From positions 27,549,681 to 27,613,680 of the forward strand of contig NC_088786.1 of the NCBI RefSeq assembly GCF_949628265.1: a stretch of 64,000 nucleotides of DNA, read 5' to 3'. The notes below the pieces were generated by a model. The model saw only the letters and a list, made by a program, of their open reading frames with translations. It was not told where the DNA came from and searched no databases. The translations under genes and the position numbers were made by a program. The stretch is from Cloeon dipterum. Its lineage: Eukaryota > Arthropoda > Insecta > Ephemeroptera > Baetidae. Positions 1 through 64,000 of the stretch are shown here, piece after piece; within the stretch, counting starts at the first letter, position 1; each line of letters starts with the position of its first letter.

Positions 1-22
1 CTTCTGCTTTTGTAACTTTCAC

Positions 23-413
23 CTGGCGAGCCATTCAAGGTCTGCGCGTTATATTCGCCAAAGGTTTGCAGCCGGTGGAAAGGCAGCACCTTTACAGTTA
101 TGCAACTACAGAGAGAAGTTCAGTGCTGTGTGTGTTTCTGCTCTCTCACATCGAGGGAAATTGCAACAAAATCTTGTAGAAACTTAAAAAGCTAATTGTT
201 GTTTTGTGTTACATGCTTAATAATCATCATTTGTGAGTGGATTGCGAAAAATGTAATGCTATAATTTCAATTGATTCCTGCCAATTGCTATATAGAAATA
301 AAAATGGAAAGGTATCAAAAGGCGTAAGTTAGGTACGAGAAGTAAAATCTAAAGGAACATTATACAAAAGAACAACTCACCGCACTGATCCACGCAACTA
401 TATTCGGCTCCAT
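23..413 (-). CDS. Possible 5' end of an unidentified minus-strand gene running off the left edge
   Basis: On the minus strand an ATG at 413-411 opens an 11-codon reading frame (MEPNIVAWISA) that ends at 381, directly before a strong GTGAGT donor, in phase 0. A compatible second exon may lie at 89-23: it follows an AG, starts with Val-Leu-Pro-Phe-His-Arg, stays open for 22 codons in the same phase and ends at a GTGAAA donor. The first 200 bases are richer in G+C than the following kilobase, which fits coding DNA. I do not recognise the protein. The acceptor of the second exon lacks a good pyrimidine tract and the gene cannot be followed past base 1, so this is a weak call. Confidence 0.25.
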
Positions 414-2330
414 TGTTTTATAGTATTCATGTAATTTTTTGATTTGCTACTAGTATCAATTTAAGAGATTTATAGAGCTTTACAAATGGCAGATTTTTCC
501 TATTAGGTGAAATTACTTGATTAAAAAATTTCTGCCAGCATTAAAAATTGAAAAAAAAACACTTCCCAAACAAATGGAACTATACTCTGCTATTAAATAC
601 AGTAGTATGTTCCCAGAAGACGTTGTCAACAAGTGTACTTTGATTCAACAGCTGGCGATTTTCCATCTTCCATCAGCTCGGGCTTCAATAGAGAGCGTAT
701 TTGTCAAATTGTAATTTCGCTGATGCGCCGCGCGGATGAAAAGGGGCCGGCGAACACAATGGACAAATGTAGAGTAAAACCAAACGAAAAAGATCAACCG
801 CGGTCGGCGCTGAGAGCTGGCGCACTCGGTGGTGCGCGCAAAATAATATTTTCATTTGACAAAAAATGTGCCGCTTTTGTGGTCGGCACGCGTGTGTTGG
901 TTTTTCTCTGTGTATGCTTGTGCTCCCTGTGAGTGAGCGAGTCTCCCACGCTGCGCCTTTCTGCGCCTTGTGCACTTGAAGTGATTGCATGAGATTCATT
1001 CAAACACCAGCCGAGTCCTCCTCATTAGACAGAGGGCCTCTTGATTAATTATTTCGCGCCCCGCGTGTGATAACTAGAGGATGACGTGCGTGGTCTGCGC
1101 CGAAGGGCTTCACTTGATTTTCTCTCATTCTCATTCGACGCACATCCTCTTATTTCGCGATCCGAGGCGACACACACGCGGGCGCCGCTTTCATTACGCT
1201 ATTCCACACTTCTTGCACTTTTGCGAGCTCAGGTTTGCAAAATTTTCACATTGTGTGGCACAACCTTCTAAAGCTGCGGGTTAATATTTATTTTTTTATA
1301 CAAATTTGTGGCTGCGAACCATCTAAGGAAGATTTTAATTTGCATTCGGTAAATTTGCAGAAAATTATGAAAATATAAAAAACAGTTTTAATTGAATTCA
1401 GGACATGAAATTATATGGGCTGTGGAGAGTGGTTTTATTAGGTAAAATGTGCTCATATTTTATTCATGACTTCTCAGCAACTATTTAAAACACAATTTCT
1501 TTTATTAGTTCAATTTTTTGGTATTTATTTGCTTTGTGATCTGACTTATTTTAAAATATTTGTACGAAAAATTTTAAATTAAGCGCAGTTATTCAACATT
1601 TATTTGTATGCCTAACATTTAAGTGGTATTGCAATCTACCCTAGAAATAACTACATATGTATTTGAGGAAGATGCGGAGACAGAAGCAACAGCTTTTTTA
1701 AACGCAGATTGAAAAAATAGTTACATTAGAATTTGATTTACGCTAAATTTTTCCAAGCAAATTGTGAATTTTACAATGTGTGCCCTCCTTAATACGGCAC
1801 GTGCCTTGTTGAAAGATGTGCTTTGAATTCATTGATGAATGATATGCGCGTGTGCGCGGCTTAATTATACGGTGCGAAAACCAAACATACCTGCATTGAC
1901 TGTTAAACATAACCTTAACTGTGAGGGAAATCCTCAGATAAATCTTTAAAAGCATTATCGATAATAGCATGAAGCTTTTTTAAAAGACGTTTAGAAATGA
2001 ATTGCTGAAAAATACTTTAAGAGTTTTATTGATTAATTCAATAAATAAAACTTTAAAATCCCACAAAAACAAATAACATCCATCATTTATGAATGCAACT
2101 TTTGATATTTAATTTCAATTTAAGTTAAGTTTTTTTGGCTGACAAGCTAACAGGCATGGTTTTTTTTGTAGTAAACAATTATTGTAAATATTAAAATTTA
2201 TTTTACAGACATTACGTTTGCAATTTCAATCGTCCTTAGCCCTGATGAACCAGCTCAAACTCAAAGGGATAGGCATGCATGCAAACGTACGCCGGTGAGA
2301 AGCTGCGCGCAGCATGAGCGTAGGCAGAAG
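414..2330. other. Intergenic stretch, no supported gene
   Basis: Between the possible left-edge exon and the Akh promoter I see no splice-flanked reading frame. Bases about 630-1270 are more GC-rich, while 1280-2230 is strongly AT-rich. Short overlapping ORFs on both strands in the GC-rich part begin at non-ATG codons and look like chance. Confidence 0.5.
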
Positions 2331-2337
2331 TGCTCGC

Positions 2338-2343
2338 TATAAG
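2338..2343 (+). promoter_or_regulatory. TATA-like box of the Akh gene
   Basis: A TATAAG hexamer lies about 170 bases before the Akh start codon. Downstream, a CAG/gtgccc donor at 2410/2411 and a ttatttcag acceptor ending at 2511 would remove a 100-base intron from the 5' UTR, so transcription probably starts near 2368 and the leader is short. This is inference from motif spacing only. Confidence 0.4.
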
Positions 2344-2515
2344 AGCCGCAACCCTGCCATCCCTCATCCATTCTCACCCGAAACCCCACTGGACCAATAC
2401 ACTGCTGCAGGTGCCCTCATTTTCTCAATTCACGCTCTTTGTTTCACTGAGTGTCCCGAAATCCTCTTGTCTTGGCGTCTTTAACAAAGTAAAAAACTCG
2501 GCTTATTTCAGTGCG

Positions 2516-3321
2516 ATGGCTCTGAGTGCACAGTCTGGCAAGCCTTTACTTATCCTGGGCCTGCTCTCCACATATCTTTTGGTTTTCTGCCTCGATTCAG
2601 CCGATGCTCAGGTAGGAGATCGTTATTGTGATATTGTTTTTGAGCGGAAAAATCTTAAACTCTATCTGCACTTTTGTAAATATCACTTATGCACCGTAAT
2701 TTGTACATTTTAGAATCTTTCTCTGTAATTTTGCTAGATCAACTACTCCCCTGGATGGGGCAAGAGAAATGGAGTAAGAATTGAAAGTGCTCAGGAGGTT
2801 ACTGGCTCATCACCTCAAGGGGTATTTCCTTAATATGTACAAATTTATGACTTATTACTTCCTTTGGTTAAAAATGTATTTTTCTTTCAATCCAGGTCTT
2901 GTGTTTTGTGGTTTGAGTTCACTGGAATGCTGAATATGTGCATGTAATTCAAGGTTTTATTTCAGGTCTACAGATATCTATAATTATGTTTGCTTGAATG
3001 TATCGAATGAATTAGTTTTTTTTCTACAGAATTTCCGTGAAACTACATCTGAAGTATAGCAACCTTTTTTAGGTGAACTTCTCACCGGGATGGGGCAAGC
3101 GTGGACTATCAGGAGCTGCTGGCCCTGGCGTGGGAATTCCGCAAGAGCTCCGGGACTCGTCATGCAAATCATCCATGGACACGATTCTTCACATTTACAA
3201 GCTGGTGCAGGTATGATTAATTCAGCTGCACAGAGGAAATTGAAAAATGGCATGATCGTTTTTCAAATTACAGGCCGAGGCGCAAAAGTTGACCAACTGT
3301 GAGAAGTTTGGCAGTGAATGA
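2516..3321 (+). CDS. Akh: Adipokinetic hormone precursor with two alternative hormone exons
   Basis: Adipokinetic hormone is the insect neuropeptide that mobilises fat-body lipid and carbohydrate through a GnRH-related receptor. Exon 1 (2516-2611) encodes a 31-residue hydrophobic signal peptide ending in Ala-Asp-Ala, plus Gln32, and stops in phase 0. Exon 2B (3073-3210) encodes VNFSPGW-GKR and then a spacer with one Cys; exon 3 (3274-3321) encodes the 15-residue C-terminal tail with a second Cys and the stop. The joined precursor is 93 aa, a normal size for the family. The predicted hormone is the octapeptide pGlu-VNFSPGW-amide, with Gly40 as amide donor and Lys-Arg as cleavage site. An extra exon (2A, 2738-2821) lies between exons 1 and 2B and encodes a second hormone core; it is listed separately. 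The start ATG follows a 5' UTR acceptor by four bases. AATAAA lies at 3541. Confidence 0.95.
2738..2821 (+). CDS. Akh: Akh alternative exon 2A encoding a second AKH peptide
   Basis: This 84-base exon is preceded by a pyrimidine-rich tract ending in ttgctag and followed by a gtattt donor. It encodes INYSPGW-GKR followed by an 18-residue spacer, all 28 codons open. Spliced to exon 1 in phase 0 it takes the shared Gln and yields pGlu-INYSPGW-amide. It is also phase 0 at its 3' end, so it can join exon 3 directly in frame. If the donor is not used, the frame reads on through Val-Phe-Pro and stops at 2831-2833, giving a shorter precursor. If 2A and 2B are both included, the frame stays open, but the second core would be preceded by Gly with no dibasic site and could not form a pGlu peptide. 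Mutually exclusive use is therefore the sensible reading. Whether it is expressed cannot be seen here. Confidence 0.85.
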
Positions 3322-4590
3322 TGAAGTCCGGTATCCTGCACCATCCAGCACACATTATTTGAGGAATATTTTTAGAAGACGCGTTGAAGCAAAAAAGGGC
3401 TATGTCATACAATTGTAATTCGTTTTTAAAACAAGAGGCTGGGCTTTGATTTAACTTTGCAGCAAGTGTGTATCTCATTTTTTGCTTCAGATGCTTGATT
3501 TTTAATTGCTAATAATTATTATTTCTACAAACGATTTGTAAATAAAAACAAATTAATTTACCGTAGCCCTTATTTTGAGCAGTTTCTTTTCAAATTTGCT
3601 CCTCAAATCCCAAGATCAAACTTAACTGTTTTTATCATGATAGATAATTTTCCCATGAAAAAATTCTACTTGCTCAAAGTAAAGTAGCATGTATAATCGG
3701 CTTGATAGAAACCACGGGGGTCAGTTAATAGATCGCGGTACTGTTGGTACCTGGTGTCACTTCCGGATATGCAAGAAATTTGTCACTTTAAATTATATCA
3801 GCAATGGCATACGACCTCCGCAAAAAGAGCACCAAACGCAAAAAAATCAGAGCGGTGAAAGCTAAATCGTAATTACGCTTTGAATATTATTAACGCGACC
3901 GATGAAAATCGATCGGTTTTGTGCCGATGCAAAATAGAGTAGACGCGGACACATTTGAATTGTGATTGGGCGCTCGGGTATGACATTTTATCACTTCTGG
4001 CTGCAATAGCTGGCAGTGCAAAAAGCACTGAATCAAGTAGCCGAGTCGGTCAATACACAGTCCGACGCCTGCTTTTTAATGCTTAATTAGAAACATATAC
4101 AAGACGCACTCATTAGTTATGCCAATAAAAAGGACCGTCTTGCTCGGCTACACCTCGCCGCGTCGGGTGTTACGGAAATAATCGGCACATTGCGTCCCAC
4201 ATTCAGGACAGCGACTTTAATTATTTTTTTGCTCTCGGTGCAGCTTTGAGAAAAACATAATATGCAATAAAGTTCTCTTCTTAGAAAAGTTGAAATTTTT
4301 AAATTAAGTTCTCGAAGGAAAAGGTTTTGCGGAAAAGTGCGGAGAGCAAAAAGTTGATTTTACACGCCTGCTGCACGGAGTCAAAAGTCACTCACGTAAA
4401 AAAGCACTAGGAACTAGAAGAGCGATACAACTAAATCTATAAGAGAAACATCCACGTCAGAGCAGCGTGGAACAAAAAAGAATTAATTTCGCACGGTTTG
4501 TTCAGAGCCATTAACTTCGTGATATTCAAGTTAACTATTGTTTACTCGCAGTTTTTGTTGTTGTTGCACTTTACAGGTATTGTTCGCCGA
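3322..4590. other. Akh 3' UTR and intergenic DNA
   Basis: The Akh 3' UTR probably ends shortly after the AATAAA at 3541. The rest is AT-rich with no recognisable gene. A ttttacag acceptor-like site at 4569-4576, just before the ORF pair at 4592-5092, suggests that an upstream untranslated exon could lie somewhere in this stretch. Confidence 0.45.
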
Positions 4591-4591
4591 A

Positions 4592-5092
4592 ATGAAAAAT
4601 GTTTTAGTGCAAGTGAATTTCCGCAAAGTGAACGAATTGCAACATGTTAAAGTCCTGTTGGCACTCGAAACTGTTTATTGATAAAGATAAATGTTCCGAA
4701 ATTCAGCGAGCTTCAAAATTGGACATGGAGATGAGGCAGAGTTTCTAGAGCGAAACCTTATGCAAACAACTCAAGTGACAGTGAACTTCAATCGCCAATT
4801 GTTAGTTCATCGCCAAAGAAGAGCAGTGGATCCCTTTGTTGTTCTGAAGAAATCATTCAAGTGTCTATTACAACAACCTGTGATCAGGACAGAGCAAAAC
4901 AATTACACGCTTGATGCTACAGCTCTACTTTTGATCCGCAGATCTTGTCTTCATCGTGCGGAGAGCCGAGAAATCACGGTTCCGGAAATTTTAGTCGAAG
5001 GAAATGTGCTGAATTATCCAAAAGCTGAAATAATCACGGCATTGCCAGTAAAATTTAAAGTTACCGTAGAACCGCAATACAAAATAATTTAA
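4592..5092 (+). pseudogene. Unassigned ORF pair in one frame, split by clustered stops
   Basis: An ATG at 4592 opens a 29-codon frame that ends at a TGA (4679-4681), followed at once by TAA and, one codon later, by another TAA. The same frame then reopens at an ATG at 4691 for 133 codons and ends in TAA at 5090-5092. An acceptor-like ttttacag sits 15 bases before the first ATG. The second ORF has mixed, non-repetitive amino acid composition, no signal peptide and no membrane segment, and its codon choice looks coding. I do not recognise a family. It could be a genuine lineage-specific single-exon gene starting at 4691, a gene whose 5' part was broken by stops, or chance. The lack of homology I can name keeps confidence low. 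Confidence 0.35.
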
Positions 5093-5367
5093 TGATTTCT
5101 CATCACAACAAGCTATCTCTGATCGTTAGTGTTTGTTAACTTTCTACTCCATTTTTGTTTTTTAATTATTTTGAATGGACGATGGCTTCCTTTCGTCAAC
5201 AATTTCCGCCAAAAAGAACAAAGGGATATCAAATAGACATTTCCGAACACATGCATTTTTAGCAAAAGACGCATAGAGGCCTGGTGCGCGGGTGCGGGCG
5301 GGTGCATAAGTCGTCTTTGCACTTTCTCTGGGAGCCGGGGACGGAATGGTGCAGCGCAGCGCACACC

Positions 5368-5403
5368 TATATAATTCACTTGGCCGCTATCAGACCGATC
5401 AGT
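5368..5403 (+). promoter_or_regulatory. Core promoter (TATA + initiator) of the cuticle protein gene
   Basis: TATATAA at 5368-5374 is followed 25-30 bases later by an arthropod initiator TCAGT at 5399-5403. The A at 5401 is the likely transcription start, giving a 32-base 5' UTR before the ATG at 5433. The spacing is textbook for a TATA-driven insect gene. Confidence 0.75.
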
Positions 5404-5432
5404 TTCAGTGTGTCAGTGATTCTGTGGACACC

Positions 5433-8400
5433 ATGAAAGGCTCCTTGGTCAGCAAAGTTGTAAGTCAAAATTTCTTTATAATGTTTAATCAAATGCTAGC
5501 ATAAAGATAATTTTATGCTATGATTTATTTGTATGGTTCAATTTGTTTAGTTTTAAATTTTACTTTCGGCCAGGCTACATATAGCTTTAAAATTTTATAA
5601 TTTATTGTGTTAATATAATCTTAGTGATATTAGGATATATTTTGGCTGGTTTCATATCATTAAATAATCCATTTAAGAATTGCATCAACTTGTCCTATAC
5701 ACCAGCTTCCATTTCATCAGGAAAATATAAACCATATTTATAACTAGATTAAAATAGTTTAAAATTAAAATAAAATGACATCGCCAGCAATTTCATTCAA
5801 TCCAACTTTTCATATTAAAAGCAAAATGTGTCACACGAATTTAAAATAAAATGAAAACATAAAAGTAACATAACATACTTATTCATTAATAATAATATGG
5901 TCGTGGCTAAAAGTTAACATAATCGAAGAGAAAAATTATCTTAAACGTTCTCCCACTGATCAGAGGGTAAATCAAATCAAATATTTAACTTTTATATAAA
6001 CTTTTTGATGATAATAAATAATCATTAATTATTAAATATATGTCTAGATTAATTTTTAGGGTCAATCTACTTTACAAACAATTTGTCAACAAGACAAAAT
6101 TATTAATTTATATTGCGGTTTGGATTGGAATGAGAATTATATTTTTCTTCGTATGCGCAATTGCATCGCGATCAATCACAGCGAAACTCACGCGCCTATC
6201 CCTCTCTTAATTTCACGACCGCAGCGACCAGGATAAGAAAATCTTGGAAATCAAGAGCGATTGACGTATCTTACTTTTTCGTTGTTCATTTGCCGCATCC
6301 AGAGCAAATCGCCAAGATTTACTTTTTGCTAGCGTGACGACTGCATTTCACAGCTGCACTCTCTCGTTCTTTGTCTTCGAGCTTGGAGCCGCTCGCGAGT
6401 TAATCTGTGCGAACCGATGGTTTTGCGGCCAAATTTTCAGCACGCGTGAAACCTCAAAGCATCCGCCAGTAAATATTGGAAAATGTTGTGTGTTTAACAT
6501 TGATTTTTCTTCTTGAAATAGGAACTGTTTTCTCCAATAGCTGCCTAATTCACCGTAAAAAACGCGGAATTCACTTTCAAGCTGCAGTGACGCGCCAGTT
6601 GACGCACTTTTTTCACGTTATGCAAAAAGGGAAAAAGGGCTTTTACTCGTCACAAAAGTGTAGGAAATGATCCATTGATTTATATAAGTTACAATGGTTG
6701 ATTAACCTTTGTAAATAGATCAACGCGTGACGAAAGAAACTAACTTACGTGCACATATGTGCATGTACTTTAGTGAAGATAAGCTATTAAAATAGACAAA
6801 AAGAGCAATATCAAGACTTGGAGGAAAGCATAATTTTAAAAGAATCAACCTTTAATTAAATAGAGGGGAATAATTATGAATATTTGAAGTTATGATTACA
6901 AAAACTACTCAAAAAGCGTACACAAAAGCAAAATATAAATGTAGGATGATTTGATAGTTAATTTGCTGAGGTTTTGCAAAACGAAAACGTGCAACAATCA
7001 CGACTTTCGCTCTCTGCATTACAATTTTTTGGAGGATATACCGAGCGAGTAAAGTCTTGCAGGTCTGACAATGAGTCCATAAATAGCAATGCAGAAGGCA
7101 CTGCTCTATTTTTATCAAATTGCGGTAATAAACTTCATTAGACAGACAGGTTTTGAATATTCATGAGAAAAAGGTAATTGGTCTCTTTTAAATATTAAAA
7201 TAAGATTCTCCATTAAATTTTTGAAATTATATTTCAATTTATTGGCCGTGTATAAAAATATATTCTTGCAAAAATATATAATTCAATCTTGAGATTTTAT
7301 TTCCCTTTTTAATACCTTAAAATAATAACACCGGCTTGCTAGGCTTATATATTCTATGAATTCCCAGGAAGGTAAAATTTGAATTTTAACACCGCATTTA
7401 TCATTAAAATATCTACATTTTTTACAAAAGGTTTTTTTTTCAGATATTTTCGCTCAGCACCTTCATGGTAGCTCTACCCTTCAGTGCTCTGAGTTACCAG
7501 CTAAAAAATGGAAAAAATGTGCACAAGGGCTACTACGACTCAACGGCTCAATTCGTGCCCTCTGCTGCGCACCAAAGCTATCAGCAAAGCCAAAACCACC
7601 CCCATCGCCACGGGAGCAGAGCCGTGGCGGCCAACAACTGGGTTCCACGAGCTGCCCCTTACTATCAGCCCCAAAGCAACCAACACTTCTCAAACCATGA
7701 AGACACGCAAGCCACCTACGATGAGCCCCAAGAGCACGCACCCCAACCCTCCCGTCACGAGCAAGTGAGTTCCCATTTCAAGTTCATTCAATCATTCACA
7801 TATTAATTTTGCTTATTTTTCATTTCAAAATATAATATTGATGGAATTTGGAATTTGCAATGAGATTTTGATTTTAATTTCAGATCTCTGCAGACACGCA
7901 TAGCTCACCTTCTTGGGGAGGAGCTGACGAGTCTTCTCACGGCGGATCGAGGGTGCATTTCCACGTAAATGGCCACAAGGGACCCAAGTCATACAGATTT
8001 GGCTATGACACAGGAAAAGGGTAATTTTAATTTTGTGGCCTAGGAGAGATGCAAATCTTTGAAAAATATTTTAACATGAGAAAGATCGAAATATGAAAGA
8101 ATTACTCACGTATGAAGTATGAAATTTAATGAAAATAATTCATAATAAAATATGACTCTTATTCTTATTCTCTGCGCTGAACGAAGGGTATAGGCGGCTG
8201 TTATCGTGAAATTTTGAGATATACGAGTCCTGCTGATGAGGCATGCGATGCCAAATAGAGCCGCTGCACACGATGGGAACATGAAATTAGATTTTTAAAT
8301 AATAGCCATTATATTTCATTAGAATTTAATTTTCATGATATGATAAAAAAATGTCATTCACATTTCTAGTTATAAATTAATCCGTTAATTTGGTTTTTCA

Positions 8401-9103
8401 GCGATTGAGCAATTTTTTTTATTTTGTTACAGTAAACTTTGTGTCTTGTATCAGGTAATTTATAAATTTTGAATTTAATTTTATGTCTATAACCTATGAA
8501 ATTTTGAATTATTGGAGCTAGTCATGATATAGCTATGCCTTTTGTACAATATAATATATATGGACACTCCATTTCTGCACAGTTTAAATCCTGGAGATTA
8601 AGCAATCAAATGGGTCTCGTGTTAATTTAAAATCGTATAACATGCAAACGTGTTTTTAATGCACTATGCAACACGAGGTCAGGTGCAAAATTTAGTTTTA
8701 CATTCGGCCCCACTATTCGCAGCGGCGCCGTGGCTTAGTTGGTTAAAGCGCCTGTCTAGTAAACAGGAGATCGTGAGTTCGAATCTCGCCGGTGCCTGTC
8801 CATCGCGACTTTTTGAATTTCGTTTTTACAAAAATTATTAGTCTACCTTTCCGATGTAATAATTAGTAAGAACGGTAAAAACCGTAAAAACATCATGGTG
8901 TTGTTTGAAATATTCGAAATATTTTAAATGTTTACAGGAAGGCGCGTCAATTCCGCTATGAGGAACGCGATAATCATGGTGTAGTGCATGGCCGCTATGG
9001 ATACCATGACAAGCATGGAAAAATGCACGTTTTCCATTACTCAGCTCATCCCCATCATGGATATCAGGCTAAGGAAGTTGACCCTCACAAGTATGGAAGA
9101 TAG
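5433..9103 (+). CDS. Secreted cuticular protein with R&R-type chitin-binding domain
   Basis: This is a structural cuticle protein secreted by epidermis. Four exons join in frame: 5433-5459, 7444-7764, 7884-8020 and 8938-9103, for 216 aa. A hydrophobic signal peptide (about residues 1-26) is split by the first, 1984-base intron after codon 9, a common layout in insect cuticle genes. Residues about 30-145 are rich in His, Gln, Ser, Pro and Tyr and look disordered. The chitin_bind_4-like region begins at Tyr153 (YRFGYDTGKG) and runs through FRYEERDNHGVVHGRYGY and HVFHYSAHPHHGYQA to about residue 207. The order of aromatic and Gly residues matches the Rebers-Riddiford consensus, although the usual ADxxGY core is altered. 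The protein has no Cys. AATAAA lies at 9247. I cannot assign a specific CPR ortholog or the RR-1/RR-2 subclass with confidence. Confidence 0.92.
8724..8797 (+). tRNA. tRNA-Thr(AGT): tRNA-Thr (anticodon AGT)
   Basis: A 74-base cloverleaf. The acceptor strands GGCGCCG (8724-8730) and CGGTGCC (8790-8796) pair over seven positions with one G-U, and the discriminator is T. The anticodon stem CCTGT/ACAGG closes the loop CTAGTAA with anticodon AGT. The A box (TGGCTTAGTTGG) and B box (GAGTTCGAATC) for RNA polymerase III are intact. It lies on the sense strand inside the last intron of the cuticle protein gene. The 5' half matches the usual animal tRNA-Thr(AGT) sequence closely. Confidence 0.97.
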
Positions 9104-10215
9104 AAAACTAGCATTTCTTGCAGTGAAAAGTGTCACGAATTTAACTATTTTTATTGATCAAAATATGTGCTGTAACATCATCACACTTCATCACACACCA
9201 CGCAGCTTTCATAAGATTTTTATTTTGCGTAATTTCAGGTTTTTGAATAAATAACATATAATAACGAAAACGTTACTTATCGTTTCATTATTTATTACAA
9301 ATATTTTAAAAGCCAAAAAGAAAAGAGTCGTCACCAATAAATTTCCTCAATTTCTCCATGGCAGAGGGTTGACACAAAAGTCACGTGTTTGCTGTGCTCT
9401 CAGCAAAGCATTTTAAGTTGTATTTCTGCTTCTGTAACATTCAACGTAAGTACAGCAATGAACTTCGAATTAAAAGACGTTCTTGATGCTGGGACAGACA
9501 AATCTTCATTAAAATAATATTAATTTACAAAAAGATAAAAAATGATTAAATATTTGGAATTTTAGCTATTAGAAGGGAAAAAACGAAGATCTTAAATAAA
9601 TAATAATGAAACGCTAAAGCGTAAAATGTATTTTTTGTGAAACTCAATTTAATTTATAATGAACTGGCTCAGTTTGTTAATTTTAAGGTACACGCTACGT
9701 TAAATAATATTAAAATTATTACATAGCGCTCTATTGTTTGGATAGTATAGTTTCATGATTGGTTACATCGCGAAATTTCATGACCAATCGAAGGGAAAGA
9801 GTGACGTCAAATTAATAGCTGTCAAAGCAAATAGCCGAGTCCAGTAGAGTTTGGAGTTAGAGCTTGAGTAGTTTTTAAATAAATTTTATTTAAAGAATAG
9901 TTTTTAACCTCAATAATTTATTTCAATTAATTTGAGACTGCAACGAGTAATTTTGTAATATTTTTAATAGAGTAAGGTTTAAACTAGGTTTAAGCTGAAG
10001 TTCCTCGCAATTAGATGCATTTCCTTACTAAACACTCCATTCTCCCACTCGCACGACAGCTGGCTGAAAACAATATTATTTGTAATCTGTCTCTGAACGT
10101 CTGAAGTGAGTAATTCGATTATTTTTGCGTCATCGCTTGGATATTCGACAATTTCACGTTCACCAGCTCGCGAAATTCGAAACAAGTCTAGGGCAGCAAC
10201 ACATAAGAGGTCATC
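9104..10215. other. Cuticle gene 3' UTR and Chmp1 upstream region
   Basis: The cuticle gene probably ends near 9270 after AATAAA at 9247. The rest is AT-rich until about 9750, where a compact promoter-like block begins. No splice-supported ORF is seen. A 68-codon minus-strand ORF at 9979-10185 overlaps the presumed Chmp1 5' UTR and has no family signature. Confidence 0.5.
9758..9809 (+). promoter_or_regulatory. Promoter elements upstream of Chmp1: two oppositely oriented CCAAT boxes and a CRE
   Basis: ATTGG at 9758-9762 and CCAAT at 9784-9788 form oppositely oriented NF-Y type boxes 21 bases apart. A perfect palindromic cAMP-response element, TGACGTCA, follows at 9802-9809. They lie about 400-450 bases before the Chmp1 ATG, consistent with a TATA-less housekeeping promoter. 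Function is inferred from motif matches only. Confidence 0.4.
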
Positions 10216-11207
10216 ATGTCGTCGTCTGCAATGGAGAGTATCCTTTTCTCGATACCGTGATCATATCATTATACAAAATATTCCACATAACAAATCTCCC
10301 TGTTTTTACTGCTCAAGGCAAAGCAATAGAATTCTCTTTATCGTTCTGGTTTTGGATTTGGTAACATGTGATTCATTTAGTGTGAATCTAATGCAGATCA
10401 TTTTAATTTCTCATCATCTGTGAACAAAGTGGTATATGACATTTCCTTAAGAAATCTTGCAGAGAACCTTTTCAACCTGAAGTTTGCCGTCAAGGAGTTG
10501 GAGAGGAATTCCAAGAAATGTGAAAAGGAGGAGAAAGCTGAAAAACTGAAATGCAAGAAGGCTATCCAGAAGGGCAATCTTGAAGGTGCCCGAATCCACG
10601 CTGAAAATGCGATCAGGCAAAAGAACCAGGCACTGAACTATCTCAGGATGAGTGCTCGAGTTGATGCCGTGGCAAGCAGAGTACAAACAGCCTTGACAAC
10701 AAGAAAAGTGCGTTGTTGTTTGTTAAATACTTTCTGAAGAACTCACTCTAAAAATAAATATAATCCAGTTGTTCATATATAAATGTAATAATAATTTTAT
10801 TTTTCAAGGTCACTCAATCAATGGCTGGAGTTGTAAAAGCGATGGACTCTGCAATGAAGTCGATGAATCTTGAAAAGATCTCCACTCTGATGGACAAGTT
10901 TGAGCACCAGTTCGAAGATTTGGACGTCCAGAGCTCGTACATGGAGAACGCTATGTCCCAAACAACCACCACCACCGTTCCCCAGAATGACGTTGAGAGT
11001 TTGATGATGCAGGTTGCAGATGAAGCTGGGTAAATATTTTTGACCATTGTGTTAAATGGCAATTCTCATTTCCCATCCAAATTTTTCAGACTGGAGCTTA
11101 AAATGGAATTGCCCCAAGAACAAGTCGGCACCATTGGAGCCTCTACTCAGGTGTCCCAGGAGCAAGATGAACTTACACAGAGGTTGGCTCGTCTCCGACA
11201 AGTGTGA
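10216..11207 (+). CDS. Chmp1: Charged multivesicular body protein 1 (CHMP1B-type ESCRT-III subunit)
   Basis: CHMP1 is an ESCRT-III subunit that polymerises on endosomal and midbody membranes and recruits Vps4 and spastin-type AAA ATPases. Four exons, 10216-10237, 10463-10707, 10809-11029 and 11090-11207, join to 201 aa, the usual family length. The N-terminal MEKNLFNLKFAVKELER and the long basic helix (KCKKAIQKGNLEGARIHAENAIRQKNQ) match CHMP1B closely, as do RMSARVDAVASRVQTAL and LEKISTLMDKFEHQFEDLDVQ. The acidic C-terminal half ends in the MIT-interacting motif DELTQRLARLR (residues about 189-199) that binds Vps4. The first exon encodes only MSSSAME plus one base; the second Met (residue 6) corresponds to the vertebrate start region. 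AATAAA lies at 11397. The gene converges on TTF2. Confidence 0.97.
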
Positions 11208-11803
11208 TTCATGAATTTTGGCTTCATTCACAAAGATAATCCACAAAGGGAACTTGCCTTTTCTCGTTAACATGCTTGTAAATAGGATTTAAGTTCCATT
11301 ATAATATATTACGCATAATTCTTAATTCTTAAGGTGATTTGCGCTAAAGAGCAGAAGTTATTATCTAGCATTCTTATTTCTTAACTTTGTGCATTAAATA
11401 AAGTCATGCGAGTATCAATACCTAAACGATTTGCAGTGAATTATTTTTTAAAGCAGCCGTTCCTATTTTTTGAGTCCTTGGGTGTAGATCTGTACGCACT
11501 AAAACCATTAATGTTCCCAGTTCAGAAGAAAAGAATTGCTTTGACAATTAGAGACTATCAATGTCGCGCCTCAAAGTTCCACCAATAGAGCTTAGCCCAG
11601 CAGAGCTGGTTCAGCCAGCTACCACCTAAATTAGCTGTTTCCTATCTCTCGAAAAGTTTAATATCAGTTAAACCTCCAACTTCGTAATAAATTCTGCACC
11701 TATTTGTAAGACCTCTAATCATGTGACTCAATATTAGAACGTCAAACATCGTCATTTGAACATGCAGTTATATTTATTTTGAGTAGTTTGTATAGTACAT
11801 ATT
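11208..11803. other. Convergent 3' UTRs of Chmp1 (+) and TTF2 (-)
   Basis: The Chmp1 AATAAA is at 11397-11402. On the other strand the TTF2 signal (TTTATT on the plus strand) is at 11773-11778, about 30 bases beyond its stop. Roughly 370 bases between the two signals hold only short ORFs with no support. Confidence 0.6.
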
Positions 11804-14800
11804 TTAAGCATTCTTGAACAAATCTCGAAGGTCTTCAATGTCAAGCTTCACGCTCTTCTTCTTGTTCAAGACACCCTCAGAGAGTTCCAATTTTTTCTCC
11901 TGCATTATCTCAATTGATGATTCAATGGAATGTTGGCAGATGAGCCTAATGAAAAATGGAATATTAGAGTCAAACCAATACAAATTTAAGATTATCGTAC
12001 TTATAAATGTTCACATCTTTCTTCTGGCCAACTCTGTAGATTCTGTCCATAGCTTGGGCCTCCAGTTGAGGGTTCCAATGGATGTCCATGAGGATCAAGT
12101 TGTTCCCTCCGATCAAATTGACTCCAGTACCCCCAGCAGTCAAAGACAACAGCAGCACCTGTTAAGTGACATCATTGTTTAAGTTAATGAACACTAAAAA
12201 ATTACTAACATTTACCTTGATCCTTCCCTGCTTATCATTAAAGTCGGAGATGATTTCTTGTCTCTTCGCCATGGTTAAGTCTCCAGAGAACAGTGTTGAA
12301 CGGAATCCAGCAGCACGCAAGTGATACTTCACAATAGTCAAAAAGCTCTTCCACTGAGACACAATAACAACCTTCTCTTCCCTCTCTCTGATTTCTTCCA
12401 CGAGTTTCAAAGTGGCTTTGATCTAAGTCCAAACTAAATACACTGTTGCAAATAACTTAACATAACTGTACCTTTGTGCTTTCGAAGTCTTCCTCATAAA
12501 TAGGGTCATCAGAGTCAAGTAAACCTTTCTCCTCTGGTTCATCTCGCCCAGCAATGGAGAGGTTGTTGATGTCATTTACCAAATCATCAAAGCTGTTTTC
12601 CTTGACATCGATATTCTCTGCCTCCATTACGTCATCGTCTAATTTCTAGAAATATCACAAACAATGTATTTCAAAATGATACAGATATGAATAATACATA
12701 CATCAACACTAAACAATGCAATAATTAAATAATAATAGTGAAAGGGATCAGTTGATCTGTAAAGAGATTTTGTCCTCTCTAATGCAAGTACTTACATCCT
12801 TGACAAGAGACATGTGGCAGCAAATCTGGCGAAGCCTCAAAAGGAGGACAAGGATGTGAGAGGACTTTACATTTTGCCCATCCATGAACATGCCTTTCTT
12901 CACATCAAAGCCGTCCTTTTCCAGCTGCTCCATAGCTTTTCTAACTGCATACACATCTTCACCACTATCAACCATTCGCTCAGCTCGTTGTAAAATAAAC
13001 TTGGCCATCAGTGTTCTGAAATTCAATATTAAACAGAGAGATCATTATTACCTTTCCATAAAATAAATCATTGGGATTTCAAATTTATTTTGATCACACA
13101 ACAAGGAGCAACATCTTAACTGATGGCTACTCTTTGAATTTTTTTTAAATGAAATTTATAGTTGCATTTCTTTTTAATTATTGTCATAGTCAATTGATTG
13201 AATTAAGCATCAAGCTGTGGAGTAACCTCTAGCATGAATTTGTCTAGTGCCGTTAAATTTATTCTGGAGAAATGGACCACAGAAACATACTTAGATTTCT
13301 TGAGCATGTGCTGATAGATCTTGTTTTCCTCCTCACTCAGAACCAACTCAACTTGTTGCACACCCTTGCTAGGCAGACAATCAAGCTGGCCCATTTCATG
13401 AAGCTCGGCCTTTGTTCTTCGCAGCATGATTGTCTTCATCAATGTGTTCAGTCTTTCCAATCCTGCAGAGCTCTTGTTCTCTGCTACTCTCCGCCACACC
13501 TGTCAAAGAAAATGGACTATATGTAAGAATTACAATTTTTACTCATTCCATCCCAACCATCTCGTTAGTAAACGGAGTAAACTTGAGGAAGTACAGCAAA
13601 CTGTAGATGTCCTTCAGTTTGTTGTGGAGTGGAGTCCCGGTCAAGCACCAACGGTACTTGCCTTCCAATTGATAGGCACCCTGTGCGATCTGAGTTTTAG
13701 GGTTGCGGATGGTGTGCGCCTCATCGAGGATGATTCTTTCCCATCGGACTTGGAAAAGTGTGCCCTAAAATACAAGATGAAGCATTAGATTGAAAGCTTC
13801 AGAATGACTTGAAAATGCTTGACAAAAAATCTTCTCGAGTAGTTGTAAAAATTAAGCAGCAGATATATGATTAAATTCATTAAATTAAATGATTAAGAGA
13901 AAATTTGATGTAATTTGCTTACTGAAGGCTTGGTCTCATCGCCAGGAATGAAGTCTGTGGTAATTTTTCCTTCTCGGCCCACAATGGCAAAAGAAGTGAT
14001 CACTACATCAGCTCGGCAGAGCCTAAAAATCAATCATTACTTAAATTTATCTAAATATTATGAATGACAAAATCAACTACCTGTTAAGAGAAATTCCTCT
14101 TGAATTTCCGTGGTAAACATAAGGTACAAGAGCTCGGGGCTTGCAACGCTGAACAATTTCTGCCTCCCACTGCTTCAGGACACTAGCAGGGCAGACCACC
14201 AGAGTCTTCGCTTTCTTCAGGCCTGATAAATTATTTGTTTTGTTAACTGGAAAGGTTCTGCTTAAAAAGGCAGTGATCGAAAAATGCTGGATTTTTTAAT
14301 ATAATTTCAACCCAGCCGGTTTTCACCAGCTAAATTTAGGGAATTAATAAAATAATTCAAGTATAAAACACAATTACCACCTTGTATTTTAAAATTTTAA
14401 GACTGCAATTTTGATAATGATTTAATTTAAAAACCAAAATAAAATCTTAACAGTGTTTCAGTAGTAAACAACCTATTTTAGCCATATTATATTTGAACCG
14501 TAAAAAGACAATTTATGTCAAAAAAATTTCCTGGTTTTAACCACCCTGGCTAAAACCAGCTGATCAAAGTCGCGAACATTGTAATTAGGTTACCTCCAGG
14601 ACTTGCAGTGATATTTTCCTCATTGTCCTTGATCAGCTCCCTGCTTCGCAAAATTAAGGCAATCATGGTAAGAGTTTTTCCAAGACCCATGTCATCCGCT
14701 GTTAATTGTAAATAGTTAAGACTAACAATTAGGCGAGATTACACTCAGTACCTAAAATTCCGCCTTTAGGGTGCTTGCACTCCCTCCAAAGGGCCCAAGC

Positions 14801-15954
14801 CAGAGCTCTTTTCTGGTGAGGGAGCAGCTCTACCTCCAATCCATGAGGTCCGTCGTCAGAAGCATCCTCTGGCATCTCTCGCAAAGTAGAATGCAACTGG
14901 ATCAAAGCATCACCTGTCAACGCCTCAGCAATAGTATAGTCTAGGATAGAATGTGCTTTAATGAATCACGCTTTGCCTTAAAATAAAAGCATACCTTCAG
15001 GTCTATGGTAGGCCTTCTTCACAGGAAGATTTTCAAAAGGCACAATGTTGGACGCGGCTGCGATTGGTGGCTCCACTTTTTTCTCTTGAAGAGGAGAAAT
15101 TTCACCCATCTCTTTCAACGATTTGTAGAGTTTTCTCAGTTCCAGCCTCAGGGAGGTGATTTGGGAGTTAACTTTTGCTCCCTTGTCAGGAAGAAGAGAC
15201 AGGTATCCCTCGTTGTTGCCGAATTTCTGAAAAATACAATTTTGAATGTGCTGAATAAATTTTGAGTCTAAAAACGTACCTCAAGCCTTTTCAATTGATC
15301 CTTCTTTGTTAAAATAGTTTGGGTCAATGTAGCCCTTTTCTCAGCATCATTTTCTTCCTTCTTGGTGTAGGTTGGAGGGCTCTGTTGCTTGGTTGGAATG
15401 ACAGGAACATTGAATTGAGGGCTGAACCGTTCTTTCTTGATGGCCCCTGCGTAACTTCCAACTTGATTCACGCTGCTGGAGGTTTTGAGAGAAGATGCTT
15501 GAGTTGGTGGCGTCATAAACTTAACATCTTGTTGCGGTGCACTGGGAGACCTCGAAGAGTTCAAATAGTTGGAATGTTGAGAGTCTTGGCTGATTTGAAG
15601 ATCATCATTTGATGATTCGGAGTCCTGGCTTATCTGTGGGTTGTCATTTGATGCTTCTTCAATTTCAGGAATCAGGCTATCATCTCCATCGTCATTAGTC
15701 GAGTCATCAGTGTCTGCATTTGGTGTATCCTCTTGTTCCTCGACTGCGGATTCATCAGAGTCAGGAATGGCCATCACCTTGCCACGTCTGTGTGTCTTTT
15801 CGATGCTGTCGTTCAGATCACTGGCTGATTCATCAGTGTCTAGCACATAGGCTCTCCCCTCCTCACCGTCAGAATCTTCGGTCAAATCCACCACAGCTGA
15901 AGGCTCACGCCAACTAGTGCTGTCTTTTCTTTTAACAGTGTTAAATATGTTCAT
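11804..15954 (-). CDS. TTF2: Transcription termination factor 2 / lodestar, SNF2-family dsDNA translocase
   Basis: TTF2/lodestar is an ATP-driven translocase that releases RNA polymerase II from DNA, notably at mitosis. Thirteen coding exons join in phase, from 5' to 3': 15954-15280, 15226-14995, 14940-14752, 14698-14594, 14222-14081, 14022-13923, 13764-13558, 13499-13291, 13015-12796, 12645-12472, 12422-12216, 12158-12001 and 11945-11804. They give 919 aa. Residues 1-225 are an acidic, Ser/Asp-rich, low-complexity N terminus with lodestar-like EDSDGEE and DSDES patches. The helicase core follows: motif I DDMGLGKT (367-374), the DEAH box (495-498), the block LMLRRTK-like [21 protein letters not shown] in the C-terminal lobe, and motif [13 protein letters not shown] (855-865). 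The donor of the seventh exon is GTTGGG, weak but required by phase and homology. An acceptor seven bases upstream of the ATG implies an untranslated first exon ending at 16177. Confidence 0.95.
14313..14562. mobile_element. Possible small MITE in a TTF2 intron
   Basis: The only long intron of TTF2 contains a 250-base AT-rich segment bounded by imperfect inverted repeats, CAGCCGGTTTTC at the left and the complement of TAAAACCAGCTG at the right (10 of 12 match). Near the right end, CTGGTTTTA (14531-14539) and TAAAACCAG (14551-14559) form a perfect 9-base inverted repeat. No clear target-site duplication is visible, so the element call is weak. Confidence 0.3.
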
Positions 15955-16177
15955 CTTGTCTGAAATACATAGTTGCATAGTACAGTCATAATATCATACA
16001 ATACATAAATATTCGGCCGATAAGAGTTTGAGTGTGAAATTGAAAGAAAGTTGTGATTTTTCCATACCTTATAGATATGTGAAATTATATATGATAACCA
16101 TGATAACGCAAAAGTTAATTGGAAGGTTGAGATCAATGGTAACATACAGAAAAACGTAGATGATATGATACATTACC

Positions 16178-16489
16178 TGTTTTTCCTCTAGTCAAATAGT
16201 ATTATGTATATGTAGATAGTGCTTGTAGAAAACTTGACTCTCTCTCTGTTTTCGAAACCCTCATGTGAAACCACTAGCAAGTTTCTCAAACTAAACAATG
16301 AGGTCAACCGTTCTCAATTTTGAATTTTCAAGTTGAAATTTCAAGAATGACAAGATTGCTCATGCAGAGGCAAGACGAGTGAAACACCGGCAGTCCGGCA
16401 CCGGCCACACCGTTTTATTTTACATTTTTCCCTCCCAACAATCCCAACTTTGCATTGGCCAATCCATGAAAGTAGAATCAAATGTCACG
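16178..16489. promoter_or_regulatory. Divergent promoter region shared by TTF2 (-) and MED29 (+)
   Basis: The untranslated first exon of TTF2 ends at a GTAATG donor (16177/16176, minus strand) and the untranslated first exon of MED29 ends at a GTAAGT donor (16489/16490, plus strand). Both starts must therefore lie in about 300 bases. A CCAAT box sits at about 16459-16463 inside the block. The two RNA polymerase II transcription genes are probably transcribed divergently from one open region. Confidence 0.55.
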
Positions 16490-17142
16490 GTAAGTGTGAA
16501 GAAGGGAAGCGGATTTCATTGGATCTCAGGAAAGCATTAATGCTGTGCTCAAAATCTGAGAGGGCAGAAACCTAACCAATCAAGAGGAAGAATTTAGTGG
16601 GCGTAACCACACCAAAGACGTCTGGTATCTACTATCTAGTTTTGTTTGTTTACATCCTTGGCTTACTCTGACGGTCTGACCCGCTCTGACCCTTGTAAGT
16701 CGTAGGCAGTCGTAGGTCGTAGGTTGAATCAGGTACATACATACCCTGGCAGGATGATTCAATTTTTTCTGCAATGCTTTAATTGTATTCCTAATCACAT
16801 TGAAAACCCACTATAAATATTTATTATGATATGTATAGGTATATGTATCTATGTAATATTATGGAGAGTTTGTAAATAAAAACTGTATCAATATGATGTA
16901 TATTATGAAAAGTATAAAAATAAAAAGTTTATTGATTTTTTCCATAGTACGTTCTTTGGGACAAAATTGATCTCCCTGGGACTCTTAGATATTCCGAAAA
17001 TTACATTTAACATAAATTCACTATCGGGGAGGGGGAGACATACATACCTTCCGTAAATTTTCATTTCTTTAACACATTTTACCCATTTTATGTGACAAAT
17101 AATGATTATTATTAACGTATACTTTGTCTCATTTACATAAAG
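16490..17142 (+). other. First intron of MED29, no other feature
   Basis: This stretch runs from the GTAAGT donor after the untranslated first exon to the cataaag acceptor at 17142. It is AT-rich, with no supported ORF. Bases about 16675-16730 carry a short imperfect repeat of GTCGTAGG-like units. Confidence 0.5.
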
Positions 17143-17174
17143 GTTCATCTCAGACTTCATTAAACACTAGTAAG

Positions 17175-18068
17175 ATGCAGAATATGCCTATGGGTCCAAT
17201 ACCCATGAATCCCGGACTCCAACCTGGTGGTCTCCAGTCCCCAATGCAGCAGCCTCCAGCAAATTTACAGCAAGCACAATTGCAAGCTCAAATGCAGCAG
17301 CAGCAGCAACAGCAAGAAAAAATGGAGAATCCTTCAAACATTGCCAAAGTCAAGTCTCTTGTCGGGCCATTGAAGGAATCCCTTTTGGTAGGCATATCAT
17401 TATTTCCGTGTTTTTTAAGAGAGGCACTGTTGATTAAATTATAGGTGTGAATATAGGGGTTACACGGTTCCATTCATACTATTTGCACCAAATGTAAATA
17501 TTTTTATCCCGAACTGAACTTTATATATATGAAATACTAAAAAAACAGCTTGCCTCAATTCAATTATTTGCATTGATGTTTCAGAATACCCTAAAGACTG
17601 GAGCACAATCATTGCACCAAAACAGTATTGTTGATATGGGAACAATGTGAGCAAAAATAATAATACAATATTTTTTCAATACGCTAACAATTATTTGTTT
17701 CTTTTACAGAAAGGGCAATGAATCAGGATCTTTAAAGTTTGATAAAAACGTGGAAGAATTTTTCTCATACTGCGATCAAATAGAATTGAACTTGGTAAGT
17801 TTAAAATTTATCCAGCTGATTTCAAGTAATGTTGATGTTTGTTATTCAGAAAACTGCCATTGAGTGCGCCTCACAGGGTACTAGCAGTCACAAGTATCTT
17901 CCTCTTCAGGTTTCACTGTCAAGAACAGAGGCTGGAATGGTGACCCCACAGCAAGATTCTATCTCGTATTCTCAGTTCTTGAATACGGCAAAACTGCAAG
18001 TTGGGTATGCAAGAGAACTGCATGATGCATTTCAAGCTGCCATCCAAGCACTGAATTCAAGTGAATAA
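17175..18068 (+). CDS. MED29: Mediator complex subunit 29 (intersex)
   Basis: MED29 is a tail-module subunit of Mediator; its fly ortholog Intersex also works with Doublesex in female somatic sex determination. Coding exons 17175-17387, 17585-17646, 17710-17794 and 17850-18068 join to 192 aa, close to the fly protein length. The N terminus is Met/Pro/Gln-rich with a 7-Gln run at residues 41-47. It is followed by the family hallmark NIAKVKSLVGPLKESLL, then KFDKNVEEFFSYCDQIEINL-like KNVEEFFSYCDQIELNL, and a C-terminal helical part with YSQFLNTAKLQVGYARELHDAF. The start is the ATG at 17175, because the upstream exon (ending 16489) can reach this frame only out of phase: its two ATGs give uORFs that stop before or near this codon. 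AATAAA lies at 18154. Confidence 0.93.
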
Positions 18069-18648
18069 CTTAAGCTCAAAGTAGATATTTTAATAAGAAA
18101 ATTTTGATATTGATTATAGACCAACATTAAGTTCTGCATGTCAATATTGCTAAAATAAAATACTTGTGTTTGGCAAACAATGCTTCGATTTAATTCATGG
18201 CCATCCAAACAATTTTAAGTAATGAGAAGGTCACATTTCTTTAACTTCAGTCTTAGTAAATCCAACCCCCAAAATAGAACAGGTCGTTTTAGAAACACGA
18301 ATTTTGTGTCTGCCTTAAAATCTCCACTTGGGTTCACAGAATCTCATCGCGAAAATTTGCAGAAACATCACCACTTGAAAACCTCATAAATGAAAATTGT
18401 AATGGTTGGAAATTTATGAATAAATCTGGATCATAAGGCTAAATTTGTAGCCTCAAGTGTGGATAAGTTATACTATAGGAAAGAATTATGATGCGCAGTA
18501 TTTTCCTATATTATGAATTTGATTAAAGCTGTTGTTGTGGGCTGCGTGTGTGGACTGCGACTTGTGGGAATGGGACATCGGAAATGAGTAATCTGGGCTG
18601 CGTGGCTGAATGTGTGTGGAGTAGCAAGGCTCGGTGAATGGGACGGAT
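18069..18648. other. MED29 3' UTR and intergenic DNA
   Basis: MED29 probably ends near 18180. The following bases to about 18530 are AT-rich and hold nothing I can support. From about 18530 the G+C content rises sharply into the broken-ORF block. Confidence 0.5.
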
Positions 18649-18912
18649 TTAAGACTCAGGACGTGTCCGAGTGGGTTCGTCAGGGACTTCGGTGAAGCGT
18701 GGCGCAGCATCCAAAGTGTGGAACCGCTTAAGCCCAGGCGTGCGATCGACAACATCGGGGACGGAAGCTACATCGTCTCGCTGCGACGGCGATCTTACGT
18801 CTTACAGGGTCCTCGTCCAGTTTGTCCTCAGGGTTGATCCGGTCGTCTAGGCTGCTGCAGGAATTCTCTTCTTTTGAATTGGGTCGCGTCGGTTTATGCT
18901 CGTCAAACAATG
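18649..18912 (-). pseudogene. Broken coding-like block, possibly a transposon remnant or part of the LC3-like 3' UTR
   Basis: On the minus strand one frame is open from about 18912 and reads DEHKPTRPNSKEENSCSS then DDRINPEDKLDEDP. A one-base shift near 18800 then gives an open frame reading RDDVASVPDVVDRTPGLKRF and FTEVPDEPTRTRPES to a TAA at 18651-18649. Both parts are hydrophilic, with a Pro/Asp/Arg bias like the tail of a retrotransposon polyprotein. G+C is far higher than in the flanks. A GTAAGA at the frame break looks like a donor, but the only acceptor that would restore the frame is about 24 bases on, too short for an intron. I do not recognise a family, and the block may lie in the 3' UTR of the LC3-like gene. 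Confidence 0.3.
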
Positions 18913-19158
18913 TGGTTTGTCTGTTGTGTGAATTGTGTGTTGAAGAATGGTCATTGTTTGACGGAATGTAGGTACCCTACAATACAAATCTACAAGTAAA
19001 CACCGTTCAATCAGTACATCAAGTCCTGGGGGCGATGTCAAGAGATCAACAGCAAAAAGAAATGACAACCACAGAGGCTTTTCAAAAGCCATTTCTCCTC
19101 CTGCACAGCAGAAATACAAGGAAGTCTTTGTCTCTTCAGTGCTGTGGCGATCCTTGCT

Positions 19159-22100
19159 CTAGCCGAATGTCTCTTGAGATGCGTAGGTGATGTGGAGGAA
19201 GCCATCCTCCGCCTTGAGTTCAATATAAACATCGATGAGAAGGCTTGAAAGGTTCACCATGCTCCGGTTGTTCACCATCAGGTAAAGCGACTCGTGTGGG
19301 TTGAGTTTCAACTTTTTCCTGTAAACAGTAATATTTTAAAAAGGGTTTAAACAAATTTTGTATTAAGAGTTTAATCTCACCTGATTATCATCATGAATTG
19401 GGAAACAGTCGATACATAAGGCACAGCATATCTTGCTTCCGCCAAGGACGTGAGTGACTTCTCTCTCTCGCTTTTTTTCAATAATATCTGCAGATGAGAA
19501 AATTTTCAGTGCAAAACGGCGAGAAAAGCATTTGGAAACTTACCGGAATTTTCGAGGGGTCCTTTGCCCTGATACCGGTGGCCACGTCTCGGCGCAAATC
19601 TGCAATCAAAACAATGCAATCAATCAGAGCGAGTTAGAAATATGATATGAAAATAATGTCTTGGCTAACCGCATGGCTAAAATGACCCCGAGTCCCCTAC
19701 TACTATAAACATAACATTTTGCATTATTCCCATAATATGGTTTACCAAAACGCACGCTGCTTTGAGTCACATGTGATTTAATTGGCAGCGAGTTGCTGCA
19801 CTTTAGTCAGCAGTAAAAGTGACGCAAAGCGAATGCATCTCGTGACTTGTGAATCTCCGCCAAGGCTGGCTGGCGCCACGTCTTCTTCAACTCCCCGTAC
19901 ATTGTTTTGCTTGCCGGACAGCAGCGTAATTACCCATATTTATTTATTATATCACGGCGACTCGGCTCTTTTTCATAATGTTTTATTGGCAGTGTGCACC
20001 AAGCAAGAGCCAAGGGCGAGAGACGGTCAAATGCACGGCAATCGTGGCGCCTCAAGCACCGAACCACCAATTTTAGCATTAACAATCAAACAACAAATAT
20101 ATATTATATCGTTGTTAAAATGTGATAAAAGCGCGCGCGAAAAGCGGCACGCTTACATTTCAAGTGAAGAGGAGAGAATTTGTGCGGCTGCATTTTTTGC
20201 ACTGTGTCTCACAGCAAGGCCTCTGTTTTCTGACCGCGCGAAGCACAACGGGCATGCCATCCACCAGCGCATGAGTGCATATTATTCTATTGTGCTGTGC
20301 ATGATTTATCATTTGTCATTTCTGAATCAACTTTTGAGATGTTGCATTAAAACTTCAGTTTGCAGCTGAAGGAACTATACAGCTCACAATCTATAAAAGC
20401 ATAAATATTTTGACGATGATTATAACAGTGCGTCATTATCATTAGTCAATAAACATTAAAGATTTAACGAAAATAAAAATAATATAAACTAACGAGCTTG
20501 TTTGAGCAATTTTCGCAATTTTATAAACAGTGCTCACATTGCTTATAGTTATAATAATTATAGGGTGTTGTTGAAATTCCACATGGGATCAATAGTTTCA
20601 ATAGCATAGTTACTAGTTAGAGATCAAATTAAAATTACTAGTCGCTTCATAACGTTTAATAATTAAATAGAAATTGGTTTGGCCTCACAAATAGAGTAGT
20701 TTTATTATTTTACCTAACAGGTTTCCACGGGGCAAATTACGTTGAAGCAAAATGCGAGTTTGTATTAACTTGATCTCATATCTGCATATCCCTTTACTGC
20801 AAGCACAAGAGATCGTCTTCGGCTCCTGTTTACAGTCAAGTCCATGTCAATCACAAGTCTTACTCAATCCCCGAGACCCAAGCACTGGTAGGCATTGGTG
20901 TACCGCTCGCAGACTATCCTGTCCGAAAATGGGATGAGCGCGAGAGCGCTCTCAGTCTGGCCGGTCTGGGATTTCGAAGTGTGCTGTTCAGCACGTAGGC
21001 CGGGGAGTAACGTTCAACAACGAAAGATGCAGCAGATGCAAAGGCTATGTAGTATGTACGCGATAAATTATGCGAAAGAGCAAATAACGCTCGCAGCATG
21101 AATGCAAACGTTATGATTTTTCACTATAATGGGTGGCTTAATACTCATGATCATACAAATGAGGCACCGCATAATGCAATGGGCGCGCTTCTGCGAATTA
21201 ACTGCCGGCGAGGAAATGATTTTCTCTTTTTCCTTGAACAAAGGCCGCACAAAAATTAAGGCTGCGGGTGCTGCTGTGCACGCACTTGCACTACACTCAT
21301 TGCAATATAAATTTTAGTTTCTTCTGCGAGAGCATAAAAACAGTGAGAAAACGGTAACGCAGCACAGCTGAAATTGGAAATTGTCGCGGCGAGCCGGTTT
21401 ATTTACTGGCAGCATTGCCAGGCTGATTCAAGACGCACAAAAGCAACCACAATGAGCGTAAAAATCTCTGCCAAGGTCACGCGCACCGAGTTCTTCGAGT
21501 GCTCCGCCTCAAGGAGACACCCCCATAATTATTATCACGACGCTGTGTGCGAAAAAAAAGCAAAAATAGTGTCTCGCATTATATATTTAAATTCCTCAAC
21601 GTGGAAGGACGCTTAAATGAAACTGCGTTTCATGCTGAATGATTTTATCTGTTGAAAGAGATAAGAAAAAAGCGAGAATAGCTTGAGAAGCGATTAGTTA
21701 CGCAAGATTCTCGCCGGCGCCTGCGAGTAATAAGCCGGCTTTCCATTTTTACTGCGCCAATTAAGCGATACTGCTGATAATGTGTGTTTACAGTCTCGGT
21801 TCATGGTCGATTGACCCCGTTTGGGCCCACCAATTAATTGAATTGCAATAATGATTGACATTCGAATGAAAATTGAAAAGTCTGTGGTTTCTTGTCGCCT
21901 AGGTCGTCTGTATATCAAAGTCTCATGCGTGCACCAATAAGAAAATACACATTCTTGCGCTATTAGTATAAAAAGGTTTTGCACAACTAGCGGAATAACA
22001 AAAGTCATTTTATTTATCACTGCATAGGACGACGTCCTGTGAGTGAAGACGGAAGACGAATGACCTCCCCGCAATTCTGCGTTCCGTGCCGACTTTAGCT

Positions 22101-25100
22101 CAATCTGCTTGAACGCACATTTTGAAAGCGTCCAATCACCTTTCTAGGTGAAAGATTGGCTTGAAAAGTGCTCTATTTGCAGCAACGGAATTATCTCTGC
22201 CGCGGCCTGCGTTTCCTCCACGCCATTTTCGCCGGGCTCCAAGGTTCACTTGGTCGGAATTACGATATGACCTTTCGTGATTATCTTATTAGCGTGCATT
22301 TCGGCCCCTTTTGGGATGCCAGGCGACGCGATACGAGCGAAGTTTTTTCTTTTTTGTCCTGTGCGCCAGCTGTGCGACCTTGTTAGGACTTTAACTCTTG
22401 CAGTATGAGTCAGCTTAGTTAAATTAGAATACTCCTCCTCTTACGGCACAACATGCAAATGCGTTTGTTCTCTCTTTGGCGCCATGCATTCAGCCACAAA
22501 CTGACACCTGGCTGATCAATAGGCATTTGCATACCCGCACACTGACTCATTTGCATTATTACAATTGCATTCAGCGGATCGCGTCGCACAAGACTCGACG
22601 TAGCACTGCTTGGCAATAATTCGATGTTTCTAAAAAAACAGGTGGATCGACCGCCGTTTTTCTACACGGCCGGTTTTTGAAACGAGATGCACGTCACCAG
22701 CAACGCGGGGAGACTGCACTCTATTGAGGACATTGCGTTTCAAACAGACTCACTCTCCGACTCAGCAAATATAATAAAGCTTTTCGTTTGAGAATCGCTA
22801 TAAAAATTTGCCGTTTCATTAAAACGTTTTAATTTTTCTGCCGAGGTGAATGGCAATAAAGAGCCGTCTCTGCTGAGGTTTAATGTCATTCAATTTTAGG
22901 CAGCAAGCTGAGCAGCAAAAGTATTATCGTGTTCACGCTGCGGGTTGCTTTACAGCTTTGACAGCCACATGTTAAATGGCCAACAACATTTAAACAAACG
23001 AATTAAATATTAAATCATGCTTGTATTGAAAAGAAAAAATTCCACACCAAATTTGAAAGTGAGTCAGTTACGATGCGATTATTTCAAATTTAATTATATT
23101 TTCAATTTCAACATGAAAACAAAGAAACGTCATTGAGAAATAATCTATTTTGAAAGCACTGAAATATAAAGTGGTAGAGCAACATGTCCCACTTTTGATT
23201 TAGAGAGAAACAGCTGGGGTGCCCACCTGGAATACCATTCAAGTAGGGGTACCGTGCGAGCATAAAATCTTCAACAATAAGATTTTCTTCTTTATCTACG
23301 AGCTCGAGGGGAGGTGAAACGCAACAGAGCAGCGTGCATTTAGAAAATAATACCACTACTGTTTGAGGAGCTGTCTCATCGAAGTCTCATAAATAAGCAC
23401 AAGATTGACAAAAGCCAACACAGCGGACAAATAAATCAACCGAAATAACAAGTTGTTTGCGCAGTCTGCCACCAGTGTATTCCCGCATGACAAATTGTCG
23501 CTATTCACACTACCTCCTGTAGGGTTGCTTTTCTCCCCCACATTCACCGAATTCCTGTGAACTAGACGCTGCGACAGGACAATTTGTCACTATTCTCACA
23601 ATACCTTTCGGACTGCATCTCTCCTCCGCATTCATTTACTATGAAGTAAAATTTTGTTCATATTTCCACAGATTGCACATTATGCACCCTTAGTAATTTC
23701 GGTCTGGTAATGAGCCTTTTTGTCTAACAAATGAAAAAATCAACTAAATAAAAGAAGTGCAAATTCGAATCATTTGGATGACCGAGCAAAAACTGGACGC
23801 AACTGGGAAACTACTGTGTATGAAATTGGCAAAGTGTATTCCCGCAGGACAGTTTGTTGCTATTCACAATACCTCCTGTCTGGTTGCTTTTCTCCCCCAC
23901 ATTCACCGAATTCCTGTGAACTAGACGCTGCGACAGGACAATTGTCGCTATTCACAATACCTCCTGTAGGGTTGCTTTTTTCTCCCCCACATTCACCAAA
24001 TTCCTGTGAACTAGACGCTGCGACAGGACAATTTGTCACTATTCTCACAAAACCTCCTTTAGGACTGCATCTCTCCTCCGCATCCATTTACTATGAAGTA
24101 AAATTTTGTTCTTATTTCCACAGATTGCACATTATGCACCCTTAGTAATTTCGGTCTGGTAATGAGCCTTTTTGTCTAACAAATGAAAATATCAACTAAA
24201 TAAAAGAAGTGCAAATTCGAATCATTCGGATGACCGGACAAAAACTGGACGCAACTCGGAAACTACTGTGTATGAAATTGGCAAAGCCCAAGGTTTTTGA
24301 TGCTGTTCATTAGAGCTAAATTACACTCACAGCAACACTCAAACTAAAGACACTTTCACTGCTGGCACAGATCCGCTCAGCGTGAGTCATCGAAGCCGCC
24401 CGAATCGGCTCATTTAAATTCCGGTGAAATTGATTCCTAAGTAGGGAGGCAGCTGCTTGCGATAAACACACGTTGCGTTGCATAGTTATAATTGAGATCG
24501 TTGCACATAGAATGCTTCACTCCACCTCACAGAGGAGACTAAATTTACATAATAATAATTATTGTCTGAATGGACAACAAACTGCCCATTCTATCTATCG
24601 GCACGCACTTAAAATTCTAGGTGGCAGATGGCCTTGAAGCAAAGACTGCCTAAAAAAACATTATCGCCTATCGAACAGGTCTTAGGACGTGCCAGCGTCT
24701 CCCACGTGGGCGCTTTTTTATTTTGGGCTCTCCAATCTGAAGCCTACAAATCGAGAAGTACTGTGTCCGCCGCGTCTAATCAAATTTGCAAATTTGGTTA
24801 TACAGCCTGTCTTGCAGGATAGATTCGCTTTTTGCATGGCTTCTTATTCCACGATTATTCAACTACGCGTGCAAAATCTTTTACTTCTAAGGCGCTTTCT
24901 CGAAAATTGATTTTATGCATAGCTGGAAAGGTGTTGCGAAAGGAACGAACCAGATTTTCGCCCCTGGCCATGCGGGTAGTAATTATCACTATCGCACACA
25001 GGTTAATCACGTCCCGCACTCCTCGCTTTATATGAGCCGGCTTTTTGCAAAAGGCCGCTAACTAAGATTTATGCATCAGGAACCTGAGAACTTATTTGCA

Positions 25101-26594
25101 TTTGTCGTCTCTTGTGCTGTTTACTGTTTATGAGAAACAACCAGTTTCTCACTCAGGCACTGAGTAAAAGCGAAATAATCATCACTGCATATCAGCCCAG
25201 TCCTGCATGCAAATCCACGTGATAGGTTGAATATTTTTCCCATCACTTCTTGTCTTGCTACACAGAGTCTCATTCTAGAGAAAACGAACTAACCCAGCTT
25301 TATATATATATTTCCACTCAAGTATTATTATGTATATCCAGCTGTGATCACTCTTTTTCCTTTGTGTACGGTTCGCTCGAAAAACTCACATCGGAAATGT
25401 TATTATTTATACGTTATTTACCAATGAGACTGCTTAACAATTTTCGTTTCTGAGGAAATGTTTCCAGACTCTTGAACATTGTGGGAAATTAAAAACTAAA
25501 CCATCTATCAAACTGTTTTCAGCATTAACAATTTAGATTTCCAAGGCATTTTACTCGTAATAATTAAGTTCTGTGAAGTGGTGTGGCTGTAATCTGTAAC
25601 CACGTGTCGGTATAAACTATCGCTCTTTCCAATATTTAATGCGCAAGCACATTAGAAGACAATATAAACAATCGGCATCCCATGAGAGATATTGATGTAT
25701 GACTGAGTTAAGACTGGCAAAATTATTTGTTAAAACCCGCATGTGCAGATATTTTTAAGATACATAGGATACATAGAGCTGCCCTCCATGACGCTAAGAA
25801 AATGCCACCATTTTTGACATGGGTTTAGCCTCATTTTTCCAAACATTTTTTTCAGCCGGCACTGTCGATGTGTTAAAGATTGTAAAAAAAAACAATTAAA
25901 AATGTATATAACTCGGAACACTGAAATTTTCTGGCATTTTACTCGTAATAATTAAGTTCTATGAAGTGGTGTAGCTGTAATCTGTGACCTCGTGTCAGCA
26001 TAAACTGTCGCTCTTTCCAATATTTAATGCGCAAGTATGTAAATAAGTAAAAAAATCGGCATTCCTTGAGAGATATTGATGTATGACTGAGTTAAGAGTA
26101 TCAAAATTATTTGTTAGAGCCCGCATGTTTGTGCAGATATTTTTAAGATACATAGAGCTGCCCTTGATGACGCTAAGAAAATTGAGCCATTTTTGACACG
26201 TGTTCAGCCTCATTTTTCCAAACATTTTTTTAGCCGGCAGGGTGAAGTGTTAGATTGTAAAAAATAAACAGTAAAAATGTTTTCGAGCGTGTCAGAAAGC
26301 ATGTCTTTACACGATAACCACCACTATTCACACCGCTTAGCGTCTACTAGGAGATCAAAACGCGCGCCAAACCAACCACGCCACGTTAGGTGATAGAAAA
26401 TGAAAATGCCGTCGTATTTGAAAAAATTATCCGAATGAAAGTTAATACTTACAAAAGCTCTCCGAGTAGCCCGAGTATGAGCGAGGCAACTTCCTGCCGT
26501 TGATTGCCTGGTGGCAAGGCGAGGAGTCCTTGTCCTGATGAGTCTGCCCCGGCTGATCCACGCCTTCGTCCGCCCGCGTGTTCTGAGGTGACAT
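19159..26594 (-). CDS. MAP1LC3: LC3-type ATG8 ubiquitin-like protein, divergent, ending at the conjugation glycine
   Basis: ATG8 proteins are conjugated through a C-terminal Gly to phosphatidylethanolamine on autophagosome membranes and recruit cargo receptors. Four exons, 26594-26453, 19599-19544, 19487-19381 and 19318-19159, join in phase to 154 aa. Exon 1 adds a hydrophilic N-terminal extension of about 45 residues. The ATG8 fold follows: SFYLRRDVATGIRAKDPSKIP, then ARYAVPYVSTVSQFMMIIRKK, LNPHESLYLMVNNRSM and EDGFLHITYASQETFG. The IRAKxPxKIP, VNNxS and YASQETFG stretches point to the LC3 clade, nearest in my memory to LC3C, not GABARAP. The stop codon follows the conserved Gly directly, so no ATG4 trimming is needed to expose it. 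The ATG is the first after an in-frame TAA upstream. The link of exon 1 to the rest across a 6.85 kb intron rests on exact phase and on the F-x-x-R alignment. Confidence 0.85.
19600..23474 (-). other. First intron of the LC3-like gene, proximal part
   Basis: Moderately GC-rich non-coding DNA for the most part, with no splice-supported exon on either strand. The longest frame (19782-20369, plus, 195 codons) begins at TTG and shows no family signature. Confidence 0.5.
23475..24289. repeat. Tandem duplication with a nested ~94-base subrepeat
   Basis: Two copies of a unit that begins GTGTATTCCCGCA (23475 and 23835) and ends GTATGAAATTGGCAAAG. The first is about 360 bases; the second is about 455 because it carries one extra copy of an internal subrepeat of about 94 bases (TATTCACAATACCTCCTGT to the GCGACAGGACAATT block). 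Identity between copies is high over long stretches, with scattered substitutions and small indels. It lies in the LC3-like first intron. It looks like a recent local duplication or a minisatellite. Confidence 0.85.
24290..25544. other. LC3-like first intron, middle part
   Basis: No supported gene or RNA. Several short ORFs on the plus strand start at non-ATG codons and overlap in different frames. Confidence 0.45.
25545..26280. repeat. Direct tandem duplication, 2 x ~355 bases
   Basis: Copy A (25545-25905) and copy B (25933-26280) share GGCATTTTACTCGTAATAAT at the start and a TTGTAAAAAA...AAAAATGT end. Between these they share long blocks such as GCTCTTTCCAATATTTAATG and TTTTTCCAAACATTTTTTT. 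They differ by scattered substitutions and small indels; copy A has an extra CATAGGATA. A 27-base linker separates them. Both lie in the LC3-like first intron, just downstream of its first coding exon. Confidence 0.88.
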
Positions 26595-27749
26595 TCTTTC
26601 AGCACCGGTTGGTGTCTTTTCAAAGGGGAAAAATCTGGAGAATGGTTCGCAAACAAGGTTTTTCCGCCCTTAGCCCAAAGACGACCAAGTCCCGAGTCCA
26701 GATAGGCAAAGTCACGTGCCGAATTCAGAAGAAATGCGTCACGAGCAATCGAGCACGTCTACATGCAGTCAGCTATGGACATGAAATGTGTTCATTCATA
26801 CAACATAGCCACACACCACACCCTACCAGCGATGATAGCGCCGTTGCAAGATTGACGCTTAAGCATGGTATAACCAAGACTGGCGGACAGCGCCATTTTT
26901 ACAAACGTGCGCAGACTGCGAGCGCCGCATAGCTGAGAGAGGAGAATATATAATACCCGTGTGAAAAATGGCGCTTACCACCAGTCCTCGTTACACATAC
27001 CGTCACCACTGACGCTTAGGTCGCAAAGCTCTTACACTTACTATGCTCCACGGCGGCAAAGCACACAACACGAGCAGCGTTATGATTGGTCGAAGATGCC
27101 GGCTCCGGCAAACGCGCTGCACGCAGGTCTGGACGACTGGGAACCGGGAAAATTCAAAGATAAAAAATATTCGGTAGTTAAGTGGATTGTTTCCCCAATA
27201 AGTGGCAAAAATGATACACCGTCGAACAGATCTCGACGAGAGGAATCGGAATAATGCCAAGAAAATATGTTCAAGCACTGTAAATTTTGGAGAAAATTGG
27301 CAAAATTTGAATTTTTACTGTAGGAACGTCTTTTTTTATTATTGCAAATTGTTGAACAAATTGTTTATCGGTCAATTGTTTAAGGCATCCAACAATTTAA
27401 ATCATTTTCAATTGTTGCCCAGTATCATTCCACTTTAAGTACATAATTATGATAAATATATATTATGAAGAAAGAAACCAAAAAGTGTTACATTGGATCA
27501 TAAAATTGCGTAAAGCTGTAAAATAACCAAAGATTATTAGATTATTTTGGACATTTCTAGAAAATAAAAACCGGTTTCTATTCTTGCATTAGGCAAAACT
27601 GCAAAATTCTTTTTTTAATCAGTGTTCTGCATCAAAAGATTTGTTGCGAGATTTTATTTCAAAATGATGTTTTAAAATTGGTAAAATTATCGAAAGTCCT
27701 TTTACCCAGTCCTTGTTCTCGGTAAACTCAATCACAACACTCGCAGTTC
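26595..27749. other. Upstream region of the LC3-like gene
   Basis: This contains the LC3-like promoter on the minus strand. A plus-strand TATATAA at 26947-26953 precedes a small ORF (27096-27254, 52 codons from ATG) with no recognised family. Bases 27260-27720 are AT-rich and empty. Confidence 0.45.
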
Positions 27750-28113
27750 AGTATATTCTATATTGGTTAGCGCTGCCGCGAACGGTTTTAACCGTTCAAC
27801 TCGTCTCTATGGAGCCTTTGGGTCCTAGTTAGTTCCAGTTTTAGCCACGGGTGCCACCAGCTTGCAAGTTTCGATCGTGGTGGTTGATGTGCAGACTGCC
27901 GAAGAAAAAGAAAAGCAATGGCCTCCCCAGTTTGGGAGAGAAGTGGCAGTCAGTCGAGCTGAGACTTCACTCGCCATCTTCACCGCCGTTCAAGCCAGTG
28001 TAATCTCGGTGTGGGCCGTGGGAGGGGCCGTCGCACACGCACCTGCATCAAAAAGACCCAACTGCAAGATCCAGGGCCCAATTAGAGGCACCGCCGTCGG
28101 CCGATTCGCAAAG
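27750..28113 (+). other. Dg: Probable untranslated first exon of dystroglycan
   Basis: A TCAGT initiator lies at 27748-27752, followed by about 360 GC-rich bases that end in AAG before a consensus GTGAGT donor at 28114. The matching plus-strand acceptor that I can find is tgatttcag at 51618-51626, which opens the 5' UTR just before the dystroglycan ATG. No other plus-strand coding exon lies between. The link is inference; transcript data would settle it. Confidence 0.45.
27780..27797. promoter_or_regulatory. Inverted Myb-like sites near the putative Dg start
   Basis: The 8-base arms GAACGGTT and AACCGTTC flank two bases, making a near-perfect palindrome. Each arm contains AACGG, the core bound by animal Myb proteins. 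It lies about 30 bases downstream of the presumed start. Function is a motif inference. Confidence 0.3.
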
Positions 28114-31100
28114 GTGAGTCGCGATATTAACACCTGAGCCCTCGTCAGCTCACCCCTCGGTCTCGGGGTTGAACTTTTTCCGGCCCTTGCACCCAGGGCC
28201 CAAATTTTTAATTCACTTGCAACCAATTTGTCTATCATACGTGTTCAATCCAGTGAGAATTATTGCTATGTATTACATATTTATCACGTGAAATTAAAAA
28301 CTATTTTTGCACTCAGAAGATTTTAAGATTTTAGTGTTGTTTACCAGGTGCAATTTTCTTTGAAATATTTTTTACGCCCGCACATTTCGCTTGTAACCTT
28401 TGATTTCGAGATTTTAATTGATAAGAATTAATCATGGGCTCGTTTTATCGCTAATATTTCATCTCAGCGAATTATGCTTGAGTTTCGCGTTCAACAGGGA
28501 AGACTCGCAACTGCAGCCTTGCAATTTTTCTGCCTGCATGCACAAACCTAACCTCATCCCCATAATTTTTATTTGATTTTAAACCCGCGCCTCAGCACAA
28601 ATACAAACCGGACGAAGGATATTGCAAGTGCCGCGCGTGTCGCATTATTTTCATTTCAGCCACGGAAGATGAATGGCCCGATGAATATTTATGAGCCGCC
28701 GAGCTTTGATTCTTTTTTATTTATTTACCCATGGCTTTGCGCGTGTGGCAAAAGTAGGCCAAGTCTTACCTGCACATGGCGGGGCAGGACCCAAAATAAT
28801 ACTCTTGGGGCCAGAAATATAATGTCGAATCAAGTGAGAGAAAGACCGGCGGTATGGGCCGCCCGGCAGACAGATTGATGATTCATTCACTCGCGCGGCC
28901 ACCGAGCGAGCACCTCTCGCCAATTTTATTCTGATCCTCACGTGTGTGCACCGTGAGACACGTAATAATTATTATAGCGAAGCCTCCATCCGCTTGTCAG
29001 TGCCATTCATTGCTGCCCGGCCAGATTGATAAAGCGCCGCAATCATCTTTCGCTCGGGTCCACACGTTTCCCAATGGAGATACGCGAGTGTGTGATTGCG
29101 ACGGCCAATTCGTCCGCACACCATCAGTTGCGCTGAAGAGCAAGAGTGATGTGGTCCGTCACTTCTATCAGTAATAGTTCCGGATTTACACTACTTGTTA
29201 CCTTTTCGACAACTTCAAATTTTCTCGGAGCTCGATATATTATGATAGGATATAAAGTTTATAGATATAGAGTTACTTGTGTGCTTAATCGCTTAAGCTG
29301 AGGAAGAGATAAAACTTTTAATGGTTAAAAAGTCACATTGTTCAAATTTCAAGGATAAGGAGCGCTGTTGAAGTCAAAAATGTGTTTAAAATCTTACTAA
29401 AACGTGAGATTAAAAGTGGATAAACATATAATCATGTTCCGTAATGCTTTGAAAGGGTAACATTTTTCCGAGTTGTTTACTAAATTTTCTGTCAGATTTC
29501 TTTTCAGAATCATTTAACCTTAAAATTTTTATTTTGTCTTTGTTTATAATCAGCTTGTCCACGAGTATAGTATTCTTTGACAGAGCTCACTGTAAGCAAA
29601 ACTTTTCTAATAGGTTCATTTCAAGCGACCTGTATTGATTTTCATATTCAAGCACTAGCGTGACCAATGCGGAAAGTATGCATATTTATTTACCTTCAGC
29701 AGATTCCTAGAGTGCTTGCTGTTGAAAGGATCGGACTAATTCGCCTAGTTAAATTACAATAAAGGTAGTCTTCAAAACTGTCCAGTCAGCAAATAATGCA
29801 GACAAGCGCGCAATAACCTGAACCCCCTTCTTGTTAACTGACTCAAAAGCTTTACTTGCGTAAAGGAGGCCTGAAACCCAATCGTGGCGGGATGAAGAGT
29901 CCAGTGACATTCGCATCGTATGGATTTCATTTGCGTAAACATGCGGGGGAAAGAATTTTATATAAAAAATATTTGGATAGAATCTGAGCCCTTTGTCGCG
30001 TTCCCCTCGTGCATAAAAATGTACTGCAGGATGAAATAATTATGAATTTATTTTAATGTTTTCATTTAAATTTAAATACGGCAGTGATCTGTTTGTTCCT
30101 GCTCAAATAATTTAGGCTGCTGATTGCAGCTCCAATTTATGAGCTAAAATTAAATATGAGTTGCAAAGAGTTTCCATTCATTAATTTTTCATTTACTTGA
30201 ATTAACTTATCATTTCTCAATTTTTTTAATTGCAGAAGAAGTAGCTCAGTAAAATCAATAGATAGATTAGAGCCATTCGTTATTATTAACTTCCTGTCCT
30301 GTCTGAGGTTTGCGTTGAAGACAGTCTGACTAATTAGTTTGCACTTTTTACACTTCCCTGCTTCTTTGCTCTTTCCCAGTCTCGGCACATATTTGATGCA
30401 ATAATATTCTCGTCCGCTATTGAAAAATTGGTCTAACAGAATTTCTCATTTGTCCCAAAAGCAACCAAATCAACCTTAATCCTCTAGGTACAAGCAATGT
30501 TTTCATTCTCAACAAAAACCTAATATAATTTTGCAATAAATTGTGACATTGCAGAATATGTCTTAATATGTTGGTTACATGATAACTGCAACCTTACAAA
30601 ATTTCAATCTCTGGAATGATGAGGGGGAAATCACCTCTGCACGTTTACACGATGTGAAAAAGCCTGTGTGAATCCTGAAACAGCTTGTTAGACGGTATTC
30701 AATGCGAAAGGGTTGGCTCGTTTTTATTGAGTTGTTTGCGCCAGATTGTATCGAAGGACGCACTTTCTGCAGTCGGACAGCCCTCGGGGGTGGAATCCGC
30801 ACGTGCTGGACGGATCAACCCTTTGTCGAGTGAGCACCACTCGAGGCAACCCCCTGTTCCATTGTGCTTTATTGTTTTACGCGCGCAGAAAAGAGATACG
30901 ACGGAGTAAAAAGGAGTCTTGTCTTTCTTTCTCTGTTTTTCCTTTCGCCCCTGGGCCGCTTTTATCTCGCAGACGCCGGGGGTGTGCGAAACAAGCCTGA
31001 AATCATAATTGACGCTCGGGTTTATTGACAGGGGACAGATAAAACTTGTGTCCTGCTTTTACGCTCCCTTTCACATTACATACTCGTCGCGGGCGGCAGC

Positions 31101-34100
31101 CGCGATGACAAGTATTGGATTTTCACGCCGGAAATTGCCTGAACGCGCGCATTTTGGTTTTATAGACGACCCTTTTGCTCTGACACAAACCAGCTTGTTT
31201 CCGGAATTGCTATACTTTTCAATCGAAACGTTGAGGCAACTTGAATTTTTCGAGTTTTTTATATTACTAAAAAAATGCATACAGTATTTTGAGGAAATAT
31301 CTTGAAGAGGATTATCTGTTGATTTAATTAAGGCAATAAACAGGAAAAGAATTTTTATACTATTTATTTATGATCTTCACTGAGTTTGTTTCGGTCCAAT
31401 TCTTTTTGGAAATGTAGGTTGTGCGGGCCTTTAACTCTGGCCCCTGCATTATCCGCTCAAGCTATAAAAATAATTGTTTATCAGAATCCCTACTCAAAAT
31501 CATGCAAATGTTTGCGCTCTTACTAAGCTGGAAACATCACGCCCGTTCTATATTGAAACGAATCCACGCGTCACATCGATTTCCACAGCTCGACCGTGTG
31601 CTGCATCCCATCAGGGAAACTTTTCTAGCAAAATTGACACAAGTAGGACTCTCTGTGGCTGCGGTCGATCCGCTCGTTTGCCCGCCCATACGTAAAAACA
31701 CGAGCCGTAATCCCAAGGAGTGAATCGGTTGCTCAGCCAGTGCGAACGTGGTGCAGGCTTTAGCTGATTGCATAATCGAAGTGGCCCACTCAAAGCAGCT
31801 TGCCCCTGTACCGCCGCCGCGCCGCGTAATGAATAATTACGGTCGTGATCAGGTGACTGGCAGGCCGGAGTGACTGCCGAGGAAAGCTGCTCTCGAGTGA
31901 AATCAGATCTCCCTCCAGGGTGCAAGGGGCCAAGATTGGATGCAGCCGCCGCAAATTTATATCAAAATCGATCAAGTGTCGTCTGGTTTTGAACCCGCGA
32001 CTTTGAAGAGTTCAGTTACCAAACCTCACGCGCAGATTAAATTCATTCACTTCACAGAAAAATCGAGTTGGTGGCTTTTTTTCCCGCTGTTGAAATAAAA
32101 ACGATGAGCTTTTGTGTTGTATCTGATTCTCTGGTCACGCAAATATATTCAACGCTCGCCCGTGTTTGTTTATCTAACGAATTCAGCCAAGCCGCCGCCA
32201 ACACGGTGGACATAATAAATTTCAATCTCGTCTTGTGTGGTTTTAAAATATTTTGATTCCAATGTGTCACACGCACTAGAGATAGATAAGCCGGATTTGA
32301 TTTATAGCTTTGCAGATTCAAGAGCAATACGTCTCAATCTCTCAACCAATTCGCCTTGCGTGAATTCCGTCCTGCCGATAATTAAGGCCAATCAAGCGGT
32401 GCAAATGCCGATGAAATTAGCCGCGTGCCCTTGGCCAGCCTCAATCAATACAGCCGTTATCCCAGCTGAAAGAGACTTTAGGTCCAACACCATTTGCTTT
32501 CTCCCCCTCGGAGGTATTAGGTTTATTATGCTTCTTGATGGAACGGCCCTGATTGTCTTCTGGAGTAGCGACACAACGTATTCTTTAAATGACCTTTCAC
32601 AACATTTACTGCTAGGTTGAAACAGGTGCAGCATGTTTAATTCAGTCTGGGAAAACGTTGAAAGTCGTCGGTTAAAATTTGTTCATGCTCTCTGGAGCCC
32701 TAACAGCGCTGTTTATTTATTCTCAACGGGCCAATTTTCAATACAGCTTCAATTCGGAGGCTCCCACTATTATCCCATTAGGGCATCGTTCAATTTTTAC
32801 GGCCTTGGACAACCCAAATTCATTTTCTCCATTTAGCTAAGTTAAGTTCAAGGCCCATAATATTTTTTGATTTCGGCATTTTTAATATCTGCTGATCTTA
32901 AAACAAAAGTGCTTTAAAAGTAAGAGACTATTTTTTATCACGATTATAATAAAACAGTGCGTCATTTCTTAAAACCACGAAAAATTAATCTTTCTGAGAA
33001 AAAGCCGCTGTGACCAAAAACCAAAATTGCGGTACGCCATGGTGCTCATCACGATCATCAGTCACTTTCCTGCACCGCAGAAGCTGACGTAATGTTACAT
33101 AAATATTCAGATAGATCCGGTGAGATAATCATGTGGCGATGACACTTTCATTGCAGGAAGACGCCGGATTTCGCTCGTGTCACTTAAATTTATCAGAATT
33201 CGCTGTGATAAAGAGACGCTGGCACATAAGGAACGTAGATAACAATGATTGCTCAAGGGACAAACCTCTTCATAGTGGAATGCCCGCCGATTGGTTGGAG
33301 GCAAAGTGTTCTTTGCGGTGCGACTGGAGTCGAAACCGCGAGGTTATTTGCTCTCTCGTCTCATTCATTTTTTCCTTGGAACGTAAGAGAATCACAAAAA
33401 CTTTTCGCGGTAGTTTTTACGTAGAGAATAATTCCACAAGAATCACGATTTGCGGCGCGCCAGTTATCGTCATGTCCTCCGTCTTGTAAAACGGCATTTT
33501 CGTTGCATAAAAAATTTTATACGGCGTCGCAACTTACAAAGCGGAATGAATTTTTCAGCAGAATATTCTGTGGGAAAGATGGCTGGATTTTTTACTTCGT
33601 CCGCAGCCGCGGATCAGATTATTTATCATACCATTGTGAATTCCAAACTTCTGCCACATTTTCCTCATGACTTCCACTCAATACCTCGGGGGCTTTGTCG
33701 TTAAAAATGTATGCCGCTGCGCCTGGTAGAAGGAGGGCAGAGTGTGTGATACCTAATTACTTATGCATTGCTCACTTCCGAGACCAAAAGTGCTCTGCGA
33801 AAAAGTTGTACGCGATTTTTTTCCGATCCTGACCGTTTTGCTTGAGTCTCATGGTCGGTTGGCCCGTGCACGCAAGATTATACAGCAAGTCACTTCGCTC
33901 GGCGCCGGCACATCTTAAAAGTCAACACCGGTTGAGGTCATATTTGAATTTTGAGCAAACAAGACCAGACGGACGGTTGGGCTTGCTGGCCTGCGAAAAA
34001 ATCTCGATTTCTAACAGCACGCGCAGGGGCGAACAAATTGATTTTCAAAGTTGAGCAGATGTGCCACCATCGGTGCTAATTTTCCAATCAGAGCCGAGTG

Positions 34101-37100
34101 ACCAGTTTGATAAGGGTTGATTAGTGTGCGCTTTCAGCCCAACCGTTCATTTCCTTAATAAAATGACGTGCGCTGCTTCTTCACTCGCGGCCTCATTCAT
34201 ATGACGTCAACCCACTCGCTCACACCCACCGCGCAGAGTTTTATTTTAAATTCGGAGCCGAGAGAGAGACAATCAAGGGTTAGCCGCATACAGACGCATT
34301 CCCTCTTCTTGCCGTTGCCGTGCTGATGTAATAATTTGTATTGTGTGCCTACCACACAGTCTGCTTAGTCGACCGGTGGAAGCGCCAAACCGTGTACACA
34401 CGAGCGAATGGGAAAGTTTAAACCGGACAATAAAATGTTTTTGATAGTTCGTTGTCGTTGTGTGTTGGTGGCATTAAGCGCGCGTGCTTACCCAAGTTGC
34501 TTGACGTGGAGCATACAAATCTCGCGCAACCCGAGTGTTCGCATTTTGCACCAGGAAGGAAATTCCACTGTTAATCTGCACAAATTGAGCTAATAACCGT
34601 GTACTCAGTTAGACAAGAATATTTACCGAGATTTGCTTGCTTTTCATTAAAGACGATAATTTTGGCTTGATCTGTAAGAAACCGTTGGGCGCTAGTGGAA
34701 AATGAGGAGGCTAGCCGTTTTGTTTGCTCATTATTTTTGCATGCTCAGTCAAGGATTTGGAAGTGAGGTTTTCTCTCGTGTTTGTCAAACTGAATCACGT
34801 GATATTTGCAATAAATAGGCAAGTCTAGTATCGAGGATTATGTTGGCTATTTTTTGAATATTTTTCGCGGTAGTTGTCATTAATTAGCATAGCTTGGCTT
34901 AAGAGTGGCGCGTGTCAAATGAGCACTTCAATCCAATCACTCTTTGGTGCAACAATTTCCTTATCAAATCTTTTCGAAGGCCATCGCCCAATTAATTTGC
35001 AGAAGAATACAGACACTTGTTTGTGTTCGCCAGCTGAAGGGCTACAGCAGCAATCCAATCAGCTCATCTGATGCCGCTCTGCGGCCAATATCCGGCTCAA
35101 GTACACGCGAAGGAGCAATTCGTCCTGATGCGACGCCGAGCGAAGAGGATAAGTAGTTTGTGGCGGCAGCACCGAGCTGGCAAATTGCGCAATTGGTGTG
35201 CCCTTGCATTTTTCATTTGATTACATAACCATGCCAGCAATAACCCTGCTCACGTTTGAGGGTGGAAAGTGAAACAAGTGCAAAAGTTGCACTCGGCGGC
35301 CAGTGCTGCGGCCTTGGAACCAGGCCGACCCTGATTAGCATTATCCAATATGCCGATTTAATAGAGGCCTCCTGCTATGGCGATTGTAATGGTGCACATA
35401 ATGCGCGTTGGGGGAACCGTCAAAGGGCTGTTGCGTATCAACATTCAAGGAAGCGTTCCGATCACGACCCACGTTCAGATTGATACCTATGGCTAATACA
35501 AATGCGTTTTATCGTGCGTTATTTTTAATTTCTGACTCACTTCCGACCATTCAGCTGAATTCTGATTACTTTTTCTGCTGAAGGAAGTTGTTCACAAATT
35601 ACATTCGGAGAGGTGTGACAACGCGCGTGCCAGGATCTCATTATAAACGCGACGCATTTCGGGTTCGTTTGAAATGAGTAATGAACGTGCCCTGAAATTA
35701 TTTGTCGTTCTTGGCTGTGGCTGCCTTTTTGATAATCCTTTAAAAGAAAGCTTTCGCACCTTTCTGCTTTTTTTGTCGCGCTAATCCTGGGATTTTGGCG
35801 GTTTCTCAGCGCCTTGAGGAGTCTTAAGGACCACGAGGGTTGATGCGAAGAATTAATGGACCAGCTTAGTTGAGGTAATAGAATTGCAGATCAGTCGGAG
35901 GCATCCTTGACGGCTTCAGGCTACGCTGCGTGAATTGATTGTACGTGTCAAATGATGCCAGTTCGCGGGAGGGGAACATGTATTACCATGTCCCTTGTGG
36001 AAAGCGGCATAAAATTAATACCGATTCGCGGAACTCATTTGTCGGCTCATTTGCCCGAGTCATTCCGCTCGGGGTCGGATGCCAGCGGACGGTCGGCGCT
36101 GCAATTGCACCATTTCGCCAGCAAATCGATTATTTTGGAATTCGGAATATCACGAGTTATGATCCGGCCAAATTCTTTTTTGGCCACCAACCATAAATTC
36201 CGGCGCCGGCTTTGTAATCGTTCCCCAGCGCATTTTGTCCACGCAGCAATATTTATTTATGAAACCATGGAGCAGCTTTTCAAACACTAATATAAATGAC
36301 AGCTCGGCTCTGTCAACAAGCGCATATCGATGGTAACTCTCCCAGCGAGCCCAACTTTTAAAGAGTGTAGTATATGTACTTTGGTATATAGAGACGACGC
36401 ACTGTTGTCGGGTTTTGTGTGCACGCCCATGAAAGTAAAAACGAAGTTGGATGCAACGGCCTCATTGGAAATGCGTCCCACGCTTGCGTTGCCGTAAAAG
36501 GCGAACAACAGGTATACGCCACCGTCCAAGTGCTGCACCAGCAGAGTTCGCTGGAGTGCATCTTTCCTCATTTCACACGTGAATGCCGCACTTGATCAGT
36601 GGTCGATTGATCTTAGAGAGCACCACTTGAGCCTCTGCTCGTGTCTTTTAAATCCTCACCCGCGCGCGCACAGCTCGTTAATCAAAGGGATGCTGTCTTC
36701 GTGTTGACGCTTTCGTGAGTGCGAAAAATAAAACAAAGGTTTCTGAACGTGCCGTTCGACGTATTTTTCATATTTTCGCAGTTGAAACTCGAGATGGCGA
36801 ATAATTTGCTCAAGATGCTGCCATGTGACCCGGCTCAGCTGCGGTGGCGGCAATGAATTTCAAGTGCAAAACTCCTCCTCTCGTGGGAGTTAACCCCTCG
36901 AGTGTCTAATTAAAATGCGTCTACTCTGCTCTCTCTTGCTTGCCTCTCGGATGTTGTACTTTGCGCCGAGAGGGGATGCTGCCGCTGAAATAAATAAGCA
37001 CGCGGGCGGGCACGCCTGCCTTAATTTCAAGCAGACAAGACGAATTGCGTGAGGCCTCTGAGAAAATAGAAGCCGTTTGTTTAAATTTTTTCTCGAGCTG

Positions 37101-40100
37101 CCGATTCAGCGGGCCAAAGTAAACACTGAACACTGCAGCGGAGCAGCGGGTGGATCTCCGAATCAGGCCTCTCGCTCTCTCGCTAGCTTTTAATTGAGCT
37201 GCTATTGAGAGAGCGAGATTTACTCTGCGTCCCATGTGCGCAACTCATTTGCTCGCAGTCTAGGAAAAGCAAGCAGAGCACGTTGAGAGAGAAAAAGTGC
37301 TGATGTCGCTTGTCGCTAATGAGGAAATCAGCTCTGGTCTGTTTTTGATCTTTGTCTCCGTCTCGGTCTGACCTTTGGTCCTGTGCACCGTCTCCCGCAG
37401 CGCCCATGTTTATTTATGGACGCGATGCCGCGGGGTGAGTAAGCAGCCAGCCATGCTTGTCTCGTTCGAGCTGCTGCATTTCGCCATTATCATTGCCACT
37501 TTTTGCTGTGACAATTGCATGAGGCAAGGGTGAGTGAGTGTCGCCGTGCGCAAAATGGAAATGTCATTGAAATGCACCTTTGCCTTCGTCACAGTTAGTC
37601 GTCAAGTATCTCTCTCATTCCCGTAGCGGCACACGTTCACAAAGTCCATTTATAGTAGCAATTAAGAAGTTATCGTAAGTGGTTAATTGCCAATTAATGA
37701 AAGTGTCTGCACAGAACGGGCGTACCATATGGTGCTAATAAAGCCTTCCTACATGCACCGAGTTAATGAATTGTAGCCGTTTATTCTGTGTTTATTATTT
37801 ATAAAGGCTTTTTAGCCTCTCTCGCAGCCAGAATTTATTTCAGAATTGGTCACCCTCTGTCAAGAGGCCATCGATTCTAATTATCACTGACAGGCCATCT
37901 GTTTTTCTCGGAAAGGACATTTTTGCTCTTTCAATTAAGTTGACAATCTGCTCTCCATTTTATGACTGCAGCATCATATAAAAGCTTTCTTGGAGAAATA
38001 TACGCTCCCTTCATTATTGGAGTAAAGTTGCACGTCGTGTGCATTTATTTTTGGTGGTTTACGAGCGCTGGCAATAGTGACGCGGCATTCGAGTAGTGAG
38101 CCGCATTCCAAGAACACAAAGCGGTCCTGTAATTTTTTAAACGATATGTGAGCAGAATAAACGGAAATCTCAGGACAAGAGCCTTTCGCCAACATGCAGT
38201 CCAAACAATTAGCTTTCGTCAGCTGAACAGTTGAAACAGCAACGGCTTGGTTTTCGCGTCCGATAGGAAAGCGAGAGTATATGTAGAGGAAGGCTGCTCA
38301 AAGCGGGCTTCGCTTACATACATAAAAATCAAACCGACCAATCAGTCATCCGCTCCTCGTTTAAACTCTTGAGCGCCGGAAATAGCTTCGTCTAATTTAC
38401 GCGCGCACGCACTTTATTTCATAAATAATCCATGCGCTTTTAGTCGGGAATTTTAGTTCCAGCACATGGAACACAACAACTCTGGCCTTGTGTAGAAATT
38501 TGTAAAATAGAGTGTGCTTCTTTTAAAAATAAATCCTAAACTTTTCTTGCGTCTTAGAAGTCTATTTTATTTCAAATAACACTCTTTTTTTCTGGATGGA
38601 CAAAAGATAATCTAAACTGTTTTCAGCCTTCCCTTTAATTTGGGGCAGCGTTCAGACGATTGTACTGAATTAATCACATCATCTTTCAAATTTTACGGTA
38701 AAAATGCTTAATTTTGGCTCGCAAGTTTTAAGACTCGGTGGCCCAAATCCTTGGTGTATATCTACTTGAACGCACCGAGCAGCGCGCACTCAAAAGTTGA
38801 AATCTTGAGCTGGAAGTGGGCCTTAATGGTTATGGCCTGAGCTAGAGTTGCTTTTTATCAGCGTCGAACTCAGTTTCGTCTACGTGAGCGCGTGCAGCCG
38901 GTGAATTACTCTGAAAAGTAAAGCGAGCGTGTGTAGTGGCCGGCGAAAATCGCGAGCTGCACATCTGGTAAGTGTGTGCCGCCGGAGCTAATTTGGGTGC
39001 TGCTACCTCTAGCCATTTTATTCGCGCAATTCACGCTAGTCTGCATAAGATAAACACGCTGCCGAGCAAACACACCCCAGCAGTAGAATTCTCCTCGGCG
39101 CTGCCTGGCGAGCCTCTTTACTCGGCGAAAAGTTGGAGTTGTTCTCTCCGCCGGCGAAAAATTAACTTGATGGCGCATTTTTGCCGTCTTGGGGACTTAA
39201 CACAAACTTGCCGCAGCCCGCGGCCAACTTTCCCATACAAATTGGTGAGCAGGAAAGTTCTAAAATTACGCGAACCTCTCTATTGTTTGCAAATTGAATT
39301 GGCGCCAATCGATTTCCTCGATTAAAGACCCTTTTAGATATTTTAACTCTTCACAAACGCTCAATGGGTACATCCGAAAAAGGCTTTGAGAAAGAAGGCA
39401 TAGGAGAGTCGGCAAAAAGTATTAAATGCTCGCCCAGTAGCAGATGAAAACGACGCTGAAAGAGTCTGCTGCGCGGCCTTTGATATCCATTTTTTCCGTC
39501 GCCCTTTCCCTCCCTCTTGAAGTTTCACCGACGCGTATTCGCTGCATTAAATCCTGATTTACTGCTAATGGTGGCATTTAACGTGGCATATTTACTTCGC
39601 GCGTTATTTACGTGGGAATCGGGCAAGGTACTCGCCTTTAAAAATATGTTTGCTTTGGTACATATAGTTTTGAGAAAGAAGTTTTGTTTGCAATGTGAAA
39701 GGAGAGAATGCTCTGCAAATAACGTGACACTTGAAATGAATAATAATGCGCTGGAGCCGAAGCCGTTTTTGCGATCGAGTCAGTAGAAAGAAAAGGATGC
39801 CTTGCCTGCCGTCACAGGCCTTTTTCAATAATCCATTTTTATGTCAAGTAGTGATGCTCCTCTCCTTCCGGCTCGACTTAGTACCGCTTTTCGCGTTTGT
39901 ACGTGGACATAAATTTTGGATCAGCGCAGAGATTGGTACCTGCTGCATTGAATAAAACATGAGGTGAGCAGAGAGTGATATTTTATGCATGTACGGGTCG
40001 CGCTGCCGAGGCAATTCTAATTTGCGGCCGCAAAATTGCGTGAGGATTTCTGGTAATCTAGCACCTGGGCGACACCTGAGGATCGACCGACGCTGCTGTC

Positions 40101-43100
40101 TCGCGTCCAGAGATCAAAATAACTCTTTGGTTTGCTGCATACCCTCGTCTCTCATTCACACAACATGATCCTCTGCGCAGTCAGCTCTCAAATCCTGCTA
40201 CCAGCCTAGGAACAAGTGAAGCTAATGCATCCTGCCGTCGTCTGAATGACACATAATATAAAGCTGCTGGAAAGCAACCCAGATTGAAAAAGCAGCTCTC
40301 TTTAGAGAGATGCAATCGGCTGTGCTTTGTGCAGCAAACCTTGTGTTTCCGACTGCGCACTGCAACAGCTGCTCGAGTTTGTGATTGGAAACGTTTGCTT
40401 GCTGGAAAAATTCTAAAACTTTCTGCTTTAAAGAGTGTCAAAGCCACTGTAAGCGGATAAAGAAACGAGATGAAATATACGCGTTGGAAACTTTTCAGCA
40501 GGCAAGTATCGCCCGACTTAAGGTGAAAATACAATAAATGCCCAGTGCCGTGCAAGTAAATAAACAGCAAATTACTGGTCATTCCGTGTTCCGTGGTGTG
40601 GTGCTGCTTTCAGAATTTTAATATCCACTGGCATTGTGAGTCTATAAAAACCCTTGGAATTCGAGGCAGAGGGTTGTAATAGCAGGGTGCAGCAGCCTGC
40701 GCCGCCACCGCCACGCAAATGTTCACCACTGTCCTATTTAACTGTAAATGATTGCATTTTAATGGCCCGCCTGGAAATTTAATTAATCCTAAGCTGAAAT
40801 TGAGATGGATAGCTGGCAAGACGTGATGCTTTTGTTCGGTTAACTTGAAATCATTTGTAGTAAAAAGACATAGTTATATTCCGCTGAACAGTCATTTGCA
40901 AAAAAATAAGGCAGTGAATATAAAATACCTTTAAATTTTGCTAACCATTTCAAGTTCGATGAACCCCCGCTGCGGCAAGAACTGCTGCGGTAAATATATA
41001 ATAACACAGATACGCGGCAATGAAGCTGCTGCTGCAGCGGTTGGCGCGGAAAATGCGGACTTTCCATGGCTTGAAAATCCAATTTGCCGCTGATGTAACC
41101 TGCAATGCCCTTGAGCTGCCGTTTTGCAACTTGACGACTGCGATTTAATTGTAATGTAACGCCAACTCCGACCACTCGATTTCGCCTCGCGACCATCCAG
41201 GAGCAACGTGCCACCCATGCATAAATAAATTAGGCCACAGGTGGTACGAGACAATCGGCCTCCTGTAAAATTCGCTTTGACACCCATGTGCAGGCTTTGT
41301 CTCGTCTTCCACAAAAAAATGCCAGTGCTTCAGGTGCGGAACATCTGGCCCGTCTGCTATAGCTGGCAGCACAAATGTGAGGGTGCGGAAGTAATGCACT
41401 GAAAACACACAAAGTCAAGAGGGCTCATTCATTCTTTCTTGCCAAATGTGCAGGCGGTGGTTCACACGCACAGCACACGCACCAAATGTCTTTCTCATAA
41501 TGGGTGCTGACAGTTTCCAGCCTTTTGCTTTATAATTTTAAGATTTGAGACACACGCTATATGTTTCTTTCGGCTTTCTCGGGCTTGGTGTAGTTTCTGC
41601 TTATTTACCTACCCGTTGCTACCCCGAATGCAACATTTTCAATCCCTTAAAATTTTCATCTGGCCTTATATCTTGAGATACAACTGCATAAAAATTTGAC
41701 CCTGGCATTACTTGTGCACAAGAATTAGACGGTGCGCTATTTATTGCTTAAAGCGCCTAGAATTTGTACTTTTCTCATTTTTCATCTCGTGGCAATTGTT
41801 TGTATTACAAACTATGATCACACCCCAGCAAATAGTTTCAATCTGAGCGATATCCTCGGCAAGTGAGCTCAGAGAGGAAACAATTATAGTCCATAACAGT
41901 GTTGGCGTTTCATCATCAATCGTATTAATTTATAATCGTAATGTTGACTCTGAACGTCCGTTTGTCTTGACACGTATAGCTGTAGCTTTCAGTGCACAAG
42001 CACTTGTATCTAATCTGCTAACGTCGTGTTATAATGGAAGATATATGCGTTGGGCAGCAATGAGTTCGACCTAAAGAGCACAACTAATGCGTGCGTGACC
42101 CACTGGGGGCAGTTGTTGCAAAATCCATGCATGCACTCGGACCGCTGCGACGCAACGCATGCCCCTTTGTGCACCGCTGAGCTGTGAAACGCCTAGATGA
42201 AAGATTCATGCATTCGCAGGACGTTATTTATTGTCCTCGAGTGGCCCTCTGCGGTGGTCGGAACAATGATAATCGACAGCACCACGCTCCCAGTTCGTCG
42301 TCGTCGTCATATTATATTCGCGCGCACCCTACAAACACACAATGTGGTCCTGACGACTGGCGTCGCGCATAAAAATAATGACACCCACACTTGTTTATTT
42401 CGCTGCACAATTGGATAATGTGCTTGCATTTCATTACGATAAATTAGATCATATGACCCCAACAGACTTCTGTGCTAGCAGGCGCTGTCGTAGCCCGCAA
42501 GAAAGTCAGTGGATTGAATTTGAAAATTTGTGAAGCATTGTTGAAAGGCCCACGTCTATTTATTTTTCAATAGAGGATGGAAATTATAAAATGTAAGACA
42601 AAATTTTCAACATGAGCGGATTTGACGTCAGATCCTAAGCTCATTCCAGTGTTTGAATGGAACCCTTTGAATCGGAGATCAGAGCGATGGCTTGAAATAA
42701 TCTCCTCTCTTTACGCTTTGCTTTCGTAGAGATAATAGGAAACAGACACATAGACTCATAAATATTAAAGTATTCTTAAGGCACATAAAACTCCCCGGTT
42801 TTTTGCGTTCGCTCACAACAGTCAAACTCAGCTGTCAGCGCTCATGAAAGTATTTATGAATATCTAAACGACAGTTGGAGCAGCGTTCCGCTTGCTCATC
42901 ATCCTGCGAGCCAGCAATGTTGATTCGGACGGACTTGACACACAAAGGCCCCGCATTCAGATTGTACGCTGCATTTTGGTCACCGGAGATGTAGAAGGCA
43001 GCGATATACGCCCCGAAAATGCCCCACAGTTGTGTCAGCGCACCCAATGAAAGATAAGCGCGGAACGTTAAGTTTTCCAGCGGCTGCACACGCCACTTGC

Positions 43101-44558
43101 TTTGTTATAATCAACCCTCTCGTATTTCACGGTTTTTTTTATATCAGAATCGAATGCACGATGGCGACTCGAAATGTCGCCGGCTGGATTCTCTCTAATG
43201 TCACGCGCTAACCTTTCGTATTATTCACCCGGACGAAAAGTTCAAACCAAGCGCTGCTATTCCGTTCACCAAAATGGATGTGCGCGCGGTCTTATTGGTG
43301 CTGGACCGCCTTTTGTTATCTCCTTAACAAAGTTTCACGCGCAAAAGTGAGTTATGAATCGACATTTGAATATACTCTGCTTACTTACAAAGAAGAGCTT
43401 ATTAAGTTGGACGCCGTGACCCGCCTGCCGAGCGCCTTCGACGTGCTTGGAGAGCAAAAGCCACCCCTTGCCTCCGCCGCCGCCGGGCAAGCAACCCACC
43501 CCCGAGCCGAACGGGATCAATCGACCCTGATTAATTGGCCTGCAAACCGAGCGGCAGGATTGAAAAAATCTTCTTGTCCTCTTGACAAGACGTTCTGATC
43601 CTTTTAATTGTGTGCGCACGGCCCTTTCTTCTTCGCTTTCTTGCCGTATAAATCTCGCGGAAATTGCCCCGACAGGAGATTTTTCCCCAAAGGTTCCTGA
43701 CTGCCTTGGCTTTTACGGTCGGGTTGAGGTTGATGGGATGAACTTGTGATTGGACCGCAAACGCAGCATTTTTCTCTTTTTTTTTTCGCTGGAGTGCTCG
43801 CTAGAAATCAATTTGGGAACTTTGCGCACGAGCTAATTAGGAGATGATCCTGATCAGACTCTTCAGATGCGGCGCACATTTATTAAAACAAACTCATGAA
43901 TCACGAAAATCAAAAACATTTTAAAGTACCTTTTCTGCCGCCTATAATCCAAAGCACTAAAAATTGTGCAACGCGCTGTGGGTAAATTTTTGTCCTTTTA
44001 ACAATGTCACCTTTTATTCATTGAGCAACGCGTATTAAAACGATTTTTGGCCCCTCTGTGGAGAAGTGAGATTATTTCTCCTTGAAAAAATCTCATTGAT
44101 AGCAGTCTGACGCAAGTTGAAGCACCAAATTTTTACGCACATCTAGAACTGTGTAATTACGCTATCACATTTGACGTCTAACTCATTATCTCAGAGCTTA
44201 TTAATAATTATCTATTTTCAGCTCAGAGCAAATACGGAATTAAATTAAGGAATTCAGCTGCTCAAAATAGCTAGCCTTCATCCCGTTAACAAAAGCACTG
44301 CGATGGATGATCAATAAGCCTGCTGGTAGCAGCTTTCGATCATTAGACGCGCAACGGATGAAACTAGATATCACGCGGCTGCCGGTGCATTCGCAGACGG
44401 GCTCAGTATTTCAATAAGCCGCTCCAGACGATCCAATTAATCATCTGATTGGTAACAGTGTATGAGCATCATTCAAGTGCTCCTTTTTGTTTGCGCACTC
44501 ACAAGTCCATCGAGAGTCACAAGACTGAAACATGTTGCAAATAATATCGATTCTCAGC

Positions 44559-44582
44559 TAGAGAGAGAGAGAGAGAGAGAAA
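44559..44582. repeat. (GA)n simple repeat, GAGA-type
   Basis: About ten uninterrupted GA dinucleotides followed by a further GA-rich run. Such tracts can bind GAGA factor in insects, or can simply be microsatellites. It lies inside the long presumed Dg intron. Confidence 0.75.
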
Positions 44583-47500
44583 AGAGAGCTGGCGATTCGT
44601 GGAAATATTCACTCGATGCGATCATCAATCTTCTCGTCACTCTCGGTTGACTAAATCAAAACTAGTTCCACGCCGCTCTTTAAAAGGGAAGAAAGAGGAT
44701 TCGCTCGTTTGCCGAGGAAATTCGTTCGATGTGTCGGTACGTAATATATTATCGACCTCGAAAAGTTCTTGCACGACGACGAGAGAGCCGGCCGCCTTTT
44801 TTACTCCCGACAATGAGTTTATATTCACCAGAGTGAAAAGGAATAGGGAAAAGAGCCAACTGCAGAGGTTAAGTCGTTTTTATTCGCGGCGAAAACGTTG
44901 CTGCATTATCGAGCCGACATTCTTAAGTCTCAAGAAGCTGCAGTGATATCGAAGTTTCAGCTTGCGTTAGTCTGGGCTGATTCCAACTCGAATGCATTTT
45001 ATTATGAGTTTTGAAGAATTTATTTCGTTCCGCATGCCTAAAACATCTGTAAACCTGAGACTGAGATTGTTTGCGTTTCATATTTAACACCTGGTGCTAC
45101 CTGCTCAGATCCCTAGCTCACCGCTTTTAATTTTATGTTGGCACTCTCCTTCCAAAGTACCCAGATTTTTTATATTCACATTACTATTAAAAAGCTTTAA
45201 GAAATGTCTAAATTTAAATGTGACATGTACTTCGACTTAAGCTATAGAGTAAACAACAAACAGTATAAAATTAAACTTGAATAATTAGAAGAAGCAGGGA
45301 AAGGAGTCACCATGAAATTTTCTTTATATAGATGAGAATATGGCTCGTCGGTATTCAACTCAATTACCAGACTTCCTCTTCCTCCTAGCTGGCTGAAAAT
45401 GAATTAATCATACATTGTAAGCTGCTGTGTGCTGTCGATTGCCGGGATGCATCAATTTTCATACGAAAACGGCCGCGCCCATATGTGTGCTGCTGCAGTA
45501 ATTGCGCGCCATGAATAATCCCCCGCATGCAAGAACCTACAAGGAACATGGCTCGACGGGAGGCCATTAATTTCCATGTTATTGTTGAAAAGGACGAAGC
45601 CTGGAATAATATTTGCACGCTGAGAGATACTCGCGCCAAAGAACGGCAGCTGACCAAGAGCCAAGCGAGAGCTGCGCTGCTGCAGACAAAACAAAATTCT
45701 GCGGCTACCAGGCGAATCTCCGTGTTTCTATACACGCAAAATTATTGAAGTTTGGCCAGCGGAAAAGCAAAAAAGGGCAACAGCAGTGCGCTAGTAGAAA
45801 AGTTTTCCTCCGCCTCGTTTTTGCCCACGCAGGAAAGGAGACCAGATATGAAATATCGACAAGTTCACTCTAATGGACGAATAAAGCCATGCATCGCTCT
45901 TTTTCCGATTGAAATAAAGTTTTTTTATGTATGTATAAATTGAACTGGCCTGTGGCCAAATCATCAAAACAATGGCTCGTGATAATTTACACAAATTTTT
46001 AGCATTTTATACCCTGTAAATATTTTGTCGACAAAAATTCTGGCTTACCTTTCTTTTATACCATTGATTAAGGGATAAAAATGTAGGCACTGGATGGAAA
46101 ATACATGCACAGTGTGATCAGTGTGCAAACGCGCGACCCCGCCGATAAAACGCGTCGGCTTGGGGGAGTCCAATAGTCACCCCTAACGTGCATAGCTACG
46201 CGGGCTGTGCAGGTGATTAGGGGTGCTTACTCCCCTGCGCGGTGGGCTGAGCCCAGGTGCTAACACACGCATGAAAAGGCCTGGCGTCCGATCGGCTGAT
46301 CCATGGCCTCTCACGAATTCACCCCGTCTGCCAAAGGCCGCCCGCGGATGTTTTATGTATGTGCATGTCATTTCTGCCTGCAAAAGAGATTCTTTGCTCG
46401 TAATATGACGGCAGGCGCTTTTTGCTAGTCGGTTTGCCACGTCTGCTTGCTCCGCTCAAGCTCAAACGACTATATTGAATTCTGGGAAACAATTTTCCGT
46501 GCCTCTTAACTTTTTCGGGCCGTGTACACCGTTGTTAAAATTAAATTCAAGCTGCTGTGCTTCACTGGGAAGATATAAACTTTATTGCTATGGTAGACAC
46601 TGTTTTTATGGATTGCTGGATTTCCTAGCAATAATCCAGTATTTATTAAATTTCTTGCTACTGGTATTAAATATTAAACAATAGAAACTTAACATGCAGG
46701 AATGGTATGCAATAGATAATTTAAAAATTCAGTGAGTGGTGTTATAGTTTGAATTTAAGCAATTTTTTGCCTTTTTATTTGAAATTTTAGTTTTTTTACT
46801 TTTATATTTAGATTTGGAACGTCAATAATAATGTAAAATAAGTACATCTGTAAATTAAAAAGGTTGAAGGAAAGAACAAGCCCTAAAATTTATAGATTAG
46901 ATCCTAATTTATAAACATGAAATCTCCGTTTTGGTTTTCAGAATCACAACCTCGGCACAATGAAACGCACTGCATTTGCAAAATGTATGACTTAATTTTG
47001 TGCTCAACTGTGCGTTTCGTGGCACAATCAAAACTTTGTGCGTTTCTCGTGCCTGCCGGGTGTGCTAGCTTAGTTTGAAAAGTTATCGTGTAATTTTATC
47101 CAACTAATTGCGAGTCGACCGAGCCGTATCATGAAGCAGCGTGGCCGAGCTTGCATTTGCTCGTTTGCAATTTGCTTAATGAAGTCGAAGTCAGTTTCAG
47201 TTTGAAAGAGGCTTTATGGAAGTGTGAAGCGCGCGCGACTGTGCATAAAAGAGTCGCAGAGCCCCAACACAGATAATATGCACATATATAACGGCCCGGG
47301 AGCGCAAATAATTTTCCGCGGATGATGATTATTGCGAAAAGCCGTCGTCTGTCTCTGTCAGTACTTTTCGTGGCGCGGCACTTCATTAAAAGCAAAAGCA
47401 GGCACCTTGCGCAGATCAATTCAAAAAAGGCCACGCCGCATACTCTCAGCGTCTCAAGTGTGGCTGCTTTTTAAAAATTTCATCTGCTACGGCGGATGTT

Positions 47501-48428
47501 TTATTTCGAGCTTTTATCAAAATAGTAGTGCTTCGGTCCACTTTTACTGCTCGGCCACGGTGTGCTGAAATATTACGCTCGCCATTTCGCAATTACGACA
47601 GAGTGGCCCTCCAGACCATCGATCAACCCTCGCAAGCCGAGCCATTTTTACACAGTGCACCAAATACACTGCCGGCTCTTTTGTGCACACACCGGTTTCA
47701 CGGAGAAGTTGTCTGGACAGTTGGAGCTATTTGTGGTACAAATCAATTTAGAGCCTCCTCGTTTTGACGAAGAAAATTTAACTGCTCATTCGAAGAAAAC
47801 ATCCCAAGTATCTGAAAAGGCTTTTAAAACTTTCATCATGGGAGTTGATTTTCACAGTAGACGCAGTTACATGCGAGCAATGAAACTGGTGGCAGGCAGC
47901 AAACACTTGACGCTTCCCAAGCAAAACCTCCACTCCATCATTTTTGCCACTGCTGCTTTATCCTCTTTGCACTCATTATAATATATTTCCGGCGAAAGCC
48001 AAAAAAAGTCAGAGCGGCTTAGAATATACTCCGAATTCCACGCCGTTTTTTCCTCATCCGCGCAACGAGACGAGGAAAGCAGCCACTAACTCATTCGCAA
48101 CGAGCCGGAATTGAAATTAAAGTCGCAGCCGCGCGCGTTTTTCCCCTCGTAATGAAAGAGGTGGCTGTAATTAAAGCATCTGGACATGAAATGCAAGGGG
48201 CCGACCCGCGCGCGTGTTTGTTGTGACAACGCGAGCCATTAATGGAATGGGTCCTTGCTCGCCTGTTTCCTCACTGGCCCAGTGAATACGCACAAATAAT
48301 GCATGCGCCCTCTTATCCCTCTCGCATCCATCCAGTTAGTTGGCGCGTATATCAGTGCTGTCGCTCGCGCGCAGCCTGCCTCTCTCGCCGTGCAAAAGAT
48401 AGAGAGGCGCGTGCATGTATCTATGGTG

Positions 48429-48441
48429 GCGCGCGCGCGCG
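48429..48441. repeat. Short alternating CG tract
   Basis: Thirteen bases of strict G/C alternation in a locally GC-rich stretch. Such a tract could adopt Z-DNA under torsion. It lies inside the long presumed Dg intron. Confidence 0.6.
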
Positions 48442-51400
48442 ATCAATAATTATAACAAAGGAGCTCGAGAGCGACCCGCTCACATAAACGCATTAAATCA
48501 CAATTACCTTTTGGCGAGCACCACGAAAAGAGTTGTCCCTGTTCGTGACGTAAAGACGAAGCGTTTAATTCGCCTGTTCGCTTGTTGATTAATTCCCGCC
48601 GGCTGATGAGTTTGGTTGCCAGAGAAATGTAATGCGAGTCGATTTGCAGCGAAGGTTGAAATAAGGTCATTGCGTGCCTGTGGCTATACTCTTAATTTTT
48701 AGGGCCTCGGCACCTTTGTAAAAAAATCTCCGCTTCGTATTGCTATGGTTGGACAAATTGTGAAAGGAAAAACGGGAAAAACGTGATAGTTACTAAATCT
48801 CCTGTCTCTCATGTTCCCACGGGATGCGAGAAATTTTAAATGATTATTCGGAGCGTGTTCAACTAAGTTTTAAATATTAGCTAACCTAACTTGTGGTGAT
48901 ATTGCATGGAATGAATTTCCATCGACAACGACGCGCCTTCGGAGGTCTTATCCATTTTATCATAAAAATATTTATATAACAGATAAAATAAACCATCAGC
49001 GCGTCAAGGGTCGCTTCTCTCCGCTTCAGGCCAGCTGTAACTTATCATAATTGCAAAAGTTGGGGATGCAATTTGCAATGGAGACGCTCCGAGAAAATTC
49101 TAAAAACAAGAGCTGCGCGGTGTCGTCTTTCGTTCTCGGCACTTTCGCGCGCCGCTGACTCCCTCGACTCGTAATTATGCAATTATTCTAATTTTATTAC
49201 CGGCGCTCGCCAAAAGAGTGTTTCAAGAACTGCAACCGGCTGATACGGCCAGGATTAGCGCGAGCGTTACGGTCTCGTTCATTTTTATTCACGCTGACGA
49301 CGACGCTAGCGCACGCTTGGACTCGATATTTGCCTTGCTTAAAATTAAAAAAGTCGTGGTACGCGTGGGAAAAATTTTCCGGCTGACTTATAGAGGGAAA
49401 ATCTCGGTCAGCTCAACTTTAGTGCCAGCTTTGTTGCTCACAGGGCGGTAGCTAACCCGTCTCGCTTTTTCCGGAGCAAACAATGTCAAAATTAAAAATT
49501 TACGCCCGAGAAGGCATGCCACAATGAGCGGAGAAAGTGGCGTGCGCGCTGGCGTTTTCTTCCATCCGCGGGTATGCGCGAACATATTTATAAAAATCCT
49601 TGTTGAAAGCGAATTTGCGCGCGGATGAAAAGCCACGCACGAAAAGACGAGATTTTCTCCTCCGCGCGGCATGGTGGCGGAAAAGTTGATGAATGGCTTT
49701 TCAAAAAATGAATGTCGTGCTTTTGACAGTCGCGGGTACAAAAGAGGGCGCGTGTTTCGCGTTTTTGCACCGATTTGCGAGAGCTGCTCCGATTGCGGGG
49801 AACGGGTGGTTGTTGTTTCGCTTGCCGCGCGTGAATAATTGCGCTCGTCACAATCAGCCACCGCATGGTAATTATTCGTCAGGGCGCAAGCGGAGAAATG
49901 CCTCAATCCGACTCGACAAACTCTGTCGTTTTATTGTTGCTGCTGTGTGTAATTCTGCACAAACGCGGACAAGTTTGCTCGCCTGATGAAACTGCCAGGC
50001 TTTTCGAGTTTCGAGCCGAGCTCTGCGGTTGCACAGAGCAACTTTGAAGCCTCGTTTTGCGAGGTTAATTTTGCCTCTCCCGCCTCTTTGTTTTAAGTCA
50101 GATTCTGCTAAAATTTTACTCTCAACTTATTACGCTTTTGGTATATATAAAATGACGTGAAAACTCCATTAATTTTTTTAATGAAGGGGTAAATTTAATC
50201 ACTTAAGTGGCTGTTGCCACATTGTTATCTGTTAATGTTTAAAATATTTACAATTTTTCTATCATAGTTCTTCACCGCTACTCTCTTAAAATCAATCAAA
50301 AAAATCTAGCCGACAGGTTGACGCAGCTCAATCTGTACCGATTGTCCGCAGCTGGTGTTTTTCACAACGATCGTCAACAATAAATGAGCACCACACTTTC
50401 ATTGCCCCGTTCTTTTTTATGCATAGTTCGATCGCCCTATGGGCTGTTTTCGCATTTCAGCACACTTTACACGCGCTTTATGTGAGCATTATTTCCGCCA
50501 CACTGATTGAAAGTTCAGCAGCCACTGCCGGTTCGACTCTGTATTTTACGTAATGCAGGCACATTGTCGAAGTGGTGCTCATTGTTCTCTCAGCCGCGAC
50601 AACCAGTCTGGATTACATGTATGTCTGCGCGCTGAAATTGCTGGTCCAGTCCGCGACACGATGCAGACGCTCGAAAGTTGGCCAGAACCACTCTGCAAAT
50701 CAAACTGCTTTGTGCGTGCGACTTTTTATCCGCAGCTCTCTATTACGATTGGTCTTTTTATGGGAAATCTCTGGGGGGATGTGCGTTCACATTATTTTTC
50801 GCACTGGCCACATTTTCGGCTGAATTTCTCTTTTTTTCTACCGAGTGAGCTCTGGTTGGATATGACGCAGAATCCGCGGAGATTGTTTTGGCAAATCGAA
50901 AATCAACGGGGTGGAAATTTCGGCCGGCGCATTAGACGGACTCGAAAATCCAACGGCAGTCCCTGCGGGGACGGGCAAACACCGAAAATCTCTCGGCAAA
51001 CGTGGAAAATGAAAACAAATAAATCGCGCCAAGAGCCGCTTTTCTGAGAGCGAATCGATAGCGGTGCCGAGCAAGAGAGTGCGTCTAGGGAATTCTGAAA
51101 AGTCTCGCGTGTGCAAATAAATGAATTCACTTTTGTGTGTGTGAGCCTATGCAAATAGATAAAAAAACGGTTTGGTGCAAATTATCGTCTCGTGAATGCC
51201 TGCTGCCTGCGCCTTTTCCTGCCCGACTTTTATCTTCTTTTGCTGTTGAGAAATGAAGAAAGGGTTGCATTCATGCGCATCACAAGTCACAATATGCCCA
51301 AACAGAGAAAAAGCAGCCGCTTTTTTCTGGAAGAGGCTTGCCGGCGCGGTTAAATTACGCTACGCCCGATTGAACATCTGGCGTAGACCGGCGGCCCCAA

Positions 51401-51629
51401 ATTGGCTTGCTTAGCGTCACACACAAATTTTGATCTCGCGCATCATTAGGCTGCACATAAATTCTTGATAACTCAACCAGGAGGTCATATCTGCCGGTAG
51501 ATCTCTCGTAAACCTATTAGCCTGGAATTCTTGACGGGCTTATAATCCTTCCTATTGTTATCACTTAAGCTTCCAGATTTACCTTTTATTCAAAGTGTGA
51601 CAGGAGGTTTGTTCATATGATTTCAGGTA

Positions 51630-51653
51630 ATGGGCAGTGCACCGTCCAACTGA
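51630..51653 (+). other. Short uORF in the dystroglycan leader
   Basis: Three bases after the acceptor at 51626 an ATG opens a 7-codon uORF (MGSAPSN) that stops 19 bases before the main ATG at 51673. It is out of frame with the main coding sequence and could lower initiation at the main start. Confidence 0.5.
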
Positions 51654-51672
51654 CCAGAGAAAACGCCGCACA

Positions 51673-54600
51673 ATGAAGACGCTTGTGGTGCTGATGTTGT
51701 TGGGCCTGGCCGCCGCACTTGGCCCCGTCAACCACCACCTGCAGCAGGAGCTGGACATGGGCAGTCCTAACAAGTAAGACGCGCGCGCACCGCACCGCAC
51801 TGTTGAGCTTGCTGGACGAGTGCCGGCTAGTCTGTCGGTCTGTCAGGCAGCTCGTTTTATTGTTTTACTGCCTCATCAGGGCCGGCCAGCCAGCTAGCCA
51901 GTGTCGACGATCATTTCAATTCGTTCTTTCTTTGCCTCAATGTTACGCAAACACTCTCGCCCATTGTCTCCGGGCGGCCCACCAGTATAAAGTTGGCGTT
52001 GTAGATTGATGGAGAGATTATTCGCGCGCCTGCTCTCATTAAATACGAGACGCTGTGGAGACAGCACTTAACCAGCTAGTTGCCCCGGTGCTTGAGACAT
52101 GAATGGCGTCTACTCCACTTTATTGCTTCTTGATTAATAAAATGTTGCGTGGGAAAAAGTCGGATTTGATCAAAAGACTGAAATTTTAACATCTCAGATG
52201 CGAGTGAAAAGCTAATAAAATTATTTTTTTGTATCAGCTTGGCAGCCACCGCCGTGGCCGCAGCAATGGAGGACAGCGGAAGTGATTTTGACTTTGAGTC
52301 ATCAAGAATGCCCGATTCAAAACTGTCCGTGTCTGCGCCATCGTGGCCCAACGGGGACTTGGAGAGAGTGCAACGCCTGTGGGGCATTGCCGACACTTCA
52401 GCCACTGTGGGCCACCTCTTTTCCTTTTCCGTCCCAGCTGACGCTTTCTCAGGGGATGTTAGGAGTTATGAGGTAATATCAGCGAGTGGACATTTTCTTC
52501 CTTTCACTTTTTCTAGCAAATTTATATCTACAACCTAATCAGATTTAAAGATCTAATTTTCCCCCCTCAAAATCCTTTTGGGTAAATATGGAAATTTTCC
52601 ACACGACCCCTTGCAAATAATTTTTGCTTACAATAATTCTGATTGGAAACGTTTTCCCCACTAGTTGAGCTGGACTATCAATCACGCTTATTTTTTTCGC
52701 CCTAGGCCGTGGTAGACAAGAGTAAGTCACTGCCAAAGTGGTTGCTGTTTCAAGCGACCACAGGCCACTTTGAGGGTGTGCCAGGAGCTTCCGACGTAGG
52801 AGAGGTCTATGTCAGGGTGATTGCCCGGGGCGAGAACGGCGAGAGTGCCACTGACGTTTTCGCCATCAACGTAGTGCCCAAGAGCAATTACCAGATTCCT
52901 GAATGCGACGTTGGCCAGGACCGGCTACAAATATCGGTGCTGGTGGACGCACAACTGAAGAAAATCAACCCTAAGAGACGGGTTGCTTCAATCAGAAATC
53001 TCGCAGGCTTCCTTAGTGTGTCACCAGTAAGCAAACTCTCTTATACTTGATTGAAAAAAAATAATCCAACTCGTTTTTTCTTGCAGGACACAGTGAAAAT
53101 GTTGAATCAGGACTCTGAAAGTGCAGTTTCCCTGCACGACGAAACTGTGGTGGCTGCGGGCCCTGGAAACTCCAAACATGGCCGCACTACCCTGGATCCT
53201 GCTGTGGTGCTCAAGTTCCCTTCAACCTGCTCCACTCCCGGCCACCCTCTTCTGATTGAAAGACTTCAGGCTCTGGCCAAAGACGGCACCCTGGCCGAGG
53301 TGCTGCAGCTGCCTGTGATAGGGTGGTTGGCCCAGCAGACCACTCCAAGACTGCTCACTACTAAAGCCCCAATTAGGGAGCGAAGACAGGTAATCCTTCT
53401 GCTATATTTCCTGAGAAATTAAATTATTTCATATTTAATTTGGTTAAAAAAGTTACCATTTGGTAAAATCTTACTTAATATATTTAGTTATTTCCATCAG
53501 GCACGTGATATTAAAAGTAGAAATAAATTTAATGTCACCCCGAATCTAAAAAATCTAAAAACATTTCTCTAGTTCTCAAGCTTTTTTCTTCTCGTATAGC
53601 AGCAATATTAATTAATATCGCTCCCCTGTAATTTTCATCCAAATAAAATTTGAGATAGTCGCACTTTCTAGCAGAACCATTTTTATGCTACACTAACCAG
53701 CGTTTAAAATAAAATGTTGACTTCAATTAGATTCTAATTTTAGGAATACATTTCCTAAATTAATAATCTAAATTTGAGCACTAAAAGCACTGCCCCTAAC
53801 AATTCATTTACTCTTGTCAGATTGAAGGTTCCGGTGGTGGTGATGACCTGAACACTGATGATTATGAATATGTGAGTCGTGAAAGCACTGAAGATGACGA
53901 AGACCTGGGTGAAGATGTCACCCCTCCCGCTCGTGAGGTTCCTTCAATGGCTTCGCCCATTTTCCCAGAACCGACTACTGCCACTACTCCGCAGCTGCAG
54001 TCTGAGCATCCACGTCGCCACCATCACGGTGAAAAAATATCTGAAGAGGACTTTGCTGTCAGCCCAACCAACAGTCCTGCTTTGGTCGCTTCGATAGTGC
54101 CCACGCCATCGTTAGTGCCCATCAGGCCGACTCGCTTGTCGGATCTAGTCACCACCCCTGAGGGCCCTGAAGGTCCCATCGAGCCAACAAGAGTCGGAGC
54201 GGAAGACTTCATGCCTGTCACTCCTTCGTTCACCCCAAGCCTCACTCCGGAGCCTGACTATGAAGGTTCAGAAGAGGACGAGACAAGCGAGGACACAAAT
54301 GTCTACGGAAGCAGTCCCTCTAGTCCGCGAGTCACGCAACCACTGCCCACTTTCCCTTCGAGCTCGCCTAGCGGGAGCACAATTGAGTCCAGACCGGTTT
54401 CCGCCGAGGATGAATTAAGTAGCACCACAGAGAGCACCAACCGAGCAACTACTGAAGAGATTGAGTTTGGAATTAAAAACTTTGCTCCCCAAATCAAACA
54501 GCGGCTACCCAAACAGGTTGTGACCGCCGGCAAAGTGTTCAGGTTCACCATTCCGGAAGACTCATTCCAAGACTTTGAAGATGGAAACACAAAGAAGCTG

Positions 54601-57600
54601 AGGCTTATTTTCAAGAGTGCTCAGGGAACCGCCTTGTCTTCCAGTTCGTGGATCCAATTTGATACAGCAACTCAGGTAGTTTATGGCCTGCCCTTGGAGG
54701 ACCATGTCAGCAGGTGGAATTACTACGTTGAGGCGATGGACAAGGAGGGTAAAACCGTCACCGACACTCTGGAAGTCGTAGTTCAACAACACAAAGCCTC
54801 CCGCGCTGTGAACCACGCGTTCTCCCTGCAGCTCAAGATCGACAGCAAGTTTGACTTCCCTTCTTCCGTCGACTGGCAAATGAACGTCCTCAGCGGACTG
54901 ACTAAGTTCTTTGGTGACTCCAACGAAAACCACATCACCGTCCTTAACGCTACCGCCAGCATGAGCTCCAGTGACAACATCCTTTTCTCCTGGACCAACG
55001 ACTCTCTGCCAAAAGAAGAGTGTCCGACCCACACTCTGAAACAGATGTACTCAAAAATGACCATAAACGAGAAGGGTGACGCTTCGTCTGATTTGAAGCA
55101 GGCCATCGGCAAGACATTCACCATCAAGCACGTCATGTTTAAGGGTATTAGCAACTGTGAGTCTTTGGCACTTGGGCCCCAGCTTGCCACACGACAGAAG
55201 GAACTTCCCACTGATGAAGGTGACAGTAACTTTCCTCCGAGCTTGCGAAACCACGTCGATCATCTTAACGCTACTGCTGGCGAGCTTCTCGTTTACAGAG
55301 TGCCTGAGGTGGGCGAAATCTTACTTTTTTGCTTTTTCCTATTTCATTTGTAAATTACAGCATGTTAGATATCACTGTTAAAATTTATTTAGATCTTAAT
55401 AGAATAGGTTCCATTATTTAATTTTAATTTTTAGTACTAGACTTGTTTGAATCTTTGATGAGTTAAGCAGGGTTGTTTTATTTTATATTTGACTCTCCGC
55501 ATATAAAATTTATGTACTTTTATTCTAGGACACCTTTTACGATAATGAGGATGGCAGCACAAGGAACATGAAGCTTAGCCTACTGCTCATGAGCCGGTCA
55601 CCAGTCGAGCCTACCAACTGGCTCCAGTTTGACGCTAAAAATCAAGAGTTCTTTGGCATTCCAGAGAAGCATGACAAGGGCACGAGAGAGTATCAACTGG
55701 TAAGTTAATATTAAATTTTCGAGGAAATTTCATGAAATGATGCAGTTATAATTTATGGAACAAAAAATATAATTTATCTGGTGTTATTTTTCCCAACAAT
55801 AGGTGTGTGAAGACAGCAATGGGCACTCCATCAATGATGGTCTTGAAGTGACAGTGCATCAAGCGGAGCAAAGGCCTCACCATGTCGAGTTTAGAATGAC
55901 TTTGTCCAAACCGACTCTGTCTGAAGTTGAGAAAAACGCTGCTAACAAGCGCAAACTGGTGGAAAGAATTGCTGAGCTGTTTGGTGACTCTGACACTAAA
56001 AATGTTATTCTGGACAATCTTCGCCAGCCACCCTTCCAGCACCACTCTGGACCTAGTCCCACCATAGAAGTTCTTTGGTAAGTTGAAATTGTTGTTTTTA
56101 TCTTTGAATATGACTAGTAGTTGCTTATTATTGACCAGAAGGACATGATGCTTGGAATAAGGTTACTCAAAATCAATGCTTGTCCCAGTAGAATTCATTC
56201 AAATTGATTGAATATGGTTTTAATCTGAGCTATTTTTATTTCGCAAATTCAGGTTTTTCATTCTATGCAGCAAGAGCGCATTTTTTAAATAATGCACCAA
56301 ACTCCAGAACAATTATTTATTATTGATATAGCTCCCAAAGGATTTCATCTTAACTCAATAAAATTGTGGCATAACGTTTTGCAGAAAGCTTTGAAAATGT
56401 ACTTGCTGGAAACCAATGAAATGACAATAATTATTGCTAATATTTATTGATGTTTCTGATCTTCATCGTTTCTTAAAAAAACTCGAGGGAGTTATGTCAT
56501 CACTATTTTAATTTTTGATTTAAAACAGCAAAATTTTTGCTTGAAGTTTTCTCAAGTTTAGAGATTATTTAAAATTTTTGTTTTCAGCCATAATGCAAAT
56601 TTGCTAATGATTATGATAATAAATCTTATTTGAAATTATTTTGCTTCAATATTTCTCACCATCCTCGATATTGTATTGATTCCACAATTTTTTTTCTTTA
56701 CTCAATATTTTTTTCAACATTGAGCCATATTTTTTTAAGCAAATACAAAAAATATTTAATGAAACAACAAAAACAAGTTGTTTTGCAGGTGAACTCAACC
56801 ACAACACACATTTTAGTACAGCTTTATAGTATGGATAACATTGCGTTCAAGTGACCTTGTCAATATAAATTCTACTTACTCAAAGTATTTAAAAATATAA
56901 AAATATGTTTTTTATGAATGAAAATATAGATAACGGCCTTTGCATGTATCACACCATCGCTTTCTTTCACATAAAAGCAACTCCTAAGTAGGCTTTTTCT
57001 CATTCTTTTGGTGACACTCGCGTGGAGCAGAGGTAAGTTTTTTTTGTCAGTTTAGGTCTTTCAAGATGCGATTTTTGGGGTCTCGATTATTATTCTTGTC
57101 TTGTGATTTAATAAATTATAATAATATAAATTTGGGAAGCACCATAGAAAATTGAATACATATCCTCTCTCCAATAACGCAAATAAATAATTAAAAACGA
57201 AGTTATTACGGTAAAGGTATCTGCATAAAAGGCGGATTTCATTTAAAATGATTTTACTTATTTTGGGCAGCTATATTTAGCTGAATGCGTACAATCGCGT
57301 TGTTTATTAATAATAATCTAAACTCAATGATGTTGCCGACAGGTTCAACAAGTCTCTGCCAGTGGACCATTGCCCAGAAGCTGAAGTCGCGAGTTTGAGA
57401 CGAATTATCATCTCAGAAGAGGCGCAGGGCCACAGCAACCCGTCTGTGTCCCACACGCAATTCTCTCCGCGAGTGACGGAGGTTATGCGCTCTGACTTCA
57501 ACGTGCTGCGCATCATGATGGTTCCCACCGGCATCTGCCAGAGCGAGTTCACGTTTGAACACTCGCCCGTGACCCCAGAGCCGCCGCCAGATGATGACCT

Positions 57601-59059
57601 CAACGCTCTGGGCAGCGGAAAGTCTTCCGACGAGTACCTCATCACCTTCATCGTGCCAGCCGTGGTGATCGCGGCGATGGTGCTGCTGGCCGTGTTGGTC
57701 GCCTTCGCCCTCTACCGCAGGAGGAGGAGAGGCAAGTTGGCGGTCGGTGAAAGAGGAGGCCCAGGCACACCTGGCTTCCGCACAAGGGGCATTCCTGTCA
57801 TTTTCCAGGTATGTTAATTATAATTGACATCAAAGAATAGCGGTCAGCTCTTTAGAAGAAAATTATTTAAGGTTTTAGTCTGTTGTGGGTTTATCTAATG
57901 TTAGCACTGTTGAACGATGATATCGCCTTGGAAGAGTTTAAATTTGACTTCATTAACAAGTTATGGGGGGCTCCATCTAAAGAAAATAATCCTTATAGGT
58001 TTTAACAAAGGGAAATGCTTTAAATTCTAATTATGATGGCAGTTTTAATTAAAACTTATAAAAACGTGGCTTTTTGACAAGACGAATAATTGATTGATGT
58101 GTGGTTTTTGACTTAATTTAATTTCCTAGGCGAAAAAAATCGCCAACAGCTTTTTAGAGGTTTGGAATAATTTCTTGAAATTTTATAAAGCTTACTATCA
58201 GGCAATGCAGCACTTGATTTATCACTTTTAAAATATATGAAAAAATTAGCCATTTTGACATTAAATTATTTTTTTCAAAAATATAAGAAACTGTAAGAAA
58301 TTGTGATTGTGATCATCATGAAATGGATAGGAAATTCATGTGCACTGAAAATTCTTTGCTCTTCAATTAAGTTTCATAGAAGTGACAGAGCCCAGAACAA
58401 ACTTTTAAGGACAAAGAATTTTAAATATTCTCAAAACTATAAAAAATAAACATCGCTTGAACAAAAGCTGTAATTTTAAATAATTTTTCATTTTGTACCA
58501 ATATAAATTGCTTAAATTGAAGTATAAAAATATTTGGACCGTTTTACTTACATTATCGGGCCAGGCTACTGGAATACAATAAAGATCTAGACATTGCCAG
58601 AAGTAAACAAAGATTATGTTCCACATCCGATTTTTTTTTCATTTATTTCCTCTAGCAATTTACTTTTGCGGAAAATGGGTCAACACTATTATCAAGGGAT
58701 TTTAGCAGGCACCCTATTTTCGTTCTTATGATGAGCATCTAATTTATTTCTAGGATGAGCTGGATGAAAAAGCGGTGGAGCCCGCGGCCAAGAGCCCCGT
58801 GATAATGAAGGAGGAAAAGCCACCCCTGCCGCCGCCCGAGTACGCGGTGCCCCTGCTGGGTATGTCCCCGCACGCCACGCCTCAAATGATGCAACACAGA
58901 CATCCAACCGCTGAGGACCCTCTCCTCTCTGAAGAGCCGGAGGCCTCGCCATACCAACCACCACCACCATTCGCAGCCAGCGGCCGTGAGAACGGCCGCC
59001 AGAGCAGGCCGAAACCCACCCCGACCTACCGCAAGCCACCCCCTTACGTGCCACCCTAA
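51673..59059 (+). CDS. Dg: Dystroglycan
   Basis: Dystroglycan links laminin-type matrix ligands to dystrophin and the actin cortex. Nine coding exons, 51673-51773, 52238-52472, 52706-53026, 53087-53389, 53821-55308, 55529-55699, 55803-56077, 57343-57808 and 58754-59059, join to 1221 aa. In order: signal peptide (1 to about 15); first cadherin-like domain from WGIADTSATVG (about 82-175); an S6-like part; a furin-type RERR (316-319); an acidic Ser/Thr/Pro mucin-like region (321 to about 530). Then come a second cadherin-like plus SEA-like module (about 536-770), a third cadherin-like plus second SEA-like module (about 785-1045), a transmembrane helix (about 1063-1088) followed by RRRRR, and a Pro-rich tail ending in the PPPY motif (1215-1218) that binds the dystrophin WW domain. 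The vertebrate Gly-Ser autocleavage site is replaced by Pro-Thr before IEVLW. Mucin and second-module sequence share one 1488-base exon. Confidence 0.97.
56078..57342 (+). other. Dystroglycan intron, AT-rich
   Basis: No supported coding exon. A ttttgcag acceptor-like site near 56788 and a GAG/gtaagt donor-like site near 57031 occur, but no open, phase-compatible coding exon joins them to the flanking exons. Confidence 0.5.
57809..58753 (+). other. Last intron of dystroglycan
   Basis: AT-rich, with no supported feature. It separates the transmembrane exon from the exon encoding the cytoplasmic Pro-rich tail. Confidence 0.5.
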
Positions 59060-61380
59060 CCAGAGGCGCCCCCAGGACAGGAATGGCGGGAAGTTTCGGT
59101 TTAATTTCTACAAAATTTTCGCAGCTTCCGGTTTTTAAACACTTAGTTCGTCCTTTTATTATGCTTTTGGTGTTTTTTGAGGTTGATAGCAGTTTGAAAA
59201 TGGTGCTTCTGTTGCCATATTTATGTTGCTCGTCCTGCCAAATGTTTAGTATGAGATGATTCTCTATTAAACCATTTTTTTTTCTTATTTTCTCCTCCTA
59301 GCATGGAACTGCTGGTCTGAAATAAGTCAAATTACTTGGATTTATGTTTTATTTTTTGATCCTAAATAGAGGCAAGTTTTAATATTATCTTTTATCCCGA
59401 ATTGACCATTCCTGTCACTTGAAAGCTTGTAGAACCAAAAATAAGATTTCTTCCTAATTTTGGCATATATATATGTAGTATGTAGAAAAATATACAAATA
59501 ACACAATATTTTGACGTCCACAAAGGCTGAGTGCCGAGCTACAAACTGATCCGCTTAAAAAATGAAATAATGCTTAACTTGCGCCGAGACGGACGAGAAA
59601 TGTATAGAAAGAACTAAAACACTATGCGACTAATTGAGAATCACATGCGTTAGTATTTAAGTTACCAAAACGACGAACTGAGAGACACTGAAACTGCCGA
59701 GTGGGTGCGCCGAGTGTGCCGACTGATGCAGCGATATTTAGCCCTAAGTTTTGTCACTTCGCAATTCATTCGGATGCCATGTGTCATTATTGCTTTGCTG
59801 CACGCCAAATCGTAGTCCCAATCTTTGGATTTACTGTATTTTATCTATTTTAATGTACTCTCTCACTTTGAACGTGTTTCATCTCTCGACAATATTGCAA
59901 ACCTCGTGTCCTGCGAGTCGAACCCTCGGAAGCCACTGACTTATCAGCGTATGTGTGTGTTGTGTTCTTTCACGAAGCTAATTTAGTTTACCTTCGTTTG
60001 ACTCATCACTCAATATATATTTTTCTATTTATAAATTACTATTTCATTTTTGTATAGTGCACTGCTGATAGCTATTCGCTTGCCGCGGTGGCTTCTTGGG
60101 TGAGGCCGAATAAAATCTTAACTGTCTTCGATTACTGCTTGTTTGTGTGTCAAGTGCATTATTTCCTTACGAAAATATCTAAAACTACTATATCATCAAA
60201 ATGTGTGGATGCGCGTGTGTTCTCTATCCTAGAAGCCATTTACACAGACTGGCGCCAACGTGGGAGATTGGATTTAATATATGTATGTTTGAGTGCGCGC
60301 GAGTGAGCAACTGTAGGAGAAAAAAATAATCATTTTGTACTTTATTATTGTGGAAAATGAACTACCATGTAACAACAATGATAAATAATTATAATGTACT
60401 ACACACAAAATGAAACACTAATAGGCAAAACTGACAATGAATATGAATATAATCTTCACACAAAGTGTTTGCTGCTATTTAATTAGCAGTTTTGAGAAAC
60501 TGGTGCCACACAAGATCCATTATGAAAAAAATCAATGAAGTGTACTCTTGCTGAATGTTACAGTGGCACCGAGAAGTGTATTTAATCTGGAGTGGATGGA
60601 TAATAAAAAAAGCATAATAGTGTTCTAGTTTAAAACAGAGTTTCATTTGCAGAAGTTGACCCATGAATATTCTGCATGGAATAATCTTACTCTCCCTGAA
60701 ACTTTAACGTGTATCCATGTGTTTCACAGCGATCACCATAATTTTTGGACGTCTCCTCCCAAAGTGCTTGTGTGTTACCAGCAATGGGCTCATTGAATAT
60801 TTAACTCTGAAGAAAATGACCTGGGAATGAAATTGGAACCATACTTTTTAATAACTTAAACGCACTAATTACAGTTTCAACGCAATCATAACTCAAATTA
60901 AATAAATTCAGGATAGATTAAAAGCTGGTAACAAATATTATACATTATTAAAGCAAGGTTAACAGATTTTTGTGGTTTTGTATAATAGAAAAGTATGAAA
61001 ATCAATGCTGCAAGTTTAGACAGCAAAATGCAGAAATCTGAGATAAGAAAATCGCCAATTTCCATACTTATAAAAATACGCATCCATTTTTGGAAGACAA
61101 TGAAAATGAAACGTTTGCAATGCTCACTCTTTGGATTAAAAATAATGCAGCATGGTTAAATTGACGAAACAGACATTGATTGGCGAAGTTAAGTGATTAT
61201 CCATCATAAGTATAGCACTACAGTTAGGTTGACAATCATGAATAGGTTGAAGCCATTTTTCAGAATGCTTTTCCATGCTCAAAATTCTTATCAAAATGAC
61301 GTAATCAGTGTAGAAAAACACGAAAATATATCTGCTAGGTTTACACAATGATAAAAAAAATATTTGAATACTCTGAGAGC
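59060..61380. other. Convergent 3' UTRs of dystroglycan (+) and flare (-)
   Basis: An AATAAA for Dg lies at 60109-60114, implying a 3' UTR of about 1.05 kb; on the minus strand an AATAAA (TTTATT on plus) lies at about 60342. The short ORFs here have no family support. Confidence 0.5.
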
Positions 61381-63199
61381 CTAGAATGGCGTGACAGCCC
61401 ACAACTTGGTGTTGCAGTCCTGACCAGTTGACACAATAGTTTCGTTGTCCAGCCATGCCAAACGAGTGATTTGACTCTGAGGATGAGCATCTAGAAATGA
61501 TAAAACATTGTAATACACATTTGAGCAAAAAAAAAGAAGCTTTCAAATTACTCTTGATGATGAGATGTTTGTTTGGCTTAGAAACGCTCCAGACAATGAT
61601 CGTTGTATCGAGAGAACCGCTGGCTACGGAAGCCGAGTCTGGCGACCACGCCACTGTGTTCACCCTGGCAGTGTGGAATCCCCACTCCTTGTTGTGCGCG
61701 TGCTGTAAAATCTTTCATTAAGCATCTTTGTCTAAATAAGAAATCTATTATAACAAGGAACCAAAGGCGCGGGAAATGAAAAGTAAGGAAAGTTAAGTAT
61801 ATATATTTTGATTGTTAATAAGAAGATTCCAAATGACTCCACAGAAAAGAAAGCAAAGACCAACGATGCATGCATGTAAGAACAGAAAACAGAGAGACAA
61901 ATTGAGTAGATATCACCCATGTGCAACAAACGTTATGACTTGGTCCCATTTGTCATGCATATTTGTCGTTAGTAAAGTTACTCACTCCCTGAAAAAGGTT
62001 AACATGTGATGCATTAGTGAGTCTGTGGTAATTTTCCTGAAATATCTTATTTTTATGTAATTGCCTGTAAAATACTCACTTTGTAGTCATCAGTCTTGTA
62101 AAGGATGACTTTGCGGTTGGCATCACAGGCAACCAAATATTGTCCATCTGGGGAATAAGAGCAGTCTGTAACCGGGCCCAAGTGCTCCAGCGTCGTCTTC
62201 TCGGCAAGAGTGGTGCCATTCAGTGTGTAAATGTGGACCTGCAGTCAATTTTAAATAAATGGTGGTGTTCAATGAAAACTTTAAAGCTATTAAATGCATT
62301 ATTTGATATATGATAATAAATATATTATGATTTTAAATCAAGGTATTGAAAATCGTGAGATCAAAAAGAGGAACACTACTGAACACTACAATACATGCTC
62401 TGCTTCAATTTGTTCAAACTCCTTGAGTCAATTTCCCTTTTTTCAAGAAAACCAAGCATTTGGCTCGCATTTTTGAGCGCATGCTTTGCGTGCATTTTGC
62501 AATGTGCTAATCCGAGCGATGTTTGAGGGTCGAGTGCGAACTCTATATAATTAAAACGATATATTATAAAACTAACCAAATTATCAGCTGAACCACCAAC
62601 GGCGACATCTCCATTGCTCTGGTTTATGGAGACAGAAGAGGGCTCGTAGCTGACCGGCACCGAAGACACCTTGCGGCCGCCATCGACAACGCACACCTCT
62701 TTGATGCAGCCAACGACAGCCACGCTGCCCTTGACGTCCATTCCACGGGGCTGGCTGCCCAGCTTGACGTCAGCAGGCAGATACTGCTTCGAGTCCAGGC
62801 TGATGGTTTTCAGGCTGTCGTCAATGCCACACGTGAGCAGAGTCGTGTCTGTTGCACGCATTCCATTAATTTGGTTGCCGTGGCCGGTTCCCACCACCCT
62901 GTCATTCTCGCCTGTTGATCAAAACAAAACAAATTAATCATCGTCCCTGCACGAAGCGAAATTGTTTTAGACTGGAGCAAAAAGGTAATACCTGTAGCAG
63001 CGTCCCAGGTAGTGACAAATCCGTCATGAGAACCAGTGTAAATTGACTTTCGGTCAGTGCTTAGTTCAAGCACGGTGATTGGCTTGTTGTGACCTTTGAT
63101 GATCCGGAGGGGCTTGCTGGGATTGTTCACGTCGAGGTAGTTAATGAATCCGCTGAGGGACACAGACAGAAGATGTTGCCCTTGCCACAGACACGACAC
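61381..63199 (-). CDS. flr: Actin-interacting protein 1 (WDR1 / flare), C-terminal half, partial
   Basis: AIP1 is a WD40 double-propeller protein that works with cofilin to disassemble actin filaments. Five exons are in the window, from 5' to 3': 63199-62992, 62911-62577, 62238-62080, 61702-61552 and 61490-61381. They encode 320 residues to the stop, roughly the second half of a protein usually near 600 aa. The first begins [23 protein letters not shown], then [12 protein letters not shown] and [13 protein letters not shown], matching the family almost word for word. Further WD repeats include [19 protein letters not shown] and [18 protein letters not shown], ending [10 protein letters not shown]. 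The coding sequence continues past the right edge: the last bases on the minus strand, AG before GTGAGA (63999/63998), are the end of the preceding exon. The second exon listed ends at a GTTAGT donor. The gene converges on Dg. Confidence 0.96.
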
Positions 63200-64000
63200 C
63201 TATAGGAGGAAAATATTCATTTCAAATAGTGTTGGTTATATTTATGATTGAGGCAAACAAAATATTTCTAGATGCATTAGATAAAGCAAGAAAAAACTGC
63301 CATCCCCTGGAGTCACTTTTTGGTTTTGTACACAGGAAGATGTAAACTAAAATTTTTGAATCCAATCCACACTATTCATCAGATTACCATACGATAAATG
63401 GTCTAGGTTGACCTTTTCAGGTAATGCCACAGCTTGTTGAGTAAATTTTGGGCATTCACTCTTATTACCAAACTAAACCATAAAAATTATAAATAATTAT
63501 ATAGTGGTTTATAATGGAAGTTATCGCTGTCATAACAATATTTTCTAATGACAGATTTTCTCGTCATTATGTAATTATTTACATATGTACGGTATTTACT
63601 AAGAAATAAAATCTATTTTATCAAATAAACTAGGATTAAGTCTTGTATTTTAATTTCGTGTTAAGATTTCAACCATCTTAAAGTAAGAATTTGTCTGACA
63701 ATGAAGGTATTGTTTTAAAAAAATATTGTATTATTTTTAAGAGTTAAGTTTAAGAGTTTCAGCATTAACCGAATTAAGTCTTCATCCTATCATATTGAAG
63801 ATTCTCTCTGGTATACATATCGCATGAATTAAAAACTTGCGTATTTAAAAAAAATAAACGATGACCGCATCCGTTGATTGTGGAAGCTCACACATGATTT
63901 CAAGCAAATTATAACGTTTAGAAAAATTCCCAGCAAGATTTGCAACGATACAGACGTTATTTCTTCAAGCTAAGTATTTTTTTAAAAATAAATCTCACCT
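63200..64000 (-). other. flr: Intron of flare reaching the window edge
   Basis: AT-rich intron between the acceptor at 63201-63200 and the donor of the preceding exon at 63998-63997. The last two plus-strand bases of the window (63999-64000) are the final two exon bases. No other feature is seen. Confidence 0.7.

Follow-up and report, generated by a model that had tools for sequence, protein, structure and literature searches.

The Akh gene and its exons

AKH, an energy-mobilising hormone and a cousin of GnRH, drives the release of fuel in insects. We examined the Akh gene of the mayfly Cloeon dipterum, which lies on contig C1 of a genome of 190.1 Mb in 10 contigs, within a stretch of 64,000 nucleotides (27549681-27613680) that we call the window. 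Positions without a contig name count from the first letter of the window. Splice sites were scored with generic tables, and the percentiles rank them against the + strand AGs or the GTs of the window. A slash marks the boundary between exon and intron. The features are as follows.

2338..2345, + strand: TATAAGAG, a TATA-like box ahead of the gene, read directly from the sequence
2411..2511, + strand: possible 5'UTR intron, CAG/GTGCCC ... TTTCAG/TGCGATG; donor at the 88.1 percentile, acceptor at the 89.9 percentile
2516..2611, + strand: first coding exon, encoding the signal peptide and Gln1 of the hormone (CAG) and ending in phase 0; translation MALSAQSGKPLLILGLLSTYLLVFCLDSADAQ; donor CAG/GTAGGA at the 99.4 percentile
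2738..2821, + strand: exon 2A, INYSPGW-GKR core (2738-2767) and a short tail; acceptor at the 83.9 percentile; 2821 is one of three phase-0 ends
2774..2779, + strand: alternative 2A donor GGA/GTAAGA, phase 0 (exon end 2773); score 72.2, 93.6 percentile
2798..2803, + strand: alternative 2A donor GAG/GTTACT, phase 0 (exon end 2797); score 73.6, 95.3 percentile
2831..2833, + strand: in-frame TAA, closing the 2A frame when no donor is used, by sequence reading
3030..3072, + strand: 43 bases behind the acceptor T8CTACAG/AATTTC; frame 0 reads NFRETTSEV and a stop
3073..3210, + strand: exon 2B, VNFSPGW-GKR and a tail with the first Cys, 138 nt; acceptor at the 89.6 percentile, donor CAG/GTATGA at the 99.4 percentile
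3274..3321, + strand: exon 3, AEAQKLTNCEKFGSE with the second Cys, ending in TGA; acceptor at the 99.0 percentile
3541..3546, + strand: AATAAA poly(A) signal, from a hexamer search

Exon 2B is in phase 0 at both its 5' and 3' ends. When it is joined to exons 1 and 3, the result is a 93-residue AKH precursor with a signal peptide, QVNFSPGW, GKR and two tail Cys. This precursor scores 52.9 bits against the Pfam family Adipokin_hormo (PF06377; cut-off 22.9, E 5e-14) and has every residue expected of an AKH, namely the Gln, allowed residues at positions 2-8 (rules from PMC10322821), Gly-Lys-Arg and the two tail Cys. From its translation, 1-2B-3 is an ordinary AKH precursor, predicted to release pQVNFSPGW-amide. 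That peptide is the known Manto-CC (PMC9573411, PMC10926376). The AKH reported for mayflies is pQVNFSPSW (PMC7198766, PMC10926376), which matches neither peptide of the present gene.

Exon 2A begins at 2738 directly after a TAG, and its translation up to 2821 is INYSPGWGKRNGVRIESAQEVTGSSPQG. The preliminary description of the locus had exon 1 ending with the Gln codon in phase 0, two hormone exons behind one signal peptide and one Gln, and open frames for both 1-2A-3 and 1-2B-3. Each of these points is borne out by the sequence and by the joined translations. The acceptor at 3030, the donors at 2774 and 2798, the decayed tail of 2A and the corresponding intron of the ACP gene (see below) go beyond that description.

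We searched positions 2501-3700 for eight poly(A) hexamers and found two, the AATAAA at 3541 and an AGTAAA at 3678. None of the eight lies between 2A and 2B, and we rejected a poly(A) end belonging to a 2A transcript alone. Elsewhere in the window, a large exon at 53800-55350 (+ strand) matches dystroglycan (DAG1, E 4.8e-10); an acceptor upstream of it, at 53087, is the second best on the + strand of the window. An exon at 13206-13502 (- strand) belongs to an SNF2-related helicase (E 7.2e-9).

Two hormone cassettes and a related gene

Could the second cassette be a chance resemblance? We searched the 190.1 Mb genome with a degenerate pattern (an NTN codon, Asn, Phe or Tyr, a Ser-like residue, Pro, Gly, Trp, Gly, Lys and an Arg-like residue). 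It matches at two places, the cores of 2A and 2B, and a reversed control matches at none. The two cores share 23 of 30 bases, and the runner-up register within 2612-3042 shares 15 of 30. A chance origin of the pair is excluded, and the similarity marks the 2A core as a real duplication of the 2B core. As tandem duplicated exons, 2A and 2B are adjacent, are homologous in the core and both start in phase 0. A looser pattern gave five matches, namely 2A, 2B and three more; the three are at the level of chance, because the reversed control yields eight. One of them (L015, C4:13857259-13857283, - strand) has FNFSPLWGK directly behind TTTTTCAG and a Gln in the same frame, with no dibasic site following; it too is at the chance level of the looser pattern, with its eight control matches.

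We also searched the genome in six frames with the Pfam family. Eight places were found at E values up to 10, and two of them, exon 2B and a gene on contig C3, exceed the cut-off; 2A is not among the places listed. None of the other six (including L004-L007 on the minus strand) reads as a convincing hormone. One of these (L008, C1:32697524-32697571, + strand) lies in a long open frame and reads QLSFSLEWKRGKR, which resembles an AKH; it stays below the cut-off at E 2.2, lacks a signal peptide immediately ahead of it and is probably due to chance. An exact pattern for the corazonin core has no match in the whole genome; that gene may be split or variant. A search with the COX1 family gave one broken 46-residue fragment under the cut-off (L010, C2:8963136-8963273, - strand), and no mitochondrial contig was found.

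The C3 gene encodes the peptide QVTFSRDWTAGKR, and we take it to be the ACP gene from its sequence. Three coding exons can be read at this locus (L002:462-551 and about 1501-1796; C3 near 36.73 Mb). The candidate exon 1 (L002:462-551) ends ...SAVAQ at CAG/GTGAGT, in phase 0, the next exon opens with a Val codon after TCAG, and a second intron lies in the tail. The joined precursor scores 60.9 bits against Adipokin_hormo. Thus, a phase-0 intron after residue 1, where the Gln codon closes exon 1 and the core opens the next exon, appears to be common to AKH and ACP in this genome. Unlike the Akh gene, the ACP gene carries one hormone core, the only one over the 3114 bases examined at its locus. 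The split between Gln and residue 2 is ordinary, because the ACP gene shows the same intron; the unusual feature of the Akh gene is its second hormone exon, 2A.

In the literature, insect AKH genes are described with either one or two coding introns, and one intron frequently keeps its position and phase (PMC5024129). Where several AKHs are described in one insect, they come from several genes (PMC4237046, PMC6585902), in agreement with the preliminary description. The present gene resembles insect AKH genes in general (PF06377), as well as locust AKH I-IV and the beetle AKH pairs, in its signal peptide, octapeptide, GKR, Cys tail and, putatively, more than one AKH. However, the locust and beetle hormones are described as products of separate genes, while here the second hormone exon lies within one gene. 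Beetles are known to have duplicated hormone exons that give alternative transcripts (PMC6585902), in allatostatin CCC, in CRF-like hormones and partly in sNPF; beetle DH31 has extra alternative exons (PMC6585902). In allatostatin CCC and the CRF-like DH37/DH47, alternative splicing of the duplicated exon yields two related peptides (PMC6585902). In contrast to those genes of other families, where the last coding exon is duplicated, the duplicated exon here is internal, and the shared exon also gives the first residue of both hormones. Another likeness is to ITP-A/ITP-B and orcokinin A/B, where one neuropeptide gene makes different mature peptides with alternative exons (PMC7570057); mutually exclusive splicing is described there as known, whereas alternative splicing of the Akh gene is a prediction from DNA. 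In the literature that we searched, which is of partial coverage with few subscription papers, we found no AKH gene with a duplicated hormone exon among the matches listed. None of its papers contains the string INYSPGW, while 7 contain VNFSPGW.

Precursors, divergence and splice sites of exon 2A

We translated nine joins that contain 2A. All nine carry QINYSPGWGKR and have the Gln, the allowed residues at positions 2-8 and the Gly-Lys-Arg. A two-Cys tail is found in two of them, both of which include 2B; the other seven have one Cys or none. Two of the nine were scanned with Pfam: 1-2A-3 stays below the cut-off (17.6 vs 22.9 bits, E 0.0054), and the 2A read-through form has no Adipokin_hormo match at E 0.01. 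When 2A is joined to the acceptor at 3030, the product ends ...NFRETTSEV.

The cores of 2A and 2B differ at 7 of 30 bases, with an NG86 dS of 0.90 (3.5 silent differences, the estimate resting on 6.67 silent sites) and dN of 0.17 (3.5 replacement steps over 23.33 sites). Two of the ten residues are changed in the 2A core, V2I and F4Y, and both Ile2 and Tyr4 are listed among the favoured AKH residues (PMC10322821). A neutral simulation took the 2B core as its start. With 0.1, 0.2, 0.3 and 0.4 substitutions per site on the branch to 2A, the cassette stayed usable in 0.15, 0.024, 0.0035 and 0.0010 of the runs, respectively. Under this model, an intact core by chance would not be rare if the 2A branch were as slow as 0.1 per site. 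Both the core's silent sites and a tail that can hardly be aligned suggest a branch length on the long side.

The tail of 2A, up to the TAA at 2831, has no Cys. Aligned with gaps, the tail DNA (2768-2880 vs 3103-3225) gives a score that is reached by 0-20 of 500 shuffles in six settings. The front tail alone gives a score reached by 9, 28, 41 and 634 of 2000 shuffles in four scorings, while the back tail alone shows no signal (253-1981 of 2000 in four settings). In an ungapped comparison of the Cys block, 16 of 48 bases match (register rank 43 of 256). Beyond the stop, protein comparison is suggestive (14-144 of 2000 shuffles in six settings), but we do not claim homology there, because the DNA comparison fails to support it. 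For the tail as far as 2821, comparing the proteins in frame gives no significant score (390-786 of 2000 shuffles). We compared the fates of core and tail in two ways, both of which run past the stop, where the alignment is without DNA support. In the register that we tried, residue changes affect 2 of 10 positions of the core and 13 of 16 of the Cys block (Fisher p 0.004); with gaps, 8 of 10 residues are identical in the core and 10 of 29 beyond it (p 0.025). No homology was detected between the flanking introns, whose scores are reached by 173-435 (upstream) and 83-467 (downstream) of 500 shuffles. Taken as sequence comparisons, these results indicate that the hormone part of 2A has outlasted its tail. 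Selection on the hormone would account for this; a recently dead copy could also look like this. It is likely that the 2A hormone was under selection through much of its history.

There are four GTs in 2738-2833, three of them in phase 0 (2774, 2798 and 2822). An end of 2A at 2821, as first proposed, is possible, but its donor at 2822 (83.3 percentile of the window GTs) is the lowest-scoring of the three. Likewise, the proposed isoform 1-2A-3 is open, but it has just one of the two tail Cys and depends on this weak donor. The acceptor of 2A (83.9 percentile) is better than the one we assign to the hormone exon of the ACP gene (68.8). As a calibration on this genome, we took the best candidate sites, which are not proven sites, beside DEAD-box matches at 30 loci. 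For donors, 19 loci qualified, having a candidate and no more than 150 open bases behind the match; their best donors span 58.3-95.1, and 58% of them, vs 13% of random stretches, reach the score of 73.6. None of the 2A splice sites is out of the range of the genome, and none is strong. We therefore rejected donor weakness as proof against 2A, because the best DEAD-box donors span so wide a range. Docking-type pairing of introns is no better than chance, with 70, 102 and 45 of 200 shuffles as strong for the three intron pairs.

The acceptor at 3030 scores 95.1, which ranks it 1 of the window's 3574 + strand AGs, and none of the 3613 on the opposite strand scores as high. It outscores the 2B acceptor at 3073 and exceeds all of the best DEAD-box acceptors (22 of the 30 loci; 53.5-91.2). 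From 3030, a stop is met ahead of 2B in all three frames, and therefore this acceptor cannot serve the 2B hormone. Read as a donor, the 2B boundary, TAG/GTGAAC at 3073, scores 73.7 (95.4 percentile). We regard this reading as weak, because any Val-Asn start after AG partly resembles a donor.

A possible hormone switch

What, then, is exon 2A for? We put at about 0.5 the probability that this one gene makes two AKHs, chosen by the hormone exon that is joined to exon 1, with the 2A core kept by selection; present use of 2A seems an about even bet. The sole Gln lies in exon 1, and therefore the core that adjoins exon 1 would win the pGlu. With 2A skipped (exon 1 to 2B to 3), the gene would make the standard two-Cys precursor and pQVNFSPGW-amide. 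With 2A included, it would make pQINYSPGW-amide, whose precursor would most likely be short and lack the disulfide tail: of the continuations we tried, those bypassing 2B would end early, at the TAA at 2831, in NFRETTSEV via 3030, or in exon 3. The open frames, the phases, the uniqueness of the two cassettes and the conservation of the core are seen in the DNA, and from them we infer all of the splicing, as well as the making and secretion of the 2A hormone. Exon 2A would stem from a tandem duplication of exon 2, its hormone part being selected while its tail decayed. Several results weigh against this reading: the unremarkable donor at 2822, the score of 1-2A-3 below the Pfam cut-off, the absence of 2A from the places listed in the six-frame family search, the docking-type pairing no better than chance, and a mayfly AKH that is neither of the two peptides.

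It is quite possible, at somewhat less than even odds, that 2A is instead a dying duplicate, a formerly working copy of exon 2 that lost its Cys and its frame and is now skipped, so that only pQVNFSPGW-amide is made. The tail without Cys, the TAA at 2831 and the weak donor at 2822 would all suit such a copy. Beetles have been described in which an intact AKH is accompanied by failing copies (PMC6585902), and AKH precursors without a good Cys-peptide are taken there as possibly failing; in the literature that we searched, this is the chief argument against 2A. Against a dying duplicate, the core is intact though the tail can barely be aligned, the silent sites of the core have already diverged, and an AG acceptor sits exactly at the 2A core.

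The preliminary description favoured mutually exclusive splicing, since inclusion of both exons would bury the second core after Gly, with no cleavage site. The second core would then be without a Gln of its own and could leave only as an N-extended amide. Strict exclusion of the other exon is unneeded, because a core not joined to exon 1 has no Gln, and we have dropped that requirement. A single mRNA 1-2A-2B-3 might indeed make pQINYSPGW-amide and release the second core in such a form, with 25 residues if 2A ends at 2821, or as NGVNFSPGW-amide if it ends at 2773. Both joins are open and the tail then has both Cys, but the 2B hormone, deprived of pGlu, is lost from that mRNA, and the acceptor at 3030 outscores the one at 3073; we consider this improbable. 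We would be still more surprised if 2A and the acceptor at 3030 were mainly regulatory, their inclusion leading to a short or unstable product and less 2B hormone. Use of 3030 does meet a stop before 2B in every frame, and were 3030-3210 joined to exon 3, about 150 bases would separate the frame-0 stop at 3057 from the last junction downstream, yet a purely regulatory exon has no need of INYSPGWGKR.

Returning to the reading of two AKHs from one gene, we can state a bolder version of it, which we think unlikely but worth setting out. Exon 1 would give the signal peptide and pGlu to either core, and the AG/GT at 3072/3073 would be either the acceptor of 2B or the donor of a 43-base exon X from 3030, which closes the 2A frame (1-2A-X-3). 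The X and 2B routes would be exclusive, because both share the 3072/3073 boundary.

If one gene does make two AKHs, the animal could swap its hormone without altering the expression of the gene, unlike the usual case of gene duplication. It is tempting to propose a rule: given an intron right after residue 1, duplication of the next exon would supply a hormone switch at once, since the blocking pGlu goes only to whichever exon is joined to exon 1. Since ACP shares the intron position, the same route would be open to ACP.
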